From the NCBI GenBank assembly GCA_905235445.1, contig CAJOLJ010000034.1, positions 1 through 64,000 on the forward strand: a stretch of DNA of 64,000 nucleotides, read 5' to 3'. The notes below the pieces were generated by a model. The model ran no database searches, had not been told where the DNA came from, and worked only from the letters and a program-made list of their open reading frames with translations. The stretch is from an uncultured Bacteroidales bacterium (GTDB taxonomy: Bacteria; Bacteroidota; Bacteroidia; Bacteroidales; UBA932). Within the stretch, counting starts at the first letter, position 1; each line of letters opens with the position of its first letter. Positions 1 through 64,000 of this stretch are shown piece by piece. The position numbers and the translations under genes were made by a program.

Positions 1-78
<78 letters not shown>

Positions 79-141
79 TGGAGCGTGCCTTGACGCTGGA
101 CGCTTGAGACCATATGTTTTTTGTACTTATCTTTTCTACAT

Positions 142-215
142 AGTCTCTTAGCTCAGTTGGTTAGAGCGCCACACTGATAATGTGGAGGTCGGCAGTTCAA
201 CTCTGCCAGGGACTA
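142..215 (+). tRNA. tRNA-Ile(GAT)
   Basis: Cloverleaf readable: acceptor agtctct/agggact, D-arm tagctcagttggttagagc, anticodon loop ctGATaa, T-loop gttcaactc. Confidence 0.93.
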
Positions 216-233
216 CTACCATAGGTAAATTTC

Positions 234-306
234 GGGGGTATAGCTCAGTTGGTAGAGCACCTGCTTTGCAAGCAGGGGGTCAAGAGTTCGAATCTCTTTA
301 TCTCCA
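234..306 (+). tRNA. tRNA-Ala(TGC)
   Basis: Acceptor gggggta/tatctcc, anticodon loop ttTGCaa, T-loop gttcgaatc. Confidence 0.95.
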
Positions 307-320
307 CCTTGATTGACTTA

Positions 321-357
321 ATTCGGCCTTCTGGATATCCAAGGGGCCGATTTTTTT
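321..357 (+). terminator. Rho-independent terminator after tRNA-Ala
   Basis: tcggccttctggatatccaaggggccga followed by ttttttt. Confidence 0.75.
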
Positions 358-525
358 GTATACTGACTCTTTGTTTTAATATTGATATTACAAATATCTC
401 CCATTTGACCCGGCAATGGGTGTTTCTCCCGTTGCCATGTCAAGATACGCCTTGTGACAATCATGACGGTTTACACTTCCCTCCCGAAGTTTATACACCA
501 CAAGGAGAGATTGTTGATCATTAAT

Positions 526-556
526 GTCCCGACTTGAAGTATCAAGTCGGCTTTTT
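526..556 (+). terminator. Rho-independent terminator
   Basis: ccgacttgaagtatcaagtcggcttttttg, perfect 9-bp stem plus T-tract. Confidence 0.8.
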
Positions 557-615
557 TGTTTAAATTTGCACTTGGACAGTGGGAGAAATCCATTGTTCTG
601 AAGGGCATTGCTTTG

Positions 616-782
616 GCCACTATCAAAACTACCACTTTATATATCTAAAGGCAGAAGCTGTGCTCCACAACCTCTTTGCTTGCAATACGACACACCGTCG
701 TACGCGCATACAATCTGGCGGTGGAGTATTGTTTTTTGTTCTGGCATTTTAGAGAGGTTGTGGTAGACCTTGATAGTATGGC
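616..782. repeat. Imperfect nested inverted repeat (gcca..ctatcaa..ctaccac..acaacctct / agaggttgtggtag..ttgatagtatggc)
   Basis: Arms read directly; core CCACAACCTCT (665-675) vs AGAGGTTGTGG (753-763). Confidence 0.6.
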
Positions 783-883
783 AGCATCCAACAAAGGCAT
801 TACGTCGCCGCCTTTGTTGATACTTGCCACCTCACAGTCCCTTTTCTTTTGTGTTTTTTGTTTTCAAGACGGAAGAGATACTC

Positions 884-1195
884 ATGATTCCTTCTTTTAT
901 TCTGGACCATGTGAAAAAGGCTGACAGTTGCATCCAGTCCATCATGGCTGCCATAGGCACCGATCCCTCTCTCCAGTCTCTTCGTTATTACCAGTGCCAG
1001 AATGAAATTCACCCTGCCTTCGTCGCACTCAGAGAGGAGGTTGCAATCATAAAGGACTTTCTTGTCGCCGAGGCACAGCACTCCAGAATGGACTACCTCA
1101 ACGAAACGTTCATCAGTGACTCCTGCACCATGACTCTGCAGCAGTGGTTCGATGATATCCAACAGTGGATATTCTCGATGAGTGGACTGATGTAG
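884..1195 (+). CDS. Small hypothetical protein (103 aa)
   Basis: ORF with internal start MIPSFILDHVKK; no family recognised. Confidence 0.4.
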   Translation: MIPSFILDHVKKADSCIQSIMAAIGTDPSLQSLRYYQCQNEIHPAFVALREEVAIIKDFLVAEAQHSRMDYLNETFISDSCTMTLQQWFDDIQQWIFSMSGLM

Positions 1196-1645
1196 GAGGG
1201 GCGCCCTCCAAAATGGCATTTAAGGTTCTACCTCCCGCCCGTATGCCCCACCAGGGGCCCGATCCCCAAGAAAAAACAAGATAATCAAATTGCGAAGCCC
1301 TTGCTAAAGCATTGGCTACAACGGCTGTACGAAAAAATGTGAATAAAAATCAATTTTTTTTTCATTCTCGTGCAACATTTCGACAACATTCGGCATCTTT
1401 AAGATGTGTGTTGATGAAATTAAGTTGTATTAGCAACAGAAATCGTATTTATCAGCTAAACTAACCTTTTTCTGTTGAAGAAAACCGACCCCTGGGGCGT
1501 TGGGAAATGACCGTAGTGGTGTCGATGTGTGCCAATCGTACTATTTATAGTGTGTGTGTAAGGGGAAGAAGCAAATGAGCTCCTTCCCTTCTTCGTTTTT
1601 TATACCGGCCACACTTGTCCTGTCCTCAGTAAGCCATCTTTTTTC

Positions 1646-1653
1646 TATCTTTG
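1646..1653 (+). promoter_or_regulatory. Bacteroidota-type -7 element (TATCTTTG)
   Basis: Matches TAnnTTTG upstream of CDS 1682. Confidence 0.5.
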
Positions 1654-1681
1654 CGTTGCACAATACACTTTTCTCAAGGAA

Positions 1682-2884
1682 ATGATTTCAGTTTACACTC
1701 TAACATCCTCTCTCCACGACCAGCAGGTCCTGGATGAGTCTTCCAGGAAATTCCTGTCATCCATTGGATTTGACTATACAATGAAAGGTGAGGACTTCTC
1801 GACTTACGGGCAGTCCGACCTTGACCTCATTTTCGTGAGGACCGGCGGTACCGAAGGGCTTTTCAAGCCTCTGCTGCCACAGATCCAGAGGGCATCCCGC
1901 CAGCCTGTGTATCTCCTGACTTCCGGGATGAGCAATTCCCTTGCGGCCTCGATGGAGATTCTCTCGTATCTCCGGTCCAAGGGCTTTCCCGGGGAAATCA
2001 TCCATGGAAGTCCGTCTTTCATTGCTTCCCGCATCCGTACTCTTGAGGCTACGGAAATAGCCAGGAAGAGGCTCGCCTCCCTTCGTCTCGGTGTGATAGG
2101 GGCCCCTTCCGACTGGCTCATAGCCTCGAAAGCCGATTATGCTGCGGTAAGGACCAAGCTCGGGATAGAGCTTGTGGATATCCCCATGACTGAACTCCTT
2201 GGTGAGATTGCAACGGTTCCCCATGATGACCAGGCTGCAAGGATAGCTTTCGGAACGGAGCTGTTCTCCGCCGCCCCGAAGGTGCAGGGCGCTGCCACGG
2301 GGGCATACAGGATCTACGATTCACTTAAGAGGGTGATGGCGAGGCATAATCTGGACGGCTTCACGCTCAGGTGCTTTGACCTTCTCACTACTGTGAGGAA
2401 CACCGGCTGCTTCGCCCTAGCCAAAATCAATTCCCAGGGCTTCCTGGCAGGATGCGAGGGGGATGTGCCTGCCCTTCTGAGCATGGCCATCGGGAGGGCT
2501 GTCACGGGAGTGAGCGGGTTCCAGGCCAATCCTTCCTCCATCAACCCCGAGACCGGTGAGGTGATCTTTGCCCACTGCACAATTCCCCTGGACATGGTTA
2601 CAAGGTACACCTACGATACCCATTTCGAGTCGGGCATCGGCGTGGGAATAAGGGGACACCTCAGGGAAGGAGAGGTGACGGTACTGAAGGTAAGCGGGGA
2701 CCTGTCCCGCTGCTTCGTTGCGGAAGGAACCCTTCTTCGCAACCAGTCCGATCCCAATCTCTGCCGTACCCAGGTGGTCATTCATCTTGACGACACCGGC
2801 TATTTCCTGACGGATCCCATCGGCAACCATCACATCATCCTGCCAGGACATGTCGCATCCAGCATAAAGGCCCTGCTTGGCTAG
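1682..2884 (+). CDS. L-fucose isomerase-related / sugar isomerase-like protein (putative)
   Basis: 400-aa ORF; overall character resembles fucose/arabinose isomerase-fold proteins. Confidence 0.5.
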   Translation: MISVYTLTSSLHDQQVLDESSRKFLSSIGFDYTMKGEDFSTYGQSDLDLIFVRTGGTEGLFKPLLPQIQRASRQPVYLLTSGMSNSLAASMEILSYLRSKGFPGEIIHGSPSFIASRIRTLEATEIARKRLASLRLGVIGAPSDWLIASKADYAAVRTKLGIELVDIPMTELLGEIATVPHDDQAARIAFGTELFSAAPKVQGAATGAYRIYDSLKRVMARHNLDGFTLRCFDLLTTVRNTGCFALAKINSQGFLAGCEGDVPALLSMAIGRAVTGVSGFQANPSSINPETGEVIFAHCTIPLDMVTRYTYDTHFESGIGVGIRGHLREGEVTVLKVSGDLSRCFVAEGTLLRNQSDPNLCRTQVVIHLDDTGYFLTDPIGNHHIILPGHVASSIKALLG

Positions 2885-2929
2885 GAGGCGGGGGAGCGGG
2901 AAATCATTGAACAAGAACAAAGAAAGAAA

Positions 2930-4423
2930 ATGGCAAGCCTGAAGAACCTGGCGAAGGATACCGCCATATACGGAGTAAGCAGCATAGTCGGGAGGTTCCT
3001 CAATTATCTCCTGGTCCCCCTGTACACCGCTACTTTCACTGCGGCGAGCGGAGGGTACGGAGTCGTCACGAACATGTATGCCTACACGGCACTTCTGTTG
3101 GTCATCCTCACTTTCGGGATGGAGACTACATTCTTCCGCTTCGCGAACAAGGAAGGTGAAGACCCGAAGAAAGTCTTCTCCACGTCCCTCATATCGGTAG
3201 GGGCGGTGGCGGCCCTTTTCGTTGTCCTGGTCTGTGTGTTCCTGGGACCCATAAGTTCGTGGATGGGCTATGCGGACCACGGGTCCTGGGTCATGGTGAT
3301 GGCCATAACCGTTGCGATAGATGCTTTCCAGGCAATCCTGTTCTCATACCTCAGGTACCAGGGCAAGGCAGTGAAGTTCGCATCCCTGAAGCTTGGCTTC
3401 ATAGTCCTCAACATTGCCCTGAACCTTCTGTTCTTCGTAGTGTTCCCCAAAGTCTGGACCCCGGGTAGCGCTCTTTCCAAGGTCTATGACCCCACCATCG
3501 GCGTAGGATATGTATTCTACATAAACGTCTTCTGCACCTCTTTCATGACCCTGTTCTTCGGTAAGGAGATCGCAGGGATAGGGGCGGGACTTGACAGCAG
3601 TCTCCTTCGTAGGATGCTCTCCTATACCTGGCCCATGCTCATCCTGGGTATCGCAGGAATCCTGAACCAGACTGCGGACAAGATCATTTTCCCGAAAGTC
3701 TACAACGGGCCTGACGCCACGGTCCAGCTCGGGATCTACGGTGCGGCAACCAAGATCGCCATGATAATGGCCATGATAACCCAGGCTTTCCGCTATGCCT
3801 ACGAACCCATAGTGTTCGCCTCATCGAGGGACAAGAACTCCCATGAGACCTATGCGGCGGGAATGAAGTATTTCATCATATTCACCCTGCTTGCATTCCT
3901 GGCGGTGATGGCATATCTGGACATCCTCAAGTACCTGCTGCGAAACAGGGACTACTGGGTGGGCCTGAAGGTCGTTCCCATAGTGATGGGAGCTGAGATA
4001 CTGATGGGGATATACTTCAACCTGTCTTTCTGGTACAAGCTCATTGACAAGACCATATGGGGAGCCGTGTTCTCGATAGCGGGATGCGTCGTGCTCATTA
4101 CCTGCAATATAATCTTCGTGCCCCGATTCGGGTACATGGCTTGCGCATGGGCAGGGGTGGCCGGTTACGGTACCGCGATGCTGCTATCCTACATAGTGGG
4201 GCAGAAGAAAAACAGGATAGACTATCCGCTCAAGGACATACTCATCTATACCCTTGTCGCGGCTGTGCTGTTCGTGGGGATCCGACTCTCTTCGACCCAC
4301 CTTGGCTTCTGGGCGTCACTTGCCGTGAACACACTTGCCATCATCCTTTTCATGGCGCTGATAGTCAGGAAGGACCTTCCCCTGTCGTCCCTTCCGGTGG
4401 TGGGGAAGTATTTCAGGAAATAG
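2930..4423 (+). CDS. Oligosaccharide flippase (Wzx/MATE-like polysaccharide biosynthesis protein)
   Basis: 497 aa, about 12-14 TM segments, N-terminus LAKDTAIYGVSSIVGRFLNYLLVPLYT typical of the family. Confidence 0.85.
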   Translation: MASLKNLAKDTAIYGVSSIVGRFLNYLLVPLYTATFTAASGGYGVVTNMYAYTALLLVILTFGMETTFFRFANKEGEDPKKVFSTSLISVGAVAALFVVLVCVFLGPISSWMGYADHGSWVMVMAITVAIDAFQAILFSYLRYQGKAVKFASLKLGFIVLNIALNLLFFVVFPKVWTPGSALSKVYDPTIGVGYVFYINVFCTSFMTLFFGKEIAGIGAGLDSSLLRRMLSYTWPMLILGIAGILNQTADKIIFPKVYNGPDATVQLGIYGAATKIAMIMAMITQAFRYAYEPIVFASSRDKNSHETYAAGMKYFIIFTLLAFLAVMAYLDILKYLLRNRDYWVGLKVVPIVMGAEILMGIYFNLSFWYKLIDKTIWGAVFSIAGCVVLITCNIIFVPRFGYMACAWAGVAGYGTAMLLSYIVGQKKNRIDYPLKDILIYTLVAAVLFVGIRLSSTHLGFWASLAVNTLAIILFMALIVRKDLPLSSLPVVGKYFRK

Positions 4424-4473
4424 TTCCCGGTCACGTCCCCTGAACCGGGATGGGACATTTTTCGATAGACTCT

Positions 4474-5550
4474 CTAGAAGGAGAAGTCCACCTTCTTCAC
4501 ATTGTCGCCGTAGATGGTCTTGAAGTCATCCCGCATGGAGATGACGTGATATCCGGCTTCCTTCCACTGTTCGCCCAGCGAAAGTGCCTTCTGACGGTTG
4601 GCATGGTCCCTCTCTTCGTCATCCGCTATGAGCATGAAGGCCGCACTCTTGTACTTATCGTTGCCCAGGCAGTAATTGTGCATGGCAGAGTCGCCGCTGC
4701 TGTTCCCGAAGGAGAGCACCGGGACTTTCCCGACCTCCTGGCTTATCTGCAGGACTTTATTGGTCTTCAGGTTCTTTATCAGCACCTCATCTGTCCGGAT
4801 GAGGTCTTCGTCTTTCTCCATAGTGTAGTCTACGCCCTCGGTCTCGCCCTGCTTACTGGACTTGAGCTTTACGTCCATTCCGATCACCAGGTTCGGAGCA
4901 ATGCCAAGGGGCTCGACCAAAGTGCGGCAGATGAACCTGTCGGAGCCAGACACCACATAGCATGTGAAACCGTTTGCTTCCAGGTATTTGAATACCTCGA
5001 GCATCGGTTTGTAGAAACTATCCCCGTAGGTCATGCCCGAAAATCCGTTTGCCTGCATTGAGGCGTAGTCCTTGACATAGGAGTCAAACTGCGCAAGAGT
5101 CATTCCCGCATATGCTTTCGCTGCCGCATAGGCGTGCTTCATATAGAAACGGTCCGGCAGCTTTTTCCCGTTCCGGACAAAGTCACGGATATCCCCGGCG
5201 GCCTCTTTCACGTCTTCGGGGGCGATGTCCCTGTAGGTGGGGTCATCCAGGGCACGGTATTCAAGCATGTTGTACTCAAAATATGTCGGATAGAGTTCGC
5301 CGACGAGCGTCCCGTCCATGTCGAAGGTGGCAATCCTGTCCTCCTCCTTTATGAAGTTTGCCGAGGACGGGTCAGTGACATCCTTCACATACTCCTGCAG
5401 CGCACTGAGTGCATCGCACTTGTTCCAGAGAGTGAAGAACTCCTCTACGGGGGGCTTGTCGGTAACTGCTTTGGTACAGGAGGGGCAGCGTCCGGTCACG
5501 AGCATGAGGGCTGTGAGGGCGGCTGCGATGAAGGTTATATGAATTTTCAT
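4474..5550 (-). CDS. Secreted HAD-superfamily phosphatase
   Basis: Signal peptide, HAD motif I IATFDMDGTLVGE, motif II VVSGSD, motif IV GNSSGDSAM. Confidence 0.85.
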   Translation of the reverse strand: MKIHITFIAAALTALMLVTGRCPSCTKAVTDKPPVEEFFTLWNKCDALSALQEYVKDVTDPSSANFIKEEDRIATFDMDGTLVGELYPTYFEYNMLEYRALDDPTYRDIAPEDVKEAAGDIRDFVRNGKKLPDRFYMKHAYAAAKAYAGMTLAQFDSYVKDYASMQANGFSGMTYGDSFYKPMLEVFKYLEANGFTCYVVSGSDRFICRTLVEPLGIAPNLVIGMDVKLKSSKQGETEGVDYTMEKDEDLIRTDEVLIKNLKTNKVLQISQEVGKVPVLSFGNSSGDSAMHNYCLGNDKYKSAAFMLIADDEERDHANRQKALSLGEQWKEAGYHVISMRDDFKTIYGDNVKKVDFSF

Positions 5551-5973
5551 GTCTTCCGTTTTTGATTCGGTCGGCAAAGATGCGAAAAACCTTTTGTCCC
5601 GTGATCATCCCTGCACCAAAAATACGGGGATATCCCCCTTTCCCAACTCAGTTGGTAGGGGGAGGAAGGAAAAATACCAACATTTCGGGATATGCGCCCA
5701 GGTGAAGATGCCCTACCTTTGCATCGGCATTCCAGGTGAAAGCGACCTCGTCTACGGATAGGATGGACTCTTACGGGAGAGGTCGCACACGGAATGCGGC
5801 CATATAGTTGAGAAAAGAAAAGTTCAAGATCCTTTAATTGTTGTGGGCCCTTCTCCCTTGTGAAAGGGGGGAGGGTAAAATTTTGCCAGGCTAGGGGATG
5901 GAGGGGCAAAGGCCGAAAAACCTGAATGGGAAAATGAATTTTACTATTTTTGCATCCTAATCGCTGAAGACAT

Positions 5974-6711
5974 ATGACGAAAAGAAAAGATTCCGACAGG
6001 ACCGTGCTGTCCTCAAAGATGAAGCTCGCCGACCTCATAGACATGAACTACAATCTTCTGGGCGTCCTTTCCCGCTTTGACATGAAATTCGGTTTCGGGG
6101 AGGAGACAGTAGGGGAGGTCTGCGCCAGGTACGGGGTGGACACACCCACGTTCATCCTCATCTGCAACATTTACACTTTCGATTCTTTCGTCCCGTCGAA
6201 GGAACTTCTTGACAGTGTCAATGTGATGGACATAGTGAAATATCTTCACAAGAGCCATTCCTTCTACTTGGACTTCTCGCTTAGGTCCCTGGAGGAGAGC
6301 ATCGAGAAAATGCTCGAACCCTGCGACGGGAGGCACAAGCAGGTGATATGGAAGTTCTTCAAGGACTACAAGGACGAGCTGTCGAAGCATTTCGCCTATG
6401 AGGAGAACGTCGTGTTCCCGTATGTCAAGAGCGTGGTCGAGTTCGTCCAGGACCCTTCCTTCAGCATCCTCCAGTATGAGGAGAACCACACCAACGTGGA
6501 GGAGAAGCTCTCCGACCTCAAGAGCATCGTCATGAAGTACCTTCCCCCGCAGTGCGACAACCAGCTCATAAACCGTGTACTCCTGTATATCTACATCCTG
6601 GAGGATGACCTGAGCAAGCACACATCCATTGAGGACGAGATACTGGTGCCCTCTGTGAACCATCTTGAGGACAAGGCCCTCCTTGAGTCAAAGAAGGGGG
6701 AGGAGGCCTAA
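5974..6711 (+). CDS. Hemerythrin-domain protein (RIC/ScdA-like)
   Basis: HKSHSFYLDFSLRSLEE, HFAYEENVVFPY, EENHTNVEEKL, HTSIEDEILVP histidine/carboxylate motifs. Confidence 0.8.
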   Translation: MTKRKDSDRTVLSSKMKLADLIDMNYNLLGVLSRFDMKFGFGEETVGEVCARYGVDTPTFILICNIYTFDSFVPSKELLDSVNVMDIVKYLHKSHSFYLDFSLRSLEESIEKMLEPCDGRHKQVIWKFFKDYKDELSKHFAYEENVVFPYVKSVVEFVQDPSFSILQYEENHTNVEEKLSDLKSIVMKYLPPQCDNQLINRVLLYIYILEDDLSKHTSIEDEILVPSVNHLEDKALLESKKGEEA

Positions 6712-6714
6712 GAC

Positions 6715-7311
6715 ATGGGTGATAAGAAAGTACTGCTCATAATTCCTTCGGCTATAGTGGCCAGGGGACTGGAGAGCGTCATGGACAATCTCGGTGAGTT
6801 CAGGAGCATCGGGATCCTTTCCGACATTTCCCGCACCGGCGGTAACCGTCTTCGCAGCTTCGATGCGGACCTTATCATCCTGGACCCGCAGGTCCTTGAC
6901 TGCGAGACCCGTCCATCAGCCAGGGCTTTTATCTCGACCCTCACCGATGTCCCGGTCGTTGCAATGGCCACAATACCGCTGGATGACGAGACCCTGCGTC
7001 AATTTGATGAGGTGATAGGGATGTTCGATGACCCCACGACCATTATCCGCAAGCTCCGCTCAGCCATGGAGGCCCGTGGCGAGGCGCCCAGGGCGGAGGG
7101 CGAGGAACTCTCCGCCAGGGAGAAGGAAATCCTTGTGTGCGTTGCCAAGGGCATGCTCAACAAGGAGATTGCCGACCTTCACAACATATCGATATACACG
7201 GTGATAACCCACCGGAAGAATATAACCCGCAAGACCGGGATCAAGACCGTAGCCGGTCTTACCGTCTATGCGCTTCTGAATAACCTCATAGATGTGAACT
7301 CCTTCGAGTAG
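6715..7311 (+). CDS. LuxR-family response regulator/transcriptional regulator
   Basis: C-terminal LSAREKEILVCVAKGMLNKEIADLHNISIYTVITHRKNITRKTGIKT HTH. Confidence 0.9.
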   Translation: MGDKKVLLIIPSAIVARGLESVMDNLGEFRSIGILSDISRTGGNRLRSFDADLIILDPQVLDCETRPSARAFISTLTDVPVVAMATIPLDDETLRQFDEVIGMFDDPTTIIRKLRSAMEARGEAPRAEGEELSAREKEILVCVAKGMLNKEIADLHNISIYTVITHRKNITRKTGIKTVAGLTVYALLNNLIDVNSFE

Positions 7312-7349
7312 GGGGGGGAGCCCACCTAAACGACAAGAACTGTAGGACA

Positions 7350-7721
7350 ATGAACTTTCAGGGAATAATAGTCGGCCTGGCAGTGTTCCTCATAATCGGG
7401 ATCTGCCATCCGATAGTGATAAAGATGGAGTACCTCTGGGGGAAGAACAGCTGGTGGGTCCTGCTGGTGGCGGGACTTGCATTCTGCGGAGTCTCTCTCA
7501 TAACGAAAGGGACCTGGGCGGTGATCCTGGGCGCAGCGGCATTCTCTTGCTTCTGGGGAATCCATGAGATCCTTTCCCAGGAGATGAGGGTCCTCAGGGG
7601 CTGGTTCCCGGAGAACCCCAGGAGACACGCTTACTACGAAAAGCAGAGGGCCAAGTATCCCAATCTCACGAAGTATCCCTCACACGGTAACCTGCACGGC
7701 AAGAAGGCCCTCAGCAAGTAA
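7350..7721 (+). CDS. DUF4491-family membrane protein
   Basis: 123 aa; MNFQGIIVGLAVFLIIGICHPIVIKMEYLWGKNSWW; C-terminal RRHAYYEKQRAKYPN. Confidence 0.7.
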   Translation: MNFQGIIVGLAVFLIIGICHPIVIKMEYLWGKNSWWVLLVAGLAFCGVSLITKGTWAVILGAAAFSCFWGIHEILSQEMRVLRGWFPENPRRHAYYEKQRAKYPNLTKYPSHGNLHGKKALSK

Positions 7722-7814
7722 GGCCGCCGCTCACCCTTCGTGCATCAGTGAACCCTGCCCGTCTTCCCCGAAGGGGGGAGTCGGACAGGGTGGATTGTTT
7801 CCGACAGGAATTCC

Positions 7815-8717
7815 CTACTTCTGGAAGAGGGAGGCTGCACCCATCATGGCTGCCTTGTCCAGGAGAATCGAGGCCTTGACTTTCACGTCCATTCCCTCCT
7901 TGGCATACTTGTGAAGCATGGTGGGAAGGAAGAGGTCCATCGAGCGGGAGATGTTCCCTCCGAGAAGGACGCTGGAGCATTTGAAGTTTCTCAGTATCGG
8001 GGCCGTGAAGTCCGCCAGTCCTTCTCCGAACTCGCTGAAAAGCCTCCTGGCCTCGGGATCGGTTTCCGCCCTGATGGCCACATCCTTGGCTCCTTTCACC
8101 TTGATCCCGGTGAGCTGCTCATACCTTCCCACTATCCAGCGGGTCGAGAACTTGCCGTCCGCGATGCCGTCCCCGTAGGGAAGATACCAGACTTCGCCTC
8201 CCTGGGGGACTTCGTCACCTTCCCTAATGATTTTCCTATCAGCCACGAACCCGGATCCGAGTCCGGTCCCGAGGGTGAGGACCAGTACCCTGTCGAACTC
8301 GGCCGCAGCCCCGTAGAGGCTCTCCCCGAGGGCGAAAGCGCCCGCGTCGTTCACGTATTTGAAAGAAAGGCCCCTGAAATCAAGCAGTCTTGCCGAGAGG
8401 ATTTCCCCGACATTCAGTCCGAAGATATCCGGGAACTTGTGCTCCAGGCGGGATATGCCTTTGTCATAGTCGAAGGGTCCCGGGAATGCCATTCCTATCT
8501 GGCGTACGGGAACCGGGGAGGAGGATATGGTATGACGGAGATTGTCTGTCCAGGCGGAGAAGATAGTCTCCGCACTCTCGGTATGGTCCACATTCGTGGT
8601 GAAGGGTTCCGAGAGGAGGGCCCCGGTCTGTACGTCCACGACGACCGAGCAGACATGGCTGCCGCCGATGTCGACTCCGACGGCATAGTTTCCGGAAAGG
8701 GTTGGATTCTCTTGCAT
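7815..8717 (-). CDS. ROK-family sugar kinase (glucokinase-like)
   Basis: VGVDIGGSHVCSVVVD, LTLGTGLGSGFV, LLGGNISRS; start chosen at MQENPTLS. Confidence 0.85.
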   Translation of the reverse strand: MQENPTLSGNYAVGVDIGGSHVCSVVVDVQTGALLSEPFTTNVDHTESAETIFSAWTDNLRHTISSSPVPVRQIGMAFPGPFDYDKGISRLEHKFPDIFGLNVGEILSARLLDFRGLSFKYVNDAGAFALGESLYGAAAEFDRVLVLTLGTGLGSGFVADRKIIREGDEVPQGGEVWYLPYGDGIADGKFSTRWIVGRYEQLTGIKVKGAKDVAIRAETDPEARRLFSEFGEGLADFTAPILRNFKCSSVLLGGNISRSMDLFLPTMLHKYAKEGMDVKVKASILLDKAAMMGAASLFQK

Positions 8718-8958
8718 AATGGAAAGAAGTGAGTGTTGTATGTGTGTGGGTCCAAGGTGTGCTCCCCCGCAGGAGGAGCATACAAAAATAACAAAAAATG
8801 CTTTTCGTGCATATACTTTCACCCCTTCCATAGCCAAAGGGAAGTGTCCCGGGTGGGCCAATCCCCATTACTAGGGATTGTATAGAACTTTTTGGATGCA
8901 TACTTTTGCAAATTGAACGACTCTCCTCCCCACTAATGGGGAGGGAAAGAAAGCAAGT

Positions 8959-11448
8959 ATGAACCTTTCAGAACTGAAAACGGGCCAAAAGGGAGTGATA
9001 GTGAAAGTGAACGGGCACGGTTCCTTCCGCAAGAGGCTTATCGAGATGGGTTTCATCTCGGGAAAGAAGGTCACCGTGGTCCTCAACGCTCCCCTTAAGG
9101 ACCCCATAGAATATGAGATCCTAGGCTACAAGCTCTCCCTCCGGCGTGAGGAGGCGAAGATGATAGAGGTGATCGGTGAGGAGGAGGCCATGGACTCCCT
9201 GTCCGCGGCGATTCCGCCGATAACCATCCATGACTCCGATGATGACCGGCTTGTCGCCGAGATGGCCCGCCTGGCCCAGGAAAGGGGCCATGTCATAAGG
9301 GTTGCCCTTGTGGGGAACCCCAACTGCGGGAAGACCTCCCTTTTCAATATCGCATCCGGTAGCCACGAGCATGTGGGCAACTACAGCGGAGTGACCGTCG
9401 ACGCCAAGGAAGGCCGCTTCGAGTACGGCGGCTACAAGTTCGTCCTGGTGGACCTGCCCGGTACCTATTCCCTGTCTGCATATTCCCCCGAGGAACTCTA
9501 TGTGAGGAAGAACCTCATCGATTCCCTTCCCGACGTGGTCATTAACGTCGTGGATGCCTCCAACATTGAGAGGAACCTGTACCTGACGACCCAGGTGATA
9601 GACATGAACCTGAGGACGGTCATGGCCCTGAACATGTACGACGAGCTGAAGGCCAAGGGAGATAGCGTGGACATCCAGCAGCTGAGCTGGCTGCTCGGCA
9701 TCCCGATTTGCCCGACAGTGTGCCGTAGCGGCGCGGGAGTGAACGAACTCTTCGATACCGTCATCAAGATCTACACCCGGTCCGACCCCAAGCTCGCACG
9801 TCACATCCACATAAACCACGGTCCCGAAATCGAGAAGAGCATAGACAGGATCAAGCTCCTCGTCCAGGAGAACAGGGGCATCCGGGTCCACTATTCCACC
9901 AGATACCTCTCCATCAAGTACCTGGAGAATGACAAGGACGTTGAGAAGACCCTATCCTCCCTTCCCAACTATTCGGCCATCCAGAAGGCCCGGGACGAGG
10001 AGCAGAGAAGGATTGAAAAGCTCCTTGCAACTTCCTCCGAGTCCGCAATCGTGGATGCCAAGTACGCATTCATCCAGGGAGCCCTGGCGGAGACCTACAA
10101 AAACCACATCGAGGCCCATCCGAAGAGGACGGTCACGGACAGGATCGATGCTGTCGTAACCAATAAGTGGGCTGCCTTCCCAATTTTCATAGTCCTGCTG
10201 TACCTGATGTTCCAGGCGACTTTCACACTGGGGAACTACCCGATGGAGTGGATAGACTGGCTGGTGGGAAAGTTCGGGACAGGAGTGGCTTCGATAATGA
10301 AAGACGGATGGCTCAGGGACCTGCTTGTGAACGGAGTCATAGCGGGAGTGGGAAGCGTTCTCGTTTTCCTTCCCAACATCTTGATACTGTATTTCTTCAT
10401 ATCCCTCATGGAAGACTCGGGCTACATGGCCAGGGCTGCTTTCATCGTGGATAAGCTTATGCACAAGATCGGGCTGCACGGAAAGAGTTTCATACCGATG
10501 GTGATGGGGTTCGGCTGCAACGTGCCTGCAATCATGGCCACGAGGTCAATCGAGAGCAGGAAGAGCCGACTCGTCACAATAGCCATCATCCCGTTCATGT
10601 CCTGTGCCGGAAGGTTGCCGATATTCGTGCTGATTGCGGGAGCTTTCTTCCCCCACCATGCAGCGCTAGCCCTTCTGGGCATATATCTTCTTGGAATAGT
10701 CCTGGCGATACTTTCCGCCATGATACTTAGCCGCTTCGTGAAAGATGACGACTTGCCATTCGTGATGGAGCTTCCTCCCTACAGGGTCCCTACCGGCAAG
10801 GCCATCTGGCGTCATACCTGGGAGAAAGGCAAGCAGTATCTCGAGAAAATGGCTACCACCATCCTGATCTGTTCCATCCTGATCTGGTTCCTCGGTTACT
10901 TCCCCAAGGACCGGGACCTGGAAGAGGCCCTGTCCAGCTATGCCGCCCTTGCGGAGGAAAGGGGCACCATTCCCGAGGAGGAGTTCGCCCAGCGGGATGC
11001 TTCACTTTCCGCCACCGTCAACGACCTCTATCAGAAGCAGCAGGAGAACTCCTACATCGGAAGACTCGGCCAGGCAGTGGCCCCCGCCCTCAACCCTCTC
11101 GGGTTCACCTGGAAGATGGACGTTTCCCTGCTTACCGGTGTCGCGGCCAAGGAACTTGTCGTAAGTACCCTCGGGGTCATGTACTCACAGGGAGCGAAGA
11201 TATCCCAGGGAGAGGACCTCTCCGAGGATACCGCTCTCCAGGGCGCCCTTCGTGATGCCATAGACTGGCCCGTGGCACTTTCCTTCATGGTATTCATACT
11301 GCTGTACTTCCCCTGTGTGGCAACCTTTGTAGCCACCAAGAACGAGTTCGGCAGCTGGAAATGGGCCGTCGCATGCATTGCCTACACAATGGCTGTCGCC
11401 TGGGTGTTCGCATTTCTCACCTACAGGATTTGCCTGTTGATGGTTTAG
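8959..11448 (+). CDS. feoB: Ferrous iron transport protein, FeoA-FeoB fusion
   Basis: N-terminal FeoA SH3-like domain (GQKGVIVKVNGHGSFRKRLIEMGFISGKKV), GTPase GNPNCGKTSLFN/DLPGTYSL, FeoB membrane core. Confidence 0.97.
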   Translation: MNLSELKTGQKGVIVKVNGHGSFRKRLIEMGFISGKKVTVVLNAPLKDPIEYEILGYKLSLRREEAKMIEVIGEEEAMDSLSAAIPPITIHDSDDDRLVAEMARLAQERGHVIRVALVGNPNCGKTSLFNIASGSHEHVGNYSGVTVDAKEGRFEYGGYKFVLVDLPGTYSLSAYSPEELYVRKNLIDSLPDVVINVVDASNIERNLYLTTQVIDMNLRTVMALNMYDELKAKGDSVDIQQLSWLLGIPICPTVCRSGAGVNELFDTVIKIYTRSDPKLARHIHINHGPEIEKSIDRIKLLVQENRGIRVHYSTRYLSIKYLENDKDVEKTLSSLPNYSAIQKARDEEQRRIEKLLATSSESAIVDAKYAFIQGALAETYKNHIEAHPKRTVTDRIDAVVTNKWAAFPIFIVLLYLMFQATFTLGNYPMEWIDWLVGKFGTGVASIMKDGWLRDLLVNGVIAGVGSVLVFLPNILILYFFISLMEDSGYMARAAFIVDKLMHKIGLHGKSFIPMVMGFGCNVPAIMATRSIESRKSRLVTIAIIPFMSCAGRLPIFVLIAGAFFPHHAALALLGIYLLGIVLAILSAMILSRFVKDDDLPFVMELPPYRVPTGKAIWRHTWEKGKQYLEKMATTILICSILIWFLGYFPKDRDLEEALSSYAALAEERGTIPEEEFAQRDASLSATVNDLYQKQQENSYIGRLGQAVAPALNPLGFTWKMDVSLLTGVAAKELVVSTLGVMYSQGAKISQGEDLSEDTALQGALRDAIDWPVALSFMVFILLYFPCVATFVATKNEFGSWKWAVACIAYTMAVAWVFAFLTYRICLLMV

Positions 11449-11532
11449 TTTGTCTGTGAATTGAAAATGGCAGTCCCCGCCCTGATAGACAGGATGGGGA
11501 CGTTTGGTTACAGGAGTGGTGAACGAAGTGAA

Positions 11533-12540
11533 TTACAGGTTCTTGCCGTGGCACTTCTTGTACTTGAGGCCGCTTCCGCAGGGGCAGGGATCGTTGCGTC
11601 CCACCTTGCGATAACTGGCGGTGGAGCCTTCGTGCTGCCTGAATCCATTGCTTTCCTCCCCGGGAAGGGACAGCACGTCATCACTTTCCCCGTCCACGGA
11701 CGCAAGGCCGCGCAGACACCACTTCGGTATCGCACCCATATAATCATGTATCGATGAGACCACCTCATCTTCCAACTTTTTGTTCCACAGGCCCTTGCCC
11801 TGCTCCAGGATATCTTTGATGACTGTTTCCCTGTAAGTGGGGCCATTCCTTTGCAGCTGCTCCTCATACCAGGCCATGTGAAGCCTTATCTCCCCGGATT
11901 CGTCCCCGTGCCCAATCTTGTCGAGATTCTTCCGGAGCCGCTCTCCTTCCGGGTGGGAGCCGAAGGGGTGGTTTCGGGGAGTGGTCTTTCCTGCCTCTAT
12001 GATGTCTGAAAGAGGGACGGGAGCGAGTTGCCTGGAGAGGACACCTGTTTTCTCCATCTTGAGGCGGAACCGGTACCAATTGGGGACGGGATAATGGAAG
12101 AATCCTTCCTCGGCCACCCCGAGGGTGAGAAAGTAGTCCGTGTTGTATATGAAGTTATCCAGTGCGGATACGTCCTTATCGGGACACAGGGAGGTCCAAA
12201 GTCCGAAGAGCTCATCTTTCTTGGGGATGCCATATATGGTCAGGCATCCCCATATGAAATCCTCCATGAAGGCTCTGCCGCTTTCCTCTATGGATGAGAT
12301 GGCGTCGTCAATGTACGGCACGATGGCCTGGTGCATCTCTTGGGTGAACATCGGGCAGATGAAGCCGGGCACATCAACTCCGACCAACCTTCTCATGGGA
12401 TAGAGCTCCATGAGGGAAAATCTTATACTCGTCAGGAATATGGGCGGTGTGGGACAGAGGGAGGGGATGTTGGGGCCTTCTTCCCCGAACAGCTTCATCA
12501 ACTTGAGGTCGTACAAGGGAAGTTTGGAAAGGAATGACAC
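11533..12540 (-). CDS. SEC-C motif protein
   Basis: C-terminal VGRNDPCPCGSGLKYKKCHG zinc motif; N-terminal region unrecognised. Confidence 0.75.
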   Translation of the reverse strand: MSFLSKLPLYDLKLMKLFGEEGPNIPSLCPTPPIFLTSIRFSLMELYPMRRLVGVDVPGFICPMFTQEMHQAIVPYIDDAISSIEESGRAFMEDFIWGCLTIYGIPKKDELFGLWTSLCPDKDVSALDNFIYNTDYFLTLGVAEEGFFHYPVPNWYRFRLKMEKTGVLSRQLAPVPLSDIIEAGKTTPRNHPFGSHPEGERLRKNLDKIGHGDESGEIRLHMAWYEEQLQRNGPTYRETVIKDILEQGKGLWNKKLEDEVVSSIHDYMGAIPKWCLRGLASVDGESDDVLSLPGEESNGFRQHEGSTASYRKVGRNDPCPCGSGLKYKKCHGKNL

Positions 12541-12741
12541 TGGGTCCGAACTGAGGGCGAGGGCGATACGCCTGGCGTAAGCATTATTCGTTCCGATGTC
12601 GTAATGGGGAATGTTGAAGTATAAGCAAATCTCAATGAGGGAGGATATACTCTTGGACAGTAGTGTTTGCTCGAAAAGGGGAAGTGGGGATTCTTCCTTT
12701 TGTTATTTGTGGTCAATGAAGTTTGTTGTGAAAACAGCCGA

Positions 12742-13890
12742 TTAGTAGAACTGTACGCAGACAGGCTTGCCGAGGCGGATGGTCTGGCCCGTGGACTTGA
12801 GAAGTCCGGAGTCGGGATTAATCGAATACACTTCGATGACATCGTCATCCCTGCATGCGCACAGGAGATATTTCCCGTTGGGGGTGATGGCGAAGTTGCG
12901 GGGGTGGCGGCCTGTGGGATGGAAGCCTACGTTCTTGACAAGCCCAGTGCTGGGGTCTACGCTGAAAACGGATATGCCGTCCCCGGCAAGACGGTGGGAA
13001 GTGTAGAGATACTTTCCGTCAGGGGAAAGGTGTATGTCAGCGCTGCCGTGTCCCTTGCCGCCGTAGGCGGAGATGGTCATAAGCTCGGTAAGCATACCGT
13101 CGTTGTAGCTGAATACCGTCAGCAGGTCATCCAGTTCACACAGGAGATAGGCGAACTTCCCGTCGGCGGAGAATACCATATGACGGGGTCCAGCCTGGCG
13201 GTGGCGGGAGTATTCGAAGGCGAAGCCGTCATCCACGAGAGGGGACTCTCCTTCGACTATCTTGAACCGGTGAATGCAGTCGTTGCCCAGGTTCGTGGCC
13301 AGGACGTACTTGCCGTCGGGGGTCAGTACGGCACAGTGCATGTGGGCGTCCTGCTTCTTTTTCTTTTTGGACCACAGGGCCTTTGTGGTCTTCACTTCCG
13401 AGAAGGTGAAGCACTGCTGCTGGGGCGAGAGGGTGCCCCTCCACTCCACCTCGAACACTGTGATGGAGCCGCCGGTGTAGTTCGATGAAATAAGGAACTT
13501 GTCCATAAGGAGCAGGTTGCAGGGATCCGCCCCGCTGATCTCCCCGAAATCCGTAGGCTCCGAGTTCAGCAGCCTTATCTTGTCGTCTTTCAGGGAATAG
13601 GAGCTCACTGCCTGTCTCCCGTCATTGTACTCGTTCACGGAATAGGCGTATCTCCCCTTTTTGTCCGCTACGACAAAGGAGGGGTTGCCGGCGGGGGCGG
13701 AATCAAGCAGAGTGGCAGTCCCGTCCTCCTGATTGAAGGTATACAGGTATACTCCCTCGCTGGTGGAGCCTTCCGTGTAGGTGCCGACCAGCATGTGCAG
13801 GAGGTCCTGGGCATAAGCTGAAGGAGTGAAATGCAGTCCCGGCGACAGGCACAGGACGGTCATGGTTAAAATCAGGATTCTTGTCCTCAT
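12742..13890 (-). CDS. Lactonase family protein (6-phosphogluconolactonase-like beta-propeller)
   Basis: LHMLVGTYTEGSTSEGVYLYTFN, HMVFSADGKFAYLLCEL, GRHPRNFAITPNGKYLL. Confidence 0.9.
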   Translation of the reverse strand: MRTRILILTMTVLCLSPGLHFTPSAYAQDLLHMLVGTYTEGSTSEGVYLYTFNQEDGTATLLDSAPAGNPSFVVADKKGRYAYSVNEYNDGRQAVSSYSLKDDKIRLLNSEPTDFGEISGADPCNLLLMDKFLISSNYTGGSITVFEVEWRGTLSPQQQCFTFSEVKTTKALWSKKKKKQDAHMHCAVLTPDGKYVLATNLGNDCIHRFKIVEGESPLVDDGFAFEYSRHRQAGPRHMVFSADGKFAYLLCELDDLLTVFSYNDGMLTELMTISAYGGKGHGSADIHLSPDGKYLYTSHRLAGDGISVFSVDPSTGLVKNVGFHPTGRHPRNFAITPNGKYLLCACRDDDVIEVYSINPDSGLLKSTGQTIRLGKPVCVQFY

Positions 13891-14001
13891 AATGCTAAAG
13901 GGTATCTATTCGCAAAGATAGCACTACCCGCTCATTTTTCAAGGCCATCTTTCCATTCCCTCCCGGAAAATGATAAGGGAATTTCGTAAATTCGCATCCT
14001 C

Positions 14002-15633
14002 ATGAAAACCTGTATTATGACTTCACACTTCTTAGCCCCTTCACCTTTTTCCTCCCCGGTGGGGAGGGCCATGTTCCTTGCTGTCTTTCTCATAGCGCTG
14101 TCCCTCCCTCTTGCCACTGCGCAGGAATACCCCTATGATGGGGAAGGGTACATAGCGGAGAGCTGCACTAGCATTATGGTCACGAAGAGGGCCTCCACCG
14201 ACGGCTCCGTCATTACATCCCATACCTGTGACGGGGGCTACCGTACCTGGGCCACAATCGAAAAGGGCGCCACCCACCCCAAGGGGGAGATGCACGAAGT
14301 TCTCCGCGGAACCATGCACACCGCCTTCCCCGGGGATACTGCCGGTGTGAAAAAGATGGGAGAGATTCCGGAGGCGAGAAGGACCTATTCTTACCTCAAT
14401 ACCGCCTATCCCTCCTTCAATGAGAAGCAGCTCGGAATCGGGGAAACCACTTTCACCGGCCCCGACACTCTCATAAATCCCAAGGGATGGTTCACCATCG
14501 AGGAGCTGGAGAGAGTGGCTCTCCAGAGATGTTCCACTGCGGGGGAGGCCATCCGCCTCATGGGGTCCCTGGCAGAGAAGTACGGATACGGGGACGGAGG
14601 GGAGTGCTTGACCGTAGCGGACAAGAAGGAAGTATGGCAGTTCGAGATCCTCGGCTGCGGAAAGGACCGTATCGGTGCCGTATGGGCTGCCAAGAGAGTC
14701 CCCGAGGGACATGTGGCGGTCTCGGCCAACATTCCCCGCATAGGACGTCTTGAAAGGGAAAATAAAGACGGATTCATGGCTTCCGACAATGTGGAGGCTG
14801 TGGCAAAGGAGTACGGCCTTTGGGACGGAGAGGGTGAATTCATTTTCTGGAAAGCTTTCAATTCTTCCTACGCTGCGGGCAAGAACTTCAGGGAAAGGGA
14901 GTTCTTCATACTGAGCACTCTCGCCCCTTCCCTGGGCCTGACCATGGACATGGAAGAGTTGCCGTTCTCGGTGGTGCCCGACAAGAAGGTGTCGGTTGAA
15001 GATGTAATGGCTCTTCTTCGTTCCACTTACGAGGGAACGGACATGGACATGACAAAGGGCATATTGTATGATTATCCCAAGACTAAGACCAGGGAAGCCT
15101 ATACCGATGTGAGTCCCATAGCAAATCCCTGGATGACAACTACCACTCTCGCCACCCTCAATAAGATAGCACCCGGGACCGTCACTTTCCGCCGGACCGT
15201 TTCGGTCGCATGGTGCGCCTACTCCCATGTCATCCAGCTTCGGGATTTCCTGCCGGACGATGTCGGGGGAGTGTGCTACCTTGCCCTCGACAACCCGGGG
15301 CAGAGTCCCAGGATCCCTGTTTTCTGCGGAACGGAAAAACTTCCCGAAGCCTATGACTTCTGCGGTCAGAAACTCTACCGCGAGGACTGCGCACTGTGGA
15401 CATTCCGCCGCTCCAACCGTCTTGCCACCGTTTCATGGCAGAGGACAAAGGACACCTTCATGAAAACGGTGCTCGACTGCCAAGGGCAGATGCTGGAGGG
15501 GGTTCGGAAGATGAATCCCACCGCCCCGCGCTATGACCTTACTTCCTATACGGAAGAATGCTACGAAAGGGCCGCCTGTGCCTGGAAGGAAATGGAGGCG
15601 AAGTTCTGGAATATGTTCGGAAAGGGTTTTTAA
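14002..15633 (+). CDS. C69-family dipeptidase
   Basis: CTSIMVTKRASTDGSVITSHTCDGG N-terminal nucleophile Cys region; VADKKEVWQFEILGCGKDRIGAVWAA. Confidence 0.9.
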   Translation: MKTCIMTSHFLAPSPFSSPVGRAMFLAVFLIALSLPLATAQEYPYDGEGYIAESCTSIMVTKRASTDGSVITSHTCDGGYRTWATIEKGATHPKGEMHEVLRGTMHTAFPGDTAGVKKMGEIPEARRTYSYLNTAYPSFNEKQLGIGETTFTGPDTLINPKGWFTIEELERVALQRCSTAGEAIRLMGSLAEKYGYGDGGECLTVADKKEVWQFEILGCGKDRIGAVWAAKRVPEGHVAVSANIPRIGRLERENKDGFMASDNVEAVAKEYGLWDGEGEFIFWKAFNSSYAAGKNFREREFFILSTLAPSLGLTMDMEELPFSVVPDKKVSVEDVMALLRSTYEGTDMDMTKGILYDYPKTKTREAYTDVSPIANPWMTTTTLATLNKIAPGTVTFRRTVSVAWCAYSHVIQLRDFLPDDVGGVCYLALDNPGQSPRIPVFCGTEKLPEAYDFCGQKLYREDCALWTFRRSNRLATVSWQRTKDTFMKTVLDCQGQMLEGVRKMNPTAPRYDLTSYTEECYERAACAWKEMEAKFWNMFGKGF

Positions 15634-15654
15634 TGGATATAATGTAAGAGATAT

Positions 15655-18600
15655 ATGAGTTCCTCAAATACGTTCGTGAAGAGTCTTTGCGATGCTGTAA
15701 AAGTGCCCCTCGCAGGTCTTGACCGCCTCAGTACGGCAATGGCGTATATCGTTGCCATGTATGACGGTGCAAGCATCCCGAATTACCTGAATAAAGAAGA
15801 CTACGCTTTCCTGGATACGCCCAAAGGGAAATACAAAAAACTGATAGATAAAGTCGGGTCGGTATTCCCGTATGTACAGTATTCCGATAGCTGGTATTCA
15901 TATAGGAAGGAGTTCTCGGATGAATCTTATCTGACTGTGATGGTGCATCTGAAGGACAAGAATCCCGAGGCTTATGCGGTCCTTAAGAGTTTCGCGGAAA
16001 AAGACAAGTTCTATGGGAGCGGCTCTTTTCTTTCGGTGTGCAGAATCATGGAAGGGAATCCCGATGAGTTGGCCAGACCGAGGGCAGTAACGCAGCGGGC
16101 GGACTTATATACCATTGCGGACTTCGTTCTTACAAAGGCCGAGTCACACACGCTGGATCCTTTCATGAAGACACTTGGGTCCAAGGATTTCGGCAACGCC
16201 CTGTCATTGACCCTGTATTGGAAATTCCTGGATAACGAACAAGTGACGGACGTCCTTGAAAAGGCGGATAGGTTGGTGGAGGAGAGCGTGAAGCTTTCCC
16301 GCATTGAGAAGGATGACCTTCATGAATACACTACCCTGTACAGGTACATCTATGAAGGGAAGGAAGTCAACATGGAGGAAGGGGAGATGGGTCAGGGCCC
16401 ATGGGCCCAGGTCTACTATGCCCTCAGGAAGATGTATGCGGGAGATATCGATGGGGCACTCCGCCATTACAAGGCAGCTTTCAGGACATTCAATGAAGAG
16501 ACCTCCTCCTATAAAAACTGCGTACCGGACTTCATAATGAGTCACTTTTACATCATGTGCCTCAAGAAAGCCGATACCCCGGATTCCAGGAAGAAGGTGG
16601 AACAGTTCCTCAACAAGAAACTTGAAGAGGTATACCTCCACAACTGGGCGGAGCTGACAGCCAGGACGGTGGGAGCGACACTGCATTCCAGCGGACCCGA
16701 GACCCATATTTCCGTTTTCATCCATAGGCTGTACCACAGGCCCATGGCGAGTATCATCTCCAAGCTTACGGTTCTCTCCCTGGGAAAGTCCTCCGCCCTG
16801 CTCGGTACCAACAACACGGACAAACTGCCCGTGGCCGCCATCGTGCGCCACGAGATGGGGGCATTCGTGCCCATACCGGACAAAGATGCCCTCCAGGGCC
16901 TCTTCGGGGGGCCCTCGCTTATGGGGAACATGCAATTCAAGCAGGCTTGGGAAAGACAGCTGGAACAGGCCGTTGACCTTCTTGGCAAGGGAGCTCCGGC
17001 ACCTAAGGGGATCAAAACTGCGGATTCACGCATCATTTATATCATCTATCCACAGAGCAAGACATTCGAAATACATCTCCAGAAAGCGAAGAAGAACGGG
17101 GATTGGGGGACTTCGACGAAGATGTCCGCACGGAAGTTCCGCGATGACAGGACCCTGCCCAAGGGCCCTGAGGACCTCGCCCTCGCAGCAAAGCTCCCGG
17201 ATTCCAGGGACTCATTCTTCGATTACTCAATTCTCCTCAAGGAGATGATAGGGTCCGACAGGGTCTTCGCCCTGGGCAAGGATCCCGACGGACAGGAGAT
17301 CCTGCTCCCCGTGTCCATCTACGAGGACAAGCCCACGATTACCGTCACAAAGACGAAGGGCGACACTCCTCAGTACAGGATAAGCGCAAATACCCGCACT
17401 TACGACGGGGAAGGGGGAAAGACTGTTTTCCGCACCGACGACACCCACTATTCCGTGGTCTCCACCACCCCTTTCCAGGACAAGATCCTCAGAGCCCTTA
17501 TCGCTATCCCCGGAGGGATACCCCTCAGTGCGGAAAGATACCTGCGGGACATCCTTCCACGCTTTGCGCCTTATTTCGACATAAACTCCCCGCTTATCGA
17601 CGGCGGGACCACCATGATCAAGGTCGCGGGTGACAGCAGGCTGGTTCTTCGCATCACTCCCACAAAGGAGAATGCCTTCCTCCTTGAGACTCTGGTCAAG
17701 CCCCTTCCTTCCGGAAAGAAGATATTCCTTCCCGGCAAAGGCTCCAAGAATGTCATTGACGAGTCCTCCGGGAAAAGATACCAGATAAATCGTGACCTTG
17801 ATGAGGAGAGATATAATATCCTCATGTTCCATGAGTTCTGCGAAAAGAGCCTGGACTTTGACCTTCAAGGTGCTGGTGAGGTGGATGACACTCCTTTCGA
17901 GATGTCCCCCATGGACATCCTGGATGTCCTTGACTATGCTTCCAGGAATACTGGCTCAGTAGCCGTAGAGTGGAAGGAAGGGAAACGTCTGGTGCTTCGT
18001 GGGACAGTGGAGCCGAAGAATGTCGTCATCGACATCCATTCCAAGGAGCGGTGGTTCGAGATGGAAGGCTCTGTCACCCTTCCCGACGGGAATGTCCTTG
18101 AATTGGCCAAATTGCTGCAGGCCATATCCTCCGGCGCAGAGAAGGATGGCTATGTCCGGCTCGGGGAGGATGAGTACGTGAAGATATCGGATACTCTTCG
18201 CAAGCAACTGAGGAAACTGGAGGCCATGGCCCAGAGGGGTGCCAAGGGCAAGGAGAAGATATCGGTCTTCCAGGTGGGGCAGCTCTCAGAACTCATCCGC
18301 GGAGGGGACGATGGGATGGACGTGAAAGTGGACCGCGGGATAAAGTCTTTGATGAAAAAGATAGAGGCCTCCTCCTCACTTGACGTGCAGGTTCCCTCCG
18401 GACTCACCGCCACCCTTCGCGACTATCAGGTAGACGGGTACGAGTGGATGGTGAGACTGGATAGCTGGGGAGGCGGGGCATGCCTTGCCGATGACATGGG
18501 TCTTGGAAAGACCATACAGACAATAGCATTCCTCCTGCACAAAAAGGCGGGGGGAGCGGCCCTTGTCGTGACCCCGGCATCTGTCCTGTACAACTGGCAG

Positions 18601-19773
18601 AACGAACTCGCCAGGTTCTCTCCCTCACTGAGAGTCTCCATACTCAATACTTCAGCGGACCGTGAGGCCCTCGTGCGTGACGCAGGTCCCGGGGACGTGA
18701 TCCTGTCCACCTACGGTATTCTCGTCTCCGAGGAAAAACACCTTTGCGAAAAGAAATGGAATGTGGTATGCCTTGATGAAGCCCATGTCATTAAGAACAG
18801 GGATACGAAGATGAGCGCCTCCGCCATGAAACTCTCTGCCTCCAGCCGCATAATCCTCACCGGTACCCCCGTGCAGAACTATCTCGGGGAACTTTGGAAC
18901 CTATTCCAGTTCCTGAACCCTGGCCTGCTGGGGACTTACGAGCAGTTCCGCACCAAGTTCATCCTTCCCATAGAGAACCTCTCCGACAAGGAACGCCAGC
19001 GTCAGCTGCGGCGCATGATCCAGCCTTTCATGCTCCGTAGGACCAAGGCGGAAGTAGTTTCGGAACTTCCGGACAAGACAGAAATCACCAGGGAAGTCAT
19101 GCTCTCCGCCGAGGAGACTCTCTGCTACGAGAAGATCCGTGAAGAGGCCAAGGCCCTGCTCGAAGGTGAGTCCAAGGTGAGTGTCATGGCTCTTTCCATG
19201 ATAACGAAACTCCGCCAGGCGGCATGTTCCATGAACCTCGTCGAGGATAACTGGCCCGGTCAGGAATCCAAGGTCACGGCTTTCATGGACCTTGTTACCG
19301 AAATTACCTCGTCGGGTAATAGAGTGCTGGTATTCAGTCAGTTCACATCTTTCCTGTCCATGTGCAAGGCTGCCCTGGACAAGGCCTCCATACCTTACTT
19401 CTATCTTGACGGAAGCACCCCGATAAAGAAACGCGAGGAGATGGTGGAAGCCTTCCAGAAAGGGGAGATGCCACTGTTCCTCATAAGCCTCAAGGCCGGA
19501 GGACTGGGGCTGAACCTGACCGGGGCCAACTACGTGATTCATCTGGATCCTTGGTGGAACCCCGCTGTGGAACAGCAGGCTACTGACAGGGCCTACCGCA
19601 TAGGCCAGAGGCAGAACGTGACGGTGTACCATCTCATCTCATCACACACCATAGAAGAGAAGATTGTTCGCTTGCACAAGGTGAAAAGAGACATGGCGGA
19701 TGCCATACTTGAGGGGGCCAATGTCTCGCATGCCCTCACCCTTGAGGACCTGCGGGAGCTTGTGGACTTTTAA
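15655..19773 (+). CDS. SNF2-family DEAD/DEAH helicase (1372 aa)
   Basis: LADDMGLGKTIQT, DEAH (CLDEAHVIKN), LTGTPVQN, QQATDRAYRIGQ motifs; long unassigned N-terminal region. Confidence 0.93.
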   Translation: MSSSNTFVKSLCDAVKVPLAGLDRLSTAMAYIVAMYDGASIPNYLNKEDYAFLDTPKGKYKKLIDKVGSVFPYVQYSDSWYSYRKEFSDESYLTVMVHLKDKNPEAYAVLKSFAEKDKFYGSGSFLSVCRIMEGNPDELARPRAVTQRADLYTIADFVLTKAESHTLDPFMKTLGSKDFGNALSLTLYWKFLDNEQVTDVLEKADRLVEESVKLSRIEKDDLHEYTTLYRYIYEGKEVNMEEGEMGQGPWAQVYYALRKMYAGDIDGALRHYKAAFRTFNEETSSYKNCVPDFIMSHFYIMCLKKADTPDSRKKVEQFLNKKLEEVYLHNWAELTARTVGATLHSSGPETHISVFIHRLYHRPMASIISKLTVLSLGKSSALLGTNNTDKLPVAAIVRHEMGAFVPIPDKDALQGLFGGPSLMGNMQFKQAWERQLEQAVDLLGKGAPAPKGIKTADSRIIYIIYPQSKTFEIHLQKAKKNGDWGTSTKMSARKFRDDRTLPKGPEDLALAAKLPDSRDSFFDYSILLKEMIGSDRVFALGKDPDGQEILLPVSIYEDKPTITVTKTKGDTPQYRISANTRTYDGEGGKTVFRTDDTHYSVVSTTPFQDKILRALIAIPGGIPLSAERYLRDILPRFAPYFDINSPLIDGGTTMIKVAGDSRLVLRITPTKENAFLLETLVKPLPSGKKIFLPGKGSKNVIDESSGKRYQINRDLDEERYNILMFHEFCEKSLDFDLQGAGEVDDTPFEMSPMDILDVLDYASRNTGSVAVEWKEGKRLVLRGTVEPKNVVIDIHSKERWFEMEGSVTLPDGNVLELAKLLQAISSGAEKDGYVRLGEDEYVKISDTLRKQLRKLEAMAQRGAKGKEKISVFQVGQLSELIRGGDDGMDVKVDRGIKSLMKKIEASSSLDVQVPSGLTATLRDYQVDGYEWMVRLDSWGGGACLADDMGLGKTIQTIAFLLHKKAGGAALVVTPASVLYNWQNELARFSPSLRVSILNTSADREALVRDAGPGDVILSTYGILVSEEKHLCEKKWNVVCLDEAHVIKNRDTKMSASAMKLSASSRIILTGTPVQNYLGELWNLFQFLNPGLLGTYEQFRTKFILPIENLSDKERQRQLRRMIQPFMLRRTKAEVVSELPDKTEITREVMLSAEETLCYEKIREEAKALLEGESKVSVMALSMITKLRQAACSMNLVEDNWPGQESKVTAFMDLVTEITSSGNRVLVFSQFTSFLSMCKAALDKASIPYFYLDGSTPIKKREEMVEAFQKGEMPLFLISLKAGGLGLNLTGANYVIHLDPWWNPAVEQQATDRAYRIGQRQNVTVYHLISSHTIEEKIVRLHKVKRDMADAILEGANVSHALTLEDLRELVDF

Positions 19774-19818
19774 ACGACCCGCAGAATCAGAAATAACCAA
19801 TCACACCATAAACCACAT

Positions 19819-21159
19819 ATGACATCGGAAAAGGAAGAAGAGATAATCAGGATCATCCATAGGGAAGTGAAGCCGGCCCTCGGCTGTACCGAACCCATTG
19901 CCGTAGCCCTTGCCGCTGCGAAGGCCGTGGAAATAATAATGGACAAATGCTCCTGCTGCGAGAGGTGGAGACGCTCAGCCCCGCTTCGCATTGGGGTGGA
20001 AGTCAGCGGCAACATCCTCAAGAACGGGATGGGAGTCGGCATCCCCGGGACAGGGATGATCGGCCTTCACATAGCTGCGGCCCTCGGGGCCGTGTGCGGT
20101 GACTCCTCAAAGGGTCTTGAAGTCCTTGAGGGACTGGACGATGAGGCTGTACAGAGGGCCAGGCAACTTGTCAAAGAGGGCTTCGTGACAATAATGGTGG
20201 CAAAGACTGACCATCTGCTGTATGTGAAGACTGCCGTATCCGTGGACGGGCAGGTCGAGGCTTCCGCGGAGGTGGATCCCCACGCCTACGCTGTCATAGA
20301 GGACGGCCACGACAGGATAGTGGAGACTTCTTTCGCAGACCACATACTGATGTCCTCCGAGAGCGCCGCTGCCGCATCCTCCTACTCAAGGGGGCGGGAC
20401 GATACTCTGTCCGTCAAGGAAATCTATGAGTTCGCGACCACCGTGGACTATGACGACATAAAGTTCATCCTGGAAATGAGGGACCTGAACCTTGCCCTCG
20501 CCAAGGAGGGCCTTGAGAAGGACTACGGCCTGAGGGTCGGGAAGACAATCCGGGAGAACCGGAAGGAAGTGTTCGGGGATGAATTCATGAGCTACGCCAT
20601 GGGTCTCACTGCGGCGGCCTCCGATGCCAGGATGGCAGGATGCGTGCTTCCTGCCATGTCCAACAGCGGTTCCGGGAACCAGGGCATCACTGTCAGCATG
20701 CCAGTTACAGCCTATGCACTCAAGTACGGGATACCGGATGAACAGTATGCCAGGGCACTTATCCTTTCGAACCTCGTTGCCATTCACATAAAGCATTATC
20801 TCGGTACCCTATCGGCCCTGTGCGGTTGCGTAGTTGCCTCAACCGGTTCCTCCTGTGGCCTGGTATATCTGCAGGGAGGCGGATATGAGGAGATATGTTA
20901 TGCCATCAAGAATATGGCAGGAAGCATCACCGGGATGGTATGTGACGGGGCGAAAGTGGGCTGCGCCATGAAAGTGGCATCAGGGGTGTCCTGCGCAGTG
21001 CAGTCCGCCGTGCTTGCGATCAAGGGTACCTGTATCCAGTCCACCGACGGAATAATAGACGAGGACATCGAAAAGACAATCAGGAACCTTGGCTCCATCG
21101 GTTCGGTGGGAATGAAAGCGACCGATGACATGATCCTTGGCATCATGCTCTCAAAATAG
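19819..21159 (+). CDS. UPF0597/CyuA-like L-serine/L-cysteine dehydratase-type protein
   Basis: VKPALGCTEPIAVALAAAKA, SNSGSGNQGITVSMPV, GCVVASTGSSCG. Confidence 0.88.
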   Translation: MTSEKEEEIIRIIHREVKPALGCTEPIAVALAAAKAVEIIMDKCSCCERWRRSAPLRIGVEVSGNILKNGMGVGIPGTGMIGLHIAAALGAVCGDSSKGLEVLEGLDDEAVQRARQLVKEGFVTIMVAKTDHLLYVKTAVSVDGQVEASAEVDPHAYAVIEDGHDRIVETSFADHILMSSESAAAASSYSRGRDDTLSVKEIYEFATTVDYDDIKFILEMRDLNLALAKEGLEKDYGLRVGKTIRENRKEVFGDEFMSYAMGLTAAASDARMAGCVLPAMSNSGSGNQGITVSMPVTAYALKYGIPDEQYARALILSNLVAIHIKHYLGTLSALCGCVVASTGSSCGLVYLQGGGYEEICYAIKNMAGSITGMVCDGAKVGCAMKVASGVSCAVQSAVLAIKGTCIQSTDGIIDEDIEKTIRNLGSIGSVGMKATDDMILGIMLSK

Positions 21160-21197
21160 CCCTCAGGGGGAGGGGCCCGGGGAGAGAGACGCCCTGC

Positions 21198-22271
21198 CTA
21201 CAGAATCCTTTCCAGGTTGCAGTGCATGAGGTTCCCGGCGCTGTCCCTCAGGTGCATGCCGTTCCCCCTGCAGTACTTGAAGAACCTGCACTCCGCACAC
21301 TTACCTGTCCTCATCCAGCTTCGGTCCCTGTAGGGCCGGAAACGGGTTTGCCAAACAGTCGCAAAGTCGTCAGTGTAGATGTTCCCCTGGTGATAGTCGG
21401 CCCTGATGCTGGGGCATGCGGAAATGGAACCGTCCGCAAGAACCGATGCCACCGCCACCCCGGCCTCGCACATGAAGAAGGAGTCCCTGACATCCCCCTC
21501 GTACTTTCCCAGGAAACCCTCGCAGCAGTAGGAGGCCTTGATGCGCCCTTCCTTTCTCGTGCCCTTGATGAACTCGAGAAGTGAAGTGAACTCTTCCTTG
21601 GAAAGCTGGAGGTCGGGGTCATGGGCCGCCCGTCCCGCAGGGAAGATGGTGAAGAGTCTCCATCTCTTGAGTCCCAAGGAAATGAGAAGTTCCTTCAGAA
21701 GGGGAAGCTCAGCAAGGCTTCTTTTGTTCACGCAGGTAACCACGTCAAACTCGACTGCCCCGGAGTCGATGACCATCTTGATGGCTCCGATCGCCCTCTG
21801 GAAGGAGCCAGTGCGTCCCCTCATCCAGTCGTGGTTCTCCCCGGTACCGTCGAGGCTGATTGTCATGGCACGAAGGCCATTGTCAAGCAGCTTCCCGTAC
21901 CTTCTCGGGGTCAGTCCAAATCCATTGGTGACCATCCCCCAAGGGAACCCCTTGTCGTACATCATCCTCCCGCACTGCTCAAGGTCAGCCCTCATCAGCG
22001 GTTCCCCGCCCGTGACATTTATTGTGACTTCGTGCGGGTCTGCGATGGTTGCCACCCTGTCAAGTACTTTCCCGAAATCCTCCCTCGGCATGTCCTTTAT
22101 GGAAGAAGTGGCCCTGCAGTCACTCCCGCAGTGCCGGCAGGACAGGTTGCAGCGAAGGGTGCATTCCCAGAAGAGTTGCCTCAGGGGATGCTCCTTTATG
22201 AAATTGTCCTGAAGGTGGCTTACTATGTCAAGGGCTATTTTCCTTCGGAGGGAAAGACGCTGAGCTGTCAT
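21198..22271 (-). CDS. Radical SAM/SPASM protein of the rSAM/lipoprotein system
   Basis: CNLSCRHC (CxxxCxxC), C-terminal SPASM cysteines (CEAG...CPS...CAECRFFKYC); adjacent to the matching lipoprotein. Confidence 0.85.
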   Translation of the reverse strand: MTAQRLSLRRKIALDIVSHLQDNFIKEHPLRQLFWECTLRCNLSCRHCGSDCRATSSIKDMPREDFGKVLDRVATIADPHEVTINVTGGEPLMRADLEQCGRMMYDKGFPWGMVTNGFGLTPRRYGKLLDNGLRAMTISLDGTGENHDWMRGRTGSFQRAIGAIKMVIDSGAVEFDVVTCVNKRSLAELPLLKELLISLGLKRWRLFTIFPAGRAAHDPDLQLSKEEFTSLLEFIKGTRKEGRIKASYCCEGFLGKYEGDVRDSFFMCEAGVAVASVLADGSISACPSIRADYHQGNIYTDDFATVWQTRFRPYRDRSWMRTGKCAECRFFKYCRGNGMHLRDSAGNLMHCNLERIL

Positions 22272-22316
22272 AGGGGAAAAGGGGCTCTTGTAGGAGGGTG
22301 GCGGAAAAAGGGGGGA

Positions 22317-22796
22317 CTAATCGTCCCGGGGCACCTTTTGCATCGTGGCGTCGGCCTTCATTTCGAAAGTGCCGCTGTCCCATGCGCCGGAGCCTTTTTC
22401 CACTTGCGTTACGCTTGTCTGGGAGGAGGTCAGTTCCACGGTCATGTACTCCCCGCTCACGTCCTCGAACTTCACCGTTGCATTCTTCAGTTCGTCTGGC
22501 CAGTTATACTTGAGTGTGGCTTTCTCATAGTGGCCCTCAGCATCGGTGTAAGCCGTATCGCTGTAATACTTGCTGAAATCAGGCTCTTCCATGGTGGGAT
22601 TGGGGTTTATGACTACCCGGATACCCGAAAGGGGCTTTCCGTTGTCATCCGTTACGTCACCGAGGGCTTTGTATGTGGCATGTGGCTGCCCGTACATTAC
22701 CATACCGGTACCCAGGATGTCACATCCCTGGAAACCGAGCATGGCTAGAAGTGCCCCAAGGAAGTGTCTGAAAGATTTGCTTATTGTCGCTTTCAT
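22317..22796 (-). CDS. rSAM-associated putative lipoprotein
   Basis: Lipobox-like LGFQGC then MYGQPHATYKALGDVTDDNGKPLSGIRVVI; upstream of and co-directional with the rSAM gene. Confidence 0.75.
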   Translation of the reverse strand: MKATISKSFRHFLGALLAMLGFQGCDILGTGMVMYGQPHATYKALGDVTDDNGKPLSGIRVVINPNPTMEEPDFSKYYSDTAYTDAEGHYEKATLKYNWPDELKNATVKFEDVSGEYMTVELTSSQTSVTQVEKGSGAWDSGTFEMKADATMQKVPRDD

Positions 22797-23198
22797 CTTG
22801 TTGTACGTTTCAGTGAGGACCGTCCCGCCGAACACCTCCGGAAGAACGCTTCCTCAGGTATAATGCAGCTGCTTCGGAATCCTTGCATGCAAAGATGGGA
22901 ATTATTTCTTGTCTTTGAAAAAGTGACCGCTGCTTTCAAAAACAAATAAGAGACAAGTCTTTTCGAACTTGTCTCCCCTGTGCATTTCCCTGTCAAATTG
23001 TCGAACTGTTTGCAGGGCAATGCAGGAAGTATATGAGTTCTCCCTCTGGATGGAGGTTTACAATTAAAAAAACCGAGGGGATGCAGTAGAGTGCCTTGCG
23101 GCACACTCTCCTGCCTATCCTACCTTAAGCACCTCCAATACTTGCGGAAGTGGCTTCGAACCTTCACGACTTTGTCTCCGAGAGTCCCGCTCCCATAA

Positions 23199-23375
23199 AA
23201 CAGACTGCTTGGAAATGGCTTGGAATTTGCGAACGACTTCAAGGAGCACGAGGCCCAGACGATGATTTTCGGCATGTTGCCCGGAATCTTCGTCATATTT
23301 AGCTTTATCGGAGTTCTGATGCCAGGAATAAGGTTGAACTCTAATGGTATTTATCATGATGATGTTTCAGTTTAA
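23199..23375 (+). pseudogene. Possible N-terminally truncated membrane-protein remnant
   Basis: Start-less ORF ...LEFANDFKEHEAQTMIFGMLPGIFVIFSFIGVLMPGIRLN..., protein-like and abutting the next CDS. Confidence 0.3.
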
Positions 23376-24921
23376 GCACTTACTCAAACCCTTTTTGGTA
23401 TTGACCACATTCGGACTGGTGCTATCTTGCGGGCATAGAAACAAACGGGAAGTGATGGATGAATCGGACTTTATCTTCGAGACCGAGAATATCAAAGTGG
23501 GTGCTGCAGAATATTCCAGGCCGGTTGTCATTACAGGGCACATATCCAATCGGGATGCTTATCCGAGAACAACGGAAATCAATATCGTTTTCCCGTTTTA
23601 TGACCGGGTTTCTCAAAGCCAGAGTGCAGTAATATATGATGATGCTTTTGCTTTCTCTTTCGTTCCTTACTCACCCAGGACCATATCGATGCCTCCTTTC
23701 ATTGAGACCATGATGGTGTGTCCGGGCGATTCCATACACGTGGAACTGGATTTCACAGAGTTGGGGAAGGTAGTTTATTCCGGCAGAGGAGCCGAGAACA
23801 ATGAGAAGTTCAATGACTTCCACATGGGATATTATCTGAGCAAAGATTGGCCAGGATTCGCACAGATGAGGGAGGATCCAGAAGGAAAATTTGTCAGGAT
23901 ATACAAGAATGCAAAGGAATTCTCAGAAGCCGCGAAACAGAGGCTAGCCCATCACCTGTCCCGACTGGATGATTTTATCGCTGAAAAACATCCGGGCCAG
24001 GAACTGGCCATCCTTTGTCGCAAGGAGATCGAAGCCGACTATTACTCTGCACTTATTGGCGGCCTGCTTTTATATGGGCAGGATGGACAGGAGGATGTGT
24101 CATCATATTTCCGCATTCAAGATGCAGAGCATTTATTCAACGGAGACTATATGAACAGCAACCTTTTCGAGTTGTCTTCGAATATACGTAACTGGTCGCT
24201 TGGCGCTTTGAACCGGGAGGAGATCATAGGATTATATGCTGATTATCCTAGTCTCGTCCATTTCCTGAAAAAGGCCACAAAGAACGATCTCCTTCGCCAA
24301 ATGATGATTACGGATGCATATAACCAGTTGCTGGAAGCGAATAATGTGGAGCGTTTTGAAGAGTGTTTTTCCAGCTTCAATGATAATGTCACTTTCCCGC
24401 TTCTGAAACTCTCTACCAGGGACCGGTATATGTTCAAGAAGGAATATCGGCAGAATCCGAAAATTCTTTCCGATGCCATATTGAATGCGGACAAGCCTCA
24501 AGACGGCCAAGGCGGTTTCATTAAAGAGAATGAAGGCCTCAAGTTACTCAAAGAGATTATTGCCAAAGAAAAAGAAAAGGTGGTCTATATTACTGTCGGA
24601 GCTAAATGGTGCCCCGGTTCAGTGAACAATATTCCCTATCAGCAAAGTTTGGCTGCTGATTATCAAGGGAAGCCGCTTCGAATAGTCAATTTCTATCTGG
24701 ACAACATGCCCGATGAAGTCAATTCCACTTCCCTTGGAATCGAGAATTTCCATCTTACGGATGCCCAACGGCTTGGATTTGACCCGATTCTCCATTTGGG
24801 CAGAGGTATCCCGTTTTTCATCTTGATTGACAAGGAGGGAGTGATTGTGGATTTCGGGAATCACCTACTGGCTTCCAACCCGGCAACGAGGGAGAAGATT
24901 GACGATTATCTAGATAAGTAA
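23344..24921 (+). CDS. Thioredoxin-like fold (TlpA/AhpC-type) lipoprotein
   Basis: Lipobox LVLSCG; KVVYITVGAKWCPGSVNNIPYQQSL and GRGIPFFILIDKEGVIVDFG. Confidence 0.8.
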   Translation: MVFIMMMFQFKHLLKPFLVLTTFGLVLSCGHRNKREVMDESDFIFETENIKVGAAEYSRPVVITGHISNRDAYPRTTEINIVFPFYDRVSQSQSAVIYDDAFAFSFVPYSPRTISMPPFIETMMVCPGDSIHVELDFTELGKVVYSGRGAENNEKFNDFHMGYYLSKDWPGFAQMREDPEGKFVRIYKNAKEFSEAAKQRLAHHLSRLDDFIAEKHPGQELAILCRKEIEADYYSALIGGLLLYGQDGQEDVSSYFRIQDAEHLFNGDYMNSNLFELSSNIRNWSLGALNREEIIGLYADYPSLVHFLKKATKNDLLRQMMITDAYNQLLEANNVERFEECFSSFNDNVTFPLLKLSTRDRYMFKKEYRQNPKILSDAILNADKPQDGQGGFIKENEGLKLLKEIIAKEKEKVVYITVGAKWCPGSVNNIPYQQSLAADYQGKPLRIVNFYLDNMPDEVNSTSLGIENFHLTDAQRLGFDPILHLGRGIPFFILIDKEGVIVDFGNHLLASNPATREKIDDYLDK

Positions 24922-24954
24922 AACAGGCCTCATCTCACCGCAATGTCACCAAAC

Positions 24955-24990
24955 AAAACCGGCCTCAGAACAATTCTGAAGCCGGTTTTT
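24955..24990. terminator. Bidirectional terminator
   Basis: aaaaccggcctcagaacaattctgaagccggtttt inverted repeat with A/T tracts. Confidence 0.8.
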
Positions 24991-24991
24991 G

Positions 24992-25074
24992 TGCGGATGG
25001 GGAGAGTCGAACTCCCACGGGCCATCGCCCACTACCCCCTCAAAGTAGCGTGTCTACCATTTCACCACATCCGC
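24992..25074 (-). tRNA. tRNA-Leu(GAG)
   Basis: Reverse strand gcggatgtggtgaaatggtagacacgctactttGAGggggtag...gggagttcgactctccccatccgca, long variable arm. Confidence 0.92.
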
Positions 25075-25246
25075 ATACTTTGGGAATGCAAAGATACGGC
25101 AAAAATGGATATCTGCAAACTTTTCGATTATTTTTTGATTGATTTTTTCGGGGGCAACGTGGATTCAAGAGGTAAATTCCATGGAAAATCATCATCATTT
25201 AGCGTTTTTCTTATCCTCCGGGGCCTTGTGGTTCAGATTTTTTACC

Positions 25247-25254
25247 TAACTTTG
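25247..25254 (+). promoter_or_regulatory. Bacteroidota -7 element (TAACTTTG)
   Basis: TAnnTTTG upstream of rpsP. Confidence 0.55.
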
Positions 25255-25337
25255 CGGTCCTGTTCACGAGATGGACAGACAGGTACAGTCATCCTCGGGT
25301 AGGATGGCACATTATTAACACAAAATTCACCTTTGAA

Positions 25338-25874
25338 ATGGCAGTTAAAATTCGCCTTCAGCGTCACGGAAAGAAGGATTACGCATTCTTCCACATCGTA
25401 GTCGCCGATTCAAGAGCACCACGTGATGGTCGCTTCATCGAGCAGATTGGCTCCTACAACCCCAACACCAACCCTGCAACCATCGTCATCAATTCTGAAA
25501 GGGCGATAGCATGGCTCAATGTCGGAGCACAGCCTACTCTCACCGCTCGTCGCATCCTCTCCTACGAAGGAGTTCTCCTGCGTCGTCACCTTGACGGTGG
25601 CGTAGCCAAGGGAGCCCTCACACAGGAAGAGGCCGACAAGAAATTCAACGACTGGAAAGCCCAGAGGGATGCCAAGATTGATGCCAAGAAACAGGGCCTG
25701 ACCAAGAAGGCCGCTGACGAGGCCAAGAAGGCTTTCGAGGCTGAGGCAAAGGTCAACAAGGCAAGGGCAGAGGCTATCGCCAAGAGGAAAGCTGATGAGG
25801 CCGCCGCAAAGGCAGCCGAGGAGGCAGCAAAGGCCGCTGAGGCTGCTGCAGAGGCAGAGACTCCCGCCGAGTAG
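25338..25874 (+). CDS. rpsP: 30S ribosomal protein S16 with Ala/Lys/Glu-rich C-terminal extension
   Basis: [42 protein letters not shown]. Confidence 0.98.
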
Positions 25875-25890
25875 TTTACTCTCCCGGACC

Positions 25891-26415
25891 ATGACTTCTG
25901 AGGTAAAGATCCCATCCCTGCTTCAGATAGCCCAGGTGCTGAAGTCAAACGGTACTGAAGGGGAAGTCGTTGTAAACTTCCGCGACATCTCTCCGCTTGA
26001 CATCGAAAAAGAGGAACCGATGTTCATCTATGATGATGGACTTCCGGTTCCTTTGTTCATTGAAAGCATTCGCCCCAAGGGGACAAGCAAGGCCCTTGTG
26101 AAGTTCGAGGGCGTGGACAGTCTCCTGGATGCGGAGGAACTTTGCACGAGAGGTGCCCTGTACGTGGAAGAGGACCTCTATGAGTTCGAGGATGAGTCTT
26201 CACTGCCGGACCTGGTGGGCTGGACCCTGCTCGGCGAGGATGGGGAGAAGGTGGGAGCGATTTCAGGATTGGAAGATATCCCCGGCAATCCCTGCATCTA
26301 TGTGAAGGTCCCCTCCGGTGAAGAAAGGATGATCCCCCTTCACGAGGATCTCATCCTCGGGATGGACGAAGGGTCAAGGACAATACAAATGGCCCTTCCC
26401 GAGGGGCTTATCTAA
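25891..26415 (+). CDS. rimM: 16S rRNA processing protein RimM
   Basis: Follows rpsP; two-domain RimM-like sequence (...GTEGEVVVNF...; ...DLVGWTLLGEDGEKVGAISGLEDIPGNPCIYV...EERMIPLHEDLI). Confidence 0.9.
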   Translation: MTSEVKIPSLLQIAQVLKSNGTEGEVVVNFRDISPLDIEKEEPMFIYDDGLPVPLFIESIRPKGTSKALVKFEGVDSLLDAEELCTRGALYVEEDLYEFEDESSLPDLVGWTLLGEDGEKVGAISGLEDIPGNPCIYVKVPSGEERMIPLHEDLILGMDEGSRTIQMALPEGLI

Positions 26416-26450
26416 AGCCCGGGCGGAAAGAGCCACTTTTTCATGCTTAG

Positions 26451-26475
26451 GGACGGAGGACTTCCGTCCTTTTTC
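26451..26475 (+). terminator. Rho-independent terminator of rpsP-rimM
   Basis: ggacggaggacttccgtccttttt. Confidence 0.7.
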
Positions 26476-28483
26476 AGTTCACTACCAGTTCGTCCAGGAA
26501 GATGAACCCGTGGTAGGGCTTGGTACCCCGGTAGCATTTCACCCTCACGTAGCGTGCCTCAGCGTTGAGGGGGGAACCGAACATCGAGAAGAAGGTGTCC
26601 CTTCTTCCGGTCTCGTCTATCTGGCATGTGAGAGTCGAGGCGCACTCGAAGTTCTCGCCATCGGTGGAAAGATAGATTTCGGTGGTCTCGGGAAGCGCTA
26701 TCCAGTTACCGAGGCAGGAATAGAACCATGCTCCGACATAGTGCACCGGCTTAACGGCTCCGAGGTCCACGGTGAAGTCCACATCCGAGTTGAAACCTTG
26801 CCATGCGCTCTCCATGTAGGACCAGCCGCCCTGTTTCCCGTCGGTGAGGGCCGTCTGTCCGCCCCCATGGTATTTCTTGGAGAACGGGATCCTGTATGTC
26901 ACGGGACAGCCAAGGGCCAGGTGCTGCACCCTGCGGTAGGACTCGGGACGGTCGCCGTACTCTTTCCTGACATCGAAAGGATGGTAACCGTTTTCCGTCA
27001 TCCAGTCAGTCAGGGGGATGATCCTTCTGTGGAAGTCCTCGAAGTCCTTCCTTTCGAGGGGGCTCCATCCGCCTTCGGCTATGGCCATGGCCCTGGGGTA
27101 GAGCATGTACTCGTTATGTTCGGCTGTCGGTATGAACTCAGCCCAGAGGTTGCCCTGCTCACCGAGAAGGTGTGCCCGGTCGTTTTCCGGGATTCCGTCC
27201 GCGGGGTCGAAAGAGTAGACCCGCCGCAGGGGATTGTAGCCACCGATTGCAAGGGGCTGATGCATCGGGGCATCCTGATAGTAGTCAAGGTAGCACCATG
27301 CGGAGGGAGCCATTATGACATCGTGGCCCAGTGACATCGCCTCTGCACCCTGGGTGACACCTCTCCATGAGAGGACGGTGGCATTCTTGGCAAGCCCGCC
27401 CTGCATGATTTCATCCCAACCGATAATACTGCGGCCTTTGTCCTCGACATGTCTGGCTATCCTTCCGATGAGATAACTCTGCAGTTCCTCGACGGAGGAG
27501 AGCCCCTCTTCCTCCATCCTTTTGTGGCAGGCGGGGCATTTCTTCCAGGAACCCTTCGATGCCTCGTCCCCTCCGATGTGGATGTACTTTGAGGGGAAGA
27601 GTTCAATGACTTCGTCGAGGATGGCTTCCAGGACCTCGAAGGTGGCCTCGGTCCCGGGGCAGACGTCGCTTGTTATCACTCTCGTGGTCCCGTCCTCCTC
27701 TGTACAGGCAAGCTGGGGATAGGCTACCAGAAGTTCACGGCTGTGCCCTGGCATCTCTATTTCGGGAATTATCGTCATGTGACGCTGCTCGGCATATTCC
27801 AGGATTTCCCGGATGTCGTCTTTGGTGAGGAACCCGCCATGGGTGGCCGGTTCGTAGGTCCTCCCGTTTGCGCTCCAGTCCTGCCAGGTCTCGCCGTTGC
27901 GGTAGGCCGCCACGGAAGTGAGCCTCGGATAGGAATCTATCTGCATCCTCCATCCGGCATCGTCCGTCAGGTGCAGGTGTAAATAATTTATCTTCACCTT
28001 CGACAGGACATCTATCTGGCGCATTATGTACTCCTTGTCCCGGAAGTTGCGGGATATGTCCAGCATTATGCCCCTGTAGCGGAAGCGTGGATAATCCAGG
28101 ACGGTACAGTGTCTAAGGGTGTCGGACAGGGACTTCATGTAGCTCAGTGTCTGCCTTCCCCTGTAGGCCCCGTCCTCGGTCAGGGCCTCGATCTTCACCC
28201 CATAGCTGTCTATTGTCAGGCGGTACAGTTCGTCTTTCTGGTAGGGTTCCAAAGACATGGAGGAGAGTTCCCGGGCGAACCGCCGGTCGCCTACCTGGAC
28301 CCTGACGGAGGAGAAGTCGTTCCCGGGAAGGACGTAGGTGCCTTCCTTGACCTCGGTCTTGACGGGGCGGGGAATTATGTCTTCGGGTCCCACCGTCTTG
28401 GAGGCAAGAGGCAGGCTGTACATACAGAGGGCAAGTCCCAGGGAGAGATATGCGGAGGGTACCGATGAGAGGATTCCATTCAT
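26474..28483 (-). CDS. Beta-N-acetylhexosaminidase (GH20)
   Basis: YRGIMLDISRNF, HLHLTDDAGWRMQIDSYPRLT, HIGGDEASKGSWKKCPAC (catalytic D-E), C-terminal F5/8-type domain. Confidence 0.95.
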   Translation of the reverse strand: MNGILSSVPSAYLSLGLALCMYSLPLASKTVGPEDIIPRPVKTEVKEGTYVLPGNDFSSVRVQVGDRRFARELSSMSLEPYQKDELYRLTIDSYGVKIEALTEDGAYRGRQTLSYMKSLSDTLRHCTVLDYPRFRYRGIMLDISRNFRDKEYIMRQIDVLSKVKINYLHLHLTDDAGWRMQIDSYPRLTSVAAYRNGETWQDWSANGRTYEPATHGGFLTKDDIREILEYAEQRHMTIIPEIEMPGHSRELLVAYPQLACTEEDGTTRVITSDVCPGTEATFEVLEAILDEVIELFPSKYIHIGGDEASKGSWKKCPACHKRMEEEGLSSVEELQSYLIGRIARHVEDKGRSIIGWDEIMQGGLAKNATVLSWRGVTQGAEAMSLGHDVIMAPSAWCYLDYYQDAPMHQPLAIGGYNPLRRVYSFDPADGIPENDRAHLLGEQGNLWAEFIPTAEHNEYMLYPRAMAIAEGGWSPLERKDFEDFHRRIIPLTDWMTENGYHPFDVRKEYGDRPESYRRVQHLALGCPVTYRIPFSKKYHGGGQTALTDGKQGGWSYMESAWQGFNSDVDFTVDLGAVKPVHYVGAWFYSCLGNWIALPETTEIYLSTDGENFECASTLTCQIDETGRRDTFFSMFGSPLNAEARYVRVKCYRGTKPYHGFIFLDELVVN

Positions 28484-28525
28484 GATTGCTCGGTGATGTT
28501 TGGCGTCTATTGGATGGTGAGGAGA

Positions 28526-29512
28526 CTATAGCTTTACCCTGATGAATACCGGGAAATGGTCCGACGGGGTCTTGGCTATGTTTCTTTCGAAGGAAACTTC
28601 TTTAGGGAAGTTGTCGGATTTGAATGTCCCCTCCTGCCCCTGTACAGGTACGGCATTGCCGCTTTGGGGAGTGTGGGACCTCAGCGTCACGGACCCTCTG
28701 TAGGTCTCGGTCAGCACGGCATAGTTCTCAACCACTGTCCCGGGACTTACGAAGATATGGTCTATCCTTGATTTCGTGAAAGAGTTCGGGTCGAAGGTGT
28801 TTGCGGTACCTGTCGGGGCGTAGCGGTCGGCGGCAGTCTCGTAGGAGTCCTCGAGGATGCCGGAAGTGGTGAAAATAGTGTAGATTTCATTGTCCTGGTC
28901 CACGTTGAAATCCCCGCACAGGAACACCATCTGTCCAGGGAGGACAAGTTCCCGTATTTTGCTTACGACCAGTTTTGCCCCTTCCCTTCTTGCCACAACC
29001 CCCACATGGTCCATGTGAAGGTTGAACATCCACACATTCTTGGAAGACACCTTGTCAAGGAGCTTGACATAGGTGCAGATCCGCACGCAGGCTGCATCCC
29101 ATCCCAGGCCCGGCCTGTCGGGGGTCTCCGACAGCCAGAACCAGCCTTTGTCCTGGAGGTCGAAGCGGTCGGTTCTCCACAGTACCACCTCATGTTCGCC
29201 TGCGCTCTTCCCGTCATCCCTTCCCACGCCTACGTAGGCGTAGCCCGGAAGCGAGGCGGCCATGTCGGACAGCTGGTCCTTCAGGACTTCCTGGCAGCCC
29301 AGAAGGTCTGGCCTTTCGTAACGGATGAGGGAACATATCCAAGGGTAGCGGTCGTCCCAGCCGTTCCCCCGGGAGTAGTCGCCGGAGTTCTCGTAACGGA
29401 TATTGAAGGATGCCACTTTCAGTTCCTGGGAGTGAAGAGAGGGGGAGGGGAGAAGTGAAAGGAGGAGAATGGCCAAGGTGGCGGAGGCCATTAAGGAAAA
29501 TGTTCTATTCAT
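28526..29512 (-). CDS. Secreted endonuclease/exonuclease/phosphatase-family protein
   Basis: VASFNIRYEN, CQEVLKDQL, VFLCGDFNVDQDNE, RIDHIFVS, SDHFPVFI. Confidence 0.92.
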   Translation of the reverse strand: MNRTFSLMASATLAILLLSLLPSPSLHSQELKVASFNIRYENSGDYSRGNGWDDRYPWICSLIRYERPDLLGCQEVLKDQLSDMAASLPGYAYVGVGRDDGKSAGEHEVVLWRTDRFDLQDKGWFWLSETPDRPGLGWDAACVRICTYVKLLDKVSSKNVWMFNLHMDHVGVVARREGAKLVVSKIRELVLPGQMVFLCGDFNVDQDNEIYTIFTTSGILEDSYETAADRYAPTGTANTFDPNSFTKSRIDHIFVSPGTVVENYAVLTETYRGSVTLRSHTPQSGNAVPVQGQEGTFKSDNFPKEVSFERNIAKTPSDHFPVFIRVKL

Positions 29513-29542
29513 GAAATGGGGTTTTTGCATACAAAGATACAA

Positions 29543-29628
29543 CTTTCGCACTCTCTTTTGCCAAAGCTGGGTTGGAAAGGGAGTCCCTGCCCCAATCTTT
29601 CGTGACTGTGAGGCTATTTCCTGTCCGC
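29543..29628. repeat. 86-bp diverged direct repeat, left copy
   Basis: By-eye ungapped alignment with 31627-31712, about 58/86 identical. Confidence 0.6.
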
Positions 29629-29776
29629 CGCTGGCATTGCACATCTGCTCAGCTATCTTAGGAGGGAAGCTATTGCGGATAATCGCCTTTCCAGTCTCGT
29701 TGGTGATCTTCCCAACGAAGTTGTATAAGTCGTGTATAGTAATCTTATTCCCGTACTTCCTATGTGACCGATATTC

Positions 29777-30463
29777 TCATACTCCTCTCACTAACAAACC
29801 TGCCAGCACCGCTATAAAGATGCTCAGCAGCGTTCCGGCCAGCACATACTCTGTCTTCGCCGTTTCCTTGTCACCGAAACGGATGATCGACTTTGCGGCA
29901 ATCAACAGTCCCAGCGCATCATATCGCTGCAGGCAGACAAATATCAAAATAAGCCAGCGTTCTATCGTACCTATCAGCGCACCGGCATTAAAAGCGCTGG
30001 AGTTATCCGCAGGCATATTCACGCTATAGTGCTTCAGCATCAGCTTGATAAAGATGTTTGCAGGCTTCCAGCAAACTAAGGCTGCCACCGCAGCAGCAAC
30101 ATACCACAGCTCGATGTCAAGCGGCAAACTCCATTCATGGCATCCTGTCCAGATATAAGCCACAACGCATAACACCGTCAGGTGGAACAACTGGTCCAAT
30201 ACAAACCACGACACATTTTCGTCACGATGCGACTTCCACATATCAATTCCCAAGTGCGTCACGCCAATAGCCAGTGCACACCACCAGAAATCAAGGTCCC
30301 ATGTTACCAGCCACGACAAGGTGAACACCGCCATGGCATGTCCATAATGATACCGGCTCCGCCACTTCTTCGCCGCCTTATCCTTGCATATCTTGTTCGT
30401 CTGGAGCACAAAATCCGCCACCAGATGGGCCAGCACCAGACATAATAACAGTTCTAACCACAT
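29777..30463 (-). CDS. DUF3307 membrane protein
   Basis: HLVADFVLQTNKICKDK, HYGHAM, THLGIDMWK, DQLFHL; multiple TM segments. Confidence 0.85.
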   Translation of the reverse strand: MWLELLLCLVLAHLVADFVLQTNKICKDKAAKKWRSRYHYGHAMAVFTLSWLVTWDLDFWWCALAIGVTHLGIDMWKSHRDENVSWFVLDQLFHLTVLCVVAYIWTGCHEWSLPLDIELWYVAAAVAALVCWKPANIFIKLMLKHYSVNMPADNSSAFNAGALIGTIERWLILIFVCLQRYDALGLLIAAKSIIRFGDKETAKTEYVLAGTLLSIFIAVLAGLLVRGV

Positions 30464-31119
30464 ATTCTGTCAAAGTCAAAGTTCTCAAAGTCCTTTACCG
30501 CCCTTCCCAAAAGGTTCCAGTCTGCCAATGAAGAACGGCTGTTCACAGCAGACTGTCTCACGCCTATAATCTCGCCGATCTGCGTTTCCTTATAACCAAA
30601 CAGCTTGTAATAGACCACCTCTGCCTGCTTTATCGAATAGGAATTCAATAGATTGTCAATCAAGGCCACATACGAATCCAGGAGATGATTCGTTCTCTTG
30701 TCGCACTCATCAACCTCAATGCAGGAATACACACCGCGAACCCTGCTGATTGCGTCCAGATTACGTCCAGATATATAGATGGCCGGTCCGTCTATGATAT
30801 CCTCCTCTCTGTCGGCATAACTGATAGCCCCGATACCAATGGAGAAACGTATCCCATACCGAAGCAATTGCGGAGAACAGTCCCACTCCGCCACCGCCAT
30901 CTTCACAAAAAGCTTAATCAGAATTGCTATTCTCAGCGCATCGTGATATTCCGGGACGAAACACTCTATACCGTCCCCCCTGACTATTCTTCCCCAAAAA
31001 CCGGGAGAGTCCTCAGCTATCCTTGTGAACAGCTCCTGTAAACGTCTTCTAAGCCCTATCAGTTCGCTGGTATTCAGCGATGTAGAGCTTACAATATCTG
31101 CGGAAATAGTTGCTAACAT
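30454..31119 (-). CDS. SatD-family protein (class-III-cyclase-like motifs plus C-terminal HTH)
   Basis: LATISADIVSSTSLN, RIVRGDGIECFVP, IRFSIGIGAI; C-terminal GYKETQIGEIIGVRQSAVNSRS HTH; overlaps the DUF3307 ORF by 10 bp. Confidence 0.75.
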   Translation of the reverse strand: MLATISADIVSSTSLNTSELIGLRRRLQELFTRIAEDSPGFWGRIVRGDGIECFVPEYHDALRIAILIKLFVKMAVAEWDCSPQLLRYGIRFSIGIGAISYADREEDIIDGPAIYISGRNLDAISRVRGVYSCIEVDECDKRTNHLLDSYVALIDNLLNSYSIKQAEVVYYKLFGYKETQIGEIIGVRQSAVNSRSSLADWNLLGRAVKDFENFDFDRICG

Positions 31120-31158
31120 TTGTCTTTATTATGTTTGGCATCCATCTAATCTGGTGCA

Positions 31159-31206
31159 AAAATATCGAACATTTCTTAGATAAACAAAAAATATCGAATA
31201 TTTCTT
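31159..31206. promoter_or_regulatory. Tandem operator-like repeats AAAATATCGAAyATTTCTT upstream of the SatD-like gene
   Basis: 31159-31177 and 31188-31206 are 18/19 identical. Confidence 0.6.
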
Positions 31207-31328
31207 CGATATCTCATGAATATCAAATTTTGTTCGATTATGTTCTTCTACCAGTCACCCTTAACCATAATTAACTCCTCATTCGCTGCGCTCCGCAGCC
31301 CGTTTATCGGTATTTTCGTGAATAATCA

Positions 31329-31478
31329 CAACTTGACCCCAGCAAGCTCATAGAACGCAACAAGGAGTGCTGCTTCAATGGGGGCTGCCTTTTCCTTCAG
31401 CAGCAGTTCTTCAAGTTCGCCACGACGAAGATGAACTCGGAAAAACTGTCAAGGGAAAAGAAACAGACAGCTTCTTAA
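31329..31478 (+). pseudogene. Start-less C-terminal gene fragment
   Basis: Reads QLDPSKLIERNKECCFNGGCLFLQQQFFKFATTKMNSEKLSREKKQTAS*; protein-like, no start. Confidence 0.3.
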
Positions 31479-31531
31479 TTATTTAGCCACGCCGTAGAAA
31501 ACCAGGTCCGTACTACATGTTTCGGAAAGTT

Positions 31532-31590
31532 GCGAAATTAATATTTCGCTCCTAGGATACGTTCTAGGGGCGATTAATCGTATTCTAGGG
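31532..31590. repeat. Cluster of palindromes/direct repeats (gcgaaat-taat-atttcgc; ttctaggg-cgattaatcg-ttctaggg)
   Basis: Read directly from the sequence. Confidence 0.55.
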
Positions 31591-31626
31591 GGTACGAGAT
31601 ATGTAAAACTTGTGAAATATACACTT

Positions 31627-31712
31627 TTATCGCATTCTCTTTCGCCAAGGCTCTGTCGGAAGGGTGTGTTGGTCCCAAGTCTTTTATGTCTGTCCGGCTA
31701 TTCCCCGTCCGT
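31627..31712. repeat. 86-bp diverged direct repeat, right copy (overlaps queH 3' end)
   Basis: See 29543-29628. Confidence 0.6.
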
Positions 31713-32369
31713 CGCCGGGGCGGGGGCATTCTTTCTGAAGGAGAACTCGCAGCCGCAGTAGTCCTGGTTGTAGAATTCCTCCTCCGTGATTATTCGGGAG
31801 CGTCTTTCCTGCAGGCCGCCCTTTCTCCAGTTGCGACCCCACCAGGTGAGCCCTTCATACTTTTCGCACTCTCTCTTCCCTGCCTCGTCCACTTGGGAGA
31901 GGACTTTCCAGCGGGAGGAAGCAAGGGTTGTCGTCAGTATGTCGAAGCCATTTTCGTGAGCATAGAGGGCTGAGCGGGAGAGTCTTGACCCAAAACACTT
32001 AAGACACCGCCGGCCCCTTTCGGGTTCATTCTCAAGTCCCCTTATCTCCTCCAGCCATTTGAGGTGGTCGTAGCTGTCCTCGATGAGGGTGAGGGAGTAT
32101 TTCCCGCAGTAGCGTCTGCACTCGGAAAGACGTTTGTCGTACTCCTCACGGGGAACGATGTTGGAGTTTGAAAAGAACACCGTGGGGAAGAGCCCTTCAG
32201 AGCAGAGGGCCTCGATTATGGCTCCGCTGCAAGGGGCGCAGCAGGCATGAAGAAGTATCTTGGGAGAGGACTCTTCCTTGCCCCTCCCGACGAGGGCCAG
32301 GACCTCTTTCCTGAGATCCAGGTGAAGGGGACAGGAGGGGGAGTGAGAAATGTCGTTTGAATGTAACAT
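31698..32369 (-). CDS. queH: Epoxyqueuosine reductase QueH
   Basis: ILLHACCAPCSGAIIEAL, RCLKCFGSRLSRSALYA, CGCEFS. Confidence 0.92.
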   Translation of the reverse strand: MLHSNDISHSPSCPLHLDLRKEVLALVGRGKEESSPKILLHACCAPCSGAIIEALCSEGLFPTVFFSNSNIVPREEYDKRLSECRRYCGKYSLTLIEDSYDHLKWLEEIRGLENEPERGRRCLKCFGSRLSRSALYAHENGFDILTTTLASSRWKVLSQVDEAGKRECEKYEGLTWWGRNWRKGGLQERRSRIITEEEFYNQDYCGCEFSFRKNAPAPATDGE

Positions 32370-32521
32370 GGGGCAAAGATAGCCTTTTATCTGTCACTTC
32401 TTGCCAAATAAAGTCTCATCTTGCACCTGGCTTAACCGATAATCCAGACATGCCCCGCCGAATGGTTTGTTTTTTGAAGGGAACAAGAATTCGATAAAAT
32501 GGAACATCAATCAGAAACATC

Positions 32522-33343
32522 ATGGCACCGTCACGAACTGTCCTTTTCCCCTTCCTCCATTTTGTGGGGGCCCTTCTTCTGACACTCCTGTGCGCCCCTT
32601 GCACCCATGCCCAGATGATTGCCGCACACCGCGGTTACTGGAAAAGCGAAGGTGCGGCCCTCTCCCAGAACTCCATTGCCTCCCTACGTGAGGCCCAGAA
32701 CCTTGGCGTATGGGGAAGCGAGTTCGATGTTCGCCTGACCTCGGACGGGGAAGTCATCGTCAATCATGACCCGACCATCGGGGGCGTGACCGTAGCAAGC
32801 AACCCGCTTTCCAGGTTAAAGGCCATGACACTGAGGAACGGTGAGGCTCCCTCCACCCTCGAAGAGTACCTGCTCCAGGGGAAGAAAGCCCGCACGGTCC
32901 TGGTCCTCGAACTTAAGCCCCTGAAAACGCAGGCGCTGGAGGACGAGCTCATCGAGAAGTGTGAACAGGCTCTCAAGGAGTACGACCTCCTCGACCCCGA
33001 GAGGGTCATATTCATTTCTTTCAGCTATCACATATGCCAGGCCCTCGCAGCCGCAAACCCCACTTTCATGGTCCAGTACCTAAATGGCGACAAGACCCCG
33101 GAAGAACTGTATAAAGATGGGATAAAGGGCCTGGACTATCATCACTCGGTCATAAGGAGCCACCCCGATTATGTACAGAGGGCACATGACCTCTCAATGG
33201 CAGTGAACGTCTGGACGGTGGACAAGGAAAGTGACATGAAGTACCTGGTCGGACTTGGCGTGGACTGCATAACGACAAACGAACCTGAACTGGCAAGGAA
33301 GGTGATAGGCTCTTCCGAGATACTCCCTCCTTCCCTGCACTAA
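32522..33343 (+). CDS. Glycerophosphodiester phosphodiesterase
   Basis: IAAHRGYWKSEG, SQNSIASLREAQNLGVWGSEFDVRLTSDGEVIVNHDPTI. Confidence 0.93.
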   Translation: MAPSRTVLFPFLHFVGALLLTLLCAPCTHAQMIAAHRGYWKSEGAALSQNSIASLREAQNLGVWGSEFDVRLTSDGEVIVNHDPTIGGVTVASNPLSRLKAMTLRNGEAPSTLEEYLLQGKKARTVLVLELKPLKTQALEDELIEKCEQALKEYDLLDPERVIFISFSYHICQALAAANPTFMVQYLNGDKTPEELYKDGIKGLDYHHSVIRSHPDYVQRAHDLSMAVNVWTVDKESDMKYLVGLGVDCITTNEPELARKVIGSSEILPPSLH

Positions 33344-33388
33344 ATAGCGAACTGCAAATAGCGTCTTTCCCCCCACCTTAACCTACAT

Positions 33389-34720
33389 ATGTCCAAACAA
33401 CCACGTAAACCCCTTTCCCCAGTAGCCTCGGGGCTCCTGGCCCTGAGCCCTCTTGCGGTTTTCCTTGCAGTATATCTCGTATCCTCCATCATAGCGGGGG
33501 ATTTCTATAAGATTCCCATTGCAGCTCCCTTCCTTGTCGCAGCCATCTGGGCGGTGATCATCACAAAGGAGCCGCTTCGTACCTCCGTCGAGATCTTCTC
33601 CCGGGGAGCCGGGAACCCTACCGTGCTCCAGATGATATGGATATTCGTGCTGGCGGGGGCTTTCGCATCCACCGCCGGTGCAATCGGCTCGGTGGAGGCT
33701 ACCGTCAATGCCACTCTTGTCATCCTTCCCGGAAAGCTCATCCTGGCGGGCCTTTTCCTTGCCGCTTGTTTCATCTCGATGTCCATAGGGACCAGTGTCG
33801 GGACCATAGTTGCACTGATGCCCATTGCCGGGGGAATAGCGACGCAGACCGCACTGTCCCTTCCCATGATAAGCGCCGTCATAGTCGGGGGTGCCTTCTT
33901 CGGGGACAACCTCTCTTTCATATCGGATACCACCATCGCCGCCACCCGTAGCCAGGGCTGCTCGATGAGCGACAAGTTCAAGGTGAACATAATGATAGCT
34001 GGTCCGGCGGCACTGATCGTGGCCGTTATCTACGTGATAATGGGCCTGGACATTAGTGCAGTCCCCCAGATAGGGGACATAAATGTCGTGAAACTCTTCC
34101 CCTACATCCTGGTAATAGTCCTGGCTCTGTGCTCCGTGAATGTTATGGCGGTCCTCTCGATCGGGATAGGGCTGAATGCTGTCATCGGGTTCATCTACGG
34201 GGACTTCGGCTGGACTGGATTCCTGGAAGCCGTCGGCAAGGGAATAGGCTCGATGGGGGAACTTATCATCGTCACGATGATGGCGGGAGGAGTGCTTGAG
34301 ATTATCCGCCATAACGGGGGACTGGATTTCCTGATTAGGGTGCTGACCAAGGGAATTAAGCGTAAGAAGGGAGCCGAACTGAGCATTGCGGCCCTGGTCG
34401 GGCTGTCGAACCTCTGTACGGCCAATAATACCATAGCCATCATAACTACCGGGGATATCGCCAGGGACATAGCCACCCGCTACGGCATTGACCCCCGCAA
34501 GAGCGCAAGCCTGCTGGACACGTTCTCCTGCGTCGTACAGGGACTCATCCCCTACGGGGCGCAGCTTCTGATGGCTGGAAGTCTTGTCGGCATCAGCTCG
34601 GCATCAATCATCCGGTACCTCTACTATCCCTTCGTCCTGGGAGGGGTTGCGCTTCTTTCCATCCTGTTGGGATTCCCCAGAAAGTACTCCGGGAAGAGGT
34701 CTGTGGCGAAGACTGAATAG
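33389..34720 (+). CDS. NhaC-family Na+/H+ antiporter
   Basis: 443-aa polytopic protein; GTSVGTIVALMPIAGGIA, GGAFFGDNLSFISDTTIAATRSQGC. Confidence 0.92.
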   Translation: MSKQPRKPLSPVASGLLALSPLAVFLAVYLVSSIIAGDFYKIPIAAPFLVAAIWAVIITKEPLRTSVEIFSRGAGNPTVLQMIWIFVLAGAFASTAGAIGSVEATVNATLVILPGKLILAGLFLAACFISMSIGTSVGTIVALMPIAGGIATQTALSLPMISAVIVGGAFFGDNLSFISDTTIAATRSQGCSMSDKFKVNIMIAGPAALIVAVIYVIMGLDISAVPQIGDINVVKLFPYILVIVLALCSVNVMAVLSIGIGLNAVIGFIYGDFGWTGFLEAVGKGIGSMGELIIVTMMAGGVLEIIRHNGGLDFLIRVLTKGIKRKKGAELSIAALVGLSNLCTANNTIAIITTGDIARDIATRYGIDPRKSASLLDTFSCVVQGLIPYGAQLLMAGSLVGISSASIIRYLYYPFVLGGVALLSILLGFPRKYSGKRSVAKTE

Positions 34721-35127
34721 TCCGCCACACCCTCAAGATGCATGGGAATCACCCCGGGTGCTTCCGGATTCATAAAACGGAGTCCTCCGAGTGTGTAAAT
34801 CCCTGACTTTGGGGCAGACAAAATCTTGTCCTTAAGTTTCTGTGCGGGGTGGAGGACCTCGTCGTGATGCGGCAGCCTTTCTGCTCACCTCAAATCGTCC
34901 ATGTGGCCTTTACACCTTCGCCATCTCCTTGGAAGGGAAGGCAAAGAAGGGCGTTTTGTTTCCAAAAAAGGATTTTTATTAAAAACACTCTTTTTATAAA
35001 AAGCTTGTTTTTATTAGTTTTCATCGCATTCGCAATCTGCGGTGCCGGGGAAAATGTCGCCCCCAAAGGCTAACCTCAAAAAAATACAGCTTTTGTTTGT
35101 AGGAAAGAAATATCTTATTACCTTTGC

Positions 35128-35151
35128 AGTGTACTAATAATCTAATGCACT
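35128..35151. promoter_or_regulatory. Operator-like imperfect palindrome next to TACCTTTG promoter element (35119-35126)
   Basis: AGTGTACTAATAATCTAATGCACT. Confidence 0.4.
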
Positions 35152-35222
35152 AAGATTGTTTGGGGCTAAATTTGATTTTCATTAAAAATTTATCGAATTT
35201 CATTAAATAATTAAAAAATTCC

Positions 35223-35230
35223 TATATTTG
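35223..35230 (+). promoter_or_regulatory. Bacteroidota -7 element (TATATTTG)
   Basis: TAnnTTTG about 50 bp upstream of the ABC efflux operon. Confidence 0.6.
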
Positions 35231-35280
35231 CACTGCAAAAGGAAACATAAACGGAACAGTTAACAGCGTCCATATATACT

Positions 35281-36003
35281 ATGCTCATTGAACTTCATGA
35301 CATAAACAAGACCTACGGGGGAGCCCAACCCCTTCACGTCCTCAAGGGAGTGAACCTCTCGATAGACGAGGGAGAGTTCGTATCCATTATGGGGGCGTCC
35401 GGAAGCGGGAAGTCCACACTCCTGAATATCCTCGGAATCCTTGACTCGTACGACAGCGGGCAGTACTACATAGACGGGAAACTCATCTGGAACCTTACCG
35501 AAAAGCAGGGTGCCCACTACCGCAACAAAATGATCGGGTTCATCTTCCAGTCATACAATCTGATTCCGTTCAAGACGGCGGTGGAGAACGTGGAACTTCC
35601 GCTTTTCTATCAAGGCATCGCCCGTCGCAAGCGCCATGACATGGCGATGGAATACCTGGACCGTCTCGGACTGAGGGACTGGGCGACTCATTTCCCCAAC
35701 GAGATGTCCGGGGGACAGAAGCAGAGGGTGGCCATAGCCCGAGCCCTTGTCACAAACCCCCGCATCATCCTCGCCGACGAACCCACGGGGGCACTTGACT
35801 CCAAGACCTCGGTGGAGATCATGGACCTGCTGGCGGAACTGAACCGGGAACAGAAGATGACAATAATAGTGGTGACCCACGAAAGCGGAGTCGCCAACGC
35901 CACGGACAAGATAATCCACATCAAGGACGGAATCATCGGTTCCATAGAGCTAAACCGCTCCCACGACTCCCTGCCATTCTCCCCTTCAGGCATAATGAAG
36001 TAA
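35281..36003 (+). CDS. MacB/LolD-type ABC transporter ATP-binding protein
   Basis: GASGSGKSTLLN Walker A, MSGGQKQRVAIARAL signature, ILADEPTGALD Walker B. Confidence 0.96.
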   Translation: MLIELHDINKTYGGAQPLHVLKGVNLSIDEGEFVSIMGASGSGKSTLLNILGILDSYDSGQYYIDGKLIWNLTEKQGAHYRNKMIGFIFQSYNLIPFKTAVENVELPLFYQGIARRKRHDMAMEYLDRLGLRDWATHFPNEMSGGQKQRVAIARALVTNPRIILADEPTGALDSKTSVEIMDLLAELNREQKMTIIVVTHESGVANATDKIIHIKDGIIGSIELNRSHDSLPFSPSGIMK

Positions 36004-36015
36004 TCCACCCCAGCA

Positions 36016-37293
36016 ATGCGAGACATTCTACAGGAGACTCTCTCCTCCATTAAGCAGAACGTGCTGCGAACTTCCCTCACCGGGTTCGCCGTGGCATGGG
36101 GCATCTTCATGCTCATAGTGCTGCTTGGGACCGGAAACGGTGTGCTGAACGCCCTTCTCGCCTCCGAGGCGGACTCCATGGAACACTCCATGGTAGCCTA
36201 TCAAGGAAGGACTTCCAAGGCTTGGGAAGGGTTCGAAAAGGGGAGGAGGATTGATTTTGACACAAGGGACGTCGATGCCCTGGAGGAAGGTGACTTCTTC
36301 ACAAACTATGTTGACGAGGTCTGCCCGGCAATTTACCAGACTGCCCAGCTCACCCTCGGGGACAAGTTCTTCACCGGCACGATCCTGGGACTGACACCGG
36401 TATTCAAGGACATCCAGAACGTGCAGATCCTCTCGGGAAGGTTCATAAACACTCCCGACTGCAACGAAAGGAGAAAGGTGGTGGTGATCGGATCCTCGGA
36501 GGTGCAGCAGCTCCTCGGGATGGATGCCAAGATGAGCTCAATTGTCGGCCGGTGGGTGAAGATAGGTCCGTTCTCGTATCAAGTGGTCGGTGTGTACAAG
36601 TCCGACGAGAGCAGAGGCGGGGGATCGCCCGATCTGTACGCCCCCTATACCACCATAAGTACCATATACAATATGGGGAAGCACATTCCCCAGATATATT
36701 TCTCTTTCCACGGAATCGAGACCGAGGAGCAGGGCGAGGCGTTCGAGGAGGCTCTGCGCCGCGGCGTGAATTCCAGGCACATGGCCGACCCTACCGACCG
36801 GTCAACCATGTATCTGTGGAACCGCCTGTCCTCGTCCCAGCAGATAGCCAAGGCCATCCGCATCATAAACATAGCACTGTGGATCCTGGGTATATTCACG
36901 CTGCTTAGCGGTATCGTGGGTGTGTCCAACATCATGCTCATCTCCGTGAAGGAAAGGACCCACGAGTTCGGCATCCGCAAGGCTATCGGCGCCACCCCCG
37001 GATACATCCTCACACTCATAATAACCGAAAGCGTGATCATCACGGCTTTCTTCGGCTACATCGGCATGGTGGGAGGCCTCCTGGCCAACCATATAATGGA
37101 CCTGGAGATGGGAGGCAAGAGCATGGATGCGGGCATAGTCTCCATGAAACTGTTCGTGAACCCCACGGTGGGGATGGACGTTGCCATAGGTGCTACGGTC
37201 CTTCTCATTGTCGCAGGGACCATAGCGGGACTCATCCCGGCATGGAAAGCATCCCACGTAAAACCCATCGAGGCCCTGCGCCAGGAAAAGTAA
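36016..37293 (+). CDS. ABC transporter permease (MacB/FtsX family)
   Basis: MacB periplasmic core plus FtsX domain (GIVGVSNIMLISVKERTHEFGIRKAIGATP). Confidence 0.94.
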   Translation: MRDILQETLSSIKQNVLRTSLTGFAVAWGIFMLIVLLGTGNGVLNALLASEADSMEHSMVAYQGRTSKAWEGFEKGRRIDFDTRDVDALEEGDFFTNYVDEVCPAIYQTAQLTLGDKFFTGTILGLTPVFKDIQNVQILSGRFINTPDCNERRKVVVIGSSEVQQLLGMDAKMSSIVGRWVKIGPFSYQVVGVYKSDESRGGGSPDLYAPYTTISTIYNMGKHIPQIYFSFHGIETEEQGEAFEEALRRGVNSRHMADPTDRSTMYLWNRLSSSQQIAKAIRIINIALWILGIFTLLSGIVGVSNIMLISVKERTHEFGIRKAIGATPGYILTLIITESVIITAFFGYIGMVGGLLANHIMDLEMGGKSMDAGIVSMKLFVNPTVGMDVAIGATVLLIVAGTIAGLIPAWKASHVKPIEALRQEK

Positions 37294-37306
37294 AGAACTG
37301 CAAGAG

Positions 37307-38605
37307 ATGAAAAGAAACTCAAATACAGACTCCGAACAGCGCGGACCCCGCTTCCGGCTCATCCCCTTCGACAGGGATGTCCTCGGCGAAATCTGGTCCA
37401 GCATCGAGAGGAACCGCAGCCGCTCCCTGCTCACCGGGTTCGGGGTGTTCTGGGGGATATTCATGCTGCTGACACTGATGGGAGCCGGGGACGGACTCAG
37501 GGCGATACTGATGGCTGAGCTCCAGGGGTTCGCCACGAATTCAGGAATATTTGTGGCGGACCGTACCTCCAAGCCGTACAAGGGGCTTTCCGCGGATAGG
37601 TACTGGCAAATGACTACAGCTGACATCGACCATATCCGTGCCTCCGTCCCGGAGGTCGAGGCCGTGACGGGAGTCCTTACGGTATGGGGCCAGAGCGCCC
37701 TGTACGGGGAGAACACGTCCTCCTGCCAGGCGAAGGGCGTCTTCCCGGAATATACCAAGATTGAGGAACCTTCCCTCAAGTACGGCAGGTACATAAACAA
37801 AGTGGACGTGGACCAGGAAAGGAAGGTCTGCGTCATAGGAAAGAGGGTTTACCGCGACCTCTTCCCCGGCGGGGGAGACCCCTGCGGGGAGTATATAAAG
37901 TTCGGGGACACATACTACAAGGTGGTGGGAGTGGACATGAGCAGCGGAAACATCTCCATAAACGGAAGCGCCGACCGCTCGGTCACCATACCTGCATCCG
38001 TTGTCCAGAAACTCTACAACAAGGGGAACAATGTGGACCTCATCAGCATTGTCGCAAAGCCGAACTGCAAGATCAAGCCCATCCTTGCGCAGTGCCGCAC
38101 CCTGATAGCCAGGGAGCATCTGCTTGACCCCACCGACAGGAAGGCCATCATGGAAATCAATCTCGAGGAGATGTTCGGGATAATAGACAACCTTTTCAAA
38201 GGAATCAACATCCTCATCTGGCTCGTCGGGTTCGGAACCCTCCTGGCCGCAGCCATCGGCGTATCCAACATCATGATGGTGACAGTGAAGGAAAGGACCA
38301 CGGAAATCGGTATCCGAAGGGCAATAGGCGCCACACCCCAGATGATCCTCTCCCAGATAATGAGCGAGAGCGTCATACTTACAATCATCGCCGGGGTCGG
38401 GGGAATAATACTCTCCGTCATGATACTTAGCGCCGCTGACATCCTGGTGAAGGGTGCGGACATCCCCCCGGTATCTTTCCAGGTGAGTTTCACGATGGCG
38501 ACAGTGGCGCTTCTGATCCTTACCTTCCTTGGACTTCTCGCCGGACTTCCGCCCTCGCTCCGGGCAATGGCCATAAGGCCGGTGGATGCAATGCGTGACG
38601 AATAA
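37307..38605 (+). CDS. ABC transporter permease (MacB/FtsX family)
   Basis: AAIGVSNIMMVTVKERTTEIGIRRAIGATP. Confidence 0.94.
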   Translation: MKRNSNTDSEQRGPRFRLIPFDRDVLGEIWSSIERNRSRSLLTGFGVFWGIFMLLTLMGAGDGLRAILMAELQGFATNSGIFVADRTSKPYKGLSADRYWQMTTADIDHIRASVPEVEAVTGVLTVWGQSALYGENTSSCQAKGVFPEYTKIEEPSLKYGRYINKVDVDQERKVCVIGKRVYRDLFPGGGDPCGEYIKFGDTYYKVVGVDMSSGNISINGSADRSVTIPASVVQKLYNKGNNVDLISIVAKPNCKIKPILAQCRTLIAREHLLDPTDRKAIMEINLEEMFGIIDNLFKGINILIWLVGFGTLLAAAIGVSNIMMVTVKERTTEIGIRRAIGATPQMILSQIMSESVILTIIAGVGGIILSVMILSAADILVKGADIPPVSFQVSFTMATVALLILTFLGLLAGLPPSLRAMAIRPVDAMRDE

Positions 38606-38665
38606 AAAACATATAACAATACAAGCCGGGAGAAAGAGCCACTCCCTTACAGTACATATCTCATT

Positions 38666-39775
38666 ATGAAAAAGATCAGAAACATAATTCTTCTAACCGT
38701 CCTGGGTGCCATCCTCATTGGCATATTCGTGTACCTGTACAGGAAATCACGTCCGGAGAAAGTCGTATATGAACAACTGGAAGTAACCGTCGGGGACATA
38801 GCGAGGACCGCGGTTGTCAACGGGACCATCGTTCCCCGGAACGAAGTGAACATAAAGCCCCAGATAAGCGGGATCATCTCCGAACTGTACAAGGAGGCGG
38901 GACAGAGCGTGAAGGAAGGGGAGGTCATCGCAAAAGTGAAGGTCATCCCGGAAATGAGCACCCTGAGCAGTGCCCAGAGCAGGCTTCGCCTAGCGGATCT
39001 CAACCTCGAGCAGGCCCAGCGCAACTATGACAGGGAGAAAAGCCTCTATGACCGTCAACTGGTATCCGCCGAGGAATACGAGCAGGTCCGCCAGGCGCTG
39101 TCCCAGGCCAAGGAGGAGAGGGCAGCTGCGCAGGAGTCACTGGAAGTCATCCGTGACGGGGTGTCCGCAAGAAGTGCATCGTCTTCTTCGACCCTTATCC
39201 GTTCCACCATTTCAGGACTCATACTCGATGTCCCTGTCAAGGTCGGGAACTCCGTGATTCTGTCGAACACCTTCAATGACGGAACCACCATCGCCACAGT
39301 GGCTGACATGAACGACCTCATATTCGATGGGAACGTGGACGAGACCGAGGTCGGAAGGCTGCTGGAAGGAACTCCGGTCACGATAAAGATAGGCGCCCTC
39401 CAGGACCTGAGCCTGGATGCATCCCTGGAATACATTTCCCCGAAGGCGACGGTTAACAACGGTGCGAACCAGTTCGAGATCAAGGCGGCGGTGAACGTTC
39501 CTTCCACGGTGAAGATCCGCTCGGGGTACAGTGCCAACGCAACCATAGTCCTCCAGAAGGTGGAGGGAGTGGTCCGCGTCCCGGAAAGCGCCTTGGTGTT
39601 CGACGGTGACTCCTCCTTTGTGTACAAAGTCACAGGACCGGAGGCATACGAAAAGACTCCCATCACAACCGGCATAAGTGACGGGGTGAACATGGAAGTC
39701 CGCTCAGGACTGTCCGAGGGAGAGAAAGTGAGGGGTAACAAGATAATAGCCTCCTCCACCGATGAGAATAAGTAG
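38666..39775 (+). CDS. Efflux periplasmic adaptor (HlyD/MacA-like)
   Basis: NGTIVPRNEVNIKPQISGIISELYKEAGQSVKEGEVIAKV, coiled-coil hairpin. Confidence 0.93.
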   Translation: MKKIRNIILLTVLGAILIGIFVYLYRKSRPEKVVYEQLEVTVGDIARTAVVNGTIVPRNEVNIKPQISGIISELYKEAGQSVKEGEVIAKVKVIPEMSTLSSAQSRLRLADLNLEQAQRNYDREKSLYDRQLVSAEEYEQVRQALSQAKEERAAAQESLEVIRDGVSARSASSSSTLIRSTISGLILDVPVKVGNSVILSNTFNDGTTIATVADMNDLIFDGNVDETEVGRLLEGTPVTIKIGALQDLSLDASLEYISPKATVNNGANQFEIKAAVNVPSTVKIRSGYSANATIVLQKVEGVVRVPESALVFDGDSSFVYKVTGPEAYEKTPITTGISDGVNMEVRSGLSEGEKVRGNKIIASSTDENK

Positions 39776-39796
39776 AGGCACACAAAGAGTAGAGCA

Positions 39797-41161
39797 ATGA
39801 AAAATAGAACGACAATAATGGCGGGAGGGTTCCTGACATCACTACTCCTTCTTCTCTTTGTCCAGGGCGGTGTCGCATACGGCCAGGGGCAGCAGGGGAA
39901 AGTGTGGAGCCTGCAGGAGTGCATAGATTACGCCCTCGAGCATAACATCAGCATCAAGAGCGAGGAAATCAATCTCCAGATGCAGGAAGTGCAGCTCAGT
40001 TCAGCCCGCTCTGCCTTCCTTCCCTCTGTGAGTGCCTCCGCCTCCCAGAACTTCTCCTTCGGCAGGGGCCTTACTTCAGACAATACATACGACAACTCCA
40101 ATACCACCTCCACAGGACTGAACCTTGGTGCGGAAGTGCCTATATTCCAGGGGTTCTCGAGGAAGAACAACCTTGAACTTGCCTCCCTCAATCTCGATGC
40201 CTCGACTGCCGACCTCCAAAAAGCGAAGGAGAACCTCGGGGTCACGATTGCGAAGGCCTATGTGCAGATTCTTTACGATATGGAGATAGTGAAGGTGGCC
40301 CAGGGTCAGATAGAAATAGACTCCCTCCAGGTTGAAAGGCTTACCGAGATGGTATCCCGCGGGAAACAGAGCCCTTCGGAGTTGTCCCGCCAGAAAGCTT
40401 CCCTCTCGCAGTCCCGCCTGCAGCTGACCCAGGCAAAAGGTAACCTCAGGATGGCCATCCTGGACCTTACGCAGCTTCTGGAACTTCCTTCCCCGGAAGG
40501 GTTCGAAGTGGTGGAACCGGATGCATCGGTACTTGAAGGGGGACTAGTGGAAAGTCCGGAGGACATCTACGCCGCGGCCGTCCAGTCCCGTCCATCTGTC
40601 ATATCGGAAGAAAAGAGACTCAGTGCGGCCGAGACAAGCATTGCGATAGCGAAGGCTTCCTACTATCCTTCGATATCCCTTAGCGGAGGGATAGGGACCA
40701 ACTACTACACAAACTCCTCCTATCCGTCGGCATCGTTCTCCTCCCAGATGAAAAGCAACTTCAGCCAGTTCCTGGGACTGAGCCTGGGGATTCCGATTTT
40801 TGACAGGTTCTCCACAAGAAACCAGGTTAAGACAGCCCGTCTTCGCTACGATGCCCAGGCTCTCACCCTGGAGAATACCCGCAAGTCCCTTTACAAGGAA
40901 ATCCAGCAGGCCTGTTCATCCGCTATCACTTCACAGGAAAAACTCCTGTCCAGCGAGGCAGTGCTGACAGCTACCCAGGAAGCCTTCGACCTCACCCAGG
41001 CAAAGTATGAGAACGGAATGGCGGGGGTGACTGAGTTCAACGAGGCCCGCAACTCCCTTATGAAAGCCCGCTCCGACCTGGTCCAGGCACGGTACGAGAA
41101 CCTCCTTCAAAGAGCGATAGTCCGCTTCTATAAGGACGGGACGGTAAGTCTGGATAAATAG
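39797..41161 (+). CDS. TolC-family outer membrane protein
   Basis: WSLQECIDYALEHNISIKS, repeated OEP architecture, last gene of the efflux operon. Confidence 0.94.
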   Translation: MKNRTTIMAGGFLTSLLLLLFVQGGVAYGQGQQGKVWSLQECIDYALEHNISIKSEEINLQMQEVQLSSARSAFLPSVSASASQNFSFGRGLTSDNTYDNSNTTSTGLNLGAEVPIFQGFSRKNNLELASLNLDASTADLQKAKENLGVTIAKAYVQILYDMEIVKVAQGQIEIDSLQVERLTEMVSRGKQSPSELSRQKASLSQSRLQLTQAKGNLRMAILDLTQLLELPSPEGFEVVEPDASVLEGGLVESPEDIYAAAVQSRPSVISEEKRLSAAETSIAIAKASYYPSISLSGGIGTNYYTNSSYPSASFSSQMKSNFSQFLGLSLGIPIFDRFSTRNQVKTARLRYDAQALTLENTRKSLYKEIQQACSSAITSQEKLLSSEAVLTATQEAFDLTQAKYENGMAGVTEFNEARNSLMKARSDLVQARYENLLQRAIVRFYKDGTVSLDK

Positions 41162-41215
41162 GTCAGGAGAGAAAAGAAAGCAATCTGTTTGAAATAATAC
41201 GTGTGTTTAGTTTGG

Positions 41216-41295
41216 TCCTGCCTTCCGGATGTGCCTGTGCGGTACTGAGGGAAGGCAGGATTATTTGGCAGCAAGAGTGATTCTTGCTGCCAAAT
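41216..41295. repeat. Two strong intergenic hairpins (11-bp and 14-bp perfect stems)
   Basis: tcctgccttcc/ggaaggcagga and atttggcagcaaga-gtgat-tcttgctgccaaat. Confidence 0.85.
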
Positions 41296-41344
41296 ATGAG
41301 GTGTTTTTGCTCCGGAATGTGAGGTAGTCTTGGTCAACAAGCGC

Positions 41345-42496
41345 TCAGTCCGCCACTATGGCGTTCTTGTCGTAGCGATGGATGGGGACCTCTTTCGCCA
41401 GGATCAAGTAGCCGTAGCGTGAGAGGCTCTCGAAGTAGTGTTCCCCGGGATATTCCTTCACGGGGGCCAGGAATCCCACTCTTTCCTCTATCCTGGAAGT
41501 GATCTCGTCATAGGCGGCAAGGTCACCGGTCAGTATAATGACATCCACTTTCCCTTTCAAGGTGGCCGCCCCGGCACAGATGTGCTTGGATATCCCGAGG
41601 CAGAATGCATCCAGGAAAAGGGCCTCGTCTTTGGCGCCGTCATTGGCCCTGCGGATTATTTCTCCCATGTCGGAAGTCCCGAAGTAGGCGACGGCCCCTC
41701 CTTCCCCGACCAGTTTCCTCTTGATTTCGCCCTCGGTGAATTTTCCGCTGAAGCACATTTCCACAAGAGGGAAAGCAGGACAGGTGCCGGCCCTTTCGGG
41801 AGTGAAGGGCCCGTCACCGCCGAGGCCGTTGTTGGTGTCGATTACCTCACCGTTACGGTGGACAGTGACAGTGATGCCGCCTCCCAGGTGGGCGACTATG
41901 GCATGGAGTCCCTCCTCGCTTCTTTCTTCCTCATCGAGGTACAGCCTGACGGCAGCCCTGGAATTGAGGGCATGGAAGAATGCCCTGCGGGGGAATTCAG
42001 GTATGCCGCCAAGACGGCACTCGGGTGCCATTTCATCTGACATGGGGGCATCTGCGATGTATGCCCGGCATGTGCCGAAAGGGGAAGGCTCCCCTTTCTG
42101 GGAGTCCCTCATCTCATTTATCATGTCTGCCAGGTCGTCCGCTATGACAGGTCCCAGGTTGACTGCATGAACCCCGTCACGGCAGGTCAGGAGAACATCC
42201 CTCATGTCCCTGTTCACGCGGTACACCCCTGTACGCACAGGGGCGAAAAGACCGCCTCGGGCCATGATGATGTCAATGTCGGTAAGAGAGATTCCCTCCT
42301 CCGAGAGAACGGAGAGGACTTCGTCCCGGCGCCATGCCTCCTGGTCCATTATCTTGGGGAAAGAAGCTATCTTGTATGCAGAGTGGTTGAGGGTCCTGAT
42401 GAAGACCTTCCGGTTGTCGCGTAAATACCCGATACGGGTAGTGAGGCTTCCTGTCTCAAGGATCAGGATGCGGCCTCGGTCTAAGGTTTTTGTCAT
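41345..42496 (-). CDS. buk: Butyrate kinase
   Basis: ILILETGSLTTRIGYL, AHLGGGITVTVHRNGEVIDTNNGLGGDGPFTPERAGTCP, GAVAYFGTSDMGEI. Confidence 0.92.
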   Translation of the reverse strand: MTKTLDRGRILILETGSLTTRIGYLRDNRKVFIRTLNHSAYKIASFPKIMDQEAWRRDEVLSVLSEEGISLTDIDIIMARGGLFAPVRTGVYRVNRDMRDVLLTCRDGVHAVNLGPVIADDLADMINEMRDSQKGEPSPFGTCRAYIADAPMSDEMAPECRLGGIPEFPRRAFFHALNSRAAVRLYLDEEERSEEGLHAIVAHLGGGITVTVHRNGEVIDTNNGLGGDGPFTPERAGTCPAFPLVEMCFSGKFTEGEIKRKLVGEGGAVAYFGTSDMGEIIRRANDGAKDEALFLDAFCLGISKHICAGAATLKGKVDVIILTGDLAAYDEITSRIEERVGFLAPVKEYPGEHYFESLSRYGYLILAKEVPIHRYDKNAIVAD

Positions 42497-42728
42497 CGTC
42501 TATTGCAGGTTTGGAGCTTTCGCTGTGCAAATCTACGAATATATTTCCAAAGCGGGGTCTTCCGGTGTGATGATGCCGGGGAAAAGGATGTCATCTTCGG
42601 GCGGTCTCCCAGTGTGGGTGGGGGCCCCTGCAGAAGGTCCGGTCTATGAAAAGGGCGGGATTTTATGCAAGAACTTTTTTAAAAGGCGGTTTTTGTCTAC
42701 TTTTGTTGTGCAATCAACTACATAGGAA

Positions 42729-43493
42729 ATGATCATTGTAGAATCTTGGACCAAGAACCTGACCAATCTCCAGAAGCAGTATCCCGACGCAGTCATAATC
42801 GATGTCACCGAACAGGCCCCGGATGAGTTCGTCCGCTTCAGTCCTTTTTATCCCCATGGCGGAATCCCGGTCCCGTTTTCTTTCGGTTGGATGTCCCAAA
42901 CCGTCGAAGGAATCTGGCAGGGACTCAAGATTTTCGCTCATCATGGCATCGATACCGGAAAGTTCAACATCTCTGACAGGAAGAGCCTCAGGCGGACAAC
43001 CCGCCGCTATGGTCCCGTTACCGGCTACAGAAAAGGTGTCAGGGGCGCTGAGATACTGGACTACCTGTCCGCACGGAAACTCATCTTCGCTTCCGCCTAT
43101 CTGTGGGTGATGGAACACAGGCTTACCGGCCTTTTGTCAAAACTGCGCGACCTCTCGGAAAACAAGACCGTAATACTTCTGGATCACGAGACCAACTGCG
43201 ATATCGAGGACCTTTCCAGTCCCCTTTCGCATGCCTACCTGATAAAGTCCTACATCGAGGGGAATTACCCAATCCCCTTGACCCTTCCTCCTTCCCCCGA
43301 GGAGAAGGAGGTATACGAAGTGGGAACGCCGGTGTACCATCCGATGTTCGGTCCCGCAGTAGTCCTGGAGGACCTGGGAGAAAGGGTCAGGGTGGACTTC
43401 GAAGGGGAGGAAGTGCTCCTTCAGAAGCGCTATGCGAAGCTCCTGAGGATTTACGAAAACTATCCCGATGGGGATTATCCAGATGATGAGTAG
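42729..43493 (+). CDS. DUF6939-like protein with UvrD/PcrA-tail-like C-terminus
   Basis: MIIVESWTKNLTNLQKQYPDAVIIDVT...RFSPFYPHGGIPVPFS; C-terminal GTPVYHPMFGPAVVLEDLGERVRVDFEGEEVLLQKRYAKL. Confidence 0.6.
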   Translation: MIIVESWTKNLTNLQKQYPDAVIIDVTEQAPDEFVRFSPFYPHGGIPVPFSFGWMSQTVEGIWQGLKIFAHHGIDTGKFNISDRKSLRRTTRRYGPVTGYRKGVRGAEILDYLSARKLIFASAYLWVMEHRLTGLLSKLRDLSENKTVILLDHETNCDIEDLSSPLSHAYLIKSYIEGNYPIPLTLPPSPEEKEVYEVGTPVYHPMFGPAVVLEDLGERVRVDFEGEEVLLQKRYAKLLRIYENYPDGDYPDDE

Positions 43494-43597
43494 AAAGTAA
43501 GGAGAAGAAGATAGGGGAAAGGGAAAAAAAGAAAGGGCGGAGGTGAGAGAGTCACTGCTTCGTCCTTTCTGCCGTAAATGATTCCTTAGCCTCGAAT

Positions 43598-46123
43598 TCA
43601 GTCCCCGATAGCCTCGCCAAGGCTTACGAAAGTGTACCCTTGGCGGCGGAGCGTCCTTATGAGCCGGGGCAACTTGTCATAGAACTTGTCGGTCCTGGAC
43701 GGTTCGGTCCCGAGATGGATAAGCATTATGTGTCCGCCAAGGCCCCCTGGCTTTGTCTTCTCGTATTCCAGCACTTTGCCCATGATGAATTTGCTGGAAT
43801 AGTAGTTTTTCATGTCGGGTGTCGTATAGTCCCCGTTGGTGTATGTGCCGTTTGTGTAGTTCACGACTTGCAGGCCAAGGCTCCTTGCCCATTCAGATAT
43901 GGCTGAGTTGTAGTACTCGTAAGGCGGCATGAAATAAGGTGCGCTGCCAGGGGTTATCCCGAACTCGGACAGCAGGGAATAACTTTTCACCATGTCCTGG
44001 GTGAACTCTTCCCTTGTGACAAGAAGCGAGTCCCGCTTTTCCCAGGGGCAGTACAGGAGGTGAGCGTAGCTGTGGCTCCCGACGTAGTGGCCCCCTTTCT
44101 GGATGTCCCGCACCGTGTCCGGGAACTTCTCAAAGAACTCTCCCGTGAAGAAGAAACTTCCCTTGATCCCTTCCTTTTCCAGTGTGGAAAGGATGCTCTT
44201 GGCACCGTCATTCCTGTCGGCGGCGGTGAAGACCAGGCTTATGCGTTTCTTGGAAGGGTCAGTGCGGGTGATCCCGCCCTGGAAGCGAACGTTCATGTCC
44301 GGGGAAAGGCTTCCGCCATGGCCCTCAGCCTCGTAGCAGGAGAATGGGAAAATGAGGCTTGCGGTCCCGTCCATCGTCGGTTCATTCGTGGAGTAGTCAT
44401 GTGTGGAATCGTGGTATACCATTTCGTAGGGCTGGAACTTCTCATAGTTGATCCCTCCCTCGGTGCTGATGCCCAGGAGCGAGGAGAAGATGCTGTCATA
44501 TACCGGTCCGTCCACAAGCCCCCCGGTGGTGTTGCCAAGTTTGAGGTTAATGATGAAAGAATGGGGCTGGGTGGGATAGGGGTTCCCTTTGGTGAGTTCC
44601 ACTACCATGCACACTCCCCATGGGTTGCATCCCAGAAGCCAGTCCCTGAGCGAACCTTCCATCTCGATGAATGAAGTGTCGCCGGTGAGCTGGCGGTACA
44701 GGATGCACTGCGAGAGCATCGCAGTCACGAGATTGTTCGAGCACCAAATCGACGGGATGCCGTACATGAAGGGAGTGCCCACTGCCTTTTCATAGGTGCG
44801 GAGTATGCCGCTTCGGAGGTTGCGGATGAACTCCTGCGATACTTTCCCCCCGGTCTGGGCAAGTCTCACATGTCCCATGTTCATGAAAGGATACCACTGG
44901 TAGTGGCTCGCTGAATCCGCGCCCATCCACGGAGTGACGGGTTCCATCCTGCCGAATCGGACAGCATCGTCCCTAAGTGAGCGTTCAGGGTTCCTGCGAT
45001 ATAGTTCCATGGCCGCAAGTTCCATGTCATCCGTCCAGTTGTCCTCGGCATAGATGTAGGGGGATACGACCGAGGCCGTCTGGCAGGCACCCGGGGAAGC
45101 CTTTCCCGCAAGGTAGGCGTCCATTGCTTTCTCACCGATTTTCTTGGCAAGTTCAGGGGAGTAAGGTGCTATGATCTTTTCCCCGAGAGCGAAGCAGGAG
45201 GCGAACTTCCCAGCGGTACTGGCTATGCCTGTCGTTTCGTTCATGAACTTGCCCCGCTGCTGAGGCTCTCCCGTGCAGAAATACACCGGCCTGTCCATTC
45301 CTTTCCCGAAACCGTAGTCAGCCTGGTCCTTGGAGGGGAGCCTCATCCCGACATGGTCCCTGTCATCCGCTATCTGGTTGTAGTACTCTCCTTTCTCCGG
45401 GTTCATTTTGTCCAGCCACTCTAGGCCCCAGATAATCTCATCCACGATATCGGGGATGCCGTTTCCGCCGGGAAGGCCATTGGCTGCATAGGCGTCACCG
45501 AAAGCTCCTGGGTTTGTTTCGAAGGAGAGCATCATCTGATAGATGGCATTGGCCGAGGTGGTCGTATACTGCAGGCAGTCGGAGGCATCGTGCCATCCGC
45601 CCCTCACATCGAGATGCGTCCCGCTCTTGGTGGGATGGTAACGGATGATTCCGTCCCTCGTGTGGCAGGAATCACGGATGAATGGATTGTAACCGCAGCG
45701 CTGCTGTCTCATGTAATTAAGAAGGAAGTCAGCCCTTCCGTCAAAGACTTTCCCGTTTATCGGGAACACTTCGGAACGGGTCCCTCCTGCCTCGATCCGG
45801 TAGGAACCGCTTGCAGTGAGGGAAGAGAAGTTGAGGCGGAAAGTCGATCCGATGCCGTCTCCGAGAATGCCGGTCGAAGTGATGTCACCGGGACGGGAAG
45901 CGTAGGCTACCTTACCGGTGAATGTGTCGATTACTCTGAACTCCGTAAGAGTCGCGTTCTCTTCTTCAGAGAGGAGCACCGCCACCTTGGATGAGGACGG
46001 GAGGTATCCTATCTGACTTATCCTTATCCAGCTCTCCGCAAAGAGGGAAAGAGGTGCGGTAAGCAGGAAAAGTACAATGACTGAAAAAGGGATAACGGAA
46101 GGAGGTGTTTTTGACTTTGCCAT
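43598..46123 (-). CDS. GH9 cellulase-like enzyme fused to a polysaccharide deacetylase (NodB/CE4)
   Basis: CelD-N Ig-like domain (IRISQIGYLPSSSKVAVL), GH9 motifs (GGWHDASDCLQY, DYSTNEPTMDGTASLIFPFS), C-terminal NodB-like SHSYAHLLYCPW and FMPPYEYYN. Confidence 0.88.
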   Translation of the reverse strand: MAKSKTPPSVIPFSVIVLFLLTAPLSLFAESWIRISQIGYLPSSSKVAVLLSEEENATLTEFRVIDTFTGKVAYASRPGDITSTGILGDGIGSTFRLNFSSLTASGSYRIEAGGTRSEVFPINGKVFDGRADFLLNYMRQQRCGYNPFIRDSCHTRDGIIRYHPTKSGTHLDVRGGWHDASDCLQYTTTSANAIYQMMLSFETNPGAFGDAYAANGLPGGNGIPDIVDEIIWGLEWLDKMNPEKGEYYNQIADDRDHVGMRLPSKDQADYGFGKGMDRPVYFCTGEPQQRGKFMNETTGIASTAGKFASCFALGEKIIAPYSPELAKKIGEKAMDAYLAGKASPGACQTASVVSPYIYAEDNWTDDMELAAMELYRRNPERSLRDDAVRFGRMEPVTPWMGADSASHYQWYPFMNMGHVRLAQTGGKVSQEFIRNLRSGILRTYEKAVGTPFMYGIPSIWCSNNLVTAMLSQCILYRQLTGDTSFIEMEGSLRDWLLGCNPWGVCMVVELTKGNPYPTQPHSFIINLKLGNTTGGLVDGPVYDSIFSSLLGISTEGGINYEKFQPYEMVYHDSTHDYSTNEPTMDGTASLIFPFSCYEAEGHGGSLSPDMNVRFQGGITRTDPSKKRISLVFTAADRNDGAKSILSTLEKEGIKGSFFFTGEFFEKFPDTVRDIQKGGHYVGSHSYAHLLYCPWEKRDSLLVTREEFTQDMVKSYSLLSEFGITPGSAPYFMPPYEYYNSAISEWARSLGLQVVNYTNGTYTNGDYTTPDMKNYYSSKFIMGKVLEYEKTKPGGLGGHIMLIHLGTEPSRTDKFYDKLPRLIRTLRRQGYTFVSLGEAIGD

Positions 46124-46377
46124 CTGGATGCGGGAAACTATGCGTTTATGACTGTGCAAAGATAGTTCTTATGGGGAAATATTGGGCGTGGAGAATAGGT
46201 CATTCTTCTATGCGGGACCCCAGGCAATCCCTTCCCCGGGTCGCTACCGGCCCAAAACTGACGAAGAGCGTTATTTCTGCGAACTTTCGCTAAAACCGCT
46301 TATTTTTGCGTATGGGTGGTTTCCGCCGGGGCACCTCGGCGGTAAGAAAGAACCGACAATCTCAAAAGACACTGCAT

Positions 46378-46893
46378 ATGAAAGATTTCCAGGAAATGTC
46401 CAGGGGAAGATTCTCCTGCAGGAACTTCTCGCCTAAGGAAGTTCCCGAAGAACTCATCGCTACCATAGTCGAGACCGCAAGGCTCTGTCCTACGGCAGCT
46501 AACCGTCAGCCATACCATGTATGGGTGATAAAGAGCCAGGAACTGCTTGAAAAGGTAAAGTCAACTACCCGGTCGAACTACGGTGCCCCTCTGATATTCG
46601 CGGTTGGGGTGGATCCCGCCAAGGCATGGACGAGAAGATATGACGCCAAGAACGGTGCGGACATTGACGGAGGAATCGTGGCAACCCACATAATGCTGAG
46701 CGCGACCGACCTCGGCCTGGGTTCCCTTTGGGTGGGCTCATTCGATCCTGTAGCCTTGTCCAAACTTCTTCCCGGGGCCGAAGGCTATGAAATGATAGCC
46801 ATGATATGCGTGGGCTATCCACAGGAGAACTGTTCCCCTTCACCTATGCACTCCGACCGTAAACCTGTCGGGGAGCTTTTTACCGAGGTCTAG
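46378..46893 (+). CDS. Nitroreductase family protein
   Basis: RGRFSCRNFSPKEVPEELIATIVETARLCPTAANRQPYHVWVI; LGLGSLWVGSFDP. Confidence 0.92.
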   Translation: MKDFQEMSRGRFSCRNFSPKEVPEELIATIVETARLCPTAANRQPYHVWVIKSQELLEKVKSTTRSNYGAPLIFAVGVDPAKAWTRRYDAKNGADIDGGIVATHIMLSATDLGLGSLWVGSFDPVALSKLLPGAEGYEMIAMICVGYPQENCSPSPMHSDRKPVGELFTEV

Positions 46894-46952
46894 GTCCTGC
46901 GCAGAGTCCGATATCCAATCCCTGCATACCAGTTCCCGCCTTTGGAAGAACA

Positions 46953-47024
46953 GTTGTGGGCCGGTCCGAAAAATGGACTGACCCACAACGCTATTGCTTG
47001 CGATGGGAAGGACATCGTCCCATC
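46953..47024. repeat. Two adjacent hairpins in the nitroreductase/IscB intergenic region
   Basis: gttgtgggccggtcc-gaaaaat-ggactgacccacaac; gatggga...tcccatc. Confidence 0.75.
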
Positions 47025-47128
47025 TTTGTCTCCGTAATCCCTATTCCTGCCTTCCCCACCCAGGTATGTTCAGCGATATGCACTCAAGGGTGGCTTCCGG
47101 AGTGGATACATGCAGGATAATGTTCTTG

Positions 47129-47136
47129 TAATAATA
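47129..47136. repeat. Target-site-duplication-like repeat, left (TAATAATA)
   Basis: Identical octamer at 48783-48790 outside the other TIR. Confidence 0.65.
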
Positions 47137-47205
47137 CTTAAGTTTCCAATGTGCGTTTTTTTTGCAAAATGCTTGTGCTATTTCCCTTCCTGAATGCAGT
47201 TTTCG

Positions 47206-48465
47206 TCATCTTTGACCTTTGCTATAAGAATTCCCTGCCTCTGTGGGGCGGCGGAAGGTGATGGTTTTTATGTTCACGGAAGCCTTTTCGGTCACCCTAT
47301 TCCCATATATGTCCCTGAGGACGGGGCGCCCGCCTGTGCTTCCGCTTATGAAGGCCTCAATTCCGTTCCACTGTACTGCGTCCAGTCTCTGGAATCTGCT
47401 CCCTCCTATCTTGTGCGGTGCGATGGTGCTGCGGCGACTCCCTCCTTTGCCTGGCTTCATGACGTGGATGGACCAGGTATGGCAGGGGACCTTCCTTGTC
47501 AGGTACACGATGCCACTGGTCGCAGCCAAGGGATTGCCGTCCATGCAGCGGGCGTCCGTGTGGTGCGACTTGGGGAGCGAAGCCCCTATTCTCATGGACT
47601 TGGTATAGTACCCATAGGTTATCCTGACCATGTCGCCCCACTGCTCCCTCAGGCCCCTGTATACATCCCATCTCATCGCATTCATGGATGCGGCGTCCCG
47701 AAGAGGGTGGAAGCTCCTCTTCAGGTTCAGGGAGATCTCCTTTCTGTGGTATCTGCCGTGGCACGTTTCACAGAGGGTCACCAGGTTGTCGGGGCTGTCG
47801 CCCCCGGTCTTCCTTGACTCGATGTGGTGCACGTTCAGTCTCCTGTCGCGGGTTTTGCCGTGGCAGTGCTCTCCCTCGTGCCCATCCCGGCAAAGGACGT
47901 ACTCCCGGGTGTTCCAGAAGCCGAATTGGGGCCCGTGCTGGTAGTCCGTGCCCGTCAGCCCGGGATTCGCCATCCACTGCGTGTCGAACCGGGCGACCTC
48001 GATGGTTATGCTCTTTACCGGCAGGAAGGAGCATACCCTCCTGACCGCGCCCAGGCACTGCACCTTCTGGCGGATGGAGGGGGGAAGCCAGCCTTTCTTC
48101 TTCGACGAGACGCGGTTGTCGAACCGAGGAGGGCGGTACCGAAGGCCTGCCCGCCTTCTTCTCCGAAGCTCCGCCCTCTTGGAGAGCTTGTCCGGGGTGT
48201 CGCTTACCAAGGTCATCTCCTCCTCATACAGGACTTCGCCCTTCGTCTTGGCGCTCATCCCGATGACCTTGCTTCCGGCATCGACGTCCAGACAAACGTC
48301 CTGGCAGTAGTGGGTGGTCTCGTAAAGGAGTTGGACCGTAAACGGCTCGCTTCTTACCACCCTGGCCAGGCCTGAGGCCGGCATGAGCCTCACCTTCCTG
48401 AACCTCTTCGTGGGCATGAGAGGCCTTCCGTCCTTGCCGATAACGAAAACTGATGGACTTTTCAT
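47206..48465 (-). CDS. iscB: IscB-family RNA-guided nuclease (HNH + split RuvC)
   Basis: PLMP domain (SVFVIGKDGRPLMPTKRFRKVRLM), RuvC-I LDVDAGSKVIGMSA, Arg-rich bridge RAELRRRRRAGLRYRPPRFDNR, RuvC-II ITIEVARFD, HNH LNVHHIESRKTGGDSPDNLVTLCETCHGRYH, RuvC-III KSHHTDARCM. Confidence 0.95.
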   Translation of the reverse strand: MKSPSVFVIGKDGRPLMPTKRFRKVRLMPASGLARVVRSEPFTVQLLYETTHYCQDVCLDVDAGSKVIGMSAKTKGEVLYEEEMTLVSDTPDKLSKRAELRRRRRAGLRYRPPRFDNRVSSKKKGWLPPSIRQKVQCLGAVRRVCSFLPVKSITIEVARFDTQWMANPGLTGTDYQHGPQFGFWNTREYVLCRDGHEGEHCHGKTRDRRLNVHHIESRKTGGDSPDNLVTLCETCHGRYHRKEISLNLKRSFHPLRDAASMNAMRWDVYRGLREQWGDMVRITYGYYTKSMRIGASLPKSHHTDARCMDGNPLAATSGIVYLTRKVPCHTWSIHVMKPGKGGSRRSTIAPHKIGGSRFQRLDAVQWNGIEAFISGSTGGRPVLRDIYGNRVTEKASVNIKTITFRRPTEAGNSYSKGQR

Positions 48466-48509
48466 CTTGGTCTTGGGTCAATTGTTTCGTTCGATTGTAC
48501 AATCTGATT

Positions 48510-48747
48510 GTTTTTTGAAGGCCATAGGGCCATAAGTCTGGCATTTCTGCCAGTAGTGCTCCCTTCGAAGTGTTCGAGGGGAGGTTTTACTGGCAGCCGC
48601 ACCGATCCCTTTCGCTCCTTTAACGGCAGTGTGCAGAGCAAGGGATTAGGGAGAACGTCCCTTGGTGCCTATTGTATCTTTCTCCTCCAACGTAGCCCCC
48701 GTGTCCGAACGGGACTTAGGCTAAAGAGCTTCCTGGATGGTTCGGAA
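48510..48747 (-). ncRNA. Probable omegaRNA (HEARO-type RNA) for IscB; boundaries approximate
   Basis: Minus strand upstream of iscB has stems tagcc..cccgttcggacacggg..ggcta (48693-48723), ggagaa/ttctcc (48650-48685), atccctt..gctc/gagc..aagggat (48605-48646), ctgccagta..ctcccctcgaa/ttcgaagggag..tactggcag (48547-48596). Confidence 0.8.
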
Positions 48748-48782
48748 CACCCAATGCCTTATCGGCACTTTGGAAACTTAAG

Positions 48783-48790
48783 TAATAATA
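48783..48790. repeat. Target-site-duplication-like repeat, right (TAATAATA)
   Basis: See 47129-47136. Confidence 0.65.
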
Positions 48791-48856
48791 GAAGGTGCAA
48801 CCGGAGGAACTCTCATAGCACCTGACGCAGTCCACCCTGGTATCCTTGCCCAAGCG

Positions 48857-50140
48857 CTACTTGACCACCTTGGAAAGAGCCTGCTTGATATCGTTTATGA
48901 TATCCTCGGGGTTCTCGATTCCTACCGAAAGGCGGATGAGGTCAGGTGCGACCCCTGCCTCGAGGAGCTGCTCGTCGCTCATCTGACGGTGCGTGTGGGA
49001 AGCGGGATGGAGGATGCAGGTCCTGGCATCAGCCACATGTGTGGCGATGGCTATGAACTCAAGGTTGTCCATGAACTTGATGGCATCTTCACGGGTCCCT
49101 TTCAGACCGAATGCCACGACGCCGCATGAACCGTTCGGAAGATATTTCCTGGCGAGGGGATAGTACTTGCTGGTGGGAAGGGATGGATAGCTGACCCAAG
49201 CCACCCTGGGGTCCTCCTGGAGGAAGGTGGCCACCTTGGTGGCATTGCTGCAGTGCCTCTCCATCCTCAGGTGCAGGGTCTCCAGTCCCATGTTCAGCAG
49301 GAAGCTGTTCATCGGGGAAGGCGAGCTTCCGAGGTCCCTCATCAGCTGGCTCACTATCTTGGTGATGTATGCTTTCTTTCCGAAGTTCTTGGTGTAAGTC
49401 AGGCCATGGTAGCTTTCATCGGGAGTGGTAAGACCGGGGAAGAGGTCCCCATGGGCCTCCCAGTCGAAGTTTCCGCTGTCAATGATGGCCCCGCCCACCT
49501 GAGTGGCATGACCGTCCATATACTTGGTCGTGGAATGGGTCACGATGTCGCAGCCCCATTCGATGGGACGGCAGTTGATGGGGGTGGCGAAAGTGTTGTC
49601 CACTATGAGGGGAAGGCCATGGGCATGGGCAAGACGGGCGAAGCGCTCTATGTCGAAGACATTGCCTCCGGGATTGGAGATGGTCTCCCCGAAGATGCAG
49701 CGGGTGTTGGGCCGGATCAGCTTCTCGACCTCCTCCGAGGGGGCATCGGGGTCAAAGAAAGTGCACTCCACGCCCCACTTCGGGAGTGTGGTGCCCAGCA
49801 GGTTGAATGTGCCTCCGTATATCTGTTTCGATGCGAGGACATGTGTCCCTTTTTCGCAGATGTTCATTACCGCGAAAAGATTTGCGGCCTGTCCCGAGGA
49901 AGTGAGCACGCAACCGACCCCGCCCTCGAGGGCGTTGATCTTGGCTGCCACCGCATCCGTGGTCGGATTGGCAAGGCGGGTGTAGAAATATCCTTCGGCC
50001 TTCAGGTCGAAAAGCTCGGCCATGTGCTCGGAGGTGTCATACTTGAAAGTTGTGCTCTGATAGATGGGAAGGACCCTGGCCTCACCGTTGGTGGGGGTCC
50101 ATCCGCCTTGGATGCAGATCGTGTCTAGATTCTTTTTCAT
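48857..50140 (-). CDS. metY: O-acetylhomoserine aminocarboxypropyltransferase/cysteine synthase
   Basis: TICIQGGWTPTNGEARVLPIYQSTTFKYDTSEHMAELF, VTHSTTKYMDGHATQVGG (PLP lysine), LSVGIENPEDII. Confidence 0.95.
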   Translation of the reverse strand: MKKNLDTICIQGGWTPTNGEARVLPIYQSTTFKYDTSEHMAELFDLKAEGYFYTRLANPTTDAVAAKINALEGGVGCVLTSSGQAANLFAVMNICEKGTHVLASKQIYGGTFNLLGTTLPKWGVECTFFDPDAPSEEVEKLIRPNTRCIFGETISNPGGNVFDIERFARLAHAHGLPLIVDNTFATPINCRPIEWGCDIVTHSTTKYMDGHATQVGGAIIDSGNFDWEAHGDLFPGLTTPDESYHGLTYTKNFGKKAYITKIVSQLMRDLGSSPSPMNSFLLNMGLETLHLRMERHCSNATKVATFLQEDPRVAWVSYPSLPTSKYYPLARKYLPNGSCGVVAFGLKGTREDAIKFMDNLEFIAIATHVADARTCILHPASHTHRQMSDEQLLEAGVAPDLIRLSVGIENPEDIINDIKQALSKVVK

Positions 50141-50339
50141 GGTGCGTGTGAGAGAGTGTGTGTGCTGAGGGTTCGCCTGTTTTTGGATAGCGGACGCAAA
50201 GATACTAAAAACGACAATTCCCGCTACCTACCTTCACGGCCCTTTCTTTCCTTTAGGGGGAAGGACGCTTACCATTTGTTGTGGCTTTTGCCCGGGAAAA
50301 TCCTTTAGGGGTCCGGTCACAGGGGAAGGAAAAATTCCG

Positions 50340-50347
50340 TATTTTTG
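50340..50347 (+). promoter_or_regulatory. Bacteroidota -7 element (TATTTTTG)
   Basis: TAnnTTTG about 110 bp upstream of the MFS gene. Confidence 0.45.
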
Positions 50348-50457
50348 CGCCCCGGAATTCGTAAGCGTCTGAATATTCCCCAATCGTCGAGTGGACGATG
50401 CGGTCAAGTAGTGGTAAGCGACTGAAGTCTTCCAAAAAGTATTATAGAGCGCTTATC

Positions 50458-51696
50458 ATGAATAACATTTCATCCACCACCGCCTCCTCCAAGAGGAAGG
50501 AGGGGTCAGCCCCCACAGTGGCTAAAAAACTCACATTCACAATCCTTTCCATCTCCCTTCTGACCGTTATGGCCGGTGCTGCCATAGCCCCCGCCCTGGG
50601 AGTCATAAAAGACTATTTCTCCTCCTGCAGCGACATGCTCATCCAGCTGATAGTAAGCATTCCCGCTCTTTTCATAATCCTGACGAACCTGCTTTTCCCA
50701 TTTGTCAGCAAAAAAATGGGTAGCAAGACAATAGCCATAGTGGGGCTTGTCATGTATGTGGCCTTCGGCGCCGGGGCATTTTTCTGCAAGGACATCTGGA
50801 CCCTTCTTGTCCTGAGGGCCCTTCTCGGGGTGAGCGTAGGCCTTATCATGCCCCTTTCCACAGGACTTCTTTCGTTCTATTTCCCTCCTGAGAAGCAGCC
50901 TTCCCTGATGGGACTTTCCGCTGCCATGAACCAGCTCGGGGGTGTCGTCGCAACCCTCCTTGCCGGACTGCTTGCCAATATCCACTGGAACTTGGCTTTC
51001 CTTGTGTATCTGCTGGGCCTGGTCGCCCTCGTGGCCGTTCTGCTGATCCTTCCCAATGAGAGGCTCGGCAGGGAAGGCGGTGACGGAGGAAAACTCTCCG
51101 CAAGTCCTCTTGCCATCCTCAGGAGGTTCCATCCTTCCGTCACGGGGATGTTCATCCTCATGCTCACATTCTTCGTCTATCCGACGAATTTCGCCCTCGT
51201 TGCAAGGAACCTGACTGAAATGGGCGGCAACGCCATAACCGTGGTCATGGTCCTCCTGGACGTGGTCGCATTCCTTGTTGGGCTGGTCTTCGGGAAGATG
51301 ATGGAGCGTTGTCCCCATCAGATGAAATATGTCGCACCTGTCCTGTTCCTGGGCGGTTACCTTCTCATGTCCTGGGAAGCCGTGGCTTCATGGGGTCTTA
51401 TCGCAGGGTCCATGCTTGTTGGTTTGGCGAACGGGGTCGGGGTTCCTTACCTCAATACCATAGCGTCGATGAAGGCTGGGAAGAGCGCGGCCACGACCGT
51501 CATGCCATTTCTGTCGGCGGCCCTCTACCTCGGACAGTTCGTATCCCCGCTGATTGTCCTTCCCCTGGGGTCGGTGCTTTTCCCTGAATCGGGGTGTGCA
51601 CCTTTCAGGGTCGGTGTCATCCTGTCCGCCATCTTCCTTGTCCAGATGTTCCTGACCAGGAGGTTCCAGGTCGTGACGGCGACTAAGGAAGACTGA
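50458..51696 (+). CDS. MFS transporter
   Basis: 12-TM sequence; LVLRALLGVSVGLIMPLSTGLLSFYF. Confidence 0.9.
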   Translation: MNNISSTTASSKRKEGSAPTVAKKLTFTILSISLLTVMAGAAIAPALGVIKDYFSSCSDMLIQLIVSIPALFIILTNLLFPFVSKKMGSKTIAIVGLVMYVAFGAGAFFCKDIWTLLVLRALLGVSVGLIMPLSTGLLSFYFPPEKQPSLMGLSAAMNQLGGVVATLLAGLLANIHWNLAFLVYLLGLVALVAVLLILPNERLGREGGDGGKLSASPLAILRRFHPSVTGMFILMLTFFVYPTNFALVARNLTEMGGNAITVVMVLLDVVAFLVGLVFGKMMERCPHQMKYVAPVLFLGGYLLMSWEAVASWGLIAGSMLVGLANGVGVPYLNTIASMKAGKSAATTVMPFLSAALYLGQFVSPLIVLPLGSVLFPESGCAPFRVGVILSAIFLVQMFLTRRFQVVTATKED

Positions 51697-51987
51697 TATC
51701 CGTATGTGATATTTTAATGGGTCCCCGCCTTTTGGAATATAGAATTCAATATTTGTTTCAATTGGTGGGGACCAATGCTTTTGCAATGGATGGAAAAACA
51801 GAAAAATGCAAATACCGTCTTTTGTTCATCCACTTTTTTTCGCAATTCGTCCCAATTTTCCGTGAATTTCGTCCCTAAATATTATGAGGTATAAAACGTT
51901 AAAGTTAAATTTGCGACAATATTGGTGAATTAGACCCGCCCGCTTAAGCGGAACCCATAATGCAAGCAACAAACTAAAACGAATGAT

Positions 51988-53325
51988 ATGCCTTCACAGA
52001 AAAGAAATTTGACTTTCTGGCAGATGTGGAACCTCTCCTTCGGGTTCTTCGGTGTCCAGATAGCCTATTCGCTGCAGAGTGCGAACATCAGCCGCATTTT
52101 TGCGACCCTGGGGGCCGACCCCCACAACCTAAGCTACTTTTGGATACTTCCTCCCCTCATGGGAATCATCGTCCAGCCGATTATCGGCTCCCTTTCCGAC
52201 AAGACGTGGTGCCGCCTGGGAAGAAGGATACCGTACCTGCTGGTAGGAGCCATAATCGCGGTAATTGTCATGTGCCTGCTCCCCAATGCGGGATCCTTCC
52301 ACATGGCCGTATCGGGCGCGATGGTCTTCGGACTGATTTCCCTCATGTTCCTCGATACCTCCATCAACGTGGCCATGCAGCCATTCAAGATGATGGTTGG
52401 GGATATGGTGAACGATGAACAGAAAGGTACCGCATATTCCATCCAGAGCTTCCTTTGCAACGCGGGAAGCCTCGTCGGTTACCTCTTCCCCCTGTTCTTC
52501 ACCCTCATCGGCATAGCGAACACCGCTCCCGAGGGTGTCATCCCCCCGTCCGTGGTGTATTCATTCTACGTGGGTGCGGCTATCCTCATCCTGTGCGTCA
52601 TCTATACCGTGTTGAAGGTGAAGGAGATGCCACCGAAGGAGTATGCCGAGTTCCATGGGCTTGACCCCAACAAGCCCAAGGAGGAGAATAGCGGCAACTG
52701 GTTCAAGCTCCTGGTGAAGGCCCCGAAGGCCTTCTGGACCGTCGGCCTGGTTCAGTTCTTCTGCTGGGCGGCTTTCATGTACATGTGGACCTACACCAAC
52801 GGTTCCATCGCAGCCAACTGCTGGGGCACGACCGACGTCACTTCCGAAGGCTACCAGGATGCTGGCAACTGGGTTGGCGTCCTGTTCGCCGTCCAGGCCG
52901 TGGGCTCGATTATCTGGGCGACCGTCCTTCCCCGCTTCAAGTCCCATAAGACAGCATACATCGTGAGCCTCCTCATAGGTGCCATAGGGTTCATGTCCAT
53001 CATGTTCATCCACAACCAGTACGTGCTGTTCCTCTCCTACTTCCTCGTGGGATTTGCCTGGGCTGCGATGCTCGCGCTTCCTTTCACGATCCTGACGAAT
53101 TCCCTCTCCGGTGACCACATGGGAACGTACCTGGGCCTGTTCAACGGAACCATCTGCCTCCCTCAGATAGTGGCCGCCCTCTGCGGAGGACTTCTGCTCA
53201 GGCTCGTCGGAGGCAACCAGGGAGCCATGCTCTTCATAGCGGGAGTCCTCCTGGTGCTGGGAGCCATCTCCGTTGTCATGATCCGTGAGGGCAGGACGGA
53301 GGCGCTCCCCCCTGAAAAGAAATAG
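51988..53325 (+). CDS. MFS (SLC45-like) sugar transporter of the PUL
   Basis: LTFWQMWNLSFGFFGVQIAYSLQSANISRIF, IGSLSDKTWCRLGRRIPYLL; immediately upstream of susC. Confidence 0.92.
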   Translation: MPSQKRNLTFWQMWNLSFGFFGVQIAYSLQSANISRIFATLGADPHNLSYFWILPPLMGIIVQPIIGSLSDKTWCRLGRRIPYLLVGAIIAVIVMCLLPNAGSFHMAVSGAMVFGLISLMFLDTSINVAMQPFKMMVGDMVNDEQKGTAYSIQSFLCNAGSLVGYLFPLFFTLIGIANTAPEGVIPPSVVYSFYVGAAILILCVIYTVLKVKEMPPKEYAEFHGLDPNKPKEENSGNWFKLLVKAPKAFWTVGLVQFFCWAAFMYMWTYTNGSIAANCWGTTDVTSEGYQDAGNWVGVLFAVQAVGSIIWATVLPRFKSHKTAYIVSLLIGAIGFMSIMFIHNQYVLFLSYFLVGFAWAAMLALPFTILTNSLSGDHMGTYLGLFNGTICLPQIVAALCGGLLLRLVGGNQGAMLFIAGVLLVLGAISVVMIREGRTEALPPEKK

Positions 53326-53364
53326 AACACAATCAATATTAATTCCAACACTAACTACATTCGA

Positions 53365-56322
53365 ATGAAAAGGTTTCTAACCATCGTGGCAAGTCTGCTG
53401 ATGTTCTCGGCGCTTGCCCCGTCGGCATTCGCCCAAGGCGGATACCAGGTTAAGGGCGTGATAGTCGACGCTCAGGGACCGGTCATCGGGGCTACCCTCA
53501 TCGAGCAGGGTACGACCAACGGTACATCGACCGGCCTTGACGGAGACTTCATGCTGAGGGTCTCTTCAGCTGATGCAATGGTCGAAGTGAGTTGCATCGG
53601 CTATACGACCCAGGTCTACAAAGCATCACAGTTCCCGTCCAGGGTAGTCCTGGAAGAAGATGCCGTTTTTCTTGACGATGTCGTGGTCATCGGCTACGGT
53701 ACCGTCAAGAAAAGCGACATGACCGGTTCCGTGGTTGCGATCAAATCCGACGACATCAACCGCGGCGCAGTGACTTCCCCTTCCCAGGCCCTCATGGGCA
53801 AGGTCTCCGGACTGAATATAGTCCCTGCCACCGGTGAACCTGGCGGCTCCGCAAAGATCCGCATCAGGGGTGCCGCATCCCTGAACGCCAGCAATGACCC
53901 TCTGATTGTCATCGACGGAGTTCCCGTGACGGGTGACGGAGGTGCCGGAATGGGTGACCCCCTTGCTTCCGTGAACCCCAACGACATCGAGAGCTTCTCG
54001 GTCCTGAAGGATGCATCGGCCACCGCCATCTACGGGTCCAGGGCATCCAACGGTGTCATCATCATTACGACGAAGAAGGGGTCTGCGGGCGACGTTAAAA
54101 TCTCCTACACCGGAAGCGCCTCTGTCAAGCAGAACATCCGTACCCTCGACATGATGAGCGGGGAGCAGTTCCGCTCCTACATAAGTGAGAACTTCCCCGA
54201 GAAGGCCTCCTTCCTCGGTACAGCCTCCACTGACTGGCAGAAGGAAATCTACCGCCTGGCCATCCAGACCGACCACAACATCTCCATCTTCGGAGGCAAG
54301 AAGGTCCCATTCCGCTGGAGCTTCGGTTACAATAGCGATCAGGGTACACTGAGGACCGGTAAGAACGAGCGTTACAATACCGACCTCTCCCTGAGTCCCA
54401 AGTTCTTTGAGGACCATCTCCAGGTGAACCTCAACATCAAGGGAATCAACCAGATGACCGACTGGACCAATGGCAGCGCAATCGGCAACGCCATTGCCTT
54501 CGACCCTTCCAAGCCCGTCAAGGACGACCAGGGCAGGTACTGGAACTGGTACAGCAACGGGCTTCCCAATTCCCTTTCCTCTGTGAACCCCCTGTCCGCC
54601 CTCGAGGAGTACTACAACAACGGCAACACCCTCCGTTCCATAGGCAATCTTCAGATTGACTACCGCATCCACGGGTTCGAGGATCTGCGCGCAAACGTGA
54701 ACCTCGGTTATGACATCGCCCTCACGAACGGCAAACAGTACAACTACCAGGGCACCTACCTCTCCGCCAAGTCCACCCCCGACCTCTATCACATCTACCG
54801 GAATTTCAACAAGAACACCCTTCTGGAGGCCTACCTGGACTACAACCATGACTTTGCGCATTCCAACCTGGATGTCATGGCGGGTTATTCCTGGCAGCAC
54901 AACTACGTGAGGTACGATTCCTCCAATTACTACAACACCGGAAGCTACGGCCCCGGTCCCCTCTATGAGAAGAGTCCCCGTGACGCCAAGGAGTACTACC
55001 TCCTTTCCTTCTTCGGCAGGCTCAACTACTCCATAGCATCCAAGTACCTGTTCACCTTCACCCTGCGTGACGATGCATCCTCGAGGTTTTCCAAGAAGAA
55101 CCGCTGGGGACTGTTCCCCTCAGCGGCCTTCGCATACAACATCAAGAACGAGAACTTCCTGAAGGGACTGGACGCCGTGTCCCAGATGAAACTCCGTCTC
55201 GGCTGGGGACGCACCGGTCAGCAGGATATCGGTTCGGACTACTATCCTTACCTCGCCCGCTACACTTCCCCCACTGTCCAGACGATGCGCTACAACATGG
55301 GTACCGGCAACTACAATGTCCTCTCCCCCCTGGCATACAACCCGAACCTGAAGTGGGAGACCACCGAGACCTGGAACGCAGGACTTGACTGGGGATTCTT
55401 CTCCGACAGGTTCACGGGCAGCGTGGACGTCTACTACCGAAACACCTACGACCTGCTGAACCTGGTGAGCACCCCTCTGGGGTCCAACTTCTCCAACGTC
55501 ATCATGTCCAATATCGGTAACATGCAGAACAGGGGAGTCGAGCTCACCCTCAATGTCATCCCCATCGAGACCACAGACATGCACTGGTCCATCGGCGGGA
55601 ACGTCACCCTGCAGGATACCAAGATCACAAAACTCACCGAAGAGAACGTTGCCGGTTACCTCGGTGTCACCACCGGTTCCGGAATGGGCGGAACGGGTGG
55701 ATTCACATCCCTGCACCGCCTGGGATACACCCCTTACACGTTCTACCTCTTCGAGCAGCTGTACGACTCCGAGGGCAAGCCTATCGAGAATGGACTCGTA
55801 GACCGTGACGGGGACGGACAGATTACCGACTCCGACCGCTACGTTACCGGCTACAGCGCCACTCCTTGGATGTATTTCGGCGTGAACACCCGCTTCTCCT
55901 ACAAGAAATGGGACTTCAGCATGAACGGACACGGTTCCATCGGCAACTATGCAATCAACAAGGTGGCAATGGGTTATTCCACATCCTACAGCGATGACTA
56001 TACGAAGGGTTACATAAACAACCTCTCCAACACATTCCTCATCCCCGGATGGGTGAACCCCATAGACACGAACCAGAAGTATTCCGACCTCTTCGTCGAG
56101 AATGCCTCCTTCTTCAAGCTGGATGACATCAACCTGGGCTACACCTTTGACCTCAAGAACGCGGGAATCGACAACCTGAGAGTCGCGGCTTCCGTCCAGA
56201 ACGTGTTGACCATCACCAAGTACAGGGGACTTGACCCTGAACTGAGCGCAAGCGACGGAGTCGATGACAACATTGTCCCCCGTCCCCGTCTCTATACCCT
56301 CCGTCTAAGCATCACCTTCTAA
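53365..56322 (+). CDS. susC: SusC/RagA-family TonB-linked outer membrane protein
   Basis: CarboxypepD_reg-like N-terminus, VVVIGYGTVKKSDMTGSV, plug motifs IRGAASLNASNDPLIVIDGVP, SVLKDASATAIYGSRASNGVIIITTKKG. Confidence 0.97.
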   Translation: MKRFLTIVASLLMFSALAPSAFAQGGYQVKGVIVDAQGPVIGATLIEQGTTNGTSTGLDGDFMLRVSSADAMVEVSCIGYTTQVYKASQFPSRVVLEEDAVFLDDVVVIGYGTVKKSDMTGSVVAIKSDDINRGAVTSPSQALMGKVSGLNIVPATGEPGGSAKIRIRGAASLNASNDPLIVIDGVPVTGDGGAGMGDPLASVNPNDIESFSVLKDASATAIYGSRASNGVIIITTKKGSAGDVKISYTGSASVKQNIRTLDMMSGEQFRSYISENFPEKASFLGTASTDWQKEIYRLAIQTDHNISIFGGKKVPFRWSFGYNSDQGTLRTGKNERYNTDLSLSPKFFEDHLQVNLNIKGINQMTDWTNGSAIGNAIAFDPSKPVKDDQGRYWNWYSNGLPNSLSSVNPLSALEEYYNNGNTLRSIGNLQIDYRIHGFEDLRANVNLGYDIALTNGKQYNYQGTYLSAKSTPDLYHIYRNFNKNTLLEAYLDYNHDFAHSNLDVMAGYSWQHNYVRYDSSNYYNTGSYGPGPLYEKSPRDAKEYYLLSFFGRLNYSIASKYLFTFTLRDDASSRFSKKNRWGLFPSAAFAYNIKNENFLKGLDAVSQMKLRLGWGRTGQQDIGSDYYPYLARYTSPTVQTMRYNMGTGNYNVLSPLAYNPNLKWETTETWNAGLDWGFFSDRFTGSVDVYYRNTYDLLNLVSTPLGSNFSNVIMSNIGNMQNRGVELTLNVIPIETTDMHWSIGGNVTLQDTKITKLTEENVAGYLGVTTGSGMGGTGGFTSLHRLGYTPYTFYLFEQLYDSEGKPIENGLVDRDGDGQITDSDRYVTGYSATPWMYFGVNTRFSYKKWDFSMNGHGSIGNYAINKVAMGYSTSYSDDYTKGYINNLSNTFLIPGWVNPIDTNQKYSDLFVENASFFKLDDINLGYTFDLKNAGIDNLRVAASVQNVLTITKYRGLDPELSASDGVDDNIVPRPRLYTLRLSITF

Positions 56323-56335
56323 AAGCATCGTCAAT

Positions 56336-57988
56336 ATGAAAAAGATATACAGATTCATACTTGTGGCCATCTTCGGTGCCTCGCTGAGCGCTTGTGTGGG
56401 TGATCTCGATACCCTTCCCCTCAATGAGACCGATGCCACCTCGGAGACCGCTTACGTCACCGAGCAGGACTACCTCAAGGGTCTGACATACATAAACGCA
56501 TACTATTCCTTCGTAAGCCAGGGCGACCCGGGCTCCTCTGACCTGAACTTCTCCGATGCGGGACAGAGCGAACTCGTGCGCCAGTACATAAACCTCAATG
56601 AACTTAGCGCCGACTCCTTCAAGTGCGTGTGGGGTGACTCCTATGTCAGCGACATCCAGTACAACAAGTGGACTACAGCGCTGAACGACGCGACCGAGGC
56701 GGTCTACACCCGTTGCATGAAGGGCATCGCCCTCGTCAACGAGTACCTCATCCAGACCGAGCCCGAGAAACTCGAGGCCCGGGGTCACACCTCCTATGCC
56801 AATGCCATCGCAGGGTACAGGGCAGAGGCCCGTTTCCACAGGGCCATGTTCTACTACCTGCTTCTGGACCTCTTCGGCAATCCTCCTTTCGCAATGCCCG
56901 AGAACATCGGAGGCGACATGCCCCAGCAGATAAAGAGGGCGGACCTGTACAACTGGCTCGAGACCGAGTGCCAGGATCTCCTGAGCGGGGACATGCCTGC
57001 ATTCGGGGCTGTTCCTTACCCTCGTCCCACCAAGGGAAGCGTCCAGGCCCTCCTTGCGAAGCTTTACCTCAATGCAGAGGTGTACACAGGCTCCGCCCAG
57101 TGGCAGAAGGCCAAGGACGCTGCGGGCGCAGTCATAGGCATGGGCTACAAACTGCACCCCAACTATGAGGAGCTCTTCATGCAGGACAACACCGAGAGCG
57201 GTGCTGCAGCCGAGGAGTTCATCTTCGGAATCGAGTACGACAAGGACCATGCACAGAGCTGGGGCGGAACCACCACCCTTTCCAGCGCCGCCCTTGACGA
57301 GGCTTCCAACGCAGCCCTCGGAGCCCTGCTCCAGACAGGAGGCAACGTCATGCCCGAGAACTGGAACGGTTACCACGTGGCCAATGACTATGTGGCACGT
57401 TTCGAACTGAACGAGGTTTCCTGGGACGGAACCGGTTTCGGGTACAACCGCGAGACCTCCGACAAGAGGGCGTTCTTCTTCAATCAGGGCGTGAAGGACT
57501 TCGACAACAGCGATGTCTCCACAGGCTGGAGGTGCTGGAAGTTCAGCGGACGTTATTCCGACGGTCATGTCAACGACGCATCCGTGGACAACTACAAGTT
57601 CTCCTCCTGCGACTTCCCGATGATCCGCCTTGCGGAGATGTACCTCGCCTATGCTGAGGCTGATGCACGCCTGAGCGGAGGTGTTGTCTCCGATCCGCAG
57701 GCCGTCACCTATGTCAAGGCCCTTCGCGACCGTGCAGGTGTCGAGACCCCTTCATCCATCACCCTTGACTGGCTCCTCGACGAGAGGGCAAGGGAGCTGA
57801 TGTGGGAAGGACATCGCCGTACCGACCTCATCCGCTACGGGTACTTCACCTCGGCCCAGTATCCCTGGACCCTCAAGGGAGGAGTCCTCGAGGGAAAGGT
57901 CTCCATCCCGGCCTACCGTACCATCTATCCCATCATCATCACGGACATCAACGCCAACAACAACCTGGTCCAGAACCCCGGTTACTAG
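56336..57988 (+). CDS. susD: SusD/RagB-family nutrient-binding lipoprotein
   Basis: Lipobox LSAC; RAEARFHRAMFYYLLLDLFGNPPF; C-terminal ERARELMWEGHRRTDLIRYG. Confidence 0.97.
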   Translation: MKKIYRFILVAIFGASLSACVGDLDTLPLNETDATSETAYVTEQDYLKGLTYINAYYSFVSQGDPGSSDLNFSDAGQSELVRQYINLNELSADSFKCVWGDSYVSDIQYNKWTTALNDATEAVYTRCMKGIALVNEYLIQTEPEKLEARGHTSYANAIAGYRAEARFHRAMFYYLLLDLFGNPPFAMPENIGGDMPQQIKRADLYNWLETECQDLLSGDMPAFGAVPYPRPTKGSVQALLAKLYLNAEVYTGSAQWQKAKDAAGAVIGMGYKLHPNYEELFMQDNTESGAAAEEFIFGIEYDKDHAQSWGGTTTLSSAALDEASNAALGALLQTGGNVMPENWNGYHVANDYVARFELNEVSWDGTGFGYNRETSDKRAFFFNQGVKDFDNSDVSTGWRCWKFSGRYSDGHVNDASVDNYKFSSCDFPMIRLAEMYLAYAEADARLSGGVVSDPQAVTYVKALRDRAGVETPSSITLDWLLDERARELMWEGHRRTDLIRYGYFTSAQYPWTLKGGVLEGKVSIPAYRTIYPIIITDINANNNLVQNPGY

Positions 57989-58017
57989 CGGTGGCGAACC
58001 CTTAAACAGACATTATC

Positions 58018-59115
58018 ATGAAATATATAGCTAAAATAGCTTTCTCAGCCCTCTGTGTCCTGGGTCTGATGTCCTGCGAGCGGGATTTCGAGATGACCAA
58101 GATATCCTCGGAGAGCTCCTTCGTGGCCCCCACCGTGCTGGAGGTCGGCGATGTCATCGTCGACAGCAATAACAACAAGGTGGAGTCGGTTACCTTCAAC
58201 TGGACTGACGCATCCTTCGGGGCACCCGTCCAGATACAGTATTCCCTGTACCTTACCTACGGCGGGGCCGAAGTCCTTGCCGGACGTTCCTTCACGAACT
58301 CACTGACCATCGGCAAGGGGGACCTCAACTCCTTCGCCTGCTCGGACCTGGGGGTCGGAAAGAACGAGACCGCCGAGATCGGCGCATATGTCGTGGCTGC
58401 CCTTTACGGTACAGACATCTCCACCGTCCGCTCCACCAACACCATCGCCTTCAGCATCACCACCTTCGATGCCCCGAAGTCCAGCATCTTCCTGCCCGGT
58501 TTCTACAACGGATGGAATAGTGCCAAGGGAGAGTTCTGGGAGATGGAAGGCGGCTCAAAGGTCTACCGCACCCTTGTCGCATTCAGCGAGGACCCCGACA
58601 ATACCGCAGGTTTCTGCCCGTTCAAGCTGTATGTGGACGGAGCATGGCTCGGCTACAACGACGGCTACGAGCCCGACTGGGGCCGCGTCTTCGAGAACAA
58701 TGACGGCAACTGGGCCGTTCCCGTGGGAGAGGAAATCAACCTCCTCACCGTGAACATCAACACCAAGACCGGTAGTCGCGAGACCGTATCCTCGGTCGGA
58801 CTCATCGGCTCCTTCGCCGAGAGCGGCGGCTGGGCAAACGATGTCCTCTTCACCTATGACCCGGACGAGAACGTCTGGAAGACCCCGGTAGTGACCCTCA
58901 CCGCAGGGGATGAGTTCCTGGTTCGTCTCAACGGCAGCTGGGACGCCAAGTACAAGTGGGGCGACGGCTCCGCAAAGAGCAGCGAGGTTGCAGGTGGATT
59001 CGAGCTTGTCAACAGCGGCGAGGCCGCCAACATCAAGTCCCCCGGCGACGGATCGTACATCGTCAAACTCTACGGTAACCACACTCCTTTTGTGATCGCT
59101 TACGAGAGGCAGTAA
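58018..59115 (+). CDS. SusE-like outer membrane starch-binding lipoprotein
   Basis: Lipobox GLMSC; SusE N-terminal Ig-like region, FLPGFYNGWN and SSVGLIGSFAESGGW binding-module motifs. Confidence 0.85.
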   Translation: MKYIAKIAFSALCVLGLMSCERDFEMTKISSESSFVAPTVLEVGDVIVDSNNNKVESVTFNWTDASFGAPVQIQYSLYLTYGGAEVLAGRSFTNSLTIGKGDLNSFACSDLGVGKNETAEIGAYVVAALYGTDISTVRSTNTIAFSITTFDAPKSSIFLPGFYNGWNSAKGEFWEMEGGSKVYRTLVAFSEDPDNTAGFCPFKLYVDGAWLGYNDGYEPDWGRVFENNDGNWAVPVGEEINLLTVNINTKTGSRETVSSVGLIGSFAESGGWANDVLFTYDPDENVWKTPVVTLTAGDEFLVRLNGSWDAKYKWGDGSAKSSEVAGGFELVNSGEAANIKSPGDGSYIVKLYGNHTPFVIAYERQ

Positions 59116-59134
59116 TCCTTAAATGCACACAGAA

Positions 59135-62100
59135 ATGAAAAAGATATACAGTATTCTGGCCATCGCAGCCTTCGCCCTTGGTCTTGCATCCTGTACTGTC
59201 AAGCAGGAGGATGCTTTCTCGACCGACCCGGTTGCCCCCGAGCTTGCCGCCCACAGCGACATCCTCGTTACGGACAACACCCTTGGCGAGGATGTGAATT
59301 TCTCCTGGACCGGCTACAGGAACCTTCCTGACGGACTGACCTACACCCTGATGGCCCGTTTCGGCGAGTCTGAGGGCGAGGTAGCCTCTACCGACAAACT
59401 CTATTGGAAGACCACAAAGGCGGATTTCAGTTCCAAGATATATTCCATCTTCCCTTCACTTCCCGAGAATGACACATTCTCGATCACTTTCTGGGTCAGG
59501 GTATCGAACGGCGGGAAGAACTATGATTCCGCCGAGGTGACAATAAGCATCTACGCCGGCGGTGACGCAGTGGCCCCGATAATCGTCGATTTTCCCACGG
59601 ACCCCATCGTGCTGGATCCAGCCCAGCCCACTGTTGAGGCGGTAACCATCACCTGGGAGCCCGCCCGATTGGTGTATGGCGAGGCCATCACCTATGACGT
59701 TGCCATCTCCGCCGAAAACGAGGCCATCACCACATCCACAAAGGGTGATGACGACACCCCAGTAGGGGCTGACCTCTACACTGTGGCCACGGGCCTTACG
59801 GAGACATCATATACGATAAGCGTGGATGAACTCAACGAGGCCATCATCGCAGCCGGAGGCGAGGAGGCGGCAGCAGTGGAGGTGACATTCCATGTCATCG
59901 CAAAATGCGAGAGCCTTCCCAACGGAATCGCCACCGCTTCCGACCAGCTCGAGGTGACCACCTACGTTTCCACTTTCCCCGAGGTCCTGTACCTGCCCGG
60001 TTCCTACCAGGGCTGGGATCCCGCTGCGGCTCCTACGCTGAAACTCAGCACTGCCGTCAAGGGATTCTATGAGGGAATAGTTGACCTCACCACCCAGGAC
60101 GGATCCCCTGTCCAGTTCAAGTTCAGCCCCAATCCCGAGTGGAAGGATGACTTCGGAGGGAAGGTCGATGTGGATATGTTCGCTCAGAGGTTCTCCCATG
60201 CGAAGGGCGTTGTCGCGGTGGCAGCCGGTGATGACTACGGTTCCAATATCGAGGTCCCGTCCGGTGTGTACAACATCGCCATCAGCAAGAAGTTCAACAC
60301 CCTGGAGATGATCCAGGTCGAGACCGTCAGCATGATAGGTTCGGCAGTGGGTGACTACAGCTGGGGAGCGGATGTGGACATGACCTATGACGCTGCGGCC
60401 AAGCAGTTCGTCGTAGCCGAGACCGCAGTGGTCCCCGGAGAGTTCAAGTTCCGCTTCAACCATGACTGGACCTACTCGATGGGCGGTACCCTCGAGGCTG
60501 TCTCCAGCACAACGGGTGAGAACATCGCCTCCACCAAGGAGGGCAACTACAAGGTGGTCCTGGACGTGAGCACGGTTCCATACAACGTCAAGTTCATAAA
60601 CACCTCCTTCCCCGACCAGCTCTATGTTCCCGGTTCCCACAATGGCTGGGACCATAACGGAACCATCATCAAGGGCGACGGCGAGGGACATTACGTAGGC
60701 TTTGCGAATGTCGGCGGAGAGTGGGGCTTCAAGCTCACTCCCCAGCCCAACTGGGATGCGGAGTGGGGACTTGACAAGAATGTCGAGCCCGTTGTCACGA
60801 CAAATGACGCCGGGTCCGTCACCAAGACCGTCTACGCCCTTACCGATACCGGTGGCGGCAACATCGCGGAAGCTTCGGAGATTACCTATGCAAGGGTATC
60901 CGTCGACCTCACCGCTCTTACCGTTACCGTCGAGCCTGTAAGTAGCGTAGGCATCATCGGAGGCTTCCTTGACAATGCCTGGTCTTCCGATAAGTATTCC
61001 ATGGAATACGACACGGAGAGCAACTCCTGGAAGGCGGAGAGCGTCGAGATCCCCCAGGGCACGGAGTGGAAGTTCAGGATGAACGAGGAGTGGACCATCA
61101 ATCTCGGAGGTTCCCTCGATGACCTCGTGCAGGACGGCTCCAACATAGTGGAGCAGGACGGGGCATTCTACGATGTGGAACTGTTCATCGATTCCATCCC
61201 GTTCCATGCCGTTCTCACCTGGAAGGGTGGCAGCGACTATGTTGACGTCTCCCAGGGTCCCTGGAGCCTCATAGGTACGCTTGGCGGCACCAACTGGGAC
61301 ACTGACTTCGACATGGAGAAAGACGGCAAGATCTTCACCGCCAAGAACGTCAGCATTGCCGCAAGCGAGCAGTTCAAGCTGCGCTTCGACCATGGCTGGG
61401 CATTCAACAGGGGTGCCATCGGCGAGACCGAGCCCGTCACCATCGAACTGCGTACCGCCACAGCCGTGGAGAACAACGGCAAGAACATGGCGGTAGCCCA
61501 GGACGGAAGCTATGACATCTACTATGATGCAAGCAAGGAGACCATAACCATCGTCAAGGCAGGCGATGCCCTCGAGGCCAAGTGGAGTCTGATTGGCGCA
61601 ATCGGTGGTACCTCCTGGGATACCGACTTCGACATGACGGAGGAAGACGGCAAGTGGGTATATAGTGGCATCGAGCTTACGGAGGGCGAAGAGTTCAAGC
61701 TGCGTTATGCAGGCCTCTGGGACGTGAACCGCGGGGCTGACGCTGACGGCTCCTTCACCTTCACCCCCGGAGAGGCCTTCGGCGTGGTGAACAATGGAGC
61801 CAATATCGTTGTCCCCCGGAGCGGCAAGTACGATGTCATCTACGACCCCGCTTCCGAGACCATGACCATCAACCGTGAGTACGGCTGGAGCCTCATCGGC
61901 TCCTTCGAGGGCTCCGACTGGAGTGTCGATACGGACATGGTCCAGGAGGGTGGCCTCCTCGTAGCCAAGGGCATGACCCTCAAGGCAGGGAACGAGATGA
62001 AACTGCGCAAGGGCCATGACTGGGCCGTCAACTACGGTATCCCCACCCAGGGAGAAATCCCCGTCGGAGGGCCCGTGGCACTGACCTCTGGCTCCGCCAA

Positions 62101-62512
62101 CATGGTCATTCCCGAGGACGGGACCTTCGATGTGTACTTCGACGAGAGCGCTCTGGTCCTGTACCTCATGCCGGAGGGGATGCCTGTCCTGAGCCTCATC
62201 GGTGAAATCGGCGGGACTTCCTGGGACAAGGATTTCGACCTGACCCTTACAAAGGACGCTACGGGGGCCTTCTACCGCTTGACATCCTTCGCAGTGGAGC
62301 CTTCCCAGCAGTTCAAGATAAGGAAGAACCATGACTGGACGATAAGTTGGGGAGGTGCCTCCTCCTCCAGCGTGGAGCTGGGCTCCGCCCTTGAACTCAC
62401 CAGCGATAACGGAAGCAACCTCACCGTCAACGTAGGCGGAACCACCTCGGTTGACATTACGGTCAATTACGGGGACAGCGTGACGATTACTGTCACCGAG
62501 GTTGCCCTGTAG
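59135..62512 (+). CDS. SusF/SusE-like protein with about 8 repeated carbohydrate-binding modules
   Basis: Lipobox GLASC; repeated LYxPGSxxGWD and (W)SLIGxxGGxxWDxDxDM...EFKLRxxxxWxxNxG units. Confidence 0.9.
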   Translation: MKKIYSILAIAAFALGLASCTVKQEDAFSTDPVAPELAAHSDILVTDNTLGEDVNFSWTGYRNLPDGLTYTLMARFGESEGEVASTDKLYWKTTKADFSSKIYSIFPSLPENDTFSITFWVRVSNGGKNYDSAEVTISIYAGGDAVAPIIVDFPTDPIVLDPAQPTVEAVTITWEPARLVYGEAITYDVAISAENEAITTSTKGDDDTPVGADLYTVATGLTETSYTISVDELNEAIIAAGGEEAAAVEVTFHVIAKCESLPNGIATASDQLEVTTYVSTFPEVLYLPGSYQGWDPAAAPTLKLSTAVKGFYEGIVDLTTQDGSPVQFKFSPNPEWKDDFGGKVDVDMFAQRFSHAKGVVAVAAGDDYGSNIEVPSGVYNIAISKKFNTLEMIQVETVSMIGSAVGDYSWGADVDMTYDAAAKQFVVAETAVVPGEFKFRFNHDWTYSMGGTLEAVSSTTGENIASTKEGNYKVVLDVSTVPYNVKFINTSFPDQLYVPGSHNGWDHNGTIIKGDGEGHYVGFANVGGEWGFKLTPQPNWDAEWGLDKNVEPVVTTNDAGSVTKTVYALTDTGGGNIAEASEITYARVSVDLTALTVTVEPVSSVGIIGGFLDNAWSSDKYSMEYDTESNSWKAESVEIPQGTEWKFRMNEEWTINLGGSLDDLVQDGSNIVEQDGAFYDVELFIDSIPFHAVLTWKGGSDYVDVSQGPWSLIGTLGGTNWDTDFDMEKDGKIFTAKNVSIAASEQFKLRFDHGWAFNRGAIGETEPVTIELRTATAVENNGKNMAVAQDGSYDIYYDASKETITIVKAGDALEAKWSLIGAIGGTSWDTDFDMTEEDGKWVYSGIELTEGEEFKLRYAGLWDVNRGADADGSFTFTPGEAFGVVNNGANIVVPRSGKYDVIYDPASETMTINREYGWSLIGSFEGSDWSVDTDMVQEGGLLVAKGMTLKAGNEMKLRKGHDWAVNYGIPTQGEIPVGGPVALTSGSANMVIPEDGTFDVYFDESALVLYLMPEGMPVLSLIGEIGGTSWDKDFDLTLTKDATGAFYRLTSFAVEPSQQFKIRKNHDWTISWGGASSSSVELGSALELTSDNGSNLTVNVGGTTSVDITVNYGDSVTITVTEVAL

Positions 62513-62634
62513 TACCGTTCATTAATTAAGCCTCCCCCTGTCCTTCCCTTCGGGGAAGGGGGGAGGGGCACCGGCAACAATAAGGCTGGAGACCCTGACC
62601 GGTCTCCGGTCTTCCAGGAATAATAGAAAGCCTT

Positions 62635-64000
62635 ATGAAAACAACAGTATACTCCCTGTCAGTGGCTCTGTCCCTTGCCGCTCTTGCGGTTGTGTCCTGC
62701 TCTCCCAAGACCCCGGAGGGTCCCGATACCGTGAAACAGACCATCAGCGTGTTCCCCACCAAGGTGACTTTCGGGTCCGAGGCTGAGAGTACGACAATCA
62801 CCGTTACCGCATCCGGGGCCTGGACAGCCTCGAGGTCCGACTCCTGGGTCAGCGTGGAACCTTCCAGCGGCACGGGCAACGCTTCAGTCAATATATCGGC
62901 CGGAAGGAACACCACCTCCGACAGGAGCACTGAGGTCGTCTTCGCCATAACTTCCGACAAGAGCGTCCGTGCCACCGTAAGTGTGTCCCAGCCCAAGGCC
63001 AAGGAAGAGGAGGCCAAAGGAATTGAGCCGAGTCCAAGGGCTTTTGACGGGAACAAGAGGGCATCCACCACCTATCAGCTCCTGGTATACTCCTTTGCCG
63101 ACGGAGTCCGCTCCGACAAGGTCGGGGACTTCAAGGGAATTGAGGACAACCTGGACTATCTCGACGCCCTGGGCGTCACTGCCATCTGGCTCTCTCCCTC
63201 GAACAAGACTTCATCCTATCATGGTTATGATGTGGATGATTACTATACTCTCAACCCCCTGTATTCCTCCGACAACACCGCAGCCGGGGCCGAGGCTGAC
63301 TTCAAGAGCCTCATCGACAAGGCCCACGCCAAGGGGATAAAGGTGTACATGGACTATGTCCTGAACCATTCCGGGAGGAACAATGCCTGGTTCCAGGATG
63401 TGCTCAGCAATCCAGACAGCCCCTACAAAGAGTACTACGTCCTCTCCCAGAACCCCGATGCGGACGTGGCAGCCGGGAAGATCGACAACTACGGCGGGGC
63501 CAAGGATCCCGGGATGGGAGGCTGGCACTCCTTTACGGTGGGAAACAAGGGATATAGCGGAAGACTGCATTTCAAGGTGAACTGGGGGACTTCGTCAAAG
63601 ACGGTCACGGTTACCCAGACTACCGATGCGGCCCAGTCCCCGAACACGTCATCCCCGAAAGTGTGGCTCTGGTACGGGAACATCTCCTCCCCGGTGGGAC
63701 TTTACGAGACCTCTTCGGGCGTGCATGAGATAACCATCGACTTCAACTCCGACTGGGGGTTCCTGGTGAGAAGCTCCGCTACGTCCTGGGACAACGGGAC
63801 CAAGTGGGGGGCCAAGGCCGGTGCAGGTTCCATCGTATTCGGCACCCCCTTCACGCTTGACAGCTCCACCGCCGGGGATATCACCTTCGGCGGGGTTACG
63901 AACAATTACTTCGCTTCCTTCGACACCTCTATGCCGGACCTCAACTACGGTCCCTACGACAAAGCCAAGGATTCCAAGGCATTCAAGGACATAGCCGCCT
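62635..64000 (+). CDS. SusG-like GH13 alpha-amylase with N-terminal BACON domain (runs off window end)
   Basis: Lipobox VVSC; BACON GAWTASRSDSWVSVEPSSGTGNASV; GH13 YQLLVYSFADG, GVTAIWLSPSNKTSSYHGYDVDDYY, KVYMDYVLNHSG; not in the ORF track because there is no stop in the window. Confidence 0.92.
   Translation, partial: MKTTVYSLSVALSLAALAVVSCSPKTPEGPDTVKQTISVFPTKVTFGSEAESTTITVTASGAWTASRSDSWVSVEPSSGTGNASVNISAGRNTTSDRSTEVVFAITSDKSVRATVSVSQPKAKEEEAKGIEPSPRAFDGNKRASTTYQLLVYSFADGVRSDKVGDFKGIEDNLDYLDALGVTAIWLSPSNKTSSYHGYDVDDYYTLNPLYSSDNTAAGAEADFKSLIDKAHAKGIKVYMDYVLNHSGRNNAWFQDVLSNPDSPYKEYYVLSQNPDADVAAGKIDNYGGAKDPGMGGWHSFTVGNKGYSGRLHFKVNWGTSSKTVTVTQTTDAAQSPNTSSPKVWLWYGNISSPVGLYETSSGVHEITIDFNSDWGFLVRSSATSWDNGTKWGAKAGAGSIVFGTPFTLDSSTAGDITFGGVTNNYFASFDTSMPDLNYGPYDKAKDSKAFKDIAA

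What the first reader, a model, noticed from the sequence alone, without database searches (positions are those of the whole stretch)
47136..48783. IscB plus omegaRNA carried by a TIR-bounded, transposase-less mini-element with apparent target-site duplication
Seen directly: the iscB gene and its upstream structured RNA region lie between 19-bp terminal inverted repeats (ACTTAAGTTTCCAA[T/A]GTGC, 18/19). Outside both ends on the + strand is AATAAT (TAATAATA if the element is taken as C...G). From established knowledge: IscB (ISC/HEARO) elements are usually discussed in an IS200/IS605-like, TIR-less context, and no Y1 transposase or any other transposase is present here. Inference: this is a MITE-like unit mobilised in trans by a DDE transposase, with IscB either nested in it or as its cargo. 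That would be an unusual coupling of an RNA-guided nuclease to a TIR transposition mechanism.
Basis: partly seen in the sequence, partly recalled or inferred. Interest (0 to 1): 0.92.

Follow-up and report, generated by a model that had tools for sequence, protein, structure and literature searches.

The report
TIR-bounded, transposase-less IscB/omegaRNA mini-transposon
A gut-type Bacteroidales genome carries a gene for an RNA-guided DNA cutter (IscB, a relative of the Cas9 ancestor) plus its guide RNA, packed between inverted repeats and a target duplication typical of ordinary cut-and-paste transposons. IscB elements normally have hairpin ends, so this RNA-guided nuclease seems to have switched to a different kind of transposon vehicle.

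Summary
A 1,646-bp unit (47137-48782) carries an intact iscB (47206-48465, minus strand) and a HEARO/omegaRNA. It is bounded by 18-bp inverted repeats (17/18 matching) and flanked by an 8-bp direct repeat, TAATAATA. None of 36 other usable IscB loci shows such repeats. A second, decayed copy in the same genome (contig C5) stops matching at the right repeat's outer edge. A third repeat copy lies on C72. In a same-genus genome the two flanking genes are adjacent without the element.

The strongest new point: in canonical relatives the HEARO RNA starts exactly at the transposon's left end, and both ends carry the same palindromic hairpin, recognised by the Y1 transposase. Here both hairpins and the ATGA junction motif are missing, the genome has no detectable Y1 transposase, and the omegaRNA's 5' guide-adaptor stem is built from the inverted repeat. 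So the repeat is part of the RNA, and iscB is not merely nested in a MITE.

Best explanation: a non-autonomous IscB transposon that exchanged Y1-type ends for DDE-type ends and moves (or moved) in trans. Not shown: the transposase (none with matching ends found), the duplication in a second copy, any nuclease activity. New variant of a known kind.

The parts
47129..47136 (.). Target-site duplication, left copy TAATAATA
   Evidence: Identical to 48783-48790, immediately outside the TIR
47137..47154 (+). Left terminal inverted repeat CTTAAGTTTCCAATGTGC (3' side of iscB, the element's RE)
   Evidence: Inverted repeat of 48765-48782, 17/18; exact 18-bp copy at G000:C72:10803-10820
47206..48465 (-). 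iscB, 419 aa: RNA-guided HNH/RuvC endonuclease
   Evidence: PF14239 1.2e-49 and HNH; NF040563 guided_IscB 5.8e-91; matches solved OgeuIscB chains, 6e-33
48553..48781 (-). omegaRNA / HEARO scaffold; guide expected from the DNA immediately 5' of it (48783 upward on the minus strand)
   Evidence: Rfam RF02033 48553-48778(-), E = 2.3e-10, full model, 54.1 bits, below the gathering score of 83; RNA fold z = -3.0; core conserved in an alignment with relatives
48720..48782 (-). Guide-adaptor hairpin of the omegaRNA, 5' strand contributed by the right TIR (stem AGUUUCC/GGAAGCU)
   Evidence: Folds alike here and in the C5 copy, -20.3 kcal/mol each
48765..48782 (-). Right terminal inverted repeat CTTAAGTTTCCAAAGTGC (omegaRNA 5' side, the element's LE)
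   Evidence: homology with the decayed C5 copy ends at its outer edge
48783..48790 (.). Target-site duplication, right copy TAATAATA

Best explanation
This is a non-autonomous insertion element that carries an IscB-omegaRNA system and whose ends are DDE-type terminal inverted repeats, not IS200/IS605 (Y1) hairpins. A DDE transposase acting in trans inserts it and duplicates 8 bp of target (inferred). The inserted end is at the same time the first bases of the omegaRNA scaffold, so each new insertion gives the RNA a new guide from the flanking DNA (inferred from the anatomy). The IscB ribonucleoprotein would then cut alleles that lack the element and so promote its retention or copying, as proposed for canonical OMEGA elements (established for the family, not tested here). 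Shown: TIRs, direct repeat, intact iscB, HEARO core, TIR within the omegaRNA, second copy, flanking genes adjacent without the element in a relative, absence of Y1-type ends and of a detectable Y1 transposase. Not shown: the transposase, current mobility, guide use, cleavage.
For: TIR far above shuffles and unique among 37 IscB loci. 8-bp direct repeat. Second copy on C5, 85% identical over 152 bp, with homology ending at the TIR's outer edge and unrelated flank beyond. Third TIR copy on C72, 18/18, in a different context. Same-genus genome G246 has the nitroreductase and Cys/Met-enzyme genes convergent with a ~95-bp gap and no element. In canonical relatives L072/L073/L074 the HEARO match (scanned for L072 and L074) starts exactly at the element's left boundary and both ends hold the same palindrome, CATGACTAAAGTCACG; here the HEARO match starts inside the TIR, the RE does not fold, and the ATGA motif beyond the RE of relatives is missing. 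No PF01797 Y1 transposase in this 97.7%-complete genome. The published OgeuIscB omegaRNA has its guide-adaptor hairpin directly after the guide (PMC9640706), and the DNA encoding that region matters for IS200/IS605 transposition (PMC9581776).
Against: No autonomous element with matching TIRs found. Only one copy has both ends, so the duplication rests on a single low-complexity 8-mer. C5 is decayed and lacks its left end. C72 has no further homology beyond 19 bp. No strain-level empty site was available, so the duplication was not tested against an unoccupied allele.
Confidence: 0.62

Rival explanations
1. Nested arrangement: an ordinary TIR element (MITE) was hit by a Y1-type IscB element, and iscB is just a passenger inside.
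For: Would explain TIRs and a duplication around an iscB without a transposase; C72 shows a TIR without iscB nearby.
Against: A nested canonical element would keep its own GTCAAY... left end and RE hairpin inside the MITE; both are missing and the HEARO 5' end lies in the TIR itself. Only 51 bp separate the iscB stop from the left TIR.
Confidence: 0.13
2. Divergent Y1 (IS200/IS605-like) element whose end structures merely happen to be complementary, with no real target duplication.
For: All well-studied IscB elements are attributed to IS200/IS605 (PMC9755519, PMC8987985); the omegaRNA P1 stem does form a hairpin at the LE.
Against: No hairpin at the RE (-5.8 against -15.4 kcal/mol in L074), no ATGA target motif, no detectable Y1 transposase in the genome, perfect 8-bp direct repeat.
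Confidence: 0.1
3. Immobile or relic locus: IscB has been domesticated or spreads only by RNA-guided homing with host recombination; TIRs and duplication are traces of one old transposition.
For: One intact copy, one decayed copy, no transposase; HEARO/IscB is often without TnpA (PMC9755519); the nearest IscB by identity (L069, 53%, phage) also lacks the canonical adaptor hairpin.
Against: Intact iscB ORF and well-kept TIRs (17/18) argue for recent mobility or selection.
Confidence: 0.15

Closest known systems
IscB / OMEGA (ISC, HEARO) elements of the IS200/IS605 superfamily
   Same: IscB protein with RRXRR and HNH domains; HEARO core RNA just upstream of the gene; RNA scaffold starts at the element end, so the guide comes from flanking DNA; transposase often missing (PMC9755519).
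   Different: Ends are inverted repeats with an 8-bp direct duplication instead of same-orientation palindromic hairpins without duplication; different 5' adaptor hairpin; no ATGA junction motif; no detectable Y1 transposase in the genome.
MITEs / non-autonomous DDE transposons
   Same: Short TIRs, target duplication, no transposase, intergenic insertion.
   Different: Carries a functional-looking RNA-guided nuclease, and one TIR doubles as part of its guide RNA; no autonomous partner identified.
Fanzor/TnpB relatives in eukaryotic and bacterial transposons of several types (from general knowledge; PMC10432273 was listed but not read)
   Same: An OMEGA nuclease associated with more than one transposase type.
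   Different: That is the TnpB lineage; no paper found here describes it for IscB (open-licence papers only).

Membership tests
IscB RNA-guided endonuclease | RRXRR/PLMP-RuvC with inserted HNH; curated model above cut-off | tested here: met
   PF14239 169 bits (cut-off 25), HNH 36 bits; NF040563 305 bits (cut-off 175)
HEARO / IscB omegaRNA (RF02033) | Covariance-model match at or above the curated score, upstream of iscB | tested here: inconclusive
   Full-length match, E = 2.3e-10, but 54.1 bits against gathering 83; conserved core present, 5' adaptor hairpin replaced; canonical relatives score 115-142
IS200/IS605-type ISC element | Subterminal palindromic hairpins of the same orientation at LE and RE | tested here: not met
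   Present in L072-L074, absent here
IS200/IS605-type ISC element | Insertion without target-site duplication | tested here: not met
   8-bp direct repeat TAATAATA at the TIR edges; one copy only
IS200/IS605-type ISC element | Y1 transposase in the element or available in the genome | tested here: not met
   None in the unit; no PF01797 match in G000
Non-autonomous DDE (MITE-like) transposon | Terminal inverted repeats at the element boundary | tested here: met
   right boundary confirmed by the C5 copy
Non-autonomous DDE (MITE-like) transposon | Target-site duplication of fixed length | tested here: inconclusive
   Perfect 8 bp at the one complete copy; constancy of length could not be tested
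Non-autonomous DDE (MITE-like) transposon | Autonomous partner with the same TIRs | tested here: inconclusive
   Not found in the 190-contig draft, 400 same-genus genomes or 393 genomes of the order; repeated IS copies are often lost in draft assemblies

The most novel reading that the evidence does not exclude
An OMEGA nuclease of the IscB lineage has changed transposition partner: a DDE transposon's terminal repeat has become the guide-adaptor hairpin of the omegaRNA, so that DDE insertion itself supplies a new guide and RNA-guided targeting works with a cut-and-paste, target-duplicating transposon in bacteria.
Probability: 0.45. Interest if true: 0.82.

Novelty: new variant of a known kind. 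Interest (0 to 1): 0.66.

Why it matters
IscB is the lineage from which Cas9 arose and is described as tied to Y1 transposons, where the end hairpin doubles as the guide-adaptor of the omegaRNA. An element in which that hairpin is rebuilt from a DDE terminal repeat would show that the coupling of 'transposon end' and 'start of guide scaffold' is kept while the transposition chemistry is exchanged. That makes testable how OMEGA nucleases move between mobile elements and whether RNA-guided cutting also serves retention of cut-and-paste transposons. It would also give an omegaRNA with a naturally different adaptor hairpin.

Tried and rejected
1. Search for an autonomous partner: relaxed TIR pattern in the own genome gave no convincing pair; C63/C163 hits are the end of another IS shared by two contigs (98 bp, 99% identical), judged IS66-like by eye only. 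PF01609 and PF13612 transposases of the genome have no matching TIRs; other DDE families (IS1595, IS256, IS66, ISL3) were not searched. 2. TIR hits in viral contigs (L026, L027) read as coding sequence by eye; those in two genomes of the order lie inside aspartate-carbamoyltransferase-like genes: chance. The G528 hit was not pursued beyond viewing its sequence. 3. C72 as a complete TIR element carrying the SLFN/AlbA_2 gene: an 8-bp repeat GTTACTGT flanks the gene but no right TIR exists there; left open. 4. Strain-level empty site: intergenic DNA is not conserved in 250 same-genus genomes; only gene-order evidence in G246. 5. TAM: the joined minus-strand flank reads ...TATTATTA|CAAGAA, which fits the NNRR TAM of OgeuIscB (PMC9640706), but the nearer relatives point to ATGA, so no TAM is claimed. 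6. Closest iscB relatives by DNA or protein scans: none beyond ~53% identity. 7. Structure prediction was not run; the protein family is clear.

Full report
OBSERVATION. The two repeats are present as described. A scan for inverted repeats between the flanks of iscB scored 18 here, against at most 9 in shuffles of the same sequence and 7-13 at 36 other IscB loci from genomes and viral contigs (one further locus was too short). Taking the other two copies in the genome into account, the element is C...G, 47137-48782, with TAATAATA directly outside both ends. The encoded protein is IscB by Pfam, NCBIfam and solved structures, and residues shared with two ~50% identical relatives, including the HNH histidines, are kept.

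MOBILITY. The genome (G000, 3.8 Mb in 190 contigs, 97.7% complete; same-genus genomes carry Bacteroidales titles) has a second copy on contig C5. It is a decayed iscB with most of the 3' half of the omegaRNA deleted, 85% identical over the last 152 bp, and the similarity ends at the outer edge of the TIR. A third TIR, identical over 18 bp (17 specified positions; my estimate of the chance in this genome is about 4e-4), stands on C72 at the start of an AT-richer stretch with an SLFN/AlbA_2 gene. In the same-genus genome G246 the nitroreductase and Cys/Met PLP-enzyme genes that flank the element are convergent neighbours with about 95 bp between them and no iscB there. The intergenic DNA itself is not alignable, so the exact junction is not confirmed this way.

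ANATOMY OF THE OMEGARNA END. Upstream alignments show the conserved HEARO core (CTACGTT ... GGCAC ... CTCTGC ... TTAAA) in this element. Rfam's HEARO model matches 48553-48778 on the minus strand over its full length, E = 2.3e-10, but at 54 bits, below the curated 83; the first hairpin is where it differs most from the consensus. Six canonical relatives score 115-142. For the related elements L072, L073 and L074, pairwise alignment gives the left boundary (3233, 1027, 1575), and for L072 and L074 the HEARO match starts exactly there. In this element the HEARO start falls in the right TIR, within 1-4 bases of its outer end. The adaptor hairpin folds from the TIR (AGUUUCC with GGAAGCU) in both the window and the C5 copy. 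In the OgeuIscB structure the guide is followed directly by the guide-adaptor hairpin (PMC9640706), and for IsrB that region is described as the DNA important for IS200/IS605 transposition (PMC9581776). So the functional position of the Y1 end hairpin is here occupied by a TIR.

NOT A Y1 ELEMENT BY ITS FEATURES. Canonical relatives have the palindrome CATGACTAAAGTCACG at both ends in the same orientation, and the motif ATGA just beyond the right end. This element has neither. Its right end does not fold (-5.8 kcal/mol against -15.4 in L074), and no Y1 transposase was detected in the genome (the family search found its positive controls).

WHAT IS MISSING. No transposase with these TIRs was found: not in the own genome by relaxed pattern or among its PF01609/PF13612 genes, not in 400 same-genus genomes, not in 393 genomes of the order, where the two extra hits are aspartate-carbamoyltransferase-like coding sequence. 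Draft assemblies often lose repeated IS copies, so this is weak negative evidence. The family of the presumed DDE transposase is therefore unknown.

MECHANISM. Most likely a DDE transposase in trans inserts the unit and duplicates 8 bp; the flank on the omegaRNA side becomes the guide; IscB can then cut alleles without the element. The first step is inferred from TIR plus direct repeat, the second from the anatomy, the third from the known behaviour of OMEGA nucleases. Because DDE insertion would not be guided by a TAM-like target motif, many insertions may lack a usable TAM; this is a real weakness of the retention idea and a testable prediction.

LITERATURE. Searches of the open-licence library for IscB with terminal inverted repeats, target site duplication or DDE transposase returned no paper that, by title and abstract, describes such an element. 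Subscription papers, including the two founding ones, are not held, so novelty is stated with that reserve.

Noticed in passing
G000:C72:10803-12460 (L015:8804-10460): Exact TIR copy marks the start of an AT-richer stretch with an SLFN/AlbA_2-HATPase gene; an 8-bp repeat GTTACTGT lies just before the TIR and again 12 bp upstream of that gene's start, but no right TIR is seen.
   Followed up: partly
L015:10412-10513; L129, L130, L131, L132: A ~84-98-bp sequence (CGGATTTAGGTTGACTCAGAACGAGTCTCTCCC...) upstream of the AlbA_2 gene recurs at 88-93% identity in G316 (in L130 next to a gene resembling Rpn/PD-(D/E)XK nucleases by eye) and on C125 of the own genome; possibly the end of a mobile single-gene cassette.
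   Followed up: partly
G000:C32:7455-7489 (L006:1501-1535): 35 bp, 97% identical to an internal piece of iscB (window ~47336-47370), with unrelated sequence on both sides; fossil fragment or recombination trace.
   Followed up: no
L069:3180-4736: Phage-borne IscB, at 53% the closest relative found, also lacks the canonical adaptor hairpin of the omegaRNA and was not found by the HEARO model at its curated cut-off; no flanking TIRs.
   Followed up: partly
L030, L070, L072, L073, L074, L076, L078 downstream of iscB: Canonical IscB elements sit just before ATGA(A), often right in front of what looks like a start codon ATGA.., suggesting a target/TAM motif that places them in 5' leaders of genes.
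   Followed up: partly
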